Source: an uncultured Actinomycetales bacterium
Lineage (GTDB): Bacteria > Actinomycetota > Actinomycetes > S36-B12
Reading direction: 5' to 3'
Assembly: GCA_913063435.1 (NCBI GenBank)
Contig: CAJXYI010000001.1
Location: 1 to 64,000, forward strand
Length of the DNA: 64,000 nt
Positions 1-64,000 of this stretch are shown here, in pieces. Numbering within the stretch: the stretch's first letter is position 1; the number at the start of each line of letters is the position of its first letter. The notes under the pieces are model-generated. The model saw only the letters and a program-made list of their open reading frames with translations. It searched no databases and was not told the DNA's origin. Position numbers and translations under genes: made by a program.

Positions 1-2
1 CC

Positions 3-925
<923 letters not shown>

Positions 926-955
926 TGCCTCCAGTCCAGTTCGCTCACACATCAC

Positions 956-1795
956 ATGACCGAGGACGCTGCCCCGCGCAATAGAGCCGGACGCAACCTT
1001 CCGGCAGCGATCGGCTCGGGGGTCGTTCTCGGTGTCCTCGTCCTCGTCAGCCTGCTGTGGGTCAAGTGGCTGTTCGGTGTCCTCGCCGGGATCGTCCTCC
1101 TGATTGCTCTGCGGGAATTGGTCGGTGCTTTCGCGCAGCGGGATATCCGATTGGCGAGGACTCCGCTGTATCTCGCGATCCCCGTGGCGATGTCGGCGGC
1201 CTACCTGTGGGGCCCGACCGCCCTTGTGTTCATCATCGGTCTGGCATTCGTCGTGATCCTGTTCTGGCGGCTGCGCCGAGGAACCGATGGCTATGTTCGC
1301 GATGCCAGCGCCAGTGTCTTCGTTCTGGCCTATCTGCCGTTGATGGCCGGGTTCGTGATGCTGATGCTCGCAGCAGACGACGGTCCGGCACGCATCGTGA
1401 CATTCATCGTGCTGACGATCGGCAATGACATCGGGGGCTATGCCACCGGAGTTCTCTTCGGTCGCCATCCCATGGCGCCGCAGATCAGCCCGAAGAAGTC
1501 ATGGGAGGGTTTCGCTGGATCCCTCGTCGTCCAGTCGCTGCTGGGCATCGGCCTGTTCATCTGGTTACTCGACGCACCGTGGTGGCAGGGACTCATCATG
1601 GGTGCGAGCCTCACCGTTACGGCAACGGCGGGCGACCTCGCCGAAAGCGCCGTCAAGCGTGACCTCGGCGTGAAGGACATGGGCACGATGCTCCCCGGAC
1701 ATGGCGGGATCATGGATCGACTGGACTCCCTGGTGATCAATGCCTTCGCAGCCTGGGCGTTGTTCGCGGTGTTCCTCGGCCCGCCGCTGTTCTGA
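956..1795 (+). CDS. cdsA: Phosphatidate cytidylyltransferase
   Basis: Multi-TM protein with the signature SPKKSWEGFAGS...GDLAESAVKRDLGVKDMGTMLPGHGGIMDRLDS. Confidence 0.96.
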   Translation: MTEDAAPRNRAGRNLPAAIGSGVVLGVLVLVSLLWVKWLFGVLAGIVLLIALRELVGAFAQRDIRLARTPLYLAIPVAMSAAYLWGPTALVFIIGLAFVVILFWRLRRGTDGYVRDASASVFVLAYLPLMAGFVMLMLAADDGPARIVTFIVLTIGNDIGGYATGVLFGRHPMAPQISPKKSWEGFAGSLVVQSLLGIGLFIWLLDAPWWQGLIMGASLTVTATAGDLAESAVKRDLGVKDMGTMLPGHGGIMDRLDSLVINAFAAWALFAVFLGPPLF

Positions 1796-1825
1796 CGAGG
1801 CAGGTGTGTCGTGATCGATCGGGTA

Positions 1826-1858
1826 CCGAGGGAGTGCCGAGGGAGTGCCGAGGGAGCA
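1826..1858. repeat. Three tandem copies of an 11-bp unit (CCGAGGGAGTG) upstream of rlmN
   Basis: ccgagggagtg/ccgagggagtg/ccgagggagca read directly. Confidence 0.85.
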
Positions 1859-1881
1859 GTGCGACCTGAGACACTGAGCGT

Positions 1882-2976
1882 ATGCCAGCCCCCGGTGAAC
1901 TGAGGTTCAGCGCGCCTCGACGTGGTAAGCCCCCGCGGCACCTGCTCGACATGGATCTGACGGGTCGACGCGAGGCGGTCGGCGAACTGGGGCTGGCGGC
2001 CTTCCGGGCTGATCAGGTGTCCCGGCAGTGGCTGTCTCGATTGTCCTTCGATCCCGAGGACTGGACCGATGTTTCCCCGGGCGATCGAACCTTGATCGAA
2101 CAGGCACTGCTTCCGCCCCTGATGGATGAGGTGAACCATCTGGCCTGCGATGAGGACACCACGGTCAAGAGCGTGTGGCGACTGCATGATGGATCGCTGG
2201 TGGAGAGCGTCTTCATGGACTACGGCGATCGGGTCACCATGTGCGTGTCCTCGCAGGCTGGCTGCGGGATGAACTGCCCGTTCTGTGCGACAGGGCAGGC
2301 CGGCCTGACCCGGAATCTGTCGACCGCCGAGATCGTCCAGCAGGTTCTGGTCGGCTCGCGCTGGGTTCGCGATCTTCCGGATTCGCGCACCCGGGTGTCG
2401 AATGTGGTGTTCATGGGGATGGGAGAACCACTGGCGAACTATGCGGCGGTCGTGGCAGCGATCCGCCGCCTGATCGCTGCACCGCCCGAGGGCCTGGGGA
2501 TGTCCGCGCGCGGGATCACCGTGTCGACCGTCGGCCTCGTGCCTCGCATCGATGATCTCGCCGATGAGGGACTTCCGGTCCGTCTCGCAGTCTCCCTGCA
2601 CGCGCCAGACGATGAACTCCGGGACACGCTGGTGCCGGTCAATACCCGATGGCGGGTTTCCGAGGTGCTCGATGCCGCGTGGCGATATGCCCATAGCACC
2701 GGTCGCCGGGTGAGTATCGAATACGCCCTGATTCGCGATATCAATGATCAGGCCGAACGAGCGCGGATGCTCGTGGATCTGCTGCGCGGGCACCTCGTGC
2801 ACGTCAACCTGATTCCGTTGAATCCGACGCCGGGATCCATCTGGACCGCATCGGATCCCGAGGTTGAACGCGAATTCGTACGCATCCTTCGTGAAGGAGG
2901 AATCTCGACCACGGTGCGCGACACCCGGGGCCGCGAGATCGACGGTGCCTGCGGACAGCTGGCTGCCAAGTCCTGA
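1882..2976 (+). CDS. rlmN: 23S rRNA (adenine(2503)-C(2))-methyltransferase
   Basis: Radical SAM CxxxCxxC motif ([14 protein letters not shown]), [16 protein letters not shown]-like block. Confidence 0.96.
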
Positions 2977-3012
2977 CCTCGGGTCGTTCTCGATGCGCTA
3001 GCGTCGCCTGCC

Positions 3013-4896
3013 ATGGGGATCGCCTACGACGAGGTCTATCGGCACAGCATCGCTGACCCGCGCGGATTCTGGGGCGAGGCTGCTGGATTGATCGACTGGA
3101 CCACGACACCGAGCGTGGTCCTCGATGACGCGCGACCACCGTTCTATCGGTGGTTCGCCGATGGTGAGCTCAATACCTGCGCGAATGCGCTGGACCGTCA
3201 CGTTGATGCAGGTCATGGTGATCGCATCGCACTGATTCACGACAGTGCGGTCACCGGTGTGGTCACACGCTTCACCTATGCCGAGCTTCGCGAGGCGGTG
3301 TCACTGTTCGCCGGTGTTCTCTCGGCACAGGGTGTCAGCGCTGGCGATCGGGTGATCATCTATCTGCCGATGGTTCCCGAGGCCATGATTGCGATGCTGG
3401 CGTGTGCGCGCATCGGAGCGGTGCACTCGGTGGTCTTCGGTGGTTTCGCTCCCGAAGAACTCGCCGCACGCATCGACGACGCGAAGCCGCATGTCGTCAT
3501 CACGGCATCGTGCGGGATCGAGGGTCGACGCATCATCGAGTACAAACCCATGGTCGACGAGGCGCTGCGGATAGCCTCGCATGAGCCCGTATCGACGATC
3601 GTCTTGCAGCGCCCGCAGGTGCAGGCGCAGATGGGCGATCGGGATATCGACTGGCACGAGGCGATGTCGACATCGCAACACATAGCTCCGGTGACGGTAC
3701 GTGCGACGGATCCGCTCTACATCCTGTACACCTCCGGGACGACGGGGCGCCCCAAGGGCATCGTGCGGGATAACGGAGGCCATGCGGTGGCACTGGCCTG
3801 GTCGATGCGCCATGTGTACGACATCGGCCCCGGTGACGTGTGGTGGGCCGCCTCTGATGTCGGGTGGGTAGTGGGTCACTCCTACATCGTGTATGCGCCG
3901 TTGATCGTCGGCGCCACCACGGTGATGTTCGAAGGCAAGCCCGTGGGAACGCCTGATGCGGGTGCGTTCTGGCGGGTGATCAGCGACCACGGGGTCAAGG
4001 GCCTGTTCACCGCGCCCACCGCCATCCGCGCGATCAAGAAGGAGGATCCGCAGGGAGCGTTGCTCGGCGATTACGACATGTCCAGTCTCGAGGCCCTGTT
4101 CCTGGCGGGAGAGAGGCTCGATCCGGATACCTACTATTGGGCCACCCGAATGCTCGATGTCCCGGTGGTCGACAACTGGTGGCAGACCGAGACCGGTTGG
4201 CCGATCGCGGCGAACCTGCGAGGGCTGGATCCCATGCCGATCAAGCCCGGATCGCCCACGGTCGCTGTGCCCGGGTTCGCTGTGCGCATCGTCGATGACG
4301 CCGGTGTCGATGTTCCGGAGAATGTGGACGGGGCCATCGTCATCGACCTGCCATTGCCACCGGGAACGCTACCGACCCTGTGGGGTGATGACGAGAGGTA
4401 TGTCGCCTCCTACCTGTCGACTTTCCCCGGCTGCTACACCACGGGAGACGGCGGCTACCGCGACGAGGATGGCTATCTGTTCGTGATGGGTCGAACCGAT
4501 GATGTGATCAATGTCGCCGGGCATCGGTTGTCCACCGGCTCTATCGAAGCCGTTGTCGCATCGCACCCAGCAGTGGCCGAGTGCGCGGTGATCGGTGTGC
4601 ACGATCCCCTCAAAGGGCAGTTGCCGCGCGCTTTCGTCGTGCGCAAAGCCGGTGTCGAGATGGACGATGAGACCATTCATTCCCAGATCAAGGCTGCCGT
4701 TCGCGAGCGAATCGGTGCGATCGCCTCGCTCAAGGATGTCGTCACTGTCCAGGCCTTGCCGAAGACCCGCTCGGGGAAGATCCTGCGTAGGACCATGAGG
4801 GCGATCGCCGATGGTCGAGACGAACCAGCCCCCTCGACCATCGAAGATCCCGCGGTCCTCGAGCGAATAGCGCCGCTGTTGAGGTCGACGCAGTGA
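3013..4896 (+). CDS. prpE: Propionyl-CoA synthetase / acetyl-CoA synthetase-like AMP-forming ligase
   Basis: YTSGTTGRPKGIVRDNGGHAVAL, DVWWAASDVGWVVGHSYIVYAPL, RTDDVINVAGHRLSTG, C-terminal PKTRSGKILRRTMR. Confidence 0.9.
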   Translation: MGIAYDEVYRHSIADPRGFWGEAAGLIDWTTTPSVVLDDARPPFYRWFADGELNTCANALDRHVDAGHGDRIALIHDSAVTGVVTRFTYAELREAVSLFAGVLSAQGVSAGDRVIIYLPMVPEAMIAMLACARIGAVHSVVFGGFAPEELAARIDDAKPHVVITASCGIEGRRIIEYKPMVDEALRIASHEPVSTIVLQRPQVQAQMGDRDIDWHEAMSTSQHIAPVTVRATDPLYILYTSGTTGRPKGIVRDNGGHAVALAWSMRHVYDIGPGDVWWAASDVGWVVGHSYIVYAPLIVGATTVMFEGKPVGTPDAGAFWRVISDHGVKGLFTAPTAIRAIKKEDPQGALLGDYDMSSLEALFLAGERLDPDTYYWATRMLDVPVVDNWWQTETGWPIAANLRGLDPMPIKPGSPTVAVPGFAVRIVDDAGVDVPENVDGAIVIDLPLPPGTLPTLWGDDERYVASYLSTFPGCYTTGDGGYRDEDGYLFVMGRTDDVINVAGHRLSTGSIEAVVASHPAVAECAVIGVHDPLKGQLPRAFVVRKAGVEMDDETIHSQIKAAVRERIGAIASLKDVVTVQALPKTRSGKILRRTMRAIADGRDEPAPSTIEDPAVLERIAPLLRSTQ

Positions 4897-5993
4897 CAGG
4901 ACCCCTCGCCGGAGTCGTCGTCGCCGATCTGTCCCGTGTGCTCGCCGGCCCGTACGCCACCATGATGCTCGCCGATCTCGGTGCGGAGGTCATCAAGATC
5001 GAGCGCCCTGGCGTAGGAGATGACACGCGAGCCTGGGGTCCACCGTACGCCGACAACGGCCAGAGCACGTACTTCCAAGCCGTCAACCGGAATAAGACCT
5101 CGCGTGCGATCGATCTCACCTCGGTCGAGGGGCAGGAGAAGGTGCGGCAGATCATCGAGCGAGCGGATGTTCTCGTCGAGAACTACAAGCCCGGAGCGCT
5201 CGAGCGGCTCGGTTTGGGCTACGCCGATCTGCACGCCAGGTTCCCGTCACTCATCTACTGCTCCATCACCGGATTCGGATCAGACCGGGGCGCGGATCTG
5301 CCCGGCTACGATCTCCTCGTCCAGGCCATGGGCGGATTGATGAGCATCACCGGCCCTGGCCCCGACGAACCCACGAAAGCCGGCGTCGCGGTCGTGGACG
5401 TCATCACCGGCCTGCATGCCACCGTGGGCATCCTGGCTGCGCTTCGACACCGCGATGCGACGGGCGAAGGGCAGCATGTCGAGGTCAGCCTGCTGACCTC
5501 GCTGCTGTCGGCACTGGTCAATCAGGCATCGTCGGTGGTCGGCGCCGGTGTGGTCCCGCAGATCATGGGCAATGAGCACCCGTCGATCACGCCGTATGCG
5601 GTGTATCGCACCGCGGATCGCCCCATCGTGCTCGCCGTGGGCAACGATCGGCAATTCGCCGCGTTAGTCGACGTACTGGGGGTAGCCGAACTTGCCGTCG
5701 ATGATCGGTTCGCGACCAATCCCGCCCGCGTTTCGCATCGCGAGGAGTTGACCGCGCTTCTCGAGCAGCGCCTGAAAGGCGCGGGTGCCGACCACTGGCA
5801 GGACCGACTGCATGCCGTCGGGGTCCCATGCGGTCCCATCAACGACATCGAGCAGGCGATCGACCTGGCGCAGCGGCTGGGTTTGCAGCCCGTAGTCGAC
5901 GCTGGTGGTGTGCCCGGCATCACGAATCCGATCGGCTTCTCCGCCACACCGGCGACCTACCGCAGCGGCCCTCCGGATCTGCCCACCGAATAG
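4893..5993 (+). CDS. CaiB/BaiF (family III) CoA-transferase
   Basis: GVVVADLSRVLAGPYATMMLADLGAEVIKIERPGVGDDTR...NRNKTSRAIDL; GTGA overlap with the preceding gene. Confidence 0.93.
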   Translation: MTGPLAGVVVADLSRVLAGPYATMMLADLGAEVIKIERPGVGDDTRAWGPPYADNGQSTYFQAVNRNKTSRAIDLTSVEGQEKVRQIIERADVLVENYKPGALERLGLGYADLHARFPSLIYCSITGFGSDRGADLPGYDLLVQAMGGLMSITGPGPDEPTKAGVAVVDVITGLHATVGILAALRHRDATGEGQHVEVSLLTSLLSALVNQASSVVGAGVVPQIMGNEHPSITPYAVYRTADRPIVLAVGNDRQFAALVDVLGVAELAVDDRFATNPARVSHREELTALLEQRLKGAGADHWQDRLHAVGVPCGPINDIEQAIDLAQRLGLQPVVDAGGVPGITNPIGFSATPATYRSGPPDLPTE

Positions 5994-6084
5994 CCCTCCG
6001 CCCGACCCGGCGGGGTCGACTGATGAGGGGAAGACGCAGGCGACGGGCTACCCTGGGAGCACACCCGAGGGAAAGGTCCGTCAC

Positions 6085-7260
6085 ATGCCGAAGGCGCCCG
6101 TTACACCGCTGGCCCTGCTCGATATCGACCACCTCCTCACCGAGGAGGAGCGAGCGATGCGTGATGTCGTGCGTGACTTCGTCGAAACCCGGATCAAGCC
6201 TGAGGTCGCCGACTGGTTCGAGGCGGGAACGATCCCCGCGCGTGAGTTGGCCCGCGAATTCGGTGACCTCGGTGTGCTCGGCATGCACCTCGAGGGCTAT
6301 GGCTGTGCGGGAACGAATGCAGTGTCCTACGGCCTCGCCGCGATGGAACTCGAAGCCGGTGACTCCGGAATTCGCTCGCTGGTCAGCGTGCAAGGGTCGC
6401 TGGCGATGTATGCGATCCACGCCTTCGGATCGGAGGAGCACAAACAACAGTGGCTGCCCGGCATGGCGAAGGGAGAGCTGATCGGCTGCTTCGGACTCAC
6501 CGAAGCCGATTTCGGTTCGAACCCATCGGGGATGCGCACCGCGGCCAAGCGCGACGGGGATGACTGGATCCTCGACGGCTCGAAGATGTGGATCACGAAT
6601 GGCACCGTCGCCGATGTCGCGATCGTGTGGGCACAGACCGATGACGGTATTCGTGGGTTCGTCGTGCCTACCGATACACCGGGTTTCCATGCGAATGAGA
6701 TCCACAAGAAGTTGTCCCTGCGCGCTTCGTTAACCGCGGAATTGGTCTTCGATAGCGTGCGGCTGCCAGCTGATGCGGTCCTGCCGGATGTCGTGGGTCT
6801 GAAGGGCCCGCTGTCGTGCTTGAACGAGGCCCGCTTCGGTATCGCCTACGGCACCCTGGGTGCGGCTCGAGACTGCCTGGAGACCGCTATCTCGTATTCG
6901 ATCGACCGTGAGCAGTTCGACAAGCCGATCGCCGGATATCAACTCACCCAGCGCAAGCTCGCCGACATGGCCGTCGAACTCGGCAAGGGCATGCTGCTGG
7001 CGATCCACCTGGGCCGGCTCAAGGATGAGCACCGGGTCACAGCCGAGCAGATCAGCGTCGGCAAGCTCAACAATGCCCGGGAGTCACTCGCGATCGCGCG
7101 GGAATGCCGCAGCATCCTCGGCGGCAACGGCATCACGTTGGAATACCCGATCATCCGGCACATGAACAACCTCGAATCGGTGTTCACCTACGAGGGCACG
7201 AACGAGATGCACACCCTGGTCATCGGCCAGGCGCTCACGGGCATCCCGGCTTTCCGCTAG
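6085..7260 (+). CDS. Acyl-CoA dehydrogenase, glutaryl-CoA dehydrogenase-like
   Basis: MPKAPVTPLALLDIDHLLTEEERAMRDVVRDFVETRIKPEVADWFEAG; GCFGLTEADFGSNPSGMRT; YEGTNEMHTLVIGQALTGIPAFR. Confidence 0.88.
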   Translation: MPKAPVTPLALLDIDHLLTEEERAMRDVVRDFVETRIKPEVADWFEAGTIPARELAREFGDLGVLGMHLEGYGCAGTNAVSYGLAAMELEAGDSGIRSLVSVQGSLAMYAIHAFGSEEHKQQWLPGMAKGELIGCFGLTEADFGSNPSGMRTAAKRDGDDWILDGSKMWITNGTVADVAIVWAQTDDGIRGFVVPTDTPGFHANEIHKKLSLRASLTAELVFDSVRLPADAVLPDVVGLKGPLSCLNEARFGIAYGTLGAARDCLETAISYSIDREQFDKPIAGYQLTQRKLADMAVELGKGMLLAIHLGRLKDEHRVTAEQISVGKLNNARESLAIARECRSILGGNGITLEYPIIRHMNNLESVFTYEGTNEMHTLVIGQALTGIPAFR

Positions 7261-8624
7261 GAGCCGAGCAGGCGGGACATCCACCGGGCGCGGCGTGATT
7301 CGCGACCGGTGCGCGCCTCGGTCGCGTCGGCGCTCGTCATGGCGCGCAGGCCTGCGTTGACTCCGACCCAGCGCAGCGGCTCGGGTTCCCATCTCGGCGA
7401 GGAATGGTTGACCCACGGCAGCCGCGTGCGCTCGGTGTCCTGCTCGGTGATCAGCTCGGCCAATGTCCGCCCGCCTAGATGCGAGGTGCCAACGCCGTCG
7501 CCCACGTAGCCGCCCGACCACGCAAGTCCGGTGGATCTGTCCAGACCGCATGAGGCGAACCAGTCCCGCGGGATGCCCAGGGGTCCGCCCCAGGCGTGGG
7601 TGACCGACGACCCGCCGATCGCAGGGAACAGGTCGACCAACGTGCGCCACAACTCGTGGAATACCTCGGTATCCCGGTCGTACTCGGGGCTGATGTCCGA
7701 GCCGAAGTGATAGGGCGCACCGCGCCCCCCGAATGCCAGGCGGCCGTCCGCGGTGCGCTGGCCGTAGATGATGAGGTGGCGATAATCGGCGAACGTCTCC
7801 CGCTCGGCCAGGCCGATGCTGGCCCAGGTCGGATCGTCGAGCGGCTCGGTGGCGATCATGAGCGAGTAGACCGGGGCGAGGGTGCGCCGGTGCCCCGGCA
7901 GGTTCGCGGTATAGCCCTCGGTTGCGCGCACGACGATAGGTGCGCGAACGCTTCCCGCTACCGTTCGGATGATGCCGGGTTCCAGCGAGCGCGCCGGGGA
8001 GTGCTCGAATAGTCGGGCCCCCCGAGAGACAACGGTTGCGGCCAGGGACCGGACCAAACGTGCGGGATGGATGGCTGCACAGTGTGGTGTGTAGGTGGCC
8101 GCGAGTACATCGGTAGCGCCTATCCGTTCGCGGGCGGCATCGGCGTCCCAGAATGCATAGTCTTGCGCGCCGAATCCGAAGGATCGCCACGTGTCGATCT
8201 CGTCGCGTGCCCGCTGGACCTGAATCGGGGTACGGGCGGCCACGATCGACCCTGCGTGGGCGGCCTGGATGTCCCAGCCCTCGCGACGACTGGCGGCCAG
8301 GATGTCGTCCACGGTGTCGTGCATCGCCTGCTGCTGGGCGATGGCTTGATCGCGTCCATATCGGCGGGCGATGGCCGTCATCGATGCGGGGAACAGCGCC
8401 GATGCCCAGCCGCCGTTGCGGCCGCTGGCTCCGAAGCCCGCGTGCTCGGCCTCGACGAGGACGATCGAGAGCGAGGGGTCGAACTGCTGCAGGTAGTACG
8501 CGGTCCACAGCCCGGTGTACCCGGCTCCGACGATGGCGACATCGGCGTGGGTGTCGCCATCGAGCCGCGTGCCGAGCGGCTGCCCGAGGTGCTCGGGCAG
8601 GGTCGCCTCCCACAGGGAGGTCAT
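7257..8624 (-). CDS. FAD-dependent oxidoreductase (DAO family, PuuB/gamma-glutamylputrescine oxidase-like)
   Basis: MTSLWEATLPEHLGQPLGTRLDGDTHADVAIVGAGYTGLWTAYYLQ (GxGxxG); C-terminal GGYVGDGVGTSHLGGRTLAELI; located in a polyamine locus. Confidence 0.87.
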   Translation of the reverse strand: MTSLWEATLPEHLGQPLGTRLDGDTHADVAIVGAGYTGLWTAYYLQQFDPSLSIVLVEAEHAGFGASGRNGGWASALFPASMTAIARRYGRDQAIAQQQAMHDTVDDILAASRREGWDIQAAHAGSIVAARTPIQVQRARDEIDTWRSFGFGAQDYAFWDADAARERIGATDVLAATYTPHCAAIHPARLVRSLAATVVSRGARLFEHSPARSLEPGIIRTVAGSVRAPIVVRATEGYTANLPGHRRTLAPVYSLMIATEPLDDPTWASIGLAERETFADYRHLIIYGQRTADGRLAFGGRGAPYHFGSDISPEYDRDTEVFHELWRTLVDLFPAIGGSSVTHAWGGPLGIPRDWFASCGLDRSTGLAWSGGYVGDGVGTSHLGGRTLAELITEQDTERTRLPWVNHSSPRWEPEPLRWVGVNAGLRAMTSADATEARTGRESRRARWMSRLLGS

Positions 8625-9286
8625 GTCCGCGTCCACCTCCGCAGATACTGCGGGACGTCGGCGTCGCGGCTGAGATCGTCGGGCTCGGGTGTCCCGAAGG
8701 ATTCCACGAGGGGCACGACACCGGCCCATACACGCGAATACACCGGATCGGCGAGATCCTCCTCGAGATCCTCCGGACCACCGGTGCGGACCTTGACCGA
8801 GCATTCGGCCAGCGGCAGCGACAGGGTCATCGTGGCCTTGAGCTCCTGGGCCGCCGGTGGTCGGATGTCGGCCCACCGGTCGGGCAGCAGGTGATCGCTG
8901 ATCGCCCGCAGCGCGGCCAATTCCTCATCGCCTTCGAGCCGGCGGGCGGTGCCGAGGATCATCACGCTGCGGTAGTTCATGCTCGACTCGAAGGAGCTTC
9001 GCGCGAGCACGAGCCCATCGAGCAAGGTCACCGTCACACAGGTGGGTTGTCCTTCGGCGAGACGCTTGAACAATCGCGAGGCACTGGATCCGTGGAACAC
9101 GACGTCATCGCCGAGCCGTGCGTATCCGACAGGCACGACGAACGGCTGGCCGTCCTCGACGACCGCGACATGCGCGACGAGGCCGGCGTCCAAGATCGCG
9201 TAGAGGGTTTCGCGATCTGTGACGCCACGCTCGGGGGCGCGTTTGATCGTCGTGCGTGGGCTGGTGCCCGGAGCCGGTTGCGTCAC
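8621..9286 (-). CDS. Pyridoxamine 5'-phosphate oxidase family / flavin-nucleotide-binding split-barrel protein
   Basis: TDRETLYAILDAGLVAHVAVVEDGQPFVVPVGYARLGDDVVFHGSSASRLFKRL; 4-bp overlap with both neighbours. Confidence 0.8.
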   Translation of the reverse strand: MTQPAPGTSPRTTIKRAPERGVTDRETLYAILDAGLVAHVAVVEDGQPFVVPVGYARLGDDVVFHGSSASRLFKRLAEGQPTCVTVTLLDGLVLARSSFESSMNYRSVMILGTARRLEGDEELAALRAISDHLLPDRWADIRPPAAQELKATMTLSLPLAECSVKVRTGGPEDLEEDLADPVYSRVWAGVVPLVESFGTPEPDDLSRDADVPQYLRRWTRT

Positions 9287-10683
9287 AGGATGTTCGACGC
9301 TTCGGTGAGGACCTGGCGCAGGATCTGCTCGACCTCGTTGAAATGCGACTGGTCGATGATGAGCGGCGGAGCGAGTTGGATCACCGGGTCGCCGCGATCG
9401 TCAGCGCGGCAGTACAGGCCGTTGTCGAATAGGGCCTTGGACAAGAACCCGCGCAGCAACCGCTCGGATTCCTCCTCGTTGAACGTCTCGCGAGTCTCGG
9501 TGTCCTTGACCAGTTCGATCCCGTAGAAGAACCCCGCACCGCGAACGTCACCGACGATCGGCAGGTCGAGTAGCTTCTCCAGGGTGCGGCGGAATGCGCC
9601 CTCATTTTCCTTGACGTGGTCGTTGATGCCCTCGCGCTCGAAGATGTCCAGATTGGCCATCGCGACAGCAGCTGCCACGGGATGACCGCCCCAGGTGTAG
9701 CCATGCAGGAACGCGTTCGTGCCGTGCTTGAACGGCTCGAACAGTCGCTCACTGGCGATCATGGCACCGAGTGGCGCGTAACCGGAGGTCATGCCTTTGG
9801 CGCAGGTGATGATGTCGGGGGTGACGCCGAATCGGTTGATGGCGAACATGTCGCCGATACGCCCGAAGGCCGTGATGGTCTCATCCGCGACGAACAGCAC
9901 GTCGTAGGCGTCGCAGATCTCGCGGACCCGCTCGAGATATCCGGGCGGGGGAGGGAAGCAGCCGCCGGAGTTCTGCACCGGCTCCAAGAACACCGCCGCA
10001 ACGGAATCGGCACCCTCGAATTCGATGGCCTCGGCGATGCGATCGGCAGCCCAGAGTCCGAATGCCTTCTCGTCGTAGCGGTATTCCTCCGGAGCCCGAT
10101 AGAAATTCGTGTTCGGGACCTTCACGCCGCCGGGGACGAGGGGTTCGAAGGGGATCTTCGCCGGGGGGATGCCGGTGATGCTCAGGGCTCCCTGCGGCGT
10201 GCCGTGATAGGCAACCGACCGCGATATCACCTTGTGCTTGGTCGGCTTTCCCGTCAGCTTGAAGTACTGCTTGGCCAGTTTCCAGGCGCTTTCGACCGCC
10301 TCACCACCGCCGGTGGTGAAGAACACGCGGTTGAGATCCCCGGGGGCGTAGGACGCGAGGCGCTCGGCGAGTTCGATCGCTTTGGGATGCGCATAGGACC
10401 ACAGCGGGAAGAACTCCAGCTCCTGCGCCTGGCGGGCCATCGCCTCGGCGAGTTCGGCGCGACCATGGCCGACCTGGACGACGAACAACCCGGCCAGACC
10501 ATCGAAATAGCGGCGGCCCTGGTCATCGAAGATGTAGGGCCCTTCGCCACGCGTGATGATCGGGACATGACCACCGCCCTCGTAGACGGAGTGGCGGGTG
10601 AAGTGCATCCATAGGTGACGTCGAGCTCGCTCGGCAAGCGCGTCTGCGTTGCCCTCGGTCACATACTGCGGAGTGGTGGTCAT
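9283..10683 (-). CDS. Class III (omega) aminotransferase, probable putrescine/polyamine:pyruvate aminotransferase
   Basis: GPYIFDDQGRRYFDGLAGLFVVQVGHGRAEL; VFFTTGGGEAVESAWKLAKQY; VADETITAFGRIGDMFA; ITCAKGMTSGYAPLGAMI. Confidence 0.9.
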   Translation of the reverse strand: MTTTPQYVTEGNADALAERARRHLWMHFTRHSVYEGGGHVPIITRGEGPYIFDDQGRRYFDGLAGLFVVQVGHGRAELAEAMARQAQELEFFPLWSYAHPKAIELAERLASYAPGDLNRVFFTTGGGEAVESAWKLAKQYFKLTGKPTKHKVISRSVAYHGTPQGALSITGIPPAKIPFEPLVPGGVKVPNTNFYRAPEEYRYDEKAFGLWAADRIAEAIEFEGADSVAAVFLEPVQNSGGCFPPPPGYLERVREICDAYDVLFVADETITAFGRIGDMFAINRFGVTPDIITCAKGMTSGYAPLGAMIASERLFEPFKHGTNAFLHGYTWGGHPVAAAVAMANLDIFEREGINDHVKENEGAFRRTLEKLLDLPIVGDVRGAGFFYGIELVKDTETRETFNEEESERLLRGFLSKALFDNGLYCRADDRGDPVIQLAPPLIIDQSHFNEVEQILRQVLTEASNIL

Positions 10684-10732
10684 GCTCTCTTCCTCGTTTT
10701 CGGTGCTTCGGTTTCCGGCACTGTCGTCGGCA

Positions 10733-11218
10733 TCAGCGGGTTCCCCACGAATAGATCTGCTTACGCAATTTCAAGTACACGAACGTCTCGGTGTTGCGGA
10801 CTCCCGGAACGGCTCGGATTCGGCGGTTGACGATCTCGAGCAGGTGGTCGTCATCCTCGGCGACGACCTCGGCCATCACATCGAACCCTCCCGCGCAGAT
10901 GACGAGGTAGTCCACCTCAGGCATGTCCTCCAACTCGTCGGCGGCAGCCTCGACGTCCCCGTCGATGTGGATGCCGATCATGGCCGCGCGAGGGAAGCCG
11001 ACCTGCAGGGGGTCGGTGACGGCGACGACCTGCATGACGCCGGTGTCGATCAGTCGCTGGACGCGTTGGCGCACGGCCGCCTCGGACAGCCCGACGACCT
11101 TGCCGATGGCCGCATAGGACCGGCGCCCGTCCTGCTGGAGCTGGTCGATGATCGCCTTGCTGACATCGTCGAGGCGCGCAGGGGTCGGCCTGATGGCACG
11201 TCGGGCAACCGCGGTCAC
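10733..11218 (-). CDS. Lrp/AsnC family transcriptional regulator
   Basis: [54 protein letters not shown] plus an AsnC ligand-binding (RAM) domain. Confidence 0.93.
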
Positions 11219-11261
11219 CCCACCAGGATGCGGTATCGATCAGGGGAAAGCAAGTGAATCC

Positions 11262-11320
11262 GCGGCAAAATGATCATTCAACGACTGATTTCGTCGAATT
11301 CTGCCGCGATTCTCGACGAA
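11262..11320. promoter_or_regulatory. Candidate operator dyads in the divergent AsnC regulator / aldehyde dehydrogenase intergenic region
   Basis: Perfect 8-bp inverted repeat TTCGTCGA-N15-TCGACGAA (11290-11320) overlapping an imperfect GCGGCAAAAT...AATTCTGCCGC dyad (11262-11307). Confidence 0.45.
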
Positions 11321-11442
11321 GTCCATGGAATCCCGATAGCGTCGGCGGTAGTTCGGGCTGTCGACCGGACCGACCAGATCCCGCCAGACTCATCCGTTCC
11401 ATCCCGACCCACCCGCACCGTCGCTGGGAGAAGGAGATCACC

Positions 11443-12888
11443 GTGGCCACCCGCGAAATCCGAAACGTCATCAACGGCGCATCCGTCCCCGCTGCCGAGG
11501 GCCAGACCATCGATCTGGTCGACCCGACCACCGGACAGGTCTTCGCTACGGCACCCCAGTCGGGTGCGCAGGACATCGACCGTGCCTATGCGGCGGCTGC
11601 CACCGCATTCGAGGGCTGGCGCGACACCGTGCCCGGGGAGAGGCAGAAGGCGCTGCTGGCGATCGCCGATCTGTTCGAGGAGCACGCCGAGGAACTCGTC
11701 GCATTGGAAAGCGAGAACTGCGGCAAGCCGGTTGCGGTGACCATGAGCGAGGAGATCCCGCCCATGGTGGACCAGATCCGGTTCTTCGCCGGTGCAGCCC
11801 GCGTGCTGGAGGGGCGCGCGGCCGGGGAGTACATGGCCGGTTTCACCTCGATGATCCGTCGCGAGCCGGTCGGAGTGATCGGTCAGGTCACGCCGTGGAA
11901 CTACCCGATGATGATGGCCGTGTGGAAGTACATTCCCGCGATCGCAGCGGGTAACGCCGTCGTGTTGAAGCCGTCGGACACCACGCCTGCGTCGACTGTG
12001 CGGATGGCGGAGTTGATCAGCGAGGCCGAGATCCTGCCGCCGGGTGTGTTCAACGTCGTATGCGGGGATCGAGAGACCGGTCGCAGCCTCGTCTCGCATC
12101 CCACGCCCCAGATGGTGTCCATCACCGGATCGGTCCGCGCCGGCATGGAGGTGGCCGGGGAAGCGGCCCGCGACGTCAAGCGCGTCCACCTCGAACTCGG
12201 AGGCAAGGCTCCGGTTGTCATCTTCGATGACGCGGATATCGAGGCTGCAGCCGAATGGCTTGCGGTCGCGGGATATTTCAACGCCGGTCAGGACTGCACT
12301 GCTGCGACCCGCATACTCGTGGCGCCGGGAATCCATGACGACTTCGTCGCGGCGATGGCCGAGCAGGCCCGTGGTACCGCGACGACATTCGAGGATGGCC
12401 CAGGTGGTGAAGCGCTGGTACCTCCGGTCAATAACGCCGCGCAACTCGAGCGCGTGCTCGGATTCTTGCAGCGGGTGCCCGCCCATGCCGAGGTCGTCGT
12501 GGGCGGCAACCGACAGGGTGACCGAGGATTCTTCGTCGAGCCGACGGTCGTGTCCGGCCTGCAACAGGATGACGAGATGATCCAGAACGAGATCTTCGGT
12601 CCGGTCATCACGATCCAGCAGTTCACCGACGAAGCCGAAGCATTGCGCTGGGCCAACGGCGTGCACTACGGACTGGCGTCGTCGGTGTGGACCAAGGACT
12701 TCGGGCGTGCGATGCGCATGGCGAAGGGCTTGGATTTCGGATGCGTATGGATCAATACCCACATCCCACTGGTCGCCGAAATGCCCCATGGTGGGTTCAA
12801 GCACTCCGGATATGGCAAGGATCTGTCGATGTACGGGTTCGAGGACTACACGCGGATCAAGCACGTGATGGCCAGTCTCGAGAGCTGA
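11443..12888 (+). CDS. Aldehyde dehydrogenase, gamma-aminobutyraldehyde dehydrogenase-like
   Basis: [64 protein letters not shown]...GQDCTAATR; start set at GTG 11443 after the RBS AAGGAG. Confidence 0.9.
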
Positions 12889-12904
12889 CGGCAGTCACTG
12901 ATTG

Positions 12905-14368
12905 ATGGGAGAACAGGTGGACACCCTAGACGTTATCGATCCGGCAGTCGGGACGCCGATTGCCACGGTCGAGCTCGCTGGTCCAGAGCAGGTGGATGCC
13001 GCGGTGCGCAAGGCGCGTGAAGCTTTCGCGGATTGGTCGAGGCAGTCACCCGGTGCACGTGGTGATGCACTGCTCGCACTCGCCGAACGTCTGCGTGCAC
13101 GGGCCGATGAGTACGCGATGGTGGAATCGAGGCAAACAGGCAAGACATTGCGCATGGCGACGGAGTTCGATGTGCCCGGGTCCATCGACAATGTCGTCTT
13201 CTTCGCCGGCGCGGCTCGCATTCTGGAAGGGCGAGCTTCGGCGGAGTACGACCCCGATCACACCTCGGTCATCCGTCGCGAACCCGTGGGTGTCGTCGGC
13301 TCAGTGGCACCGTGGAACTATCCGCTGCAGATGGCGATGTGGAAGGTCCTGCCCGCCATCGCCGCGGGAAACACGATCGTGTTGAAGCCGGCGGAGATCA
13401 CGCCGTTGACCTCGGTGATGCTCGCCGAGGATGCGCTCGCAGCGGGTATTCCCGAGGGTGTGCTCAATGTGGTGGTGGGCACCGGACCTGTCGCCGGTGA
13501 GGCGCTCATCAGCCACCCGGATGTCGACATGGTGTCCTTCACCGGCTCGACGCCCATCGGCAAGCGGGTCATGGAGGTCGCTTCGGCTCGAGCGGCTCGG
13601 GTGCATCTGGAACTCGGTGGCAAGGCCCCCTTCGTAGTGTTCGATGACGCCGATCTCGAGGCGGCCGTGCACGGTGCAGCCGCCGGTGCGCTGATCAACA
13701 CCGGACAGGACTGCACTGCGGCGACACGGGCCTATGTCCAGCGACCGCTGTATGACGCGTTCGTCGCCGGGGTCAGTGACCTGTTCGCCTCGATCCGGAT
13801 CGGCGACCCGCGTGACCCGGATATCGACATGGGATCGCTCGTGTCGACACGTCAGGCCGAACGCGTGGCGGGGTATGTGGATCGGGCCCGCGCCGATGGC
13901 GCCAAGGTGCGAGTGGGTGGGCAGGTCCCCGGTGGCGCACTCTCGGCAGGTGCGTTCTATCCCGCAACCGTCATCACCGATGCTGCTCAGGACTCCCAGA
14001 TCGTGCAGGAGGAGGTCTTCGGACCGGTCCTCGTCGTGTTGCCGTTCGACTCCGATGACGAGGGAATCGCTCTGGCGAATGACACGCCTTTCGGGCTCGC
14101 GGCTTCGGCCTGGACCACCGACGTGTTCCGCGCCCAGCGTGCCCAGCGCGAGATCCGGGCCGGATGCGTGTGGCTGAACGACCACATCCCGATCGTGAGC
14201 GAGATGCCCCACGGGGGGATGAAACAGTCCGGTTTCGGCAAGGACATGTCGCTGTATTCACTGGAGGACTACACCATCGTCAAGCACGTCTCCTGGGACA
14301 TCACCGGCCAGCCCAGGAAGCAGTGGCATCGGACGGTTTTCGCCGATCGGTCGGGCACGGATCGGTAA
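12905..14368 (+). CDS. Aldehyde dehydrogenase, gamma-aminobutyraldehyde dehydrogenase-like (tandem paralogue)
   Basis: [56 protein letters not shown]...GQDCTAATR. Confidence 0.9.
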   Translation: MGEQVDTLDVIDPAVGTPIATVELAGPEQVDAAVRKAREAFADWSRQSPGARGDALLALAERLRARADEYAMVESRQTGKTLRMATEFDVPGSIDNVVFFAGAARILEGRASAEYDPDHTSVIRREPVGVVGSVAPWNYPLQMAMWKVLPAIAAGNTIVLKPAEITPLTSVMLAEDALAAGIPEGVLNVVVGTGPVAGEALISHPDVDMVSFTGSTPIGKRVMEVASARAARVHLELGGKAPFVVFDDADLEAAVHGAAAGALINTGQDCTAATRAYVQRPLYDAFVAGVSDLFASIRIGDPRDPDIDMGSLVSTRQAERVAGYVDRARADGAKVRVGGQVPGGALSAGAFYPATVITDAAQDSQIVQEEVFGPVLVVLPFDSDDEGIALANDTPFGLAASAWTTDVFRAQRAQREIRAGCVWLNDHIPIVSEMPHGGMKQSGFGKDMSLYSLEDYTIVKHVSWDITGQPRKQWHRTVFADRSGTDR

Positions 14369-14481
14369 CGACCGGGATGGTGAAACGACAAGGCGACACC
14401 TTGGCAACCAGAATGTGAATGATCGTGGCATGATGCGCCCGGGAACCGAAGCCACCGGGTGCGACGGGCCGACAGGACGCA

Positions 14482-14505
14482 TACGTATGACCCGTACGTA
14501 TGACC
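14482..14505. repeat. Direct repeat TACGTATGACC x2 (2-nt spacer) in the potD leader
   Basis: tacgtatgacc-cg-tacgtatgacc directly upstream of the RBS aaggagatg. Confidence 0.85.
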
Positions 14506-14525
14506 ATACGAAGGAGATGACCACC

Positions 14526-15752
14526 ATGACGAAGCGACCGTTGAGCCCTGAGGCTGCCGCCATCGTGCGGATGTCCCGCTCGGCCCTGTCCCGGCGACGC
14601 CTGCTCCAGGCCGCCGGTATCGGTGGTGTCGCTGCCGCTGCTGCAGCCTGCGGCGCCGGTGGCGGTGCGGATGATCCGACCTCGGCGGCTCCCTCTCCGA
14701 CGGCTCCGGCGGATCAGTCCGATGCCGAGAAGGTCGTGCTGTGGTCCAACTGGGTGGAATACCTCGATGTCGATGAGGAGACCGGCGCCTACCCGACGCT
14801 CGAGCGATTCGAGGAGCAGACGGGGATCTCGGTCAGCTACAACGAGGACATCAACGACAACAACGAGTTCTATGCCAAGGTGCGCGCCCAGCTCGAGCAG
14901 GGACAGTCGATCGACCGCGACATCGTCGTTCTGACCGACTGGATGGCCGGTCTGTGGATCAACAACGGCTTCGCGCAGAAGCTCGATAAGAGTCTCATCC
15001 CGAACTCGGCCAACCTCATCCCGCGGCTGCAGGACGTGTCCTTCGACAGGCCGCGTGATTACACCCTTCCCTGGCAGGGTGGCTTCGCCGGATTGGGCTA
15101 CAACGTGCCCGGTATCCAGGACGCGCTCGGCGTCGATTCCCTGACGAGCCTGGACCAGTTGTTCGATCCCGCGCTGCGCGGTCGCATCACGGTGCTGTCG
15201 GAGATGCGCGACACCATGGGCTGCATCATGGCCTGGCAGGGCAATGACCCGTCGAACTTCACCGATGACCAGTTCCAGCAGGCCATCGCGGCGCTGGCCG
15301 AGCAGATCGACAACGGCCAGATCCGCCAGGTCGCCGGTAACGACTATCTCGCAGCATTGGAGACCGGCGACGTGATCGCCGTCATCGGCTGGTCCGGAGA
15401 CGTGCTCGCACTGGGCGAGGACTTCGGTTTCTCCCTGCCCGAGAGCGGCGGCACGCTGTGGACGGACAACATGCTCATTCCGTCGACGGCGACTCACAAG
15501 AAGAACGCCGAGCAGTTGATGAACTACTACTACGACCCCGTCATCGCTGCCGAGGTCGCGGCCTACATCAACTACCTGTGCCCGGTCAGCGGTGCGAAGG
15601 AGGCCATGGAGGCCATCGATCCTGAGCTCGCCACCAGCCAGTGGATCTTCCCGACCGACGCCGAGCTCGACGAAGCCTACGTGTTCATGGACCTCACCCT
15701 GGAGCAGGACGAGAACTACCAGCGCGAGTTCCAGCGGGCCGTCGGCCTGTAG
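14526..15752 (+). CDS. potD: Spermidine/putrescine ABC transporter substrate-binding lipoprotein
   Basis: Twin-arginine signal (SRRRLLQAAGIGG) and lipobox (AAAAAC); PotD-like VLWSNWVEYLDVDEETGAYPTLERFEEQTGISVSYNEDIN; followed by potABC. Confidence 0.92.
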   Translation: MTKRPLSPEAAAIVRMSRSALSRRRLLQAAGIGGVAAAAAACGAGGGADDPTSAAPSPTAPADQSDAEKVVLWSNWVEYLDVDEETGAYPTLERFEEQTGISVSYNEDINDNNEFYAKVRAQLEQGQSIDRDIVVLTDWMAGLWINNGFAQKLDKSLIPNSANLIPRLQDVSFDRPRDYTLPWQGGFAGLGYNVPGIQDALGVDSLTSLDQLFDPALRGRITVLSEMRDTMGCIMAWQGNDPSNFTDDQFQQAIAALAEQIDNGQIRQVAGNDYLAALETGDVIAVIGWSGDVLALGEDFGFSLPESGGTLWTDNMLIPSTATHKKNAEQLMNYYYDPVIAAEVAAYINYLCPVSGAKEAMEAIDPELATSQWIFPTDAELDEAYVFMDLTLEQDENYQREFQRAVGL

Positions 15753-15830
15753 TTTCCGACAGGGATCAGCGGGATTCAGCACGGGTAGGCACGGGTGATC
15801 CCGGTTGGTACGGACTCGAGGAGGACGTAG

Positions 15831-16967
15831 GTGAGCATGTCGTCGGGGTCGGCAAGCCTCGGGTTCGAGGTCAAGGACCTGGAACTGATCAACCTCACCA
15901 AGCGATTCGCCGATTTCGTCGCTGTCGACGACCTGACCCTGACGATTCCCGCAGGATCGTTCTTCGCACTGCTGGGGCCGTCGGGTTGCGGCAAGACCAC
16001 GACGCTGCGCATGGTCGCCGGCTTGGAGGATCCGACCGAGGGGCAGATCCTGCTCGGGGGGGATGACCTCACGCGATTGAAGGCCTATCAGCGGCCGGTC
16101 AACACCGTGTTCCAGTCCTATGCGCTGTTCCCGCACCTGGACGTGTTCGAGAACGTCGCCTTCGGACTGCGGCGTCGAGGCATCAAGGACGTCTCGGCGG
16201 CGGTCACCGCCATGCTCGAGTTGGTCGAGTTGGGCAATCTGGCTCGGCGTAAGCCCGGGCAGCTCTCCGGCGGGCAGCAGCAGCGCGTGGCAGTCGCTCG
16301 CGCGTTGATCAACCACCCCGGCGTGCTACTGCTCGATGAACCCCTGGGTGCATTGGATTTGAAGCTCCGGCGGCAGATGCAGCTGGAATTGAAACGCATC
16401 CAGACCGAGGTGGGAACGAGTTTCGTCCACGTCACCCACGACCAGGAAGAAGCCATGACCATGGCCGACACCGTGGCGGTGATGAACCAGGGCCGCATCG
16501 AACAGATGGGTGCGCCGGTGGATATCTACGATCTGCCGCGCACCCGCTTCGTGGCGACCTTCCTCGGCCAATCCAATGAGGTGTCCGGCCGGGTGACGGG
16601 AACATCGGGAGGCGATCTGCTGATCGAAGGTGCGGGGTCGCGATTCACTCTGCCCGTCACTCGATCGGCGGTCGACACCGGTGACATTCTGGTGGGTGTC
16701 CGGCCGGAGAAACTGTCGATCTCGGCACAGGGCAGCGACATCGGTGACGATGTCAACTACGTCACCGGCAAGGTCACCGACGCTTCCTTCACCGGGGTGT
16801 CCACCCAGTATCTGGTGATGACGTCCTGGGGTGGGGAGTGGATGGTGTTCGAGCAGAACCGCAGCCTGGGTGGGACGTTGCGCCCCGGGGACGAGGTCAC
16901 CGTTCACTGGCGACCCGAGCACACCTTCGGTCTCGCGGTGGACGGGTCTGCGGCGGAGTCGGCCTGA
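15831..16967 (+). CDS. potA: Spermidine/putrescine ABC transporter ATP-binding protein
   Basis: Walker A GPSGCGKTT, LSGGQQQRVAVARAL, Walker B LLLDEPLGALD, C-terminal TOBE domain. Confidence 0.93.
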   Translation: MSMSSGSASLGFEVKDLELINLTKRFADFVAVDDLTLTIPAGSFFALLGPSGCGKTTTLRMVAGLEDPTEGQILLGGDDLTRLKAYQRPVNTVFQSYALFPHLDVFENVAFGLRRRGIKDVSAAVTAMLELVELGNLARRKPGQLSGGQQQRVAVARALINHPGVLLLDEPLGALDLKLRRQMQLELKRIQTEVGTSFVHVTHDQEEAMTMADTVAVMNQGRIEQMGAPVDIYDLPRTRFVATFLGQSNEVSGRVTGTSGGDLLIEGAGSRFTLPVTRSAVDTGDILVGVRPEKLSISAQGSDIGDDVNYVTGKVTDASFTGVSTQYLVMTSWGGEWMVFEQNRSLGGTLRPGDEVTVHWRPEHTFGLAVDGSAAESA

Positions 16968-16970
16968 GTC

Positions 16971-17879
16971 ATGCCGGCCATCGTTCCCACGACTACGACG
17001 AAAGCCGACGCCCCCGCGGCTTCAGCGGGCTCGTCGCAGCGGCGATCTCGCACGGCGTATCTGCTGCTCCTGCCCGGCCTGGGTTGGCTCGGTGTCTTCT
17101 TCGTCATCCCGATCGCGACGCTGTTCTTCACCAGCCTGCAGGCACCGGTGGAAGGCCGATCCGGGGTGTATCAGGCGGCATTCCAGATCAGCAATTACGC
17201 CCAGGCCCTCGGGGATTACTGGCCGCAGTTCGTGCGGTCGTTCATCTATGCAGGTATCGCCACCATCCTCGCCCTGATCATCGCCTACCCGCTGGCGTAC
17301 TTCATCGCCTTCAAAGCGGGTCGTTGGCGCGCGATCATGCTCGTCTTGGTCGTCGCGCCGTTCTTCGCCTCGTTCCTCCTGCGCACCTATGCCTGGCGGA
17401 CCATCCTGTCGGACGAGGGCGCGATCACCACGGCGTTGAATGCGCTGCACCTGCTGCCCGAGGATCGCATTCTCAATACGTCCATTGCCGTGGTGTTGGG
17501 TCTGACCTACAATTTTCTGCCGTTCATGATCCTGCCGCTGTATGCCTCGCTGGAGAAGATCGATCCCCGATTGATCGAGGCATCGGGAGACCTGTACGCC
17601 CGGCCATTCACCGGGTTCCGCAAGGTGGTGTTCCCGCTGAGCCTCCCGGGAGTCGTGGCCGGCACCCTCCTCACCTTCATCCCCGCTGCCGGTGACTTCA
17701 TCAACGCACGATTGCTCGGTGCGCCAGGTGACAGCATGGTCGGGACCGCGATCCAGGTGAACTTCCTGCAGTTCCGCGACTATCCGATAGCCAGTGCCCT
17801 GTCCTTCATCCTCATGGCGTTCATCCTCGTCGTGGTGTTCACCTACATCCGGCGTGCGGGCACGGAGGATCTGGTCTGA
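16971..17879 (+). CDS. potB: Spermidine/putrescine ABC transporter permease
   Basis: Multi-TM permease with EASGDLYARPFTGFRKVVFPLSLPGVVAG (EAA motif). Confidence 0.92.
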   Translation: MPAIVPTTTTKADAPAASAGSSQRRSRTAYLLLLPGLGWLGVFFVIPIATLFFTSLQAPVEGRSGVYQAAFQISNYAQALGDYWPQFVRSFIYAGIATILALIIAYPLAYFIAFKAGRWRAIMLVLVVAPFFASFLLRTYAWRTILSDEGAITTALNALHLLPEDRILNTSIAVVLGLTYNFLPFMILPLYASLEKIDPRLIEASGDLYARPFTGFRKVVFPLSLPGVVAGTLLTFIPAAGDFINARLLGAPGDSMVGTAIQVNFLQFRDYPIASALSFILMAFILVVVFTYIRRAGTEDLV

Positions 17880-18688
17880 TGCGCTGGCTGCGACGCAACA
17901 TCATCGGGATCATCGCGGTCCTCGTCCTGGTCTATCTCTTCGTGCCCATCGCGGTCGTGGCGGTGCTGAGTTTCAACCAGCCTGAGGGCAAGTACAACAT
18001 CACCTTCAACGAGTTCTCGCTATCGGCATGGGCGAATATGTGCGGGGTTCCGGGGGTGTGCGAATCGTTTGCTCTCAGCATTCAAATCGGTCTCCTCGCA
18101 ACGGTGATCGCCACGATCTTCGGCACGATGATCGCCTTCGCACTCGTGCGCTATCGCTTCCGCGGACGGGATACGACGAATCTGCTCATCTTCCTTCCCA
18201 TGGCCACCCCGGAGGTCGTTCTGGGATCGAGCCTGCTGGCGCTGTTCTTGAACATCACCTTCCCGCTGGGCTTCTGGGCTGTGACGATCGCGCACATCAT
18301 GTTCATCATCAGCTTCATCGTGGTCGCGGTGAAGGCGCGTCTGCAGGGGATGGATCCACGTCTCGAGGAGGCCTCGCGTGATCTCTACGCCAGTCCACGG
18401 GCGACCTTCCGGTACGTGACCTTCCCCCTCGTGCTGCCGGGCATCCTGGGTGCCGCGCTGCTGGGATTCGCGCTGAGCTTCGATGACTTCATCATCACGT
18501 TCTTCAACGCGGGCACCATGGTGACCTTCCCGGTCTACATCTGGGGTGCGGCCCAGCGCGGGATCCCGGTGCAGGTCTATGCCCTGGCCACGCTGGTGTT
18601 CTTCCTCTCTCTCGTCCTCGTCCTCGTCGTTCAGGGTGTCAACGCCCGTAGGCGACGCCGGCTCGAAGCCGCCGTCGCCGCCTCCTAG
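17879..18688 (+). CDS. potC: Spermidine/putrescine ABC transporter permease
   Basis: EEASRDLYASPRATFRYVTFPLVLPGILGA EAA motif; follows potB. Confidence 0.92.
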   Translation: MRWLRRNIIGIIAVLVLVYLFVPIAVVAVLSFNQPEGKYNITFNEFSLSAWANMCGVPGVCESFALSIQIGLLATVIATIFGTMIAFALVRYRFRGRDTTNLLIFLPMATPEVVLGSSLLALFLNITFPLGFWAVTIAHIMFIISFIVVAVKARLQGMDPRLEEASRDLYASPRATFRYVTFPLVLPGILGAALLGFALSFDDFIITFFNAGTMVTFPVYIWGAAQRGIPVQVYALATLVFFLSLVLVLVVQGVNARRRRRLEAAVAAS

Positions 18689-18699
18689 GCGGTGCGATC

Positions 18700-20112
18700 G
18701 TGGCCTTCAGCAACGTCATCTCCGATTCTGCACGTTCGTCCTTCGCCGACGCCGTTCAGCGGCCCTACTGGCTCGACCGACCCGATCGCCCCGACCCCCG
18801 ACCTCGACTCCAGGCTCCCATCACCGCCGACCTCCTGGTGGTGGGTGCCGGCTTCTCCGGACTGTGGACCGCCTATGAGGCCGCCGTTCGCCACCCCGAC
18901 CTCGACATCGTGCTCGTCGATGGCGGACAGGTCGGGCATGCGGCATCCGGCCGCAATGGCGGTTTCGTCGCGGCATCGCTTACTCATGGCCTGGCCAAGG
19001 GAATGGCCCGGTGGCCGAAGGAGATGCCCGAACTAGAGCGCCTCGGCCGGGAGAACCTCGACGCGATCGCCGCGACGGTGGCGGCTGAAGGTATCGACTG
19101 CGACTTCATTCGCAGTGGAGAAGTCGCCGTTGCCGTCGAGGGTTATCAGATCGATGACCTTGTCGAGACGGTCGAGCAAGCCCGCGGCCTCGGTGTCGAC
19201 CTCGAACTGTTGAGCGCCGAGCAGGTGCGGGCGCGACTCGACTCGCCGACCTATCTCGCGGGAGTCGCCGACGCTCACGGCGTCGCGATGGTCGATCCGG
19301 CTCGATTGGCCTGGGGTCTCGCGGCGGCGTGCGAGCGCCGGGGGGTGCGGATCTTCGAGAACACCCCCGTGCGATCCCTCGGGCGCATCGGTGCCGGAGT
19401 GCTGGCCGGTACCGACCATGGCCGAGTGCGCGCCGGAAGGGTTGCGCTGGCGACGAGCGCTTACCCGCCGCTGCTGTCTCGACTCGGCAACTACATCGTC
19501 GCCGTATACGACTCGGTTCTCATGAGCGAACCGCTTTCAGCCGAACAGCGAGCGTCCATCGGCTGGCAGGGCAGGGAGGGTTTCGCGGACTCGGGCAACC
19601 AGTTCCACTACTACCGGATCACCGAGGATGCGCGGATTCTGTGGGGTGGCTACGACGCGTCGTACTACGGAGATATGGGCCCGCACCGAGAGAACAACCC
19701 TGATGCCTATGGTCGACTCGCCGAGCACTTCTTCACCACCTTCCCCCAGCTGACCGGATTGCAGTTCACGCACAAATGGGCTGGTGCCATCGACACCTGC
19801 TCGCGATTCAGTGCCTTCTGGGGGACGGCGATGGGTGGGCGGATTGGGTATTCCCTGGGTTTCACCGGTCTCGGTGTGGGGGCATCGCGATTCGGTGCCC
19901 AGGTGATGCTCGACCTGCTCTGGGGTGAGGACACCGAGCGGACCAGGTTGCAGATGACTCGCACCAAGCCGATCCCATTCCCGCCGAGGCCGCTGCGCGA
20001 TGCTGCGATCGGTGTCACCCGCTGGTCGATCAACCGAGCCGATGAGAATTCCGGTAAACGCAACCTGTGGCTGCGAACGCTGGATCGCATCGGGCTCGGC
20101 TTCGACAGCTGA
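18700..20112 (+). CDS. FAD-dependent oxidoreductase (DAO family, PuuB-like), second copy
   Basis: ITADLLVVGAGFSGLWTAYEAAVRHPDLDIVLVDGGQVGHAASGRNGGF; GFTGLGVGASRFGAQVMLDLLWGEDTERTRL. Confidence 0.87.
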   Translation: MAFSNVISDSARSSFADAVQRPYWLDRPDRPDPRPRLQAPITADLLVVGAGFSGLWTAYEAAVRHPDLDIVLVDGGQVGHAASGRNGGFVAASLTHGLAKGMARWPKEMPELERLGRENLDAIAATVAAEGIDCDFIRSGEVAVAVEGYQIDDLVETVEQARGLGVDLELLSAEQVRARLDSPTYLAGVADAHGVAMVDPARLAWGLAAACERRGVRIFENTPVRSLGRIGAGVLAGTDHGRVRAGRVALATSAYPPLLSRLGNYIVAVYDSVLMSEPLSAEQRASIGWQGREGFADSGNQFHYYRITEDARILWGGYDASYYGDMGPHRENNPDAYGRLAEHFFTTFPQLTGLQFTHKWAGAIDTCSRFSAFWGTAMGGRIGYSLGFTGLGVGASRFGAQVMLDLLWGEDTERTRLQMTRTKPIPFPPRPLRDAAIGVTRWSINRADENSGKRNLWLRTLDRIGLGFDS

Positions 20113-20147
20113 CCCGGATTCGACAGCTGATCCAGAGAGGAAAGACC

Positions 20148-21362
20148 ATGGGCATGCGAGTCCTGGCCATCGGGTCCGGAGGCGTCGGAACCTCTGCGGC
20201 GTTGATCGCTGCGCGTCGCGACTTCTTCGAAGCCTGGGTGTGCGCCGATTACGATGAAATCAGGGCGCGCCAGCTCGTTGATCGTGTCGGTGATCCACGA
20301 TTCGCGAGTGCTCGAGTGGATGCCTCGAGTGCCGATGCGGTGCAGGCACTGTGTCAGGAGCACCGGATCACGCATGTGCTCAACGTCGTCGATCCGCGTT
20401 TCGTCATGCCGATCTTCAGCGGTGCGTTCGCTGCGGGATGCGACTATCTGGACACGGCGATGAGCCTGTCCCAGCCGCATCCGCAACATCCGCATGAACT
20501 CGCCTTCGTCAAGCTCGGTGACGAGCAGTTCGATCAGGGACCTCGATGGCAAGAGTCGGGCCACCTCGCGTTATGCGGGATCGGAGTGGAGCCGGGGTTG
20601 GCTGATGTTTTCGCCCGATACGCCTCCGATCACCTGTTTTCGCAGATCGACGAGATCGGAGTGCGCGACGGAGCGAACCTGGTGGTCAGCGGATACGACT
20701 TCGCACCGAGTTTCTCCATCTGGACCACGATCGAAGAGTGCCTGAATCCACCGGTCATCTGGGAGAAGGATCGCGGGTGGTTCACCACCGCTCCGTTCAG
20801 CGAACCGGAGGTGTTCGACTTTCCCGAGGGAATCGGGCCGGTGGAATGCGTCAACGTCGAACACGAGGAGGTGCTCCTCGTGCCACGTTGGATCGACTGC
20901 AATCGGGTGACCTTCAAATACGGCCTCGGCGATGAGTTCATCGAGGTGCTGCAGACCTTGCATAAACTCGGACTCGATCGCACCGATCCGGTGGATGTGC
21001 GTGGTGCGCGAGTGAGTCCGCGCGATGTCGTCGCAGCGTGCCTGCCCGATCCGGCGAGCCTGGGGGACCGGATGAGCGGATTGACGTGCGCTGGCACGTG
21101 GGTGACCGGAACCGGCGTTGATGGTGCACCGCGCGAGGCGTACCTGTATCACGTCGCCGACAACGAGTGGACGATGCGGGAATACGGGACCCAGGCCGTG
21201 GTGTGGCAGACCGCGATGAACCCGGTCATCGCATTGGAGTTGCTCGCGACCGGTGCGTGGCAGGGCGCAGGGGTGGTCGGGCCGGAGGCCTTCGATGCGG
21301 TTCCGTTCCTCGACCTACTCGCCGATGGCTACGGCCAGCACTGGGCCATCCGCGATCACTAG
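20148..21362 (+). CDS. Saccharopine dehydrogenase / carboxynorspermidine dehydrogenase-like NAD(P)-binding protein
   Basis: MGMRVLAIGSGGVGTSAALIAARRDFFEAWVCADYD Rossmann start; LALCGIGVEPGLADVFARYA; start at ATG 20148 after an agagagg RBS. Confidence 0.8.
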   Translation: MGMRVLAIGSGGVGTSAALIAARRDFFEAWVCADYDEIRARQLVDRVGDPRFASARVDASSADAVQALCQEHRITHVLNVVDPRFVMPIFSGAFAAGCDYLDTAMSLSQPHPQHPHELAFVKLGDEQFDQGPRWQESGHLALCGIGVEPGLADVFARYASDHLFSQIDEIGVRDGANLVVSGYDFAPSFSIWTTIEECLNPPVIWEKDRGWFTTAPFSEPEVFDFPEGIGPVECVNVEHEEVLLVPRWIDCNRVTFKYGLGDEFIEVLQTLHKLGLDRTDPVDVRGARVSPRDVVAACLPDPASLGDRMSGLTCAGTWVTGTGVDGAPREAYLYHVADNEWTMREYGTQAVVWQTAMNPVIALELLATGAWQGAGVVGPEAFDAVPFLDLLADGYGQHWAIRDH

Positions 21363-21420
21363 CCCAACCCTTCCCCACCCCGCATCCCCCACCCACCGTC
21401 CGAATCCCGCCCATCAGTTC
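21363..21420. other. C-rich, G-poor intergenic tract (candidate Rho-utilisation region)
   Basis: Hand count of the line 21361-21420: about 35 C and 6 G; immediately downstream of the 21362 stop and upstream of a large hairpin. Confidence 0.4.
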
Positions 21421-21421
21421 T

Positions 21422-21486
21422 GCGTCTGAGTTACCTGAATGGTCGCTAACTCGATGAGTTAGCGACCATTCAGGTAACTCAGACGC
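21422..21486. repeat. Perfect 31-bp inverted repeat with 3-nt loop between convergent genes (terminator or REP-like palindrome)
   Basis: gcgtctgagttacctgaatggtcgctaactc-gat-gagttagcgaccattcaggtaactcagacgc. Confidence 0.95.
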
Positions 21487-21506
21487 GCAAGGAGTGGGTG
21501 GTGGGG

Positions 21507-22310
21507 TCAGGCCTGGAGGTCGCCGCGGGCGACGCTGATGGTGCTGTGCGTGGGATCACCGTCGAACTCCTCGGCGGAGATATCCACGATGCGGAAGCGA
21601 TCCAAGGCGATCCCCGGGGGCAGCGGCAGGGTGCTCGTCTCACCCGGACCCACAGCGCCGAGGGACACCATGGCGGAAGCATCCTCGGTCAGCAGCCACA
21701 CCTCGTAGTAACCCTCGGTGGCCGGCAGGCCTTGGAGATCGACGGTGACGCTGTCGCCGACATCGGTGCTCTGCACCCGAGCGATGCCCCTGGAGGGGAA
21801 GCCCGGGAGCGGTTCCAAGGATGCCTGCGCGACGACGGTGGGTTCGGTGTTCGATCCCTGGGTCCACACGACGCCGCCGATGGCTCCGAACAGCACGCCG
21901 ACGGCGGCAGCCGCGGCCAGCCACGGCGCTGAGCGGCGCCGCAGCGGCACGACGACACCCGTGTCGTCGCTGCCTGCCGGGCCTTGTTCGGTGGTGGGCG
22001 ATTCCGCTATGGGCGACTGCTGACCGGCTGACACCGGTGTACGGGCGTCCTGTGGGCGCTGCGAGGTCGCATCGGCACTGATCTCCGTGCTGATCTCCTC
22101 CCACACCCATGGAGCGGGGGAAGAGACATCTGCGGCATCGCCGCTGCGGGTGATACGCACGATGCGGCGCAGGGAGGCCAGATCGGCCTGGCAGGTGTCA
22201 CAGGTGGCGAGGTGATCGGTGTCGATGTCGGTGCGCTCACCGAGGGCGGCGAGGGCGAGTTCCTCGGGATCGCAGTGTGTGTGATCACCGCGGGTCGTTT
22301 CCTGGCTCAT
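21507..22310 (-). CDS. Anti-sigma factor, RskA-like (anti-sigma-K)
   Basis: N-terminal zinc-finger-like H...CDTCQADL; single TM; C-terminal ATEGYYEVWLLTEDASAMVSLGAVGPGETSTLPLPPGIALDRFRIVDISAEEFDGDPTHS. Confidence 0.88.
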   Translation of the reverse strand: MSQETTRGDHTHCDPEELALAALGERTDIDTDHLATCDTCQADLASLRRIVRITRSGDAADVSSPAPWVWEEISTEISADATSQRPQDARTPVSAGQQSPIAESPTTEQGPAGSDDTGVVVPLRRRSAPWLAAAAAVGVLFGAIGGVVWTQGSNTEPTVVAQASLEPLPGFPSRGIARVQSTDVGDSVTVDLQGLPATEGYYEVWLLTEDASAMVSLGAVGPGETSTLPLPPGIALDRFRIVDISAEEFDGDPTHSTISVARGDLQA

Positions 22311-22986
22311 CGTGGATCACCTCCCAACGGGTGCGTAGTCGGTTCAGGGAACGTCGGATGTGGCTTTTCACAGTGCCGAGCGGCAGGTCGAGTCGCTCAG
22401 CGATCTCGGTGTGGGTCAACTCCTCGTACAGGGCCAGGCGCATTATCTGTCCCGGGGGTTCACCCAACCGGGCGAGCTCGTCGGCGATGACCATCCGGTC
22501 CACGACGCCATCGAGCCCGGCAGCCGAGCCAACCTCGGGTGGATCACCATCGGGGACGGATCTGTCCCGTGCCCGCTCGGCCCATCGATCGGCGATGCGC
22601 CTTCGTGTGATGGTCATCAACCACCCCGGCAGTGATCCTGCGGCAGGATCATAGGAGTTCCGCGAGCGCCAGGCGGAGATAAACACGCGTTGGGTGACGT
22701 CGTCGGCCTCGTGCCCGTCTCCGAGCGCCCGCCTCGCAACGCTGTAGACCAGCGGCGACCAGCGACGGTAGACCTCCTCGAAGGCGACGTCACCGTCCCC
22801 GTTCGCCAAGGCCGAGGCGAAGTCCCGTCCGCTCGCTGAGTCATCGAGCTCGCGACGACGCTCGGGTTGGGCGCTCACACCCGCACCTCCTGCCTGCCGC
22901 AGACGTTCGACTCGACGGTCGTCGAGCCGGATCGTTCGGCGGGAGTCCAGCGAGGTCACGGTGGCCAACGCCTGAGATGAGGTCAT
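22285..22986 (-). CDS. RNA polymerase sigma factor, ECF/SigK-like
   Basis: VAFEEVYRRWSPLVYSVARRALGDGHEADDVTQRVFISAWRSR; sigma4 LALYEELTHTEIAERLDLPLGTVKSHIRRSLNRLR. Confidence 0.9.
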   Translation of the reverse strand: MTSSQALATVTSLDSRRTIRLDDRRVERLRQAGGAGVSAQPERRRELDDSASGRDFASALANGDGDVAFEEVYRRWSPLVYSVARRALGDGHEADDVTQRVFISAWRSRNSYDPAAGSLPGWLMTITRRRIADRWAERARDRSVPDGDPPEVGSAAGLDGVVDRMVIADELARLGEPPGQIMRLALYEELTHTEIAERLDLPLGTVKSHIRRSLNRLRTRWEVIHDEPGNDPR

Positions 22987-23714
22987 GTGTCACCCCGTCG
23001 ATCGCTCATGGCAACCGCCGTGATGACCACGTTATCGGTGTATCCCAGGGTGGTCGCATCGAAGGGACCACCGCAGGTGATCAGGGTCAGTCGGTGAGGG
23101 CCGGCCCCGGAGAACAGGTCGGCGAGCGGCACGACCTCCTTGTCGAAGGACTCACGGGCGACGACCTCGTAGCGCAGCCGCTGACCGTCCTCGGTCGTTA
23201 CGACGATGCGATCGCCGAGTTGAAGGTCACCGAGGTTGTAGAACGCCCCGGCTCCCTGACGGACGCCATCCTTGTGACCCACGACGACGGTGGATCCGGT
23301 GCTGGCACCGGCGACCTGGCTGTACTGGTACCAGCCGGTGCGCAGGACATCGGTGGGTACCTCGACTTTGCCGTCACCGATCAGACCCACGATGTCGACA
23401 GGGGCATCGACACCGAGGCTGGGGATGGTGATCTGACGCGGGATCGCCGACTGGTCACGCAGGGGAATCTCGGTGGCGTCGACGCGATCGCCCAACCGGC
23501 GGACACCCTCAGGTAGAACCGGGGGAGCGTCGACTGATTCCGGCGACGTCTGCGGTGCGGTATCGGACTGGTCGGTGTCCGAACTTGCCGCGGGGCGGGT
23601 GCCCTGCGACGCGACCGATGAACCCGACCCCGCCGACACGATCACGGCGAGGCCGGCGATCAGCGCGATTGCGCTGAGCACAGCCACCACGATCGCGGGG
23701 CGGGGTCGGGTCAT
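22983..23714 (-). CDS. Class F-type sortase
   Basis: N-terminal TM; RQITIPSLGVDAPVDIVGL; VVVGHKDGVRQGAGAFYNLGDLQLGDRI; LTLITCGG catalytic Cys. Confidence 0.88.
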   Translation of the reverse strand: MTRPRPAIVVAVLSAIALIAGLAVIVSAGSGSSVASQGTRPAASSDTDQSDTAPQTSPESVDAPPVLPEGVRRLGDRVDATEIPLRDQSAIPRQITIPSLGVDAPVDIVGLIGDGKVEVPTDVLRTGWYQYSQVAGASTGSTVVVGHKDGVRQGAGAFYNLGDLQLGDRIVVTTEDGQRLRYEVVARESFDKEVVPLADLFSGAGPHRLTLITCGGPFDATTLGYTDNVVITAVAMSDRRGDT

Positions 23715-23770
23715 CGGGTCACGTTTCCTTTACTTGGTCCACTAACTCGTTACCAGGATGTGGTGCGTGC

Positions 23771-24595
23771 TCAGTTGCGGCTGGCCGACAGGCGCACGCC
23801 CGCACCAACGAGGCCGATCGCGGCGACGCCGGCCAGAGCCAGTGCCCACATGGGGGTGCCGGTGGTGGAGCCGCCGCCGGCGGGCACGACATCCGGGCCT
23901 GCACCGAGACCGGTGATGACCTGGGTGGCCAGAGCGAGGTTGCCCTCTTCGGCCGAACCCCACGCGTACACGATCGTGTTGGCGCCCTCAGCCAGGCTCA
24001 CCGGCGCCGGGCCGATCGCGGTGGTGTCGGTTCCGGCGAGGTTCACCGCGGCCTCGTAGTCGCCCGCAGGAACGGTGGCCAGATCCTGGTTGGGGTTGGT
24101 CAGGTTGGCGAAGAGCACCGCACCATCGGCGAGCACATCGACGGCCGGGGCCGCGGCGACGTGGCGCACGGTCAGACGAGCTTCGCCCGCGGCGATCGGC
24201 TCGATGTCGTTGACGAAGACGTTCAGCGCCGGTGCGCCATCAGCATCCAGGTTCGCGGTGACGGTGGCGTTGATGCCCGCGGGCACCTCGACACCATCAG
24301 CGGACAGGACCGGGTCAGCGTCATCGGGGGTGGTGCCATCGGCGTAGACGGCCAGGTCGTAGCTGCCGGCCGGGACCATCATGGTCTCCAGCGTGCCCGG
24401 GGTGAAGTCGTCGATGAGCAGGTTGCCATTGGCATACACGTCGACCACGTCAGCGCCAGCACCCTCGGGGATGCCATGCAGGACCGAGACGGTCGCCTCG
24501 TCGGCGGCGGAGGCCGGGGTGATGGCCAGGGCGAAGCCGAGGGGGAGGGTCGCGGCGGCGGCGATCACGCCGGCGCGGCGGATGTTTCGGGTCAT
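23771..24595 (-). CDS. DUF4397 domain-containing exported protein with C-terminal TM helix
   Basis: Signal peptide; repeated VSVLHGIPEGAGADVVDVYANGNLLIDDFTPGTL / LTVRHVAAAPAVDVLADGAVLFANLTN; TM GTPMWALALAGVAAIGLVGAGVRL. Confidence 0.88.
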   Translation of the reverse strand: MTRNIRRAGVIAAAATLPLGFALAITPASAADEATVSVLHGIPEGAGADVVDVYANGNLLIDDFTPGTLETMMVPAGSYDLAVYADGTTPDDADPVLSADGVEVPAGINATVTANLDADGAPALNVFVNDIEPIAAGEARLTVRHVAAAPAVDVLADGAVLFANLTNPNQDLATVPAGDYEAAVNLAGTDTTAIGPAPVSLAEGANTIVYAWGSAEEGNLALATQVITGLGAGPDVVPAGGGSTTGTPMWALALAGVAAIGLVGAGVRLSASRN

Positions 24596-24667
24596 GGATG
24601 TACCTTCCGATAGGGATCGATCGCGAATCGATCGACTCTCTATCTGCTTCTTCGGTCGGAGGTGCCC

Positions 24668-25549
24668 CTACGGATGCACCCGGGACGAAGTTTTTTCCTT
24701 CGCCCCCTCCAGGTCCCACCAGATCGTGGCCAGGCGTCGGAGAGTGCCGCGATCGGCGGCCGTGACCGCCTCAGCGATCTCGTCTGCGCGGTCGACCGGC
24801 AGGCACAGGCGGACGCAGGTGGCCTCGGCCTGTGCGCGGGGATCGAGGGCGGTCCGCTCGGTGACGTCATCGAATTCGATCAGGTGTGCGTCATAGCCGG
24901 CCTCGCGGATGATCGCCAGGGCGTCATCGGCGGTGGGTGACGTGGGGCGGTCGAGGTCCCAGAACTGCTTCCACAGTGGGTTCATCCAGGTCAGGGGGTG
25001 GCGCGTGGGGAGCTCGAGGACGACGCGGCGGTGAGCGTGCTCGCTCAGGGCCTGGACGAATCCGGCCAGGTCGGGCACGTTGTAGGCGACGTGGTGGCAC
25101 ACGACGACATCGGCGATCGGCGTGCGTGGGGCCGCCTCGGGCCAGTCACCCAGGATCTCGGTGTGGACGACACCGCGCTGGTCTGCGGTGGCGGCGAAGG
25201 CCTCGAGCATGCCCTGCTGATGATCGACTCCGATCACCGAACCGGCCGGGGGGACGAGGGCGAAGGCAGCCCGGCCGCCACCGCAACCGACGTCGAGCAC
25301 GCTGCCGTTTTCTGGGCCACCTTCGAGTAGCGCGTCGCGCGCTGCGGAGTGCGACGGGGAGTCGGGAACGGGGCCGTCGGGGGCGAGGAACTGCGCGACG
25401 GGATGGATCCAGGGGTTTGCCGGGGCCTGGGCCATGATCTCGTCCGGGATCGCCCAGGCCGCCAGATCCTGCGCCCACCTCTGCTGGATGGTGAGTGGGT
25501 CGTTCCGGTCGGCGCTCCGGCGGGCGGTGGTGGTTCGTTCGTCGGACAT
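24668..25549 (-). CDS. Class I SAM-dependent methyltransferase
   Basis: GSVLDVGCGGGRAAFALVPPAGSVIGVDHQQGML motif I; VVCHHVAYNVPDLAGFV. Confidence 0.88.
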   Translation of the reverse strand: MSDERTTTARRSADRNDPLTIQQRWAQDLAAWAIPDEIMAQAPANPWIHPVAQFLAPDGPVPDSPSHSAARDALLEGGPENGSVLDVGCGGGRAAFALVPPAGSVIGVDHQQGMLEAFAATADQRGVVHTEILGDWPEAAPRTPIADVVVCHHVAYNVPDLAGFVQALSEHAHRRVVLELPTRHPLTWMNPLWKQFWDLDRPTSPTADDALAIIREAGYDAHLIEFDDVTERTALDPRAQAEATCVRLCLPVDRADEIAEAVTAADRGTLRRLATIWWDLEGAKEKTSSRVHP

Positions 25550-25603
25550 GCAGCCAGCCTAGGCGTGATTGCGGGGGTTGACCGGTGTCGGACCGGGGAG
25601 GTA

Positions 25604-25645
25604 CCGTGATGCATCTATCGAACATCTGTACGATAAGCATCACGG
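25604..25645. promoter_or_regulatory. LexA/SOS-box-like operator nested in a longer dyad
   Basis: TCGAACATCTGTACGA at 25618-25633 (one mismatch to the actinobacterial TCGAAC-N4-GTTCGA type box) inside CCGTGATGC...GCATCACGG. Confidence 0.75.
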
Positions 25646-25675
25646 GTCACCCCGTCCGATCCACCGGAGGTCGCC

Positions 25676-25996
25676 ATGGCTGCTCCCGCCGCCACCCGTC
25701 AGCATTCGACGGCTCAGCATTCGAGCGGTCAGCACGCGATCGTCGAGCGATGCGCATCCGATGGCGCGCCCCAGCAGTATCGCGCGGGGGGCCGACACTA
25801 CGTGGTGACCGAGGTGCACGGGCACTGGGTCACCGGCACCCCGTGGTGGTTGACCGGCCAGGACGTCGACACCCACACCTGGCGGGTGACGGTCGCTGCC
25901 GACTCCCCGCGAGGTTCCCGCGGCTCCGGCCGCGTGGTCGAACTGCGGGCTACCGGCAGCCACTGGCAGCTCACCCGCGTGGGAGGTGCCCGATGA
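25676..25996 (+). CDS. DUF6504-like protein
   Basis: GRHYVVTEVHGHWVTGTPWWLTGQDVDTHTWRVTVAA...VVELRATGSHWQLTRV; upstream of the DnaE2-like gene as in other actinobacteria. Confidence 0.72.
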   Translation: MAAPAATRQHSTAQHSSGQHAIVERCASDGAPQQYRAGGRHYVVTEVHGHWVTGTPWWLTGQDVDTHTWRVTVAADSPRGSRGSGRVVELRATGSHWQLTRVGGAR

Positions 25997-26376
25997 GCGC
26001 CCCGACCGACCTGCTCATCGCGGCCCGGCGCGGATTGCTCGAAGCGACCCTCGCCGACACCGCGGCTGCCCGCTACGCCGCCGCCCACCTAGCCGCGCTG
26101 CGCGCTGCTGCCGCAGTCCTCGCTGCGCGGGCTCGACCGAACGGGCGCCGGTCTGGCCCGCGCAGCGTCTGGCTGCTGCTGCCGCGCGTGGCTCCCGAAC
26201 TCACCGAGTGGGCCCAGTTCTTCGCCGCCGGATCAGCCAAACGATCCCTGGCCGGTGCGGGTGTCGCGGTGGTGAGCATGCGCGAGGCCGACGACCTGTT
26301 GCGCGATGCGCAGGCCTTCTGCGACCTCGTGGCCTCCACGGTCCCGGGGCAGGCGGTTCTGCCGGCGACAGGATGA
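25993..26376 (+). CDS. SAV_6107 family HEPN domain-containing protein
   Basis: LLIAARRGLLEATLADTAAARYAAAHLAALRAAAAVLAARARP; small helical protein between DUF6504 and dnaE2; ATGA overlap. Confidence 0.78.
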   Translation: MSAPTDLLIAARRGLLEATLADTAAARYAAAHLAALRAAAAVLAARARPNGRRSGPRSVWLLLPRVAPELTEWAQFFAAGSAKRSLAGAGVAVVSMREADDLLRDAQAFCDLVASTVPGQAVLPATG

Positions 26377-26379
26377 GCG

Positions 26380-29300
26380 GTGCCCGCTAAGTCGACAGGG
26401 GGGCTGCCGTTCGCGCATCTGCATGTCGCCTCGTCCTTCTCGATGCAGTACGGCGTCACTTCACCGGAGGATCTCGTTGCACGTGCGGTGCAGCACGGTC
26501 AGTCCGCGCTCGCGGTGACCGACCGTGATGGGGTGCGCGGTGCCGTGCGGTTCGTGCGCGCGGCGGCCGCGGTCGGACTGCCCAGCGTGCTTGGTGCCGA
26601 GGTGCGCATCGCGCCGGCCACACCCCACCGGTCTCAAGAAGTGAGCACGGGTGGGCGGCGCACTCCGGTGCGCGGAGGGACCTGGCGTGATGTGCCCACC
26701 CAGCGGGTGGTTCTTCTCGCCCGCGACCGGCGCGGGTGGGCGTCACTGTGTCGGCTGCTCAGCACCGCCTACACCCGCGAACCGGCAGCACTCACCCTCG
26801 ATGATCTCGCCGATCGTCACGAGGGATTATTCGTGCTGCTCGGCCCACGCAGCGATGTCGTCGCCGCGATCGACGCCCGCCGTTTCGATCTCGCCGAGCA
26901 GGCCGTCGCGCCCTGGCGGGAGATCTTCGGTGCGCACCTGCGCATCCAGATCACCTCTCATCGCCACGAACGCGGGGCCCTGTCCACCGCAACCGCCGCC
27001 CGCACCCTCGGTTGGGCGCGCGAGCGTGGCCTGGCCACGGTGCTCGCCCACGCGGTGCGGTTCGCCGATCCGGAACAGGCGCGCATCAGTGACATCCTCG
27101 ATGCGGCCCGGCGTCTGGTTCCCCTCGATGTCCGCCATCGCGAACGAGTCAACGCGCAAGGATTCCTCGCCGACACCACCTTCATGACCGACCTCGCCGG
27201 TGAGATCGCCCGGGCAGCTGGTGCAGGCGGCGATGTCGCGCGAGGCCTGCTCACGGATGCGGCCGAACTCGCCGAGCAGTGCGCGCTCCCCCCTGCCGAT
27301 CTGGGCATCGGCGAGGTGTTCGTGCCCGAGGATTCCCTCGTGCTGCCAGCCGGTGTGCACGATGCCGATGCGATTCTGCGGGCACGCTGTGTCGCAGGTC
27401 TGCCTCGATACACCGGAGCCCAGGCTCGCGAAGCCACCACTCGCCTCGATGCCGAACTGCGCACGATCACCACGATGGGTTTCGCCACGTACTTCCTCAC
27501 CGTCACCGAGGTCGTCGACCTGGCCCGGGCCCGGGGCATCCGCGTCGCCGCCCGCGGCTCAGGAGCCGGCAGCCTCGTCGTGCATCTGCTCGGCATCAGC
27601 GGGGTCGACCCGATCGAGCACGGGCTGCTCATGGAACGTTTCTGCACCCCGCTGCGCCGCGAGCTGCCCGATATCGACATCGATGTCGAATCAGCACGAC
27701 GCACCGAGGTCTACGACGCGATCCTCGAACGTTTCGGCACCGACCGGGTCGCCTGCGTATCGATGCCCGAGACCTATCGGGTCCGCCACGCCATTCGAGA
27801 CGTCGGTGCGGCACTGGGCTGGCCGCCCGGTGAGATCGACATGATCGCCAAGGCATTCCCGCGGGTGCGGGCCCGGCAGGTGCGCGCGGTGCTCGCCGAA
27901 TTACCCGAACTGCGCAACTCCGGTCTCGGTCGCCTCGCCGCTCGCGGCGAGTTGGACATGGTGCTCGATCTCGTCGAGGGACTCGATGGTCTGCCCCGCC
28001 ACCTTGCGATGCACCCGTGCGGGGTGGTCATCTCCGATGCGAGCCTGCTCGATCGCACGCCGGTCGAACCCAGCGGCGCCGGCTATCCGATGTCTTCTTT
28101 CGATAAGGACGACGTCGAACACCTCGGTCTGCTCAAACTCGATGTGCTCGGGGTGCGGATGCAATCGGCACTCGCGTACGCCGTAGACGAAGTCGCTCGC
28201 ATCGACGGTGAACGCATCGATCTCGATGCGATTCCCCAAGACGATGATCGTGCCTTCGCGCTCGTGCAATCCACACGCACCTTGGGATGCTTCCAGATCG
28301 AATCGCCCGGTCAGCGGGAACTCATCGGCAAGTTCGCCCCCGAGACGTTCCACGATCTCATCGTCGACATCTCGCTGTTCCGCCCCGGTCCGATCTCCTC
28401 GGACATGATCACCCCGTTCCTCGACGCCCGACACGGTTGGCGCGAACCGTCGTATCTGCACGACGACCTGCGCCCGATCCTCGCCGAGACCTACGGCGTC
28501 GTGGTGTTCCACGAACAGGTCCTACGCATCATCGCCACGATGACCGGATGCTCCCTGGCCGAGGCTGATGAAACCCGACGCAGTATGAAGACCCCCGATG
28601 TGCGTGCCGAGATCCAGCAGTGGTTCGTTCCCACCGCACGTCATCGTGGATACGACGACGCGACCGTCGATGCAGTGTGGGAGGTACTCGAAGGGTTCGC
28701 CTCCTTCGGCTTCTGCAAAGCCCATGCCGCCGCGTTCGCACTACCGACCTATCAATCGGCATGGTTCAAAGCACATCACCCGGCGGCGTTCCTCGCTGGA
28801 GTTCTGACCCACGATCCCGGCATGTATCCCAAGCGGCTCATCCTCGACGACGCACGCAACTTCAAGATCACGATCCTCGGACTCGACATCAATGTCAGTG
28901 ATGATTGCTATCGCGTGGAGCGGGTGCCGAGCGGTTTCGGTATTCGTCTGTCACTACTCGATGTATCGGGCATGTCGGCCGAATACGTCGATCGCATCGT
29001 GGCGAACCGGCCCTATGCCGATCTGCCCGATTTCCAGCACCGTGTTGGATTGCCGTTAGCCATGACCGAGAAACTCATCCGTGCCGGAGCCTTCGACGAT
29101 GTGTATGGGTTGAGGCGAGCGTCAGCCCCGCGCGGTGCCACTGGGATCACGCACCGCGATCTGCTGCTGCAGGCTGCCGACCTGGCTCGGGGATCCCATC
29201 GTGGTGAGCACAGGCAAGCGCAACTCGAACCGAGGGGATCCGTCGAACAGCTCAGTTTCGATTCCCTCCAAGCAGCCAGCTCAGTCGCGATGACCGAATC

Positions 29301-29892
29301 TGCACAGGCCCCTGTACAGGCCCCCGCACGGGCCCCCGCATCGACCGGACTGCCGGAGGTGACCGACGCCGAACGCGTCGAAGCGGAATTGCAGATCCTC
29401 GGACTCGACGTCACCCGTCACGTCGTGGACTTCCACGCCGAACTACTCGATCACCTTGCAGTGACCCGCTCCCGCGACCTGCTGGGATGTCGCACACGTT
29501 CCACCGTGCTCGTCGCCGGGACCGTGATCATGAATCAGACCCCACCGGTGCGCAGCGGACGTCGTGTCATCTTCACCACTCTCGACGACGCGACCGGTCC
29601 GATCGACATCGCGTTCTTCGACGATGTGCAGCACGCCTGTGCCACGACGGTCCTCACCGCTGACATGCTGCTCGTGCGCGGCATTACCCGACGTACCGGA
29701 CCTCGGGGGATCTCCATCCGCGCCACTGCCTGCTGGGATCTCGATGAGGTGCAGCGCGTCTGGCGTGACGCGGGCCTCGCTGGTGTGCGCATGCTGCTCG
29801 GCGAGGGTCGCAATGATGATCGCAGCGATCATCGCGGTGTGGCGCACAATGGGGTTGTGCGTCATCCCTATCTGCTCCCAGGTTCTCGCTGA
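26380..29892 (+). CDS. dnaE2: DNA polymerase III alpha subunit, DnaE2/ImuC-like error-prone polymerase
   Basis: PHP domain FAHLHVASSFSMQYGVTSPEDLV; catalytic ELPDIDIDVESARR; FRPGPISSDMITPFLDARHGWREPSYLHDDLRPILAETYGVVVFHEQVLRI. Confidence 0.9.
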   Translation: MPAKSTGGLPFAHLHVASSFSMQYGVTSPEDLVARAVQHGQSALAVTDRDGVRGAVRFVRAAAAVGLPSVLGAEVRIAPATPHRSQEVSTGGRRTPVRGGTWRDVPTQRVVLLARDRRGWASLCRLLSTAYTREPAALTLDDLADRHEGLFVLLGPRSDVVAAIDARRFDLAEQAVAPWREIFGAHLRIQITSHRHERGALSTATAARTLGWARERGLATVLAHAVRFADPEQARISDILDAARRLVPLDVRHRERVNAQGFLADTTFMTDLAGEIARAAGAGGDVARGLLTDAAELAEQCALPPADLGIGEVFVPEDSLVLPAGVHDADAILRARCVAGLPRYTGAQAREATTRLDAELRTITTMGFATYFLTVTEVVDLARARGIRVAARGSGAGSLVVHLLGISGVDPIEHGLLMERFCTPLRRELPDIDIDVESARRTEVYDAILERFGTDRVACVSMPETYRVRHAIRDVGAALGWPPGEIDMIAKAFPRVRARQVRAVLAELPELRNSGLGRLAARGELDMVLDLVEGLDGLPRHLAMHPCGVVISDASLLDRTPVEPSGAGYPMSSFDKDDVEHLGLLKLDVLGVRMQSALAYAVDEVARIDGERIDLDAIPQDDDRAFALVQSTRTLGCFQIESPGQRELIGKFAPETFHDLIVDISLFRPGPISSDMITPFLDARHGWREPSYLHDDLRPILAETYGVVVFHEQVLRIIATMTGCSLAEADETRRSMKTPDVRAEIQQWFVPTARHRGYDDATVDAVWEVLEGFASFGFCKAHAAAFALPTYQSAWFKAHHPAAFLAGVLTHDPGMYPKRLILDDARNFKITILGLDINVSDDCYRVERVPSGFGIRLSLLDVSGMSAEYVDRIVANRPYADLPDFQHRVGLPLAMTEKLIRAGAFDDVYGLRRASAPRGATGITHRDLLLQAADLARGSHRGEHRQAQLEPRGSVEQLSFDSLQAASSVAMTESAQAPVQAPARAPASTGLPEVTDAERVEAELQILGLDVTRHVVDFHAELLDHLAVTRSRDLLGCRTRSTVLVAGTVIMNQTPPVRSGRRVIFTTLDDATGPIDIAFFDDVQHACATTVLTADMLLVRGITRRTGPRGISIRATACWDLDEVQRVWRDAGLAGVRMLLGEGRNDDRSDHRGVAHNGVVRHPYLLPGSR

Positions 29893-31202
29893 TGAGTCGC
29901 CGGCAACTCGGTCGCCCCGCGGCCGCAGCGAACCTGGGGGACGACGACACCGACTGCACGATCTTGCACGTCGACATGGATGCGTTCTACGCCTCCGTCG
30001 AATTGATCGATCGCCCGGATCTGCACGGCCGGGCTGTCATCGTCGGTGGCGGTGAACGCGGGGTCGTGCTGTCGGCGACCTATGAAGCACGAGCGCTCGG
30101 TGTGCACTCTGCGATGCCGATGTCCCGCGCCCGCAGGGTTGCTCCCGATGCGCTCGTCATCACCCCGCATCACGAGCGCTACGCCGAGGTCAGTGCCCAG
30201 GTGATGGATATCTTCGCGTCCATCAGTCCGCTGGTCGAGCCACTCAGTCTCGACGAAGCGTTCCTCGATATCGCCGGTGCGCGTCGACGCCTGGGGGCAC
30301 CCACGCGCATCGCGGAACTGATCCGCACCCGGGTGCACGATGAAGCACGCATCACCTGCAGTGTCGGCGTCGCGCATACGAAATTCATTGCCAAACTCGC
30401 CTCCACCGCGATCAAGCCCGATGGGCTCCTCGTCGTTCCCAGGGACGCGACATTGGACTTCTTGCATCCGCTCCCCGTGAGCGCACTGTGGGGAGTCGGT
30501 GACCGGACCGAGGAACGCTTGATCGCGCTGGGATTGCGCACCGTCGGGGATATCGCGCAGACACCGGTGGACACCTTGACCCGGGCGCTGGGTGCCGCTT
30601 CGGGGGAGCGGCTATTCGATCTCGCCTGGGGCCGTGACGACCGGCGAGTCGTTCCCGATTCACCCGAGAAGAGCATCGGGAATGAGGAGACCTTCGCCCG
30701 CGACATCGACGATCCCGTCCTCATCGGAGCCGAACTGCTCCGATTAGCCGAGAAAGTCGCTGCACGCGCGCGCGCACGTGGTCTGGCTGGGCGGACGGTG
30801 GCCATCAAGATCCGGTTCGCGGATTTCACCACCATCACCCGGTCACGGACCCTGACCACCGCCACCGATATCGGACATGAGATCCATGCCGTAGCCCAGG
30901 ATCTGTATGCCGCACTCGGATTGCAGCGGGTCCGCATCCGCCTCGTCGGGGTTCGCCTGGAGGGTCTGGTCCCGGCGGGGGATCGGATCGATCAACTCAG
31001 CCTGCTGCCCGATGCCGAGGTCGATCCGGCCGACTGGCGGGCAGCTGAAACCGCCGCCGACGGGCTGAGGGCCAGATTCGGCCCGGCCGCCCCTCGTCCG
31101 GCCCGGTTGCTGCCTCCTCACGGGCAGTCCGACCGCCCAGGCGGCAGGCACGGGTCACCGGATGGTCACGATCACCGCGACGGCGCCTCGCGTGAGGGCT
31201 GA
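29892..31202 (+). CDS. dinB: DNA polymerase IV (Y-family)
   Basis: ILHVDMDAFYASVELIDRP; PLSLDEAFLDI; SVGVAHTKFIAKLAS; C-terminal QLSLLP clamp-binding-like motif. Confidence 0.93.
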   Translation: MSRRQLGRPAAAANLGDDDTDCTILHVDMDAFYASVELIDRPDLHGRAVIVGGGERGVVLSATYEARALGVHSAMPMSRARRVAPDALVITPHHERYAEVSAQVMDIFASISPLVEPLSLDEAFLDIAGARRRLGAPTRIAELIRTRVHDEARITCSVGVAHTKFIAKLASTAIKPDGLLVVPRDATLDFLHPLPVSALWGVGDRTEERLIALGLRTVGDIAQTPVDTLTRALGAASGERLFDLAWGRDDRRVVPDSPEKSIGNEETFARDIDDPVLIGAELLRLAEKVAARARARGLAGRTVAIKIRFADFTTITRSRTLTTATDIGHEIHAVAQDLYAALGLQRVRIRLVGVRLEGLVPAGDRIDQLSLLPDAEVDPADWRAAETAADGLRARFGPAAPRPARLLPPHGQSDRPGGRHGSPDGHDHRDGASREG

Positions 31203-31311
31203 ACGGCAGGTACTGTTAGACGTGCACTGACCTCAGGGCTGCCCGGCGTGGGTTACCCTGCCAGCACAGACGAGTCGCCACGGACAGCCGAGTCGCCACG
31301 AGGAGGACGCC

Positions 31312-31740
31312 ATGCCGCTTTCGGAGCATGAGCAGCGACTGCTAGAGCAGATGGAGCAGGCGCTGTATGCCGAGGATCCGAAGTTCGCGACCTCGCTGCG
31401 CAGCAATTCCAGTGGTCGGGCGAGTCGAGGCCGAGCAGCACTCGGCGTCATCGTCTTTCTCGTCGGTGTAGCCACCCTGCTCGGTGGTGCCATCATCCCG
31501 CTGATCCCTCTCGGGGTCGCGGGCTTCGCCATCATGGTTCTCGGCGCGCTCTTGGCCTATCTCGGTCTGCGGCCCGGTCCGGCGGTGGCGCAAACAGAAG
31601 CCGAGCCGACAGGCGATGCTGCCCCCGGCGGGCAAGCCCCGGGCCGACCGAGCAAATCCAAGCCGGCCGGTGGGTTCATGGACCGTCTGGAAGATCGCTG
31701 GCAGCGCCGACGCGAACAGGGACCCGGCCAGGATCTGTGA
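31312..31740 (+). CDS. DUF3040 domain-containing membrane protein
   Basis: MPLSEHEQRLLEQMEQALYAEDPKFATSLR followed by two TM helices. Confidence 0.92.
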   Translation: MPLSEHEQRLLEQMEQALYAEDPKFATSLRSNSSGRASRGRAALGVIVFLVGVATLLGGAIIPLIPLGVAGFAIMVLGALLAYLGLRPGPAVAQTEAEPTGDAAPGGQAPGRPSKSKPAGGFMDRLEDRWQRRREQGPGQDL

Positions 31741-34060
31741 CATCTGCGGTTGCCTTGCGCAACAGCCCCCTTGTCGACGGAACGCCTCCCAGCTTCCACC
31801 ACGAAGCGAGACGCTGTAGTGGGGGCTGCGACCTGCTGATCGACCGCTGCACTCGAGACAACGCGTCATTCAGGTGCGACGGCGAGGGTGTGTCGGCCGG
31901 TGTCAGAGTCGGGGCGTACCGGGAGTGCTCCAACCACCACAGCAGCCGCAGCAGGGATTCCCAGCCGGCCTGATCGAAGGCGACCTCTCGACGCAGCCAT
32001 CCCGCATAATCCCGGGGAGTGAACTCCTGGGAGGAGCCGATCCCGAAACGACGTGCGGTGTCGTTGACCTCCTGCCATGCACCCTCGATCCGTTCAGCGG
32101 GGACAGGTGCGTGAGTGCGACGGCGACGACGCAACCAGCGCAGGACGAAGGGGCCGGCAATAGCACCGGTGAGGACGATGATGGCGATGAGCGGCCACAC
32201 CGGAGGCAACGACGCCGACGGCGCGGCATTCGCACCCGGATCGATATCCACCGGTGGTGGAATCGGTGGTGCTGTCGGCTGCGGATCGGACTGGGGAGTG
32301 CGATCGGGAACATCGGAATACGACGGTGCGACTACTCCCGCATCCGTTCCATCGCTACGCGGGGTTGGTTCGAACCACACCCATCCCAGGCCGTCGAACC
32401 ACAGTTCCGGCCACGCGTGAGCGTTGCGTCCCCGCACCGACCACGTGCCGTCGGCATTGCGGGTGCCAGAGGTGAAGCCGACGTTCACCCGAGCGGGAAT
32501 CCCCAGGCTGCGGGCCATGAGCGCCATCGAGGCGGCGAACTGTTCGCAGTATCCGATCCGCTCGGTGAGGAAAGCCGATACCGGGTTGTCACCGCCGCCA
32601 GCGTCGAGACTGGTGCTGTACGCGAAACCACCGTCGACGGTGAACCACTTCTCCAGTGCCAGGGCCTGACGGTAGGGCGATGCTTCCCCTGCGGTCACCT
32701 GTCGAGCCAGGTCGGCGACCATGGGCGACAGATCAGCGGGCAGCTCGGTCAAGGCCGCGAGTTCAGCCGGCGGTGGACCGGTTGCCGAGCGCAGCTGGGC
32801 GCGGGTGGGTCGGATGTCGTACGCCGACACGGTGTAGGTGGCGCCGGCAGCCGAGACATCCTGACTGCTCACGGTCCGAGTCGCTGGGTCCCAGGCCCAC
32901 TGGTCACTGAGATCACCTCGCACGCTCGTGGCGGCGAAGGGAACGGGAAGTTGTCGATTCGTCAGGTCTGCGACCGAGAGGGTGTAGCTGTGTACGGAGA
33001 CATCAGTGCCCTCGTCTCGGACCGGAGGCGGCAGCGGTTGAGTGAGGGGCAGCCTGACGGCGGACTCGCTCGAGCGCCAGGTGACCCCATCGAACTCCGT
33101 CAACGTCACCATGCGCAGATAACCGGGATCGTCGTCATCTGTGGTGTAGCGCACGACCTCCTGGCTGGAGTTGTTGACCAGGCTGCGGCGCAAGGACACG
33201 AAGGGATCCAGGCTCACCGGTCCGTCACCGCTCGCGGTTCCGCCGGCGATGGCAGCGCCGCGACCGGTACCCCAGACCGGTTCGCTGAGCCCGGGGACAG
33301 CCAGCGGAGCCACCACGGCGATGGCGATAGCCGCACCAGCGGCGGCGATCACGCGTGGATCGAAACCCAGGGATCGAGCCGGTCGTTGATGTGCCTGCGG
33401 ACCAGCGAAGCGACGGGATGCAGTCGAGGTACGCGAGGCGAACGGCCCCCAGGACAGGATGGTGGCCCGGGCATCGACGAGAAGCAGGGTCAGCCATCCG
33501 CTCGCACCGATCGGAAGCAGCCACCACGGCAGCCCGTTGGGAAGGATCGCGATCGGTAGGGAGGCCAGCACGAGCAACGGCGCCGCGGCGATGGCGGGCA
33601 GCCGCAGGGTGACGCCCAGGGCGTCCACGGCGATAGCGATGACCCCGACCCCGCCCGCAGCGAGGAGCATGAGTTCGGGACTCGTGGGAACCGGGGGGAT
33701 GAGGACCTCGGCCTCGCTGATACCGGCCTGCGCCAAGGACCGCAGGGCATCGATGGCGGTGGGGCCGGGCAGTACCCACCATGTTGCTGAGGGAAGGACG
33801 AACAGCCAGGTGAGCATCGTCACCCACGCCAGTGCGGCAGCCACCGGATGAGCGACCGCGGGAAGGCCGAGGAACCGAAGCAGGACGCCGGTTGCGGTGA
33901 TGGCGGCAACGACCAGCAGGACCGGGATGAGGAACGAGGCGCTGTCGAAGAGGGGAAGCAGCGTCAAGGATGCGGTCATCGTGGCGAGTGCTGCGGCCAA
34001 GGACGACCCCAGCCGGGCTCGACGCCATCGTGGGGTGGAAGCGGTGGCAGGGGGAGTCAT
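31676..34060 (-). CDS. TgpA-like transglutaminase-domain membrane protein
   Basis: N-terminal TM helices; ITGA core: DNPVSAFLTERIGYCEQFAASMALMARSLGIPARVNVGFTSGTRNADGTWSVRGRNAHAWPELWFDGLGWVWFEPTPR. Confidence 0.93.
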   Translation of the reverse strand: MTPPATASTPRWRRARLGSSLAAALATMTASLTLLPLFDSASFLIPVLLVVAAITATGVLLRFLGLPAVAHPVAAALAWVTMLTWLFVLPSATWWVLPGPTAIDALRSLAQAGISEAEVLIPPVPTSPELMLLAAGGVGVIAIAVDALGVTLRLPAIAAAPLLVLASLPIAILPNGLPWWLLPIGASGWLTLLLVDARATILSWGPFASRTSTASRRFAGPQAHQRPARSLGFDPRVIAAAGAAIAIAVVAPLAVPGLSEPVWGTGRGAAIAGGTASGDGPVSLDPFVSLRRSLVNNSSQEVVRYTTDDDDPGYLRMVTLTEFDGVTWRSSESAVRLPLTQPLPPPVRDEGTDVSVHSYTLSVADLTNRQLPVPFAATSVRGDLSDQWAWDPATRTVSSQDVSAAGATYTVSAYDIRPTRAQLRSATGPPPAELAALTELPADLSPMVADLARQVTAGEASPYRQALALEKWFTVDGGFAYSTSLDAGGGDNPVSAFLTERIGYCEQFAASMALMARSLGIPARVNVGFTSGTRNADGTWSVRGRNAHAWPELWFDGLGWVWFEPTPRSDGTDAGVVAPSYSDVPDRTPQSDPQPTAPPIPPPVDIDPGANAAPSASLPPVWPLIAIIVLTGAIAGPFVLRWLRRRRRTHAPVPAERIEGAWQEVNDTARRFGIGSSQEFTPRDYAGWLRREVAFDQAGWESLLRLLWWLEHSRYAPTLTPADTPSPSHLNDALSRVQRSISRSQPPLQRLASWWKLGGVPSTRGLLRKATADVTDPGRVPVRVGAASDLPDGP

Positions 34061-35328
34061 CGGCGCCCGGCCATGGCATCGGTGGTGATCTCCCGCAGGC
34101 AATCCGCCCAGGCGTGCGACACGACGTCTGAGTTCGCAGCCTCGAATCGGGGGAGCGCGGCGGCCTGCCATCGTCCCGTGCGCGCCGCCTGCAGCGCGCT
34201 CGCGATGCTGCTTTCCTCGCCGGACCATTCGGCCGGATCGATCACCAAGGCGACACCCAGATCGGCACTGCGCCGTGGGTGCTGGGTGGACAGCAGGCTC
34301 TCGATGTCCCCGGTCGCCGCCACGATAGCGACGACAAAATCGGCGTTCCACGTCTGCGTCGTCGCCTGCTGGCCGGTGAGATTGTCTCGCGTGTCGATGA
34401 CAGCCAGAGTGTCCAGGAGCAATGCCTGTCCCTCCCAGCCGCTCAGGCGAGATGTGAGCGGTTTGCCATCGAGGCCGACCACACTGATGTCGAATCCCGA
34501 ATTCAGAAGGTGTACACCGACACTGGCGGCCGCGCTCAGTGCGTTCTCAAACGACGCGTGGGGCCCTGTGCCGGCATGAGCGCTGCGCCGGTCGTCGATG
34601 ATGATGACAGCCTGTCGAGTCCAGGGTTGCTCTTCTCGTCGCACCATCATCTGCCCCGCGCGTGCGCTCGCTCGCCAGTGCACGCGGCGCAGGTCATCGC
34701 CCACGCGGTATTCGCGTGGAACGACGTCGTCGTCCCCGCGGGCTGCGAGTGCTGCCAGGGATGCATCGCCTCGTCCGAGATGCTCCGCATGGGGACTTCC
34801 CGCTGTCAGGGGCACCACCCGTGGCGTGACCAGGACGGCATCGACACCTCGAAATGATCGACGCAGGCGAACGAGGCCGAGGGGGTCGGGAGCGATCACC
34901 GAGAGAGGGCCGATGGTGAAGGCACCGCGACGTTGTGGGTGCACAGTCGTCACGATCCGACGCTGTTCGCCGGGGGCGAGAGCCGGGGTGATGCGGCGCG
35001 TGGTCTGACCCATGGAGGCAGGGATCGCATCGGCGAGCAGCAGGGTCGATGTGCGCCGGTGACCGACGTTCTCGATCGTGAGGATCAGTTCGGCCTGGTC
35101 ACCGACGCAGATATTCCGGTCGGTTACCTCACGGGTGCAGCCCAGGGCGAAACCCGTGCGTGCGACGAGTGCCAGGGACACCAGTGGCAGGAGGATGGCG
35201 ACGAGGCCTACGCTGAGCAAGTCGCGTTGACCAGACAGAACAGCGCCCATACCCAAGCCCAGGCCCACCGCGATGAGGCCCTTACCTCGCAGGGTCAGGC
35301 TGTTGACGAGGACGCGCGCGCGCAACAT
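34057..35328 (-). CDS. DUF58 domain-containing protein
   Basis: PREYRVGDDLRRVHWRASARAGQMMVRREEQP; between MoxR and transglutaminase genes. Confidence 0.93.
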   Translation of the reverse strand: MLRARVLVNSLTLRGKGLIAVGLGLGMGAVLSGQRDLLSVGLVAILLPLVSLALVARTGFALGCTREVTDRNICVGDQAELILTIENVGHRRTSTLLLADAIPASMGQTTRRITPALAPGEQRRIVTTVHPQRRGAFTIGPLSVIAPDPLGLVRLRRSFRGVDAVLVTPRVVPLTAGSPHAEHLGRGDASLAALAARGDDDVVPREYRVGDDLRRVHWRASARAGQMMVRREEQPWTRQAVIIIDDRRSAHAGTGPHASFENALSAAASVGVHLLNSGFDISVVGLDGKPLTSRLSGWEGQALLLDTLAVIDTRDNLTGQQATTQTWNADFVVAIVAATGDIESLLSTQHPRRSADLGVALVIDPAEWSGEESSIASALQAARTGRWQAAALPRFEAANSDVVSHAWADCLREITTDAMAGRR

Positions 35329-36294
35329 CTATCCGGCCGGCACCGGCACGGTTTGCAGGAGCGAGGAGATGACCTGGGTGGAGTCGATGCGCGACACCTG
35401 CGCGTCGGTCGTCGTGATCAGCCGATGCGCCAGAACCGGTGCGGCGAGTTTCTGCACGTCATCGGGAAGGACGTAATCGCGCTGGGACAGGGCCGCCTGA
35501 GCTCGCGCCGCGCGCACCAGGTGCAGTGAAGCGCGTGGTGAAGCACCGAGTCGAACCCGTGGATCGGTTCTCGTCGCGTGCACGAGATCCACCACGTAGC
35601 GTTGGACGGCAGGGGATACGTGGACCCCGCGGACGGCGTCGACCATGGCCTGGACATCGGCCGCATCGGCGACCGGTGAGATGTCGGCGAGGGGATCGCT
35701 GCTGCCGTGACCGGTCAGCATCGCCATCTCTGATTCCGCGTCGGGGTATCCCATCGTGATGCGCGCCATGAATCGGTCGCGCTGGGCTTCGGGCAGTGGA
35801 TAGGTGCCTTCCATCTCCGCGGGGTTCTGCGTGGCGATGACCATGAACGGCTGAGCCAGCAGGTAGGTCGTTCCGTCGACGGTGACCTGACCCTCCTCCA
35901 TGCACTCCAGGAGGGCCGATTGTGTTTTCGGTGATGCTCGATTGATCTCATCGCCGATGACGATGTGAGCGAACACGGCTCCTGGCTTGAATTCAAAATC
36001 ACGTGTGTCGGCATTGAACACGCTCACCCCGACGACATCGCTGGGGAGCAGGTCGGGGGTGAACTGGATGCGGCGCACCGAACAGCCGAGGCTGCGAGCG
36101 AGGGATTTGGCCAGCATGGTCTTGCCGACACCGGGCACATCCTCGATCAGGAGGTGCCCCCCGGCGAGCAGCACGATCAGGGCGGTGCGGACGGCATCGG
36201 GCTTGCCTGAGATCACCCCGGACACCGATCGACCGATCTGGGTGACCTGGTCCACGGCGAGCGCTGCGGGTGCCGGCGTCGATGTCGAGGTCAC
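35329..36294 (-). CDS. MoxR family AAA ATPase
   Basis: LLIEDVPGVGKTMLAKSLARSLGCSVRRIQFTPDLLPSDVVGVSVF; EINRASPKTQSALLECMEEGQVTVDG. Confidence 0.95.
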   Translation of the reverse strand: MTSTSTPAPAALAVDQVTQIGRSVSGVISGKPDAVRTALIVLLAGGHLLIEDVPGVGKTMLAKSLARSLGCSVRRIQFTPDLLPSDVVGVSVFNADTRDFEFKPGAVFAHIVIGDEINRASPKTQSALLECMEEGQVTVDGTTYLLAQPFMVIATQNPAEMEGTYPLPEAQRDRFMARITMGYPDAESEMAMLTGHGSSDPLADISPVADAADVQAMVDAVRGVHVSPAVQRYVVDLVHATRTDPRVRLGASPRASLHLVRAARAQAALSQRDYVLPDDVQKLAAPVLAHRLITTTDAQVSRIDSTQVISSLLQTVPVPAG

Positions 36295-36372
36295 CCTTGA
36301 TTGTCACCCGAGCGCGTATGGCACGCCACCCCGGGGCGCTGGGTGCGGAAGGAATGCGACAGGATCATCCCT

Positions 36373-36900
36373 ATGACAACCGTGCATCCGGCCGAGCTCG
36401 GCCGCTTCTTCGAGGATTACACCGTCGGCGATGTCTACCAGCACCCCTTCGGTCGGACGATCTCAGAGGCAGATTCCACCTGGTTCACCCAATTGACGTG
36501 CAACACCAACCAGAACCACTTCAACGCCCACCTGGCGCAGAGCAACCCCATAACCGGCGGCCGGGTCATCGTCAACTCGGGTTTCACGGTGGCGCTCGTC
36601 CTGGGCCTGTCGGTGATCGACATGAGCCAGAATGCGGTGGCGAACCTGGGATGGACCGACATCAAGCTGACGCACCCGGTCTATATCGGTGACACGCTGT
36701 ATGCAGAGAGCATCTGCACGGATAAGCGTGAGAGCTCCTCGCGAGAGGGAATGGGCATCATCACGATGAAGACCCGCGGCCTCAACCAGGATGGTGACGA
36801 GATCGTGTCCTGGACCCGCTCGGTCATGATCCCCAAGCGAGAGACCGGCATCGGACAGAACTACTTCCCCGAGGCCAAGACGGGGCCGCTGTCGAACTGA
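36373..36900 (+). CDS. MaoC family dehydratase
   Basis: GRFFEDYTVGDVYQHPFGRTISEADSTWFTQLTCNTNQNHFNAHLA...LGWTDIKLTHPVYIGDTLYAES. Confidence 0.9.
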   Translation: MTTVHPAELGRFFEDYTVGDVYQHPFGRTISEADSTWFTQLTCNTNQNHFNAHLAQSNPITGGRVIVNSGFTVALVLGLSVIDMSQNAVANLGWTDIKLTHPVYIGDTLYAESICTDKRESSSREGMGIITMKTRGLNQDGDEIVSWTRSVMIPKRETGIGQNYFPEAKTGPLSN

Positions 36901-36916
36901 ACCAGTTCGACAGCGG
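36886..36916. terminator. 14-bp hairpin overlapping the maoC-like stop codon, between convergent genes
   Basis: ccgctgtcgaactg-aac-cagttcgacagcgg. Confidence 0.7.
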
Positions 36917-36919
36917 GGC

Positions 36920-37654
36920 TCAGTTCACGGGGCCTATCGGTAGCCGGGTTTCCACCGCCGTACCGCCGACGGACTCCACCCGGTAGGCCGCGGGCCCATC
37001 GTCGGGATCGGCATCGGGGATGTCACTGACGACCTCGACGGCCTCATCGCCCTCGTACCAGATGCCCACGCGATCATCCGTGGCATACGACGTGGGGAGT
37101 GTTCCCTCGGCGACGCTGCGCTGCAGGAGCGGGCGTCGTTGCTCCTCGCTGTCGTAGTGCACTCCGTTGCCGAAGGGCAGCATGCCCAGTGCATCGGTCA
37201 CCACTTCCAGCGTGGGACCGAAGGAATCGGTCGGTCCTCCGACGTGCCAGCAGATCGAGCCCGCGCTCACTCCGGCCAGGATCGTGCCGCGTTCTGCTGC
37301 CGCACGCATCGCGGTGTCCACCCCGTGCAGACGCCACAGGGAGAGCAGATTCGCCACGCTTCCGCCGCCGACCCACACCAGGTCGCTGCGAGCCAGGATC
37401 TCCTCGGGATCTCGATTGGGCATCGTGAACAGTGCGAGGTGATCGACATCGCAGCCCACGGATGCCAGCGCTGCATAGGAGCGGGACAGATACGACGCAT
37501 CGTCTCCGCTCGCCGTCATCACCAGGCACACGCGAGGTCGCTGCGCTCCGGTTCGTCGCAGTGCATCGACAAGCATGGGTCCAGGTTTCATCACACCCCA
37601 CCGATCGGTGGGCAGGAAACCAGCGCTGGTGGCCAGGATGCGACGGGTGGTCAT
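36920..37654 (-). CDS. Peptidase E-like protein (S51 / type 1 glutamine amidotransferase-like)
   Basis: SDLVWVGGGSVANLLSLWRLHGVD; TILAGVSAGSICWHVGGPTDSFG nucleophile elbow. Confidence 0.88.
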   Translation of the reverse strand: MTTRRILATSAGFLPTDRWGVMKPGPMLVDALRRTGAQRPRVCLVMTASGDDASYLSRSYAALASVGCDVDHLALFTMPNRDPEEILARSDLVWVGGGSVANLLSLWRLHGVDTAMRAAAERGTILAGVSAGSICWHVGGPTDSFGPTLEVVTDALGMLPFGNGVHYDSEEQRRPLLQRSVAEGTLPTSYATDDRVGIWYEGDEAVEVVSDIPDADPDDGPAAYRVESVGGTAVETRLPIGPVN

Positions 37655-38958
37655 GAGACTCCTTCATGATCGTGGTAGGTCGAGCTGGTCGCGCGCACAT
37701 CGGTCAAGACAGCCTCAGCTGCACGACGGCCGCTGACCAATGCTCCCTGGATGCTCGCCGTATCCCGATGATCACCGGCGACGTAGATCCCATCACGCAC
37801 CCGCACCGGTTGACGGACATCGAGAGGGACGTTCATGGCGGGCAGCGCGTATGGGATGGGATAGGTGGCCAGGTGGTCCCACCGTCGGGTGTCGGCATCG
37901 AGGAGTCGGCCCAGATGCTGGCGGGCAGCGGATTGGGCCGCGGGATCGGTGTGCACGCCTAGGGCGGAGCACGACACCAGTGCCTCTCCCGAGGGTGCAT
38001 ACTCCGGTGCGGCGTTGCTCAGCACGACGGCGTTGACCAGGGGTCCGCGACCGAGACCGTCGAGCACGAGGACCCCGCTCCCATCGGTCAATGTCGATCC
38101 CGCAACATCGGGTCGGTAGTACCACGTCGTCACCGCGCGAGCCTGCGGAGGCGTGATCGACGGTGCCAGGCGGCTGGCGGTCGTCGGATCCGTGGCGATG
38201 ATGACCGCACGGCAATCGATGCGGCCACGTGATGTGCGCACGCTGTTCTCTCCGACCTCGGTCACCGTGGTGTGCAGGTGGACCGGCACCGGGAGAGCGG
38301 CGGTCAACTGCTGTGGGATAGCAGCCATACCGGTCGCGGGAACCGACGGTGTGCCGCGGATGAACGACCGCAGGACCAAATCGGCGAATCGTCGTGATGT
38401 GCCCAGTTCGGACTCCAGGAAGACTCCGGACAGGAACGGGCGAACGAGGCGCTGCATCAGGCGGTCATCGACGCCGGCGGATCGCAGTGCCTCCTCCGTC
38501 GTCATATCCGGCTCGGCGCGTAACGCGGCCGCAGAGCGTAGCGATCTGCTGAGTGCATAGACCGCGAAACGCAGTTCACCGGCGAGACCGCCCAGCGGTG
38601 CGGTCATCGTGCTCCAAAGCCACCTCGGCTGCCGCCTCGGATCGGCTATCCGGTACGTCCGAGCTCCGAGGGAAACCTGTGCTCCGGCGGTGAAGGCCCG
38701 CAGGTCCAGTGCAGCGTGATCGAGCACACGCCGGCCTTCAGGATAGGCGGGGTTGTACAGCTGGAAACCTCGATCGAGGCGGAACCCGTCGACGAGATCG
38801 GTGCGAATCCGACCGCCGACATCATCGGAGGCTTCCACGACGCAGATGTCGAGGTCGGTGGCACCTAGGCGGCGAGCAGCGGCCAATCCGGCGAGTCCGG
38901 CACCCACGATGACGACGTCGGCGCGACGGGGCAGTGGCGTAGCGTCCGGGATTGCCAT
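37651..38958 (-). CDS. FAD-dependent amine oxidase / protoporphyrinogen oxidase-like protein
   Basis: MAIPDATPLPRRADVVIVGAGLAGLAAARRLG; GGRIRTDLVDGFRLDRGFQLYNPAYPE; C-terminal GDHRDTASIQGALVSGRRAAEAVL. Confidence 0.85.
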   Translation of the reverse strand: MAIPDATPLPRRADVVIVGAGLAGLAAARRLGATDLDICVVEASDDVGGRIRTDLVDGFRLDRGFQLYNPAYPEGRRVLDHAALDLRAFTAGAQVSLGARTYRIADPRRQPRWLWSTMTAPLGGLAGELRFAVYALSRSLRSAAALRAEPDMTTEEALRSAGVDDRLMQRLVRPFLSGVFLESELGTSRRFADLVLRSFIRGTPSVPATGMAAIPQQLTAALPVPVHLHTTVTEVGENSVRTSRGRIDCRAVIIATDPTTASRLAPSITPPQARAVTTWYYRPDVAGSTLTDGSGVLVLDGLGRGPLVNAVVLSNAAPEYAPSGEALVSCSALGVHTDPAAQSAARQHLGRLLDADTRRWDHLATYPIPYALPAMNVPLDVRQPVRVRDGIYVAGDHRDTASIQGALVSGRRAAEAVLTDVRATSSTYHDHEGVS

Positions 38959-39032
38959 GGTGGCGACGCTATCGCGATCGGGGGCTGTGGATGACGAACG
39001 CGTGCCGCTGCGATTCCTCGCAGAATGTCGGC

Positions 39033-39971
39033 ATGGATGATCATCAGTCACCGAGAGCGGCGAGGTGCGATGCCGATGCACCGACAGGACCGATACCCAC
39101 GGTCGGATGGATGCGACCGGAGGCGGCAGCTCGGATCGAGACGATCGTGGTGCCTACGAGTGATCATGCTTGGCAGGTCCAACGTGTGATCTCGCTCGCG
39201 CTTCGTCGTGGCGCGGACCGCCTTCATGTCGGTGAGGGAATATGTGCTGTCGTCGACGCCCGACCCATGTCCGGGGGTGTCGGCGTCGATCTGCTCGTAC
39301 CTGCGGATGCACGACACCTTGACGAGGTGGGTGCGGGTGATGTCAGTGGTCGGCTGTTCGCCGGACAACTGTCAGTCGATGGCTTGCAGCGGCTGCTGAC
39401 CCCGATCGTGGAATCCCTGTGCCTCCTGCACGATGCGGGATTGGCCCATGGCGGCATCACCATGTCGGCTGTCCACAGTCGCAGCGATGGCCGCGGTGTC
39501 CTCGTGGGCTTCGATCCGCAGGCACGAATGGATGACGACGTGGCAGATGTCGCAACGCTCATCCTCGATCACCTGCCCACCGGCAGCATCGATGGACAGG
39601 CGGCCGCGGTGTTGACGCGGGCGGTGGATAGGGATCCGCACCGGACACCCACCATGGTCGACCTCGCCCAGGTGCTGTCCAGGCTCGGGCGCGGTGTCGT
39701 GCCTGTGTCGTCGCGACGGGTGGATTCACCGCCCGCGCGTCGGCGGCTGGTTGACGCATCCGGTGTGCCGGTGCCGGAATCGATCATCGGTAGTGCCGGA
39801 GCACCTGAGGTCATCGACCCGATCAGGCGGATGCGCGGGAACCTCCCACACCGCCAGGGTCATCGTGGCGAACATCGTGCGCGCCGAGCCCGATCGGTGC
39901 CGTGGCCGCTGGTGTCGGCTGCCGCCGGATCCTCCGTGGTGACCTGGCTGATCGCTTCAGTCGTCATGTGA
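39033..39971 (+). CDS. Degenerate protein kinase-like (pseudokinase) protein with C-terminal TM helix
   Basis: HDAGLAHGGITMSAVHSRSDGRGVLVGFDPQARMDDDVADVATLILDHL resembles the kinase catalytic loop and DFG region without HRD/DFG; terminal PLVSAAAGSSVVTWLIASVVM. Confidence 0.62.
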   Translation: MDDHQSPRAARCDADAPTGPIPTVGWMRPEAAARIETIVVPTSDHAWQVQRVISLALRRGADRLHVGEGICAVVDARPMSGGVGVDLLVPADARHLDEVGAGDVSGRLFAGQLSVDGLQRLLTPIVESLCLLHDAGLAHGGITMSAVHSRSDGRGVLVGFDPQARMDDDVADVATLILDHLPTGSIDGQAAAVLTRAVDRDPHRTPTMVDLAQVLSRLGRGVVPVSSRRVDSPPARRRLVDASGVPVPESIIGSAGAPEVIDPIRRMRGNLPHRQGHRGEHRARRARSVPWPLVSAAAGSSVVTWLIASVVM

Positions 39972-39998
39972 TCCCCGACGTGAGGTGCGATGAGTGGA

Positions 39999-40889
39999 TT
40001 ACAGCGTCGCGCGGATCGCCTCGTCGATGCTGGGATCGGACCAGGCGAAATCCTGGCGTTCGAGCACCGTGGGGATCACCCGCTGGCTGCCGAGGACATC
40101 GTCGGAGAACTCGCCGAGGGCGATCTTGAGGGCGAACGCCGGAACGGGCAGAACCGTGGGGCGCCCAAGAACGCGACCCATCGCAGCGGTGACCTCGGCA
40201 TTGGTCACCGGTGCGGGTGCGGTGAGGTTCACCGGGCCGGAGTACGCCTCGTCTTCGAGAAGGGTGATCAACGCGTTCACTTCATCACGCAGGGAGATGA
40301 ACGACCAATACTGATGTCCTGATCCGATCTTGCCGCCCAGGCCGAGTCGGAAGATGGGTAGGAGTCGTTTCCACGCTCCGCCCTGGTCACTGACCACCAG
40401 TCCCGTGCGGGCGAAAGCGACTCGGATTCCGGCGTCCTGGGCGGGTGCGGCAGCGGCTTCCCACTGGGCGACGACATCGGCGAGGAATCCTGCACCCTGG
40501 GGTGAGGTCTCGGTGACCTCCCGGTCACCGGTGTCGCCGTAGTACCCGATCGCCGAACCACTCACGAGGACGCGCGGCTTGGGTTCGAGGTGTGCCATCG
40601 CCCGGGCGATCGTGTCGGTTCCGTTCACGCGTGACAGCAGGATCATGCGCTTGTAGGCAGGCGTCCATCTCTTGTCACCGACCCCGGCTCCGGCCAGATG
40701 GATGATCCCCTCGACTCCGTTCAGCGCGGCGAGATCGACCTCGCCGGTCTCGGGATCCCAGCGGATCTCATCCGGTGCGCTGGGTGCTCGGCGAACCAGA
40801 CGCACCACGTCGTGCCCTCGATCCTTGAGAACCGGAACGAGTGCGGAGCCGATCAGGCCGGAGGCACCGGTGACGCCGACGCGCATCAT
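39999..40889 (-). CDS. TIGR01777 family NAD-dependent epimerase/oxidoreductase
   Basis: [73 protein letters not shown]. Confidence 0.93.
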
Positions 40890-42307
40890 GCCCCCAGGTC
40901 GGTGAAGGCGGCTTCTTCGAGTCGGGTCTTGATCGCGGTGAGGAAGCGCGCAGCGTCAGCACCATCCACGAGGCGATGGTCGTAGGTGAGTGCCAGGTAC
41001 ACCATGGAGCGCACGGCGATGACATCGCCGCCGGTCTCGTCAGCGACGACGACCGGTCGCTTGACGACCGACCCGGTGCCCAGGATCGCCACCTGGGGCT
41101 GATTGATGATCGGGGTGTCGAACAGTGCGCCACGACTACCGGTATTGGTGACGGTGAACGTGCCGCCTGACAATTCATCGGGAGCGACCTTGTTCGTGCG
41201 GGTGCGCTCGGCGACGTCTGCGATGCGTCGGGCCATTCCCGCCACATTGAGGTCGCCTGCGCCGCGGACCACCGGAACGAGCAATCCGCGATCGGTGTCG
41301 ACGGCGACACCGAGATTGACATCGCCGTGATAGGTGATGGTGCCCGCGGCCATGTCCAAGGAGGCATTGACCTGCGGGTACGCGGCGAGGGCCTCGACCG
41401 CTGCGATGGCGAAGAAGGGCAGGAAGGTCAGCTTCACGCCCTCGCGGCGCTCGAAATCGACCTTCATGCGATCGCGCAGAGCAGCGACGCGTGTGACATC
41501 CACCTCGACCACGGTGGTCAGTTGGGCGGATACCTGCAGCGATTCGGTCATCCGCTCGGCGATCACCCGGCGCAGCCGGGTCATGGGTGCGGTGGTGCCC
41601 CGCAGCGCGGCAGCCTGTGGCGAGGCGGCTACCGGTGCACTCGTCGCGGGGGCGGCCGGGGCGGACGTCGCTGCGGACGACGCGGCCGTGGTGCTGGACG
41701 CGGCGGTGGCCTGAGCAGCCTGAGCAGCCTGCGCTGCGGCGAGGACGTCGGCTTTGCGGATGCGCCCGCCCACCCCGGTTCCGGTGACCTGGGACAGGTC
41801 GACCCCGTTCTGGGTGGCGAGTTTGCGCACCAGCGGAGTGACGTAGGGCTCCGCATCCGCCGAGCCGGGCGAGGTGGTCGTCGCCGCCTGCGGGGATGCC
41901 GGTGCAGCCGCAGCAGCCGCAGCTGGTGGAGGAGTCGGTGCTGATGGTGCGGGTGCCGGTGGTGTCGGAGCCGGCGGTGTGGGAGCCGGTGGTGTGGGAG
42001 CCGATGGTGGAGTCGGGGCGGCAGCGGCAGGCGCTGGTGCCGTGGCTGCAGGTGCGGGGGTGGAAGCACCGGCGGCACCGATGACGCCGAGCTGTCCACC
42101 GACCTCGACGGTGGCGTCCTCGGGCGCGTCGATCGACAGGAGGACGCCGCTGGCGGGTGCGGGGATCTCGGTGTCGACCTTGTCGGTGGAGACCTCCAGC
42201 AGCGGCTCGTCGGCCAACACGGTGTCGCCGACGGCCTTCAGCCAGCGAGTGACCGTCCCTTCGGTGACGCTCTCCCCGAGCTGGGGCATCGTGACCGGTA
42301 CCGACAT
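40886..42307 (-). CDS. sucB: 2-oxo acid dehydrogenase E2 component (dihydrolipoamide succinyltransferase-like)
   Basis: Lipoyl domain [85 protein letters not shown]-terminal [21 protein letters not shown]. Confidence 0.93.
41961..42005. repeat. 15-bp tandem repeat (x3) encoding an APTPP linker in the E2 gene
   Basis: ggtgtcggagccggc/ggtgtgggagccggt/ggtgtgggagccgat. Confidence 0.85.
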
Positions 42308-42345
42308 GGGGTCTCCTTCGCGGGTGTGGCGGTGCAGCGAGTGGT

Positions 42346-43731
42346 TCAGGCGTGGGCGTGGAGGGGTTTACCGGCTAGGGCGAGGTGTGCCTCACCCATA
42401 GCCTCGTTCTGCGTGGGGTGCGCATGGATCAGTGCCGCCACGTCTTCGGGGTAGGCCTCCCAGTTCACGATGGCCTGGGCTTCGCCGATCTGCTCACCGA
42501 TGCGAGCCCCGATCATGTGCACCCCGATGACGGGTCCGTCTTTGAGTTGGACCAGTTTGATGAATCCGGTCGTGGCGAGGATCTGACTCTTGCCGTTGCC
42601 CCCGAGGTTGTATTCGTACACCTCGATGCTGTCGGCCCCATGCTGTTCGCGGGCGGCAGCCTCGGTGAGTCCGACAGAGCCGATCTCCGGCTCGGAATAC
42701 GTCACGCGCGGAATGGTCACATCGTCGATGGGTCGTGGATTCGTGCCGGCGATGTGCTCGGCGACGAAGATGCCGTGTGCGAAGCCACGATGCGCCAGTT
42801 GCAGTCCCGGTGTGATGTCACCGACCGCGTACACCCCCGGGACGTTCGTTTGCAGATAGTCGTCGACGAGCACCCAGCCGCGGTCCATGGCGACCCCGGC
42901 CTGTTCGTATCCCAACCCCTCGGTGCGAGGTCCGCGTCCGACGGCGACGAGGAGCAGATCGGCGTCGTGGGTCGATCCATCCTCTAGGGTCACGTGGACG
43001 CCGCCGTCGTCCTGGGTTGCCGAGGCGAAGCGCACACCGGTCGTGAACGAGATGCCCCGCTTGCGGTAGGCGCGTTCGAAGGCCTTCGACAGTGCCTCGT
43101 CTTCGGCGGGCACCAGTCGCGGCAGACCTTCGACGATGTGCACCTCGGAGCCGAAGGAACGCCAGACGCTGGCGAACTCCACTCCGATCACTCCGCCACC
43201 GAGGACGATGACGCGCTCGGGAACGTAATCGAGGTTCAATGCCTGATCGGAGGTCATCACGCGGCCGCCGATGTCCAGGCCGGGAAGCGAGCGGGCGTAG
43301 GAGCCGGTGGCGAGCACGATGTGGCGACCGGTGTAGGTCGTGCCGTCGACCTCAACAGTCGTCGGTGATGTCAGTCGGCCATAGCCGGCGACGAATGTGA
43401 CGTTGCGACTTTTCACCAGGCCTTGCAGGCCCTTGTACAAACGACCGACGACGCCGTCGCGATAGGAGTTCACCGCCGGCATGTCGATGCCCTCGAGGCT
43501 CGCCTTCACACCGAAGTGTGCGCTGTCTCGAGCGGCATCTGCGACCTCGGCAGCATGCAGGAGGGCCTTGGTGGGGATGCAGCCGCGATGCAGGCAGGTA
43601 CCGCCGAGTTTGTCCGATTCGATGAGGATCACCGACAGGCCCAGTTGCGACGCACGCAGGGCGCAGGCGTAACCCCCGCTTCCCCCACCAAGGATGACGA
43701 TGTCGGCGCTGGTGGTCTCGGCGCTGGTCAT
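42346..43731 (-). CDS. lpdA: Dihydrolipoyl dehydrogenase
   Basis: [51 protein letters not shown]-terminal [24 protein letters not shown]. Confidence 0.95.
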
Positions 43732-43821
43732 GGGCTCCTCGTCGATGCCGTGTCGGATGCGTTCTGTCACATCCTTCCACCGGCCTTGTCGCAGGGCACC
43801 CCCACCCCGCCGCGAGGTGCG

Positions 43822-45405
43822 TCAGGGCAGCGTGCCCTCTGCGGCATCGACGGCCAGTTGGATGAACGTCCGCACCGCGGCTCCCGTTCCACCCTTGGGC
43901 GTGTAGCCGAACGGCCCGCCTTCGTTGAAGGCCGGGCCGGCGATGTCCAGATGTGCCCAGCGCACGCCGGAGGGGATGAAGTCGCGGAGGAATGCCGCCG
44001 CGGACAGCATGCCGCCCTTGCCGTCGCCGATGTTCTTGATGTCGGCGATCGCAGAGTCGAGGGTGGCCCGGGATTCCTCGGGAATCGGCAGATGCCACAT
44101 CGTCTCACCGGAGCGTTGGGAGGCCTCCCACACTGCGACGCGGACGTCGTCGTCATTGGCCATGATCCCCGATGTGCGGTCTCCGAGTGCGACGACCGCT
44201 GCACCGGTGAGAGTGGCTGCGTCGACGATGAGGTCGGGTGATTCCTCCGCCGCGCGAACGAGCGCATCGGCCAGGACGAGTCGGCCTTCGGCGTCTGTGT
44301 TGAGGACCTCCACGGTTCGACCACCGTAGATCGTGATGACATCCCCGGGACGCTGAGCATGTCCGCTGGGCATGTTCTCGGCCGTCGGCAACCAGCCGGT
44401 CACAGCGATCGGCAATTGCAGTCGGGCAATGGCGGACACGGCGGCGATAACGGCTGCGGCACCGCTCATGTCGCACTTCATCGTTTCCATGGACTTCGGT
44501 GGTTTCAGCGATAGACCGCCGGAATCGAATGTGATGCCCTTGCCGACGAAAGCAAGGTGTGCGAGCGCATCGTCGGGTTCGTAACGCATCGTCACCAGGC
44601 GGGGCGGATTCGCCGAACCCTGCCCCACCGCGGTGATGCCGCCGTAGCCCCCGACGATCAGATCCTCCTCGTCGAGAACCTCGACGGTGACGCTGGTTCC
44701 GCTCACCGCGTCTTTGGCGGCCTGGGCGATGCCCTCGGGAGCGAGTGCCGACGGGGGAGTGTTGACGAGGTCGCGAGCCGCATACACCGCTTCGGCGATG
44801 ACTGCGGCCCGTGTCGCAGCATCCTTCACCTGGGCGTCGCGGGAATCGGCGAGGAGCGAGATGGTGCGGACCGTCGGGGCGGTGTTTGGTGTCCCGGCAC
44901 CCCGGAATGCCGTGAACGCGTATGCGCCGAGCAAGGCTCCAAGTCCCACCGCTTCGACACTGTCAGCATCGGTGTCTTCGAGCACGATGGCGATACGACG
45001 AGAACGGATCGCTGCACGGGTCGCCGCTCCGGTGGCGCGACGTAATTGCTCGGCGCCGGCCTCGGTCGTAGTGTCCGGATTCGCCGTACCCAATCCGACG
45101 AGCACGAGTTGCCCGGCCCTGGCGACACCGGTTCCCGGGAGAGTCGTGATCTCGTTTACCTTGCCTGTCGCACCCAGTGCGGCGGCCGCCTGCTCGACCT
45201 TGCGACGAGCGGCAGCCGGCAGGTGTGCGGGTGCGACGACGCCGGAGCGGCGGCCTTTCGCGGGGCGCACCGGAATGACCAGTGCGTCGACGGCTGCGGA
45301 GACGGGTTTCGCCGAGGACACGGTCAGGCTCGGTGCGCTCGTGACGAAGAGCATGGCTGTATCGGGCGTCGTTGCGGCAGTCTTGGCGGGCTTTGTTCGA
45401 GGCAT
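43822..45405 (-). CDS. pepA: Leucyl aminopeptidase (M17)
   Basis: FVGKGITFDSGGLSLKPPKSMETMKCDMSGAAAV; NTDAEGRLVLADAL. Confidence 0.96.
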   Translation of the reverse strand: MPRTKPAKTAATTPDTAMLFVTSAPSLTVSSAKPVSAAVDALVIPVRPAKGRRSGVVAPAHLPAAARRKVEQAAAALGATGKVNEITTLPGTGVARAGQLVLVGLGTANPDTTTEAGAEQLRRATGAATRAAIRSRRIAIVLEDTDADSVEAVGLGALLGAYAFTAFRGAGTPNTAPTVRTISLLADSRDAQVKDAATRAAVIAEAVYAARDLVNTPPSALAPEGIAQAAKDAVSGTSVTVEVLDEEDLIVGGYGGITAVGQGSANPPRLVTMRYEPDDALAHLAFVGKGITFDSGGLSLKPPKSMETMKCDMSGAAAVIAAVSAIARLQLPIAVTGWLPTAENMPSGHAQRPGDVITIYGGRTVEVLNTDAEGRLVLADALVRAAEESPDLIVDAATLTGAAVVALGDRTSGIMANDDDVRVAVWEASQRSGETMWHLPIPEESRATLDSAIADIKNIGDGKGGMLSAAAFLRDFIPSGVRWAHLDIAGPAFNEGGPFGYTPKGGTGAAVRTFIQLAVDAAEGTLP

Positions 45406-45436
45406 GGTGACGAAGCCTAGGGGATGGTGGGCTCGG

Positions 45437-46546
45437 CTATCGCACGTGCGAATCGACGAAGGGTGGTTTCGTCACCACGCACGGCAGTTCGCGTCCGCGC
45501 ACATCGATGGACACCGTGTCGCCCTCTGCCACCGATGGGTCCAGCAGGGCGAGGGCGATGCCCTGCCGGAGGGTGGGTGAGAAGGTCCCGCTCGTGGTCT
45601 CGCCGACTATCTGCCCATGCGCGTCGCGCACGGTCATCTGCGCCCGTGGGATTCCCCGTCCGGTTGCGAGCAGTCCGCGCAGGATTCGACTCGGTCCCTG
45701 CTCCCGCTCGGCGCGCAATGCTTGCGCACCCATGAAGTCTGGCTTGTCCCAGCCGATAGCCCAGCCGAGGCGCGCCTGAATCGGCGTGATGTCCGGTGCG
45801 AGTTCGTGGCCGTGCAAGGGATAGCCCATCTCGGTGCGCAACGTGTCGCGCGCTCCTAGTCCTGCGGGTCCGCCGCCGTGGGATTCGGCCGCAGCGAGTA
45901 GTGCGTCCCACAGGTCGGTGAGGACTGTGTTCGGGGCGATGAGCTCGAAACCGAGTTCACCGGTGTATCCGGACCGGCACACCGTGACGGGCGTGCCCCG
46001 CCATTCACACATCGTGAACGCCATGTAGTCCATAGCGGTCGGTAGTTCGAGATCATCGAGGACAGCCCGCGACCTGGGACCCTGCACAGCGATGATGCCG
46101 TGCGTGAGTTGTTGGTCGTCGATGGTTATCCCGTCCGGGGCTGCATGCTGCAGGATCTCGACGACGGTGGATGAGTTCGCAGCATTGGGCACGATGTAGA
46201 TGCCGTCGTCGTTCCACCGGTAGACGATGACATCATCGATCACACCGCCGTCGGCATTGCACAGCAACGAGTATTGCGCTTGTCCGTCGCCGATGCGATC
46301 TAGATCGTTCGCGAGCATCGTATTGACGAACTCCGCTGCCCCTGACCCGAAAATCGCCACTTTGCCCATGTGGGAGACATCGAATATTCCCACGGATTGC
46401 CGCACGGTCGTGTGCTCAGCCACCGTCCCGGTGTATTCGATCGGCATGTCCCAACCACCGAAATCCGCCACCGTGGCGCCGAGACCTGCATGACGATCGT
46501 GCAGGGGAGTTCGGCGGAGTGGGTCGGCCTGCGATGCGGTGTCCAT
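45437..46546 (-). CDS. gcvT: Aminomethyltransferase (glycine cleavage T protein)
   Basis: RTPLHDRHAGLGATVADFGGWDMPIEYTGTVAEHTTVRQSVGIFDVSHMGK; CRSGYTGELGFELIAP. Confidence 0.95.
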   Translation of the reverse strand: MDTASQADPLRRTPLHDRHAGLGATVADFGGWDMPIEYTGTVAEHTTVRQSVGIFDVSHMGKVAIFGSGAAEFVNTMLANDLDRIGDGQAQYSLLCNADGGVIDDVIVYRWNDDGIYIVPNAANSSTVVEILQHAAPDGITIDDQQLTHGIIAVQGPRSRAVLDDLELPTAMDYMAFTMCEWRGTPVTVCRSGYTGELGFELIAPNTVLTDLWDALLAAAESHGGGPAGLGARDTLRTEMGYPLHGHELAPDITPIQARLGWAIGWDKPDFMGAQALRAEREQGPSRILRGLLATGRGIPRAQMTVRDAHGQIVGETTSGTFSPTLRQGIALALLDPSVAEGDTVSIDVRGRELPCVVTKPPFVDSHVR

Positions 46547-46636
46547 GGAAGGGACGGTAGCGCTCGATCGCACGAATAGCCCCGGCAGAGCCGGATTCTG
46601 GCCGAAGCGTCAGTCGTTCGCTGATGTGCTCGTGGG

Positions 46637-47725
46637 TCATTCGCGCAGTGGTGGCGATGTCTCTGAGAGCACCGCAATCGCAGATCGCACGATCGGTACG
46701 GCGAGCAGGCCTCCGATGCCCTCCTCGTGGGGCATCGTGAGGTCGAGAATCGGGCGTAGATCCAGCCGTTCCAGGGCAATGGAATGCGCGGGTTCGCCAC
46801 TGTCTTGGCCAGCGACCCACCATTGCGGCGACCGAAAATCGAGGCGGTGGGTGACGAGTGCGGCACTGGCGACGACGAGACCGTCGAGGATCACGGGAGT
46901 TCGACGAGCCGCAGCCTGCAGGAGCATTCCGGTCAGGGCGGCGATATCGGGGCCGCCGATCCGTGCGAGGAGCCCGATCATGTCACCTCGTGCATCCTTG
47001 GCGCGATGCACCGCATCTCGGATCGCCGCTACTTTGTCCATCCAGCCGACGTCATCGATGCCGGAACCGCGTCCGGTAACCGAAATCGGATCTCTGACTG
47101 TCAGTGATGCGATCACACTCGACGCCGGGGTTGTCGCCCCGACACCGACGTTTCCCGCGACGATGAGATCCGCTCCGGAGTCGATCTCGTCATCGACGAT
47201 CGTGCGGCCGAGTTCCACCGCTGCCGCTGCCTCGTCGTAACCCATGGCGTCTTCGACGTCCATCGGCTGGGTGCCCCTGCGGATCCGCGAGCGCGCGATC
47301 CGTGGATCGATATCGTCGAGATAGTCGGATGGGGCATCGACAGCGACGTCGATGAGACGAACGGTGACGTTCACGACCCGCGCGACCGCGCAGATCGCGG
47401 CCTCATCGACGCTGATGCGTCGCATCGTCTCCGCAGTTCGCTCTGGCTTGCTGGCCGATATCCGCCTCGTGCGTGCGATCCCATGATCGCCCCCGACGAT
47501 GATGGCGACCGGACGGGTGATGGCTCGGGGCGGGCAGTTTCCCTGCACCGCCGCGATCCAGGTCCCGAGATCCTCCAGCCGGCCGAAACCGCCACCGACA
47601 CCCGACAGTTGCGACCACCGGGTGCGCGCCTGTTCCGCATGGGCCGCGTCGATGGGCTCGGCATTGCCACCCGCGGGCACCTCGTCCATGACGCCATTGT
47701 CGGGGCTGAACACCTCAGGTGGCAC
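46637..47725 (-). CDS. cobT: Nicotinate-nucleotide--dimethylbenzimidazole phosphoribosyltransferase
   Basis: IVGGDHGIARTRRISASKPERTAETMRRISVDEAAICAVAR; VAGNVGVGATTPASSVIASL; last gene of the riboswitch operon. Confidence 0.9.
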   Translation of the reverse strand: MPPEVFSPDNGVMDEVPAGGNAEPIDAAHAEQARTRWSQLSGVGGGFGRLEDLGTWIAAVQGNCPPRAITRPVAIIVGGDHGIARTRRISASKPERTAETMRRISVDEAAICAVARVVNVTVRLIDVAVDAPSDYLDDIDPRIARSRIRRGTQPMDVEDAMGYDEAAAAVELGRTIVDDEIDSGADLIVAGNVGVGATTPASSVIASLTVRDPISVTGRGSGIDDVGWMDKVAAIRDAVHRAKDARGDMIGLLARIGGPDIAALTGMLLQAAARRTPVILDGLVVASAALVTHRLDFRSPQWWVAGQDSGEPAHSIALERLDLRPILDLTMPHEEGIGGLLAVPIVRSAIAVLSETSPPLRE

Positions 47726-48620
47726 GTGCGGTGCCGGGAAGACCTGGATCCGGAGGCGGTGTCGCGGGGGCCGCGGGTGCCGGATTCATCGCAGGCTCGG
47801 GAAAAGCGGGAACGAGTTCAGTGTTGACAGCCGCGAAGGCCACCGGCGCCTCGAAGGCTGCCCTGCGGGCGCTGCGACGCAGGGCCGATAGGACGGGATG
47901 GCCGAGAAGCACGATCAGGCCCGCGGTGAGCACGGCACGAGGTAGATCGAACGCCAGCGATGTTGAAGCCGTGAAAGCGAACCAGCGTGCGAGGTTCTCT
48001 GTGATCGCCGCACCGGGAGCGAATGCGATCTGGGTGCCGTCGGCGATGAACGGCCAGAACCACAGGTTCAGCAGGAGTCCGTAGGCGAAGGCCGCGATGA
48101 ATCCGAAACCGGCCAGCAGCGCGATCTCTCGACGCCCTCGCACCCGGGGGAGAAGGCCCGCACCCAGACCCATCCACGCAGCGGCCAGCATCTGGAACGG
48201 CAACCAGGGACCGACGCCACCGGTGAGCAGGCCCGAGGCCACCAGGGAGAGCGCACCGAGTGAGAAACCGAATCCGGGACCGAAGACACGAGCACCGAGG
48301 ATGAGGACGACCCAGATCGGCTCGATGCCGGCGATGCCTGCGCCGAGCGGCCGCAGGATCGCGATGACCGCCGCGAGGACTCCGAGGAGGGCGACAGCCT
48401 TAGCGTCCATGCCGCCGTCGAGGATCTGCGCCACGACGACCAGCAGAACGAGGGGGATGATCGCAGCGAACACCCATGGTGCGTCCGTCGAATGGGCGAC
48501 GGCGGTCGAACCTGGTTCGGCGATGAAAGGCCAGAAGAACGCGGCCAGCCCGATCACCGTGGCGAGTCCGATCGCGGCCCATGACCGCGGCCCCAGCCGC
48601 ACCGCCGTTGTCGATGTCAT
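47715..48620 (-). CDS. ECF transporter S component (predicted corrinoid-related uptake)
   Basis: ~6 TM helices; AKAVALLGVLAAVIAILRPLGAGIAGIEPIWVVLILGARVFGPGFGFSLGALSLVASGLLTGGVGPWLPFQMLAAAWMGLGAGLLP; ATGA overlap with the ATPase gene. Confidence 0.85.
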   Translation of the reverse strand: MTSTTAVRLGPRSWAAIGLATVIGLAAFFWPFIAEPGSTAVAHSTDAPWVFAAIIPLVLLVVVAQILDGGMDAKAVALLGVLAAVIAILRPLGAGIAGIEPIWVVLILGARVFGPGFGFSLGALSLVASGLLTGGVGPWLPFQMLAAAWMGLGAGLLPRVRGRREIALLAGFGFIAAFAYGLLLNLWFWPFIADGTQIAFAPGAAITENLARWFAFTASTSLAFDLPRAVLTAGLIVLLGHPVLSALRRSARRAAFEAPVAFAAVNTELVPAFPEPAMNPAPAAPATPPPDPGLPGTARAT

Positions 48621-50308
48621 GACGCGTCCCCGAGAGCGCTCATGACGGCGGAGGGAGTCAGCCAGCGTGCGGGAGCATCCGGGGTCGAGAGGATCTTCGC
48701 GGCTTGCGGGGCGAACAACGGTGAACTGACGACGACGTCGGCGGTCGGCCCGTCGGCCACGATCTCCCCGTCGGCCAGGATCACGACGCGGGTGGCGAGT
48801 TCGGCGACGAGTTCGACGTCGTGAGTGGCGACCACGATCGCGTGGCCCTCATGTTGGATGCGGCGCAAGATCGTCACGAGGCGTTCCTTGGTGTCGTAGT
48901 CGAGGCCACGGGTGGGTTCGTCGAGGCAGATCACCGGTGGTCGACCACTGAGCACGACGGCGAGGGCGAGGGACAATCGCTGGCCCTCGGAAAGGTCCCG
49001 GGGGTGTGTAGCCGGATCGATATCGGGTGCGAGATCGGACAGGATCGCCGCGGTTGTGCCCTGCGGTACCCGAGCATCATGATCGGCGTCATGGCATTCG
49101 TCGGCGACCGTCGAACGAGTCAGCAGATCGGTGAACTCCTGGGGCACTAGGCCGATGGTGCGCACGAGTTCGGCTCCCCGGAGGCTGCGCGGATCGGATC
49201 CCGCGACGTCGACCTGCCCTCGAGTGGCCGCGTGCAGTCCGACGAGTGACCCCAGGAACGTCGACTTGCCGGCACCGTTGCGCCCCATCAGAGCGACCAC
49301 CTCTCCGGCGTGCAACTGCCACGACACTCCCTTGATCGCGAAGTGCGAGCCATGCGCAACAAACAGATCTCGGGTGACCGATAGCGCCGATCGGTCGGCG
49401 GCCTCGGGTGGCGTCGGGTGAGTGCTCGATGCGTGTTGTGCGTCGACCGCGTGCAGTTGCGCTCGAAGATCCCCCGCCACTCGCCGAGCATCGCGTACCG
49501 ACAGCGGTATCGGAGACCAGCCGGCGATGCGTCCTAGGCGCACGACCGGCGGTGCGATAGGCGCGGTCTCCATGACCACCGTCGGTTCGCCGACGATGAG
49601 AGGACGGCCGCCACCGGGAACGACGATGACCCGGTCGGCATATTCCACGACCCGTTCCAGCCGGTGTTCGGCAAGCACGACGGTGATGCCCAGATCGTGC
49701 ACGAGGCGTTGGACAGCGGCGAGAACCTCCTCTGCCGCACCGGGATCGAGGGCCGATGTCGGCTCGTCGAGCACCAGGACGCGGGGGGCGGCGGTCAACA
49801 CCGAACCGATGGCGACACGTTGGCGTTGACCGCCGGACAGCATGCCGAGGGGGCGCGATCGCAGATCAGTGAGGCCGAGCAGGTCGAGGGTCTCCTCCAC
49901 CCGACGACGCATCACCACGGGTGCGATCCCGAGGGATTCCATCGTGTATGCGAGTTCTTCCTCGACGGTGTCGGTGACGAAGCCTGACCGTGGATCCTGG
50001 GCGACGTATCCGACGACATCAGCGAGTTCGCGAGGGGGATGGCCTTCGGTATCGCGCCCGTCGACGACAACTCGACCGCGCAGGGTGCCCCCGGTGAAAT
50101 GCGGAACCAGGCCGTTGATGGTGCGCAGCAGGGTCGACTTCCCGCTGCCGGTGGGGCCGATGACGAGAGCGAGTTCACCCTCATTGATCGTCAGGTCGAT
50201 GTCCTCGATCGTGGGTCGAGTCGCATCGTGATAGGTGACGGTGACGGATTCCCAGCGGATCATGGGCGTCGGGTTGACGGGTGTCGGGCTCACCGGTGGC
50301 AGGCTCAT
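48617..50308 (-). CDS. ECF transporter ATPase, two fused ABC domains
   Basis: Two Walker A motifs (GPTGSGKSTLL and GRNGAGKSTFL) and two signature motifs (LSGGQRQRVAIGS and LSEGQRLSLALAV). Confidence 0.92.
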   Translation of the reverse strand: MSLPPVSPTPVNPTPMIRWESVTVTYHDATRPTIEDIDLTINEGELALVIGPTGSGKSTLLRTINGLVPHFTGGTLRGRVVVDGRDTEGHPPRELADVVGYVAQDPRSGFVTDTVEEELAYTMESLGIAPVVMRRRVEETLDLLGLTDLRSRPLGMLSGGQRQRVAIGSVLTAAPRVLVLDEPTSALDPGAAEEVLAAVQRLVHDLGITVVLAEHRLERVVEYADRVIVVPGGGRPLIVGEPTVVMETAPIAPPVVRLGRIAGWSPIPLSVRDARRVAGDLRAQLHAVDAQHASSTHPTPPEAADRSALSVTRDLFVAHGSHFAIKGVSWQLHAGEVVALMGRNGAGKSTFLGSLVGLHAATRGQVDVAGSDPRSLRGAELVRTIGLVPQEFTDLLTRSTVADECHDADHDARVPQGTTAAILSDLAPDIDPATHPRDLSEGQRLSLALAVVLSGRPPVICLDEPTRGLDYDTKERLVTILRRIQHEGHAIVVATHDVELVAELATRVVILADGEIVADGPTADVVVSSPLFAPQAAKILSTPDAPARWLTPSAVMSALGDAS

Positions 50309-51495
50309 AGGGACCGCCGATCGGGTGGCTGCGGAGTTACCCACGCCGGCAGGAGTGCGATGGCAAGGGATGCCACGGCGAGGAGGGGCAATCGGGGCCA
50401 TTGGGCTGGGTCGACCGGCGTCGTCATTCCGGGAACCATCCATATCGCTGCTGCGATGAAGGCTGCCGCTGCTATGAGTCCGCTGGCCGCGGTGATCCAC
50501 TCGGGTCCGCCCCACGGATCGGGTCGATATCGGGATCGTGGTGATCGCGCTCCGGCCATCCGCACGCCGACGATCGCGACTGCGGCTGCTGACGCGAGGA
50601 GGATCACACCGACGATCGTGGTTGCCGATGCGTCGAGCATCGCGTAAACCCCGATGAGTCCGAGGGCGAGTGAACCCAGGAGTGCTGTCGCAGCGACGCG
50701 TCGCTGACGCGTTGTGCGGTTCGCGATGCGCCCGTAGCCGCGGGAATCCATCGCTGCTGCGAGATGAACGGATCGTTCCAGGGCGCCTTCGAGGACCGGA
50801 ATCGCCGAGCCTGCGATGCCACGCAGTCCGCGCACGGGTCGCCCCCGGAGCCTCCGTGCGGCTCGAACGCGCCGCAGGTCGGTGATCAACTGCGGGGCGA
50901 AGGTCACCGCGATCACCACGGCGACACCAGCCTCGTAGAGGGCACCCGGCACGCTCGCCAGGAGTCGAGCCGGTGACGCCAGTGAGTTGGCTGCTCCGAC
51001 ACAGGCCAGGATCGTGGCCAGTCGCAGGCCGTCGTAGGCGCCGGCGAGAATCTCCTCACCGGTAACCTCGCCACCGACACGTATCCCGGCGAACACGTCG
51101 GGCAGGTCCATGGTCGGCAGCACGAAGAGCACCGTTGATCCGATCGGGACGCCGAGCAGGATCTGGAACATCACGCGAATGACGATGATGATCGCGCCGA
51201 GGACGAGGAATGCCGAGAAGGTCCGCCCCCAGGGAGCATGGGGTCGGCGTGCTGACACGACGACGGCCGCAACGGCCACGATGAGACCGAGCAGGAGCGG
51301 ATTGGTCGTGCGCGATGCAGCGACGGCAAGGCCAAGCGCCCAGACCCACCATGCACCCGGATGTACCCATCGGAGGTTTCGCAGCGGACCTGGGTCAGTC
51401 GAAGCCGCAGCACAGGCGCCCGCCTCGGTCGCGGACACCGCGGTCCCCGAAGTCGCTGCTCCCGTGGTCGCTGTTCTGGCCATTCGATCAGGCAT
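50305..51495 (-). CDS. ECF transporter T component (CbiQ/EcfT-like)
   Basis: HPGAWWVWALGLAVAASRTTNPLLLGLIVAVAAVVVSARR; ALERSVHLAAAMDSRGYGR (T-component A-R-x-GxG type motif). Confidence 0.9.
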   Translation of the reverse strand: MPDRMARTATTGAATSGTAVSATEAGACAAASTDPGPLRNLRWVHPGAWWVWALGLAVAASRTTNPLLLGLIVAVAAVVVSARRPHAPWGRTFSAFLVLGAIIIVIRVMFQILLGVPIGSTVLFVLPTMDLPDVFAGIRVGGEVTGEEILAGAYDGLRLATILACVGAANSLASPARLLASVPGALYEAGVAVVIAVTFAPQLITDLRRVRAARRLRGRPVRGLRGIAGSAIPVLEGALERSVHLAAAMDSRGYGRIANRTTRQRRVAATALLGSLALGLIGVYAMLDASATTIVGVILLASAAAVAIVGVRMAGARSPRSRYRPDPWGGPEWITAASGLIAAAAFIAAAIWMVPGMTTPVDPAQWPRLPLLAVASLAIALLPAWVTPQPPDRRSL

Positions 51496-52540
51496 CCGGT
51501 GACATGCTTCCCCGTGCCGTTCGACGACGCAGATAGGCCAGGGCAGCCAGCAGCGCTATCGCGATCGCACCGATAACGGCTGCGGTTGGTCCGGGTCCGC
51601 CGGTGGTGTCGGTGACAGGGGCGGAGACGATGGTGATCTGCGGATCGGGGCCGGTGAGTCGATCATCGGCCACGGGGTTCGAGCGAGCGGCAGGATCGGG
51701 CGAAGCGGCCTGGACTTCGGAATCCGCCGCGGAACCGATCGAAGTCGAATCCCTCTCGCGTCCGATCGACTCTTGGGAGAGGATCGCATCCGGGGATGGC
51801 TCATCCGCAGTCGCAGATGATCCGACAGGCGACGCCGATGAAGCTTGCCTATCGCTGCTCACGCCTGTAGTCGGAGATGGTGCGGGGCTATTCGGGCGAT
51901 CCGGTCGATTCGTTGACTGCGGTGTCGGTGCCGACTGCGACGTGGGTTCAGCCACGGGAGTCGGCTGGCGTGAGGGGGTGGAGTCCCGGGACGGAGCAGG
52001 AGACGGGGTGGGCGACGGTGTAGGAGAGGACACGACGACCGCGCATTCGCGTGCAGGATATCCGGCGAGTCCGCACACCATGCCTGACTGCGTTCGGACG
52101 GACGCGGCAGCCCGCAGAATGTCGAAACCGGTGGCAGACGGTGGTGCGGTCACGCACATCGCCCACGTCCCACGAGGGGATTCCCCCGGAGGCGCATGCT
52201 CAGCGAGTCCGGGATCGATGATGATCGCAACCCGCTTGGTGTCCGGTGCCGGTTGCGTCCCACCGCAGACCTGGTCGAAATCGGCAGCGATGCGGGGCGC
52301 GAGTCCGGCGCCTCCGGTGCCCTGACCCACTCCGAAGCGCCACCCTTCGACGCTCCCGTCGGCCGGCCGCAGGGATGCCGGTCCCCAGGACGAATACGTC
52401 CAACCGGAATCACCGCCCAGCCAGTAGCTCCAGTACCGGAAGGAGGCAGCCTCGGCCGCCGGGGCGAACGTCGGCGTGCCACCGACGATGAGCACGCCGG
52501 CTAGCGCACCCGCGGTGGCGAGTCGAGACCATCTCGGCAT
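51488..52540 (-). CDS. SCO2322 family exported, C-terminally anchored protein
   Basis: Signal peptide; FRYWSYWLGGDSGWTYSSWGPASLRPADGSVEGWRFGVGQG; P/S/T-rich linker; C-terminal TM AAVIGAIAIALLAALAYLRRR. Confidence 0.83.
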   Translation of the reverse strand: MPRWSRLATAGALAGVLIVGGTPTFAPAAEAASFRYWSYWLGGDSGWTYSSWGPASLRPADGSVEGWRFGVGQGTGGAGLAPRIAADFDQVCGGTQPAPDTKRVAIIIDPGLAEHAPPGESPRGTWAMCVTAPPSATGFDILRAAASVRTQSGMVCGLAGYPARECAVVVSSPTPSPTPSPAPSRDSTPSRQPTPVAEPTSQSAPTPQSTNRPDRPNSPAPSPTTGVSSDRQASSASPVGSSATADEPSPDAILSQESIGRERDSTSIGSAADSEVQAASPDPAARSNPVADDRLTGPDPQITIVSAPVTDTTGGPGPTAAVIGAIAIALLAALAYLRRRTARGSMSPDA

Positions 52541-52546
52541 GATCGA

Positions 52547-53713
52547 TCAGCCCTGCCGTGTTGAGAGGAGCCGTGCGGTGAGATCCGCGCCACCGAAGTC
52601 GCGCGGGTCGGATCCGGTCGCCTCGGTGACCAGGAGACTGACTCCGAGCGCCGCGGGCCGATCGCCGGAATCCGAGCCGATGTACTCCTCGATGTTGTCG
52701 GCCAGGGCCGCGACGGCGCGGTCAGTGGCGATCCCCGAGGTGCGCGTCGCGACGAGGCCGAGTATCGACACGGCGGTGGAGTTCCAGTCGATGGCGCTGG
52801 GATCGAAGGTGTTGGGTAACGCTCCATCGTTGGTGTTCAGCAGCCGGGAAATCCATCGAGCCACTCCGGCGGCGGGATCGACGACACGATCATCAGGACG
52901 ACATTCGACGCTCGCCACCGCGCGTCGCTGATTCCTCTCGCGGACCGGGAAGGCACCGCTGAGTCCGAGGAGCGACTGGGAGGAGGAGAACGTGTCCGGG
53001 TTGAGTCCAGCCTGGTACGGCATTCCGAAGCGGTCGTCGCGCTCCGTTCCGCAGGGCACCTGCGCACGACGAAGGAAATTAGTGGCGATGCGCACGCTGC
53101 GCTTGTGCCCTCGCGGATTCAGCGCGTCGATAGCGGCCAGTGCCAATCCGGTGGAGTTCGTGTCGGGTGAGCCGCCAGCCAGATAGGGCCATCCACCCCC
53201 GCGGGTTTGACCGTCGAGCAACCAGGCTGCGGCAGCAGCGGAGGCGTCGTGTGCCCCGACTGCGTCGAGAGCGAGTGCGGCCAGCGATGTCGAATTGGTG
53301 TCGGGTCCGGTGAACGCCTCGAGGTCAGGTTCAGGGCAGGGGGCTGAGGTGTCGGCGCGATAGGACGTGAACGACCCGTCCGGGCACTGCTGGTCGATGA
53401 GCCATTCGATGGCGTCCGCAGGAACTCGCGAACCCGTCGCCTGCAGCCCCAGAATCGCGAAGGACTGACGGAACACGCCGTCGAAGGTGGGGTCGGCGGC
53501 GCCGAAGAGGCCGTCGTCGGCGGCTGGGGAGACCGTGTCCTCTGCGGCGCCGACCTGATCGGGTGCTGCTGTGGCGGATGCACCCAGAAGCGACACCGCA
53601 AGGGCGCCACCTGCGCCGATCACCAGCAGTGAACGAAGGACGGTAAATCGCCGGGAGCCAGCGGATGAGGATGCGCGCGGAAATGGTTCAGTGGAAAAGC
53701 GTAGGGAAAGCAC
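52547..53713 (-). CDS. Exported prenyltransferase/squalene-oxidase-repeat (alpha/alpha barrel) protein, intrinsic-factor-like
   Basis: Signal peptide LRSLLVIGAGGALAVSLLGASATAAP; repeats DTNSTSLAALAL / DTNSTGLALAAI / DTFSSSQSLLGL / DWNSTAVSILGL; GTG 53713 chosen because the ORF-track start (53923) lies inside the riboswitch. Confidence 0.8.
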   Translation of the reverse strand: MLSLRFSTEPFPRASSSAGSRRFTVLRSLLVIGAGGALAVSLLGASATAAPDQVGAAEDTVSPAADDGLFGAADPTFDGVFRQSFAILGLQATGSRVPADAIEWLIDQQCPDGSFTSYRADTSAPCPEPDLEAFTGPDTNSTSLAALALDAVGAHDASAAAAAWLLDGQTRGGGWPYLAGGSPDTNSTGLALAAIDALNPRGHKRSVRIATNFLRRAQVPCGTERDDRFGMPYQAGLNPDTFSSSQSLLGLSGAFPVRERNQRRAVASVECRPDDRVVDPAAGVARWISRLLNTNDGALPNTFDPSAIDWNSTAVSILGLVATRTSGIATDRAVAALADNIEEYIGSDSGDRPAALGVSLLVTEATGSDPRDFGGADLTARLLSTRQG

Positions 53714-53860
53714 GTTGCTGTGACCTCTCAGGTGAGCGACCCACACGACGATGCGAGCCGACCACCTCACCGGCTCCGCAGAACCTGCATTCAGGCTCCA
53801 CTGGATCGGGGAGAGAGTGCGCGCGCCGTCCCGTAGACCTCGACGGAATATCAAGCCGCT

Positions 53861-53975
53861 CGCGCCCGCCAGGTGCTCCGACTTGTCGACTCGCCGATGC
53901 CGATGGCTCGGTCGGTCGCTCACGGTTGCGGGTCAGCGCCGGATTCTCACCGGCTTCCCCTGGACGTCGGGCGCG
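53861..53975 (-). promoter_or_regulatory. Cobalamin (B12) riboswitch
   Basis: Minus strand: ...GGGGAAGCCGGTGAGAATCCGGCGCTGACCCGCAACCGTGAGC...GAGTCGACAAGTCGGAGCACCTGGCGGG (B12-box-like), with 8-bp P1 CGCGCCCG/CGGGCGCG pairing 53968-53975 with 53861-53868. Confidence 0.93.
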
Positions 53976-54033
53976 TATTCGTATTCAGTTATTCAACACC
54001 TCGCACCCTAGCGCACGTTCTAGGCTGATCGGC

Positions 54034-54267
54034 ATGAACGCGACGGGTGCATGGATCTGGATCTATCAGCAGGCTGATGGCCGACCGGTCGAGCCATTGC
54101 CGGCCGGGGCGGTCACATCGGGGTTCCCGTCACAGTCGGAAGCCGAAGCCTGGTTCGGAGAATCGTGGCGAGGCTTGCTCGACTCTGGTGTGGACGCGGT
54201 GAGCCTGTACGAGGGCGACCGGTTGGTCTACGGCCCGATGAGCCTGCACCCCGATAACTCAGGTTGA
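54034..54267 (+). CDS. Small uncharacterised protein (77 aa)
   Basis: MNATGAWIWIYQQADGRPVEPLPAGAVTSGFPSQSEAEAWFGESWRGLLDSGVDAVSLYEGDRLVYGPMSLHPDNSG; upstream TAGGCT-N7-ATG. Confidence 0.72.
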   Translation: MNATGAWIWIYQQADGRPVEPLPAGAVTSGFPSQSEAEAWFGESWRGLLDSGVDAVSLYEGDRLVYGPMSLHPDNSG

Positions 54268-54270
54268 TGC

Positions 54271-55269
54271 TCAGGGGCGGGGGTTGGGTGACTGGGTGAG
54301 TGCGGGGTCGCGAACAACCACGTCACCGAGTGCCGTATCGATGGCAGCGAGAGTCTGCGCATCCAATGTCACTCCTGAGGCCGCGACGTTCTCGGCCACC
54401 TGCTCGGGCCGGGATGCGCCGATGATCGCCGCGGAAATCCCCGGTTGAGCGAGCACCCAGGCGACGGCCAGTTGCGACATCGTCACACCTGCGGATTCCG
54501 CGATCGGGCGCAGCCGCTGGACGGCCTCCAGGATGGAGTCATCCATGAACCGGCTGATGAAACCAGCGCCCTCTCCACCGCTGGCACGACTACCCGCGGG
54601 AATGTCCGTGCCAGGCACATACTTTCCGCTCAGTACACCCTGGGCGATGGGTGACCACACGATCTGGCCGATGCCGTGACGCTCGCTGGTCGGCACGACC
54701 TCGGCTTCGATGACCCGCCACAGCATCGAATACTGCGGCTGATTCGACACCAGCGGTGTCAGGTTGTCGCGTTCGATGATCTGCGTGGCGGCCTCGATTT
54801 CCTCGGCGCGCCACTCTGAGACTCCCAGGTACAGGACTTTTCCTTCGCACACCAGATCGTGGAAGGTGTGAAGGGTCTCCTCGAGCGGAGTTTCATAGTC
54901 GAATCGATGGGCCTGATAGAGATCGACGTAGTCGGTTTCGAGCCGGCGCAGGGATGCGTGGAGCGATTCGCGGATGTGCTTGCGGGACAAGCCGCGATCA
55001 TTGGGTCCGGGACCTGTCGGCCAGTACACCTTGGTGGCGATCTCCAGCCCCTCGCGACGCTGATCGCGCAGGGCCCGCCCCAAAACCGACTCGGCGGCCG
55101 TGCCGGCGTAGACGTCGGCGGTGTCGAAGGTGGTGATACCGGCATCGAGAGCGGCATGAACGCAATCGATCGCCGTTTGATCGTCGATCTGCGATCCGTG
55201 AGTGATCCAGTTGCCGAGGATGATCTCGCTGACGCGCAGGCCACTTGCGCCGAGTCGGCGATGCTGCAT
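54271..55269 (-). CDS. Aldo/keto reductase family oxidoreductase
   Basis: MQHRRLGASGLRVSEIILGNWITHGSQIDDQTAIDCVHAALDAGITTFDTADVYAGTAAESVLGRAL; YLGVSEWRAEEI. Confidence 0.93.
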   Translation of the reverse strand: MQHRRLGASGLRVSEIILGNWITHGSQIDDQTAIDCVHAALDAGITTFDTADVYAGTAAESVLGRALRDQRREGLEIATKVYWPTGPGPNDRGLSRKHIRESLHASLRRLETDYVDLYQAHRFDYETPLEETLHTFHDLVCEGKVLYLGVSEWRAEEIEAATQIIERDNLTPLVSNQPQYSMLWRVIEAEVVPTSERHGIGQIVWSPIAQGVLSGKYVPGTDIPAGSRASGGEGAGFISRFMDDSILEAVQRLRPIAESAGVTMSQLAVAWVLAQPGISAAIIGASRPEQVAENVAASGVTLDAQTLAAIDTALGDVVVRDPALTQSPNPRP

Positions 55270-55274
55270 GGGAA

Positions 55275-55913
55275 TCAGTTCCCCTTCCGAGTAGCCGGAC
55301 CGCGCGAACCTGAAGGACCTTGAGAGCCGTTGGGTTCACCGCCCCGCTTGACCCTCGGTGGAGGGAGGCGGAGCCTGCGCAACTGCAGGGTCCGCATGAT
55401 CGCGTAGAACACCGCGCCCTTGCGCTCGGACTTCTCGGGGAACCGTTCCTTCAACTGTGCCTTCAGCCGCAGAACCAGGATCGTGGAATCGACCAGGATG
55501 ATCGCGATCAGCACGAACCACGCGAGGGACACGATCGACTGAACCACCTGGTTGGGGATGAATCCCAGGATCAAGACCGCGAGTGCGATGAAGATGAAGT
55601 ACTCCGCGACGGTGAATCGGGAGTCGACGAAATCCCGAGTGAACCGTCGGACCGGTCCGCGGTCGCGTGCGGGCATGCGACTCTCGTCGCCTGCGAGGAG
55701 TGCGGCCCGGTTCTGCATGCGGGCCTGTCGCTCACGGGCCCGCGCTGCACGACGGGCCGACCGAGCATCGCCCGCAGACCGCAGCGCCTCCTTGCGGGCC
55801 TGTTCGGCCTCCTTGCGGGTGGGGGTGGGGCGACCCTTGCCGCGGGGGGTGTCGTCGATGGGTGCATCGTCGTCGGGGACGGCGGCGTCGGGGCGTTGGC
55901 GGCGGGAGAACAT
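55275..55913 (-). CDS. DUF3043 domain-containing membrane protein
   Basis: GRPTPTRKEAEQARKEALR...RPVRRFTRDFVDSRFTVAEYFIFIALAVLILGF with TM helices. Confidence 0.9.
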   Translation of the reverse strand: MFSRRQRPDAAVPDDDAPIDDTPRGKGRPTPTRKEAEQARKEALRSAGDARSARRAARARERQARMQNRAALLAGDESRMPARDRGPVRRFTRDFVDSRFTVAEYFIFIALAVLILGFIPNQVVQSIVSLAWFVLIAIILVDSTILVLRLKAQLKERFPEKSERKGAVFYAIMRTLQLRRLRLPPPRVKRGGEPNGSQGPSGSRGPATRKGN

Positions 55914-56050
55914 GATGAATGCCAGGGTAGCGGTCGCAGGCTCAGCTCGCTCAGATCGGCGTCGGGGAGCGCACTTGGGGCAGCAGCGCATAGTCTGGAA
56001 GGCAATGCCCCCGTAGTGACGGGGCAGGTCGGCCAGTTCGGGAGGCATCG

Positions 56051-56788
56051 ATGGGCTTGTGGCAGCGCTTCACCATGATCTTCAAGGCCAAGGCGAGCAA
56101 AGCCTTGGACAAGGCGGAGGATCCTCGCGAGACGCTGGATTACTCCTACGAGAAGCAGCTGGAGTTGCTGCAGAAGGTGCGCCGGGGCGTGGCTGACGTC
56201 GCCACCAGCCGCAAGCGCATCGAGCTGCAGATCACCAATCTGGCCAAGCAGGCCGATAAATTGCAGGATCAGGCCAAAGCCGCGCTAGGAGCCGGCCGCG
56301 AGGACCTGGCCCGAGAAGCGCTCACCCGCAAGAGCGGCCTGCAGCAGCAGGTCGCCGACCTCACCGATCAGTTGGCGCAGTTGCAGGACCAAGAGGAGAA
56401 ATTGGTGCAAGCCTCCCAGCAACTGCAGGCCCGCGTCGATGCTTTCCGAACCCGCAAGGAGACGATCAAGGCCACCTACACAGCGGCTGAGGCGCAGACG
56501 AAGGTCAGCGAAGCCGTCACCGGGATTTCCGATGAGCTGGGTGATGTGGGGCTGGCCGTCCAGCGGGCCGAGGACAAGACCTCGCAGATGCAGGCGCGAG
56601 CCGGGGCGATCGATGAACTCGTGGCTTCTGGGGCTCTCGATGATGTTTCGGGAACGAGCAAGGACAGCCTGACGCTGGAACTGGAGCGCATGGCAAGTGC
56701 GTCACAGGTGGACGACGACCTGGCCGCGCTGCGCGCTGAGTTGTCGTCTGCGCCGGAGAAGCCGGCGATCGAATCGGATAAGGGCTGA
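56051..56788 (+). CDS. pspA: PspA/IM30 family protein
   Basis: MGLWQRFTMIFKAKASKALDKAEDPRETLDYSYEKQLELLQKVRRGVADVATSRKRIELQ coiled coil. Confidence 0.93.
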   Translation: MGLWQRFTMIFKAKASKALDKAEDPRETLDYSYEKQLELLQKVRRGVADVATSRKRIELQITNLAKQADKLQDQAKAALGAGREDLAREALTRKSGLQQQVADLTDQLAQLQDQEEKLVQASQQLQARVDAFRTRKETIKATYTAAEAQTKVSEAVTGISDELGDVGLAVQRAEDKTSQMQARAGAIDELVASGALDDVSGTSKDSLTLELERMASASQVDDDLAALRAELSSAPEKPAIESDKG

Positions 56789-56878
56789 CCGGCACCTCAT
56801 CGGGCGGAACGCCGACAGATCCACCGTTCGAACGATCAACGCACACCGACCTTGCGAGGGAGTTGACGACCACCAGCG

Positions 56879-57787
56879 ATGGCCCGCACCCGCTTCGGCA
56901 TCGACAGGGGCCTGACGGCCCGTATGTTCGCGACCATGTTCGGTCTCGGTCTCCTCTACGTCATTCTGGGTGGTGTCCTGCTCGCCCTCGGCGTCGGCGC
57001 GATCTTCGTCCTCGCCATCATGGGAGCCCTGATCTTCGGGCAGTGGTGGTTCTCCGACTCCCTCGCACTCGGTGCGATGCGGGCCCACGAAGTCTCACCT
57101 GAGCAGGCACCGCAACTGCATGCTCTCGTCGATCGGCTCTGTGCGATGGCCGACATGGACAAGCCGCGTATCGCGATCGCAGACACCGATGTCCCCAATG
57201 CCTTCGCGACCGGTAGGACGCCGAAGCGATCAGTTGTGGTCGTGACCACGGGCCTGCTGCGACGCCTCGATCGAGATGAACTCGAGGGGGTGGTCGCGCA
57301 CGAGTTGTCGCACGTCGCTCATCGTGATGTCCTCGTGATGACCATCGCGTCTTTCACCGCGATCCTTGCCGGCTTCCTCGTGCGTTCGGCGATGTGGGGT
57401 TCGATGATGCGGGATCGGCGCGATCAGAACACGGCCTTGCTGTTCTTCGCGGTGATGCTGGTCAGCATCCTGGTCTATGCGATCTCCTACATCCTCATCC
57501 GTGCCCTTTCTCGGTACCGCGAACTCGGGGCCGATCGAGGAGCGGCCTACGTGACAGGTCGTCCATCGGCGCTGGCGCGAGCCCTGCAGAAGATCAGTGG
57601 CGACATGGCCGCGATTCCCACTCAGGATCTGCGCAAGATGGAACCGGTGAGTTCGTTCGCGTTCGCACCGGCGTTCTCGCGCGGTCGCGGTGGACTCGGC
57701 CTGGAGTCCTTGATGTCCACCCACCCATCATTGGAGAAGCGCCTGGCGCAGTTGGCGAAGATCTCCACCGAACTCGGTGAACGCTGA
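56879..57787 (+). CDS. htpX: M48 family metalloprotease HtpX
   Basis: LEGVVAHELSHVAHRDVLVMTIAS (HExxH); YRELGADRGAAYVTGRPSALARALQKI. Confidence 0.95.
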   Translation: MARTRFGIDRGLTARMFATMFGLGLLYVILGGVLLALGVGAIFVLAIMGALIFGQWWFSDSLALGAMRAHEVSPEQAPQLHALVDRLCAMADMDKPRIAIADTDVPNAFATGRTPKRSVVVVTTGLLRRLDRDELEGVVAHELSHVAHRDVLVMTIASFTAILAGFLVRSAMWGSMMRDRRDQNTALLFFAVMLVSILVYAISYILIRALSRYRELGADRGAAYVTGRPSALARALQKISGDMAAIPTQDLRKMEPVSSFAFAPAFSRGRGGLGLESLMSTHPSLEKRLAQLAKISTELGER

Positions 57788-57796
57788 GGCGCCCGC

Positions 57797-58378
57797 ATGG
57801 GATTCCTAGACGGACTTCTGGGGCGCCGCAAGCCCGTGCGTCCGAACCTCGATGCGTTGTTCGCGGTGCCCTCTGCCGCGATCACATTGCAGGTGAGCAT
57901 GGACTTCGTATCGACAGGTCAGGGCGCGGTTGCCTTCCGCTCCGTCGAAGGACGCGCTATGGCCGATGTTGAGGCGGAGATCACCGAGTTGCTCAATGCC
58001 GATGGCGGCCCGCCCGTCCGGTTGACGACCGATTCGTTCGGGTACACGTGGCTGATCGTGTCTGAACCCGAACCCGATGTCTCGGCGATCGTCACCGACC
58101 TGCATGCGGTGAACAGCACACTTGCCGACCACGGATTCGCCCCGCAGCTGCTGTGCTCGATCGTGCCGTTCCGCGATCCTGAGGGCGCCACGCTCGCCCT
58201 GGTCTACCTATACAAGCGGGGGACGTTCTATCCGTTCGTCCCCGAGGTCGGTAGTGAGGAGCGGCGCGACAACATCACTGAATTGAAGGTGCGTGATCTG
58301 CTGACCGGTGAATTGCCCTGGGAAGCGGATCTGTCCCGGTGGTTCCCGGTCTGGGGTGCTCCGACTCTCGGCAACTGA
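57797..58378 (+). CDS. PspA-associated protein PspAB
   Basis: MGFLDGLLGRRKPVRPNLDALFAVPSAAITLQ...GVGAVAF-type region; follows htpX and pspA as in other actinobacteria. Confidence 0.8.
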   Translation: MGFLDGLLGRRKPVRPNLDALFAVPSAAITLQVSMDFVSTGQGAVAFRSVEGRAMADVEAEITELLNADGGPPVRLTTDSFGYTWLIVSEPEPDVSAIVTDLHAVNSTLADHGFAPQLLCSIVPFRDPEGATLALVYLYKRGTFYPFVPEVGSEERRDNITELKVRDLLTGELPWEADLSRWFPVWGAPTLGN

Positions 58379-58436
58379 GCCCCGTCCCTGCTGTCCCCGC
58401 TGCTCCCGCTGCCCGACTGCACCCGCTGCCCCCGGG

Positions 58437-58506
58437 TTAGTCGCTGAGATGGTCGCCCTTTCGGCGATTAGTGAGGCAAAGGGCGACCCTTCCAGCGACC
58501 AAAGCC
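58437..58506. repeat. Palindromic intergenic repeat, copy 1
   Basis: ttagtcgctgagatggtcgccctttcggcgattagtgaggcaaagggcgacccttccagcgaccaaagcc; inner 11-bp stem GGTCGCCCTTT/AAAGGGCGACC. Confidence 0.9.
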
Positions 58507-58512
58507 GAAGCG

Positions 58513-59502
58513 CTATCGCCAGCGTGAGCGGCGCCGGGCTCTGATGGCCGAGATCACCGACCGAGGGTCGGTGAAGAACTGACCTGCCGCCCATCGCACC
58601 GTGTCGATCCCCACGCCGGCGAGTGCGAGGTCGCGACGCTTCTCCTTCCGCAGAGCCTGTGCCCCATCGGCGCCTTCGTACTTCAACAGTCCATCGCATT
58701 CGCCGGCGAGGTAGTCATCGAAGAGGAAGTCAAGGCGACGGGCTGTGCCGTCGGAATCGATCACACGCCATTGGAGGCCACGGATGGGGATGCCCGCTGA
58801 CAGGAAATGTCCGCGCGCGAATGATTCAGCGGGGGATTCGGCCAGAGGGGAAGTCGCCGCTGCAGCGTGCCTCAAGCGCGCGACCCCGTGGCGCCGCTTG
58901 GCGCTGCGGACCTGCTCGCTCAACTCGGCCATCGCCCATGCCATCGGCTCGGAAAACTCGACTACCTCGTGATCGGGGAGGTCCGGGCGCCCGGCGAGGG
59001 CGAGCACGCGCTGTCTCATGACGTGATCGAGCGCCATCAGGCCGATGGGCAGCGAGGATCGACGAGCTAGATCGCAGGCGGTACGCCAGGGCGACGTGGT
59101 CATCAGTCCGTCGACGGTGACGACGTCATCTGCCGTCACCGTGCCGCGATGTCGAAACAGCCCGGGATGGCGTCGAGGCGCTGCGTGGTAGCCGTGGATA
59201 TCGCGAGGGATCCCTGCGAGCAACGGGATGCCGAGGAGAAAGGCTGCGGTGTCGTGGCTGAACACCAGATCGTCATGAGTGGTGGCCATGGCGGAGATGG
59301 CGTCGAGGTGCGCCTCCCGTGCCGACAGGCCATCGACATGCGTCACGGTGACCACGCCGTGGGAGACGCGGGTGATCGTGCCGGCAGCCACAGCGGCACG
59401 CAATTGCCCTCGTGTCAGGCCAGCGGAGAGGGCGTCATGGACGGAAGTGGGCCGACCATGACTGATGGCGAGCAGGTGGCGTGCAGTGTCCTGAGGAGCC
59501 AT
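58513..59502 (-). CDS. AbiEi antitoxin-like N-terminal domain protein with DUF559/VSR-like C-terminal region
   Basis: SHGRPTSVHDALSAGLTRGQLRAAVAAGTITRVSHGVVTV winged helix; TSPWRTACDLARR; C-terminal ESFARGHFLSAGIPI...RRLDFLFDDYLAGECDGLLKY...EKRRDLALAGVG. Confidence 0.78.
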   Translation of the reverse strand: MAPQDTARHLLAISHGRPTSVHDALSAGLTRGQLRAAVAAGTITRVSHGVVTVTHVDGLSAREAHLDAISAMATTHDDLVFSHDTAAFLLGIPLLAGIPRDIHGYHAAPRRHPGLFRHRGTVTADDVVTVDGLMTTSPWRTACDLARRSSLPIGLMALDHVMRQRVLALAGRPDLPDHEVVEFSEPMAWAMAELSEQVRSAKRRHGVARLRHAAAATSPLAESPAESFARGHFLSAGIPIRGLQWRVIDSDGTARRLDFLFDDYLAGECDGLLKYEGADGAQALRKEKRRDLALAGVGIDTVRWAAGQFFTDPRSVISAIRARRRSRWR

Positions 59503-59570
59503 GGGGGCAGCGTCGCCCAAAAAGCGGTCACCCTGCAGAATCCATCCACAACCTGCACCGGATAGCAGCC

Positions 59571-59640
59571 TTAGTCGCTGAGGTGGTCGCCTTTTCGGCG
59601 ATTAGTGGGGCAAAGGGCGACCCTTCGGGCGACCAACGCC
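59571..59640. repeat. Palindromic intergenic repeat, copy 2
   Basis: ttagtcgctgaggtggtcgccttttcggcgattagtggggcaaagggcgacccttcgggcgaccaacgcc; same orientation as copy 1, a handful of mismatches in 70 nt. Confidence 0.9.
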
Positions 59641-59645
59641 GGGTA

Positions 59646-60845
59646 TCAGTCGACCGGAGCGGTCGAGGTTGCGACCCCCGGAAGCGCCAGCATCCGATCG
59701 AGCGCGACGCGAGCCCAGTGCGCGGTGTCGGGATCGACGGTGATCTGATTGACAACGCGACCCTCGACCAGATTCTCCAGTGACCACACCAGGTGCGGGA
59801 GATCGATGCGGTTCATCGTCGAGCAGAAGCACACCGCTTTGTCGAGGAACACCACCGTCTTGTCCGGGTGGCGCAATGCCAGTCGGCGGACCAGATTCAG
59901 TTCCGTACCCACGGCGAACGCCGAGCCCGCGGGAGCGGCATCGATGGTGGCGATGATGAATTCGGTCGAACCGACCAGGTCGGCCTTGTTGATGACCTCG
60001 TGACGGCATTCGGGGTGGACGAGCACGGTGATCCCGGGCATGCGATCGCGCACATCATCGACGGACTCTGCGGTGAACCTGCCGTGCACGGAGCAGTGGC
60101 CCTTCCACAGCAGCATGCGCGCCGACCGCGCCTGCTCGATGGTCAGCCCGCCATCGGGCTTGTGCGGATCCCATACGACGCAGTCCTCGAGGGACATTCC
60201 CAGATCGCGTACTGCGGTGTTGCGGCCCAGATGCTGGTCGGGCAGGAACAGCACGCGCTCACCTCGTTCGAAAGCCCATTCCAACGACCGCCTCGCATTG
60301 CTCGAGGTGCAGATCGAGCCCCCGTTGCGACCGGTGAATGCCTTGATGTCGGCCGAGGAGTTCATGTAGGTGATCGGAATCGTGCTGTCCGCCAAGTCCC
60401 AACGGGTGAGGGTCTGCCAGGCCTCATCCACCTGATGCATCGCGGCCATATCGGCCATGGAGCAGCCGGCGGCCAGATCGGGCAGGATCACCTGCTGATG
60501 GTCGGCGGTGAGGATATCGGCGCTTTCGGCCATGAAGTGCACACCGGCGAATACGACGAACTCCGCCTCGGGTCGGGCAGCTGCCTGCTGGGAGAGCTTG
60601 AATGAATCACCCGTCACGTCGGCGAACTGGATGACTTCGTCACGCTGATAGTGGTGGCCGAGGATGAACACCCGGTCTCCCAGTGCAGCCTTCGCAGCCG
60701 CGGCGCGAGCGACGAGGTCGGGATCGCTTGCCGGCGGGAGATCACCGGGGCATTCCACCCCGCGCTCGCTGTCGGGATCGGCGTCCTGGCCGAGCAGCAG
60801 CAGTGCCAGCGGTGTCTTATCGGGTTCGACGAAGGACTGCGCCAT
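59646..60845 (-). CDS. nadA: Quinolinate synthase
   Basis: VFILGHHYQRDEVIQFADVTGDSFKLSQQAA; VFAGVHFMAESADIL; VHPECRHEVINKADLVGSTEFII; CFCSTMNRIDL. Confidence 0.95.
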   Translation of the reverse strand: MAQSFVEPDKTPLALLLLGQDADPDSERGVECPGDLPPASDPDLVARAAAAKAALGDRVFILGHHYQRDEVIQFADVTGDSFKLSQQAAARPEAEFVVFAGVHFMAESADILTADHQQVILPDLAAGCSMADMAAMHQVDEAWQTLTRWDLADSTIPITYMNSSADIKAFTGRNGGSICTSSNARRSLEWAFERGERVLFLPDQHLGRNTAVRDLGMSLEDCVVWDPHKPDGGLTIEQARSARMLLWKGHCSVHGRFTAESVDDVRDRMPGITVLVHPECRHEVINKADLVGSTEFIIATIDAAPAGSAFAVGTELNLVRRLALRHPDKTVVFLDKAVCFCSTMNRIDLPHLVWSLENLVEGRVVNQITVDPDTAHWARVALDRMLALPGVATSTAPVD

Positions 60846-60949
60846 CCGATAAGTGTGACACCGGTTGCCAACCCCCGCACACACCGTCTCATGCTGCCGA
60901 CCCGATTCGACCTATGAGCGGGGCGCAGGGGAGCGATAGCGTCGCCGAT

Positions 60950-62122
60950 GTGCGCGTCCTGATCGCCCCGGATTCCTTTGGGGGCACCATGTCCGCTGTC
61001 GAAGCGGCCGAGGCCATCGCAGCCGGTTGGCGTCGCGCAGCGCAGGCGAGTGAGATCGTCAGCGTCCCCCTCTCGGATGGGGGACCGGGAATGCTCGACG
61101 TGATCGTCGCCGGGTTCGATGCGCGCGGTGTCGAATCCCAGACGCTGATGGCCACCGTGCCCGGGCCCCGTGGACAGCAGGTCCCGGCCATGATCGTGGT
61201 ACAGGAGCACACCGCCTACATCGAGTCGGCCCAAGCCTGCGGCCTGCACCTGGTTGCCCGAGACGCACGGGATCCATGGACGTCCACGAGTGCGGGCCTG
61301 GGGCTGGTGCTCGACCACGCTCGCGACGCCGGCGTCGACCGCATCGTCGTCGGACTCGGCGGGACCGGAACCATCGACGCGGGGGCGGGGTTGCTCGCCG
61401 CGATGGGTGCGCACGCGTGGGACGGGGAAGGTCGAGAAGCATCCGATCAATTGCGTTGCGGACCATCGGGATTTGCGGATGTGGCACGCGTCGACATCAT
61501 GCCCGCCGTGCAGGACTGGGTCGGGGTTGACGTCATCGCCGCGGTCGACGTCGATGTGCCCCTGACCGGACCGCAGGGGGCCGCCCGTGGATTCGGTGCT
61601 CAGAAGTTCCCCGACCCGGCGGCGGTGACCGCTGCGCAACTCGGCGATCTCGAGGAGTCGATCGCGCGATTCGTCGGCCTGGTGCACGGTCATCTCGACA
61701 CTCCAGACCTCACCAACAGAGCCGGTTCGGGGGCGGCCGGGGGTATCGGCTGGGCGCTGCAGTGCCTGGGTGCCACCGTCGTTCCAGGAATCGACATCGT
61801 CGCGGCCACGGTGGGACTGCACGACCTGCTCGATGGGGTGGATGTGGTCATCACCGGAGAGGGCCGCTTGGATTGGCAGTCCCGTCGCGGCAAGGTCATC
61901 TCCGGTGTGGCCGAACGGGCCAGCGCCCGCGGGATCCCGGTCGTGGCGGTCGCAGGCCGAGTCGATCTCGGAGCCCGGGAACTCGCCGGCCTCGGAATCG
62001 TCGAGGCGTGGTCGCTTGCCGAGCAGCCGGGAGGGCTGGCCCGGTCGATGATCTCCGCCCACCAGGCGCTCGCCGATGCCGCCGCCCGGATCGCCGCCCA
62101 GTGGGGGAGTGGGGCGACCTGA
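60950..62122 (+). CDS. Glycerate kinase
   Basis: VRVLIAPDSFGGTMSAVEAAEAIAAGWRRA; GLGGTGTIDAGAGLLAAMG; DVVITGEGRLDWQSRRGKVISGVAERA. GTG 60950 preferred because TAGCGT-N7-GTG looks leaderless; ATG 60914 is the alternative start. Confidence 0.9.
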   Translation: MRVLIAPDSFGGTMSAVEAAEAIAAGWRRAAQASEIVSVPLSDGGPGMLDVIVAGFDARGVESQTLMATVPGPRGQQVPAMIVVQEHTAYIESAQACGLHLVARDARDPWTSTSAGLGLVLDHARDAGVDRIVVGLGGTGTIDAGAGLLAAMGAHAWDGEGREASDQLRCGPSGFADVARVDIMPAVQDWVGVDVIAAVDVDVPLTGPQGAARGFGAQKFPDPAAVTAAQLGDLEESIARFVGLVHGHLDTPDLTNRAGSGAAGGIGWALQCLGATVVPGIDIVAATVGLHDLLDGVDVVITGEGRLDWQSRRGKVISGVAERASARGIPVVAVAGRVDLGARELAGLGIVEAWSLAEQPGGLARSMISAHQALADAAARIAAQWGSGAT

Positions 62123-62240
62123 ACCGCCATCGCGGGCGCCCGGGCTCGAAATACGACACACTGGGGTGCATAATTCAAGGGTGAGCCTTGTCGCACGCGG
62201 CTCGCCCCGCGCAACCACTCGTCCCGCGCAATCAGGAGGA

Positions 62241-62594
62241 ATGACACACATGACCGCTGAGACGTCGACCGATGGCATCGTCCTCACCGACACCGCTGCG
62301 AGCAAGGTCAAGACCCTGCTGGAAGCCGAGGGTCGCGAAGACCTCGCGCTGCGCATCGCCGTCCAGCCCGGCGGTTGCTCAGGCCTGCGCTATCAATTGT
62401 TCTTCGATGACCGCTCCCTCGACGGCGACATCGTCAAGGACTTCAGCGGGGTTGGTGTCGTCACCGACCGGATGAGCGCGCCGTATCTCAGCGGTGCCGT
62501 CATCGACTTCGTGGACACGATCGAAAAGCAGGGGTTCACCATCGACAACCCCAATGCGGGCGGTTCGTGCGCCTGCGGCGATTCGTTCCACTGA
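62241..62594 (+). CDS. erpA: Iron-sulfur cluster insertion protein (A-type carrier)
   Basis: IVLTDTAASKVKTLLEAEGREDLALRIAVQPGGCSGLRYQLFFDD; C-terminal NPNAGGSCACGDSFH. Confidence 0.94.
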   Translation: MTHMTAETSTDGIVLTDTAASKVKTLLEAEGREDLALRIAVQPGGCSGLRYQLFFDDRSLDGDIVKDFSGVGVVTDRMSAPYLSGAVIDFVDTIEKQGFTIDNPNAGGSCACGDSFH

Positions 62595-62667
62595 CCGACG
62601 AAGCGCATTCTGAGCCTGCAGCCCGGTTGGTATCGGTCGCGCGACCGGCACCGGTAGCCTCGCGCGG

Positions 62668-63663
62668 GTGAACATCGTCGTAACAGGTTCGATCGCCACC
62701 GATCATCTGATGACCTTCCCGGGTCGATTCGCCGACTCTCTCGTTGCCGACAAACTCGATCGGGTCTCGCTGTCCTTCCTCGTCGATGCGCTCGAGGTGC
62801 GTCGCGGAGGTGTGGCAGCGAACATCGCCTTCGGGATGGGCTATCTGGGCCTTCGGCCCGTCCTCGTCGGCGCGGTGGGCCCGGACTTCGCCGATTACGG
62901 CTCCTGGCTGGCCCGCCACGGTGTCGACATCGACAGCATCCACACTTCGCAGGTGCACCAGACGGCGAGGTTCGTCTGTACGACCGATGAGGAAGCGAAC
63001 CAAATCGCATCGTTCTATTCCGGTGCGATGAGCGAGGCGCGTGACATCGAACTGCTACCAGTCGCCGACCGGCTCGGCTCGATCGACCTGGTGGTGGTCG
63101 GTCCGAACGACCCCGAGGGAATGCTGCGCCACACCGATGAATGTCGACAGCGAGGGTTCGCCTTCGCCGCCGATCCGTCCCAGCAGCTGGCCCGCATGGA
63201 TGGCCCGCAGATCCGGCGACTCATCGATGGTGCGACATATCTGTTCACCAATGAGTACGAAGCCGCACTGACCGAGCAGAAAACAGGCTGGAGTGCAACG
63301 GAAATCGCCGATCGGGTGCACTGTCGTATTACGACCCTCGGTGCCCAGGGTGCACGCGTGGAGCGTAACGGACATCCGGTGGTTGAAGTCGGCTGCCCGC
63401 AGGAAGACTCCGTGGTCGATCCGACCGGTGTCGGTGATGCGTTCCGCGCCGGATTCCTTGCCGGTCTCGCGTTCGGGCTATCCGATGAGCGCTGCGCCCA
63501 ACTCGGGTCGACCCTGGCGACGTATGTGATCGAGACGGTTGGCACCCAGGAATACCGGCTGCGAACCGATCATGTCCGGTCTCGACTCGAGCAGACCTAT
63601 GGCCTCGACGCGGCACAGGAGCTTGTGCAGCATCTGTCGTTACAGGACGGCGTCGACGTCTGA
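62668..63663 (+). CDS. PfkB family carbohydrate kinase (adenosine/ribokinase-like)
   Basis: VNIVVTGSIATDHLMTFPGRFADSL; RRGGVAANIAFGMGYLGLRPVLVGAVG; DPTGVGDAFRAGFLAGLAFG. Confidence 0.92.
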   Translation: MNIVVTGSIATDHLMTFPGRFADSLVADKLDRVSLSFLVDALEVRRGGVAANIAFGMGYLGLRPVLVGAVGPDFADYGSWLARHGVDIDSIHTSQVHQTARFVCTTDEEANQIASFYSGAMSEARDIELLPVADRLGSIDLVVVGPNDPEGMLRHTDECRQRGFAFAADPSQQLARMDGPQIRRLIDGATYLFTNEYEAALTEQKTGWSATEIADRVHCRITTLGAQGARVERNGHPVVEVGCPQEDSVVDPTGVGDAFRAGFLAGLAFGLSDERCAQLGSTLATYVIETVGTQEYRLRTDHVRSRLEQTYGLDAAQELVQHLSLQDGVDV

Positions 63664-63759
63664 CACAGCGAACGTCACGTGGGAGCCTCAACTCCTCGAA
63701 CCCAGTTTCCGGACACTCCTGCAGCCGTTTCCAGCCGCGAGCGTCACAATCTGGTGGTG

Positions 63760-64000
63760 ATGCATCCCGTCGAGCCGGAGCCCACAGCCTGGGCGCTGCC
63801 CGACCCGAGCGAGGCGCCACCGGGAACCGATGTCATCGGAATCGGGGCCGATCTTGTACCGGGAACCATCCTCAGCGCGTATCGGCGGGGACTGTTCCCG
63901 ATGGATGTCGAGCGGGGAGGGCCGTTGGGGTGGTGGTCGCCCGATCCTCGCGGAGTGCTCCCCCTGACGGGTTTGCGGATCTCGCGTTCGCTGCGCCGGT
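63760..64000 (+). CDS. aat: Leucyl/phenylalanyl-tRNA--protein transferase, N-terminal part (3' truncated by window edge)
   Basis: Manual translation: MHPVEPEPTAWALPDPSEAPPGTDVIGIGADLVPGTILSAYRRGLFPMDVERGGPLGWWSPDPRGVLPLTGLRISRSLRR. Confidence 0.9.
   Translation, partial: MHPVEPEPTAWALPDPSEAPPGTDVIGIGADLVPGTILSAYRRGLFPMDVERGGPLGWWSPDPRGVLPLTGLRISRSLRR

Follow-up and report, generated by a model that had tools for sequence, protein, structure and literature searches.

A HEPN-fold protein of the SAV_6107 family encoded with DnaE2 and DinB behind a predicted SOS operator in actinobacteria

The locus and its HEPN gene

The stretch of DNA analysed here, referred to as the window, comprises 64,000 nucleotides of contig CAJXYI010000001.1 from an uncultured Actinomycetales bacterium (GCA_913063435.1). 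It contains a compact unit in which a LexA-like box is followed by genes for a DUF6504 protein, a HEPN protein, DnaE2 and DinB (Table 1). The DUF6504 stop and the HEPN start overlap by 4 nt (ATGA), 3 nt separate HEPN from DnaE2, and DnaE2 and DinB share 1 nt at their stop and start. An earlier note, made from the DNA letters and their translations, had placed the HEPN gene in a DNA-damage cassette and in one operon with error-prone polymerases. Both statements hold, as DnaE2 and DinB lie directly downstream on the same strand and the LexA-like box stands upstream.

Table 1. Coordinates of the cassette, of two sites within the HEPN gene and of the downstream flank, numbered from the first letter of the window
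Feature	Position	Strand	Details
Predicted LexA (SOS) operator TCGAACATCTGTACGA	25618..25633	+	11/12 of TCGAACN4GTTCGA; 42 nt before DUF6504
DUF6504 (PF20114), 106 aa	25676..25996	+	Pfam E=1.3e-4, just under the cut-off
HEPN_SAV_6107 protein, 127 aa	25993..26376	+	ATG 25993, stop 26376; PF18726, model, Foldseek, 2hsb profile
R27-Y-A-A-A-H32 codons, motif of the earlier note	26071..26088	+	Within helix 2
Codons 83-89 (KRSLAGA), canonical HEPN Rx4-6H position, degenerate	26239..26259	+	2hsb profile alignment (LREESDY)
DnaE2-type DNA polymerase III alpha homologue, 1170 aa	26380..29892	+	Pfam PHP, DNA_pol3_alpha, finger, HHH_6, OB
Y-family polymerase DinB (Pol IV), 436 aa	29892..31202	+	PF00817 1.7e-47, NCBIfam Pol IV
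DUF3040 / SCO2097-family protein, conserved flank	31312..31740	+	NF058603 2.8e-43

The genome carries two DnaE genes, and the copy on contig C70 fits the DnaE finger profile better; judged by sequence, the DnaE2 of the window is the second DnaE and not the replicative one. DinB, the sole Y-family (IMS) member of the genome, has intact catalytic motifs (HVDMDAFYA and SLDEAFLD). No ImuB was detected in this genome, which is 94% complete. A gene for a Class I SAM methyltransferase (24668-25549, minus strand) is oriented divergently to the cassette. Many other genomes carry a same-strand methyltransferase gene that separates HEPN/DnaE2 from DinB. Further downstream comes the conserved flank (31312-36294) with its DUF3040, transglutaminase-like and MoxR genes; in other actinobacteria it continues to mraZ. 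The strand and order of the DUF3040 flank are kept in 66 of 127 loci.

The HEPN gene is present in a single copy in the genome, and its product matches PF18726 (HEPN_SAV_6107) with an E-value of 3e-33 and 114.7 bits, against a curated Pfam cut-off of 27.2. The AlphaFold (AF2) model, built from a 110-sequence alignment (pLDDT 89.4, pTM 0.82), consists of four helices (residues 4-20, 24-46, 59-88, which is broken, and 96-116) that form a small, soluble-looking bundle without an obvious membrane segment. Its nearest PDB relatives according to Foldseek are 2hsb, 1wol and 7bxo; the HEPN structures 2hsb and 1wol are matched with a probability of 1.00, yet with E-values of just 0.14 and 0.38. The sequence profile of the family matches 2hsb (AF0298) with an E-value of 1.1e-5. 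The earlier note had assigned the protein to the HEPN family and proposed a structural comparison with HEPN nucleases, and both Foldseek and the 2hsb profile back that fold. On the profile match and the model, the product is a HEPN-fold protein and a member of PF18726.

Among homologues, we found C-terminal extensions of at most 59 aa and no informative domain fusion. A mobile origin of the gene was rejected, as searches of plasmids and phages gave no match at 1e-5, and so was membership of a defence system, for which the one indication was a marginal PADLOC match (E=0.0015).

The DUF6504 protein belongs to a 60-member family found upstream of HEPN, other members of which match PF20114 with E-values down to 3.5e-22. 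Its model is all-beta (pLDDT 83) and has no PDB relative, which is also how the ImuB-C domain has been described (PMC12926913), and the family has a match in Caulobacter, an ImuB-bearing organism. From its gene context, the all-beta model and the Caulobacter match, DUF6504 is probably a stand-alone ImuB-C domain; we put this no higher than probable because its profile did not match that of the actinobacterial ImuB C-terminus significantly (E=0.43). An ImuB search of plasmids returned actinobacterial relatives only.

Conserved residues and the canonical HEPN site

The earlier note read the string RYAAAH as the Rx4-6H signature of HEPN ribonucleases. The string is present (R27 to H32), but Rx4H in one sequence carries little weight, because shuffling a protein of the same composition (13 Arg, 1 His) produced Rx4H 10% of the time and Rx4-6H 27% of the time. 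We aligned 131 homologues, one per genome, using the PF18726 coordinates. Position 27 is Arg in 122 of the 131 and Lys in 6, position 28 is Tyr in 109 and Phe in 21, 130 together, and position 32 is His in 110, Tyr in 16 and Gln in 5. R27 and H32 are conserved well past chance, though they are not invariant, so that the conservation which the note named as a check is largely borne out. Other strongly conserved residues, again out of 131, are R37 (119), W60 (121), E72 (116), W73 (119), F77 (129), R84 (127), R97 (117), D100 (116), R104 (113) and F109 (129). Glu at position 88 is conserved in 79% of homologues, and the window copy has Gly.

The position of the motif is a different matter. Both R27 and H32 lie inside the continuous helix 24-46 (helix 2), five residues and therefore, in ideal helix geometry, about 140 degrees apart. 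The HEPN signature Rx4-6H belongs to the end of helix 3, and the SAV_6107 family was scored ‘No’ for it in Table 1 of the 2013 HEPN survey (PMC3710099). The profile alignment to 2hsb pairs R84 with the canonical Arg, and H32 with a helix-2 Tyr. The canonical site reads [KR]RxxxEA in the family and KRSLAGA in the window protein: R84 is kept, the His/Tyr is replaced by A89, and both the polar residue after the Arg and the acid (G88) are lost.

Ten sequences that match PF18726 weakly, all of them from other classes of the phylum, form an outgroup. Their canonical site reads KR[HN]xxDY, an HH pair is conserved between helix 2 and helix 3, and all ten have Tyr at position 32. In the four outgroup loci whose surroundings were inspected (L162, L164, L165 and L166), a gene with a helix-turn-helix (HTH) and a nucleotidyltransferase domain lies directly upstream of HEPN, making an MNT-HEPN pair, and in the three upstream genes scanned NTP_transf_2 was matched with E-values down to 3e-9. 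An SOS box was found in none of the 10 outgroup loci. The SOS-linked PF18726 family looks to be derived from MNT-paired HEPN proteins through loss of the catalytic residues.

Since Tyr32 occurs in the MNT-paired relatives, and Gln or Tyr at this position in operon-linked members, an RNase active site at the Rx4H string is unlikely. His32 itself seems dispensable in the window-type operon, because members that are linked to it and have an SOS box can carry Gln or Tyr at position 32 (L102, L159, L088 and L098). We have accordingly dropped the Rx4H string as the RNase site on its position, its substitution pattern and the literature (PMC3710099), and the motif is probably not catalytic. The alternative raised in the earlier note, a repurposed domain, fits the apparent loss of the canonical catalytic site and was the better guess.

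A protein with a degenerate site could still be an SOS-induced RNase or toxin, with an active site retained, or rebuilt from R84 together with R27, H32 and E88, that cleaves RNA and slows growth during repair. These residues are well conserved (97%, 93%, 84% and 79%, respectively), and the helix order implies that the start of helix 2, the end of helix 3 and the start of helix 4 should share one end of the bundle. Alternative HEPN active sites occur in AF0298-like proteins (PMC3710099), AF0298 being the closest PDB relative, and the outgroup relatives are MNT-paired as in known toxin-antitoxin pairs. Nevertheless, we consider this explanation unlikely: the window operon has no adjacent minimal nucleotidyltransferase that could act as MNT antitoxin, the neighbours being DUF6504, DnaE2 and DinB; H32 gives way to Gln or Tyr in operon members; the conserved HH of the AF0298-like relatives is gone; and the window copy has G88 in a family scored as lacking the motif (PMC3710099).

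SOS boxes and gene neighbourhoods in relatives

We scanned 121 loci for TCGAACN4GTTCGA, with 12 scored positions. In 78 of the 121 a perfect box stands no more than 1 kb before the point where the HEPN domain starts, and in 93 there is a box with at most one mismatch in this interval, although these locus counts are not independent, as the genomes are related. The background in the same loci is low, with 5 perfect sites in 1,216 kb elsewhere as against 78 in the 120 kb upstream. In a hold-out of 17 loci fetched later, 15 had a perfect box and none of the 17 boxes exceeded one mismatch; elsewhere these loci had no perfect site.

The box is found with most gene arrangements. Perfect boxes (and, in brackets, boxes with at most one mismatch) occur in 46 (53) of 57 DUF6504-HEPN-DnaE2 loci, 3 (3) of 3 HEPN-DnaE2 loci in which DUF6504 was not seen, 3 (3) of 3 loci with DUF6504 and HEPN only, 10 (10) of 11 loci with HEPN and DinB but without DnaE2, 11 (17) of 19 loci without a polymerase and 5 (7) of 7 loci with ImuA-ImuB-DnaE2 neighbours. 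Among the short, mostly Streptomyces-type loci of genus g3, none of 21 had a box of either grade. Members of this genus (L008-L016, L021, L040-L062 and L118, probably Streptomyces) keep the conserved HEPN residues without an SOS box or an adjacent polymerase, and a methyltransferase gene and then DUF3040 follow downstream of HEPN.

The genome of the window contains 15 sites with one mismatch and no perfect site, and matches with two mismatches occur in the window at chance level; the window box alone is thus weak evidence, and the relatives carry the argument. Two genomes of the same genus (L090 and L091) have a perfect 12/12 box at the equivalent place. Where the order is ImuA-ImuB-DnaE2-HEPN (L129 and L138), there is a separate box for HEPN besides the one near ImuA. 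Because its own box is also conserved in loci without polymerases, HEPN appears to be part of the DNA-damage response itself, and we infer that the HEPN unit is under LexA control in vivo. Elsewhere, at 2452-2467 of locus L196 (contig C74 of G000), the site TCGTACGTATGTTCGA closely precedes an open frame that lies at the end of the contig. On its reverse strand it has TCGAACAT..GTACGA in common with the window box, and comparison of the two suggests a genome-specific variant of the LexA box.

Published LexA regulons offer an independent view. In Corynebacterium glutamicum, the conserved hypothetical gene cg2381 belongs to the LexA regulon (M=3.86 on ciprofloxacin), and among ciprofloxacin-induced genes of unknown function only the division suppressor divS ranks above it (PMC5055667). 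PF18726 is present in no control genome other than that of C. glutamicum, in which mraZ is cg2378, near cg2381, just as HEPN lies near mraZ in L156-L158; on these grounds cg2381 is presumably the PF18726 gene of this species. For S. venezuelae, a table of selected members of the LexA regulon lists dnaE2-dinP and no HEPN gene (PMC9380542), which fits the missing box in Streptomyces-type loci.

Across relatives, DnaE2, DinB and DUF3040 lie downstream of HEPN on the same strand, the median distance from HEPN to DnaE2 is 18.5 nt, and DUF6504 is directly upstream of HEPN in about 60 loci. HEPN adjoins two kinds of mutasome, DnaE2/DinB and ImuA-ImuB-DnaE2; it is followed by ImuA, ImuB and DnaE2 in L128, L141 and L144 and preceded by ImuB-DnaE2 in L129, L136 and L138. 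Our home-made gene calls for these loci are partly unreliable, owing to opposite-strand shadows, and were used solely to find candidate proteins. HEPN was rejected as an obligatory partner of DnaE2, which is equally common without it: 27 of 31 genomes lacking HEPN have two DnaE genes, and at least two are present in 23 of the 27 genomes whose HEPN gene has no immediate DnaE2 neighbour.

HEPN was not found in the genomes of genus g4 that were sampled. Three genomes of genus g277 (G418, G433 and G448, 1.3-1.4 Mb) have DUF6504 and DnaE2 about 2 kb apart, and no HEPN was found in them; they are naturally occurring variants without the gene.

Some of the linkage may be inherited synteny, since conservation of the chromosomal region that holds the block is ancient. 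HEPN could be a passenger with no functional link to mutagenesis: a long-standing chromosomal gene whose SOS promoter offered a convenient place for DnaE2 genes to insert. The HEPN-MTase-DinB-DUF3040 block does occur without DnaE2, and DnaE2 genes occur without HEPN. We regard this as improbable, however, given the tight operon junctions, the two different mutasome types beside HEPN and the retention of its own SOS box where polymerases are missing.

The same surroundings bring to mind an SOS cell-cycle checkpoint factor whose target is division or cell-wall synthesis rather than the polymerases. HEPN is linked to DUF3040 and the mraZ/dcw region (HEPN-DUF3040-mraZ in L156 and L157, and MTase-DUF3040-...-MraZ in many loci), cg2381 ranks next after divS in its induction (PMC5055667), and SOS boxes occur without adjacent polymerases. 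Such a role is doubtful in our view, as the commonest architecture couples HEPN directly to DUF6504 and DnaE2 and not to division genes, ImuA-ImuB-DnaE2 cassettes adjoin HEPN on either side, and the modelled bundle is soluble-looking.

Interpretation and comparison with known systems

The unusual point, as read from the sequences, is a predicted LexA switch, found throughout actinobacteria, on a HEPN gene that often shares its operon with error-prone polymerases. We favour, with a probability of roughly 0.5, the reading that this SOS-regulated, catalytically degenerate HEPN protein serves DnaE2-based translesion synthesis in actinobacteria as a small accessory with a binding or regulatory role. 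Upon DNA damage, LexA would be released from the operator, and the probable ImuB-C, HEPN and DnaE2, with DinB in the window, would then be made together. The four-helix domain would act without catalysis, most likely by binding a protein partner in the mutasome or nucleic acid, and the conserved basic residues R27, R37, K83-R84 and R97 are candidates for this contact. The accessory reading draws on the enrichment of the SOS box, the tight operons, the two mutasome neighbours, the induction of cg2381 and the loss of the canonical site; against it count the many genomes with DnaE2 and no HEPN, and the Streptomyces-type loci with neither box nor polymerase.

More tentatively, and at odds that we would place somewhat below even, the family may represent mutasome subunits of a kind not recognised before. 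The HEPN protein would be catalytically dead, come from nucleotidyltransferase-paired ancestors, be encoded by a core SOS gene of Actinomycetia, and regulate or scaffold DnaE2, for example by bridging ImuB-C/ImuB, DnaE2 and RecA. HEPN is a specific, testable candidate component of the DNA-damage response, under a LexA-type operator across Actinomycetia and in operons with two kinds of DnaE2 cassette, and it points to an apparent recruitment of a toxin-type fold to DNA-damage tolerance.

A full-text literature search for HEPN together with DinB and DnaE2 found nothing, within a library whose coverage is no proof of novelty, and a link between HEPN and DnaE2 mutasomes is absent from the searched portions of PMC12926913 and PMC3710099. 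The protein shares its fold, length, missing canonical motif and actinobacterial distribution with the HEPN-M SAV_6107 family of PMC3710099. The table in that survey gives no operon or function for SAV_6107, to which we add the conserved RYxxAH motif of helix 2, the SOS box and an operon shared with DUF6504 and DnaE2. The putative DnaE2B-PolY-[ImuB-C]-RecA mutasome of the Tessaracoccus type (PMC12926913) resembles the window, where likewise no ImuB was detected and where a DnaE2B assignment is putative. The portion of the main text of that paper that was searched does not mention HEPN, whereas the window has HEPN between DUF6504 and DnaE2.

The mycobacterial ImuA-ImuB-DnaE2 mutasome is also an SOS-regulated DnaE2 cassette, and HEPN adjoins cassettes of this kind in L128, L129, L138, L141, L144 and others; the window differs in having no ImuB and an intact DinB in the place of the Y-family protein. 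Finally, MNT-HEPN toxin-antitoxin systems have the fold in common with the window protein, which lacks an MNT partner; compared with them, the family of the window appears to have lost the catalytic residues and gained an SOS operator.
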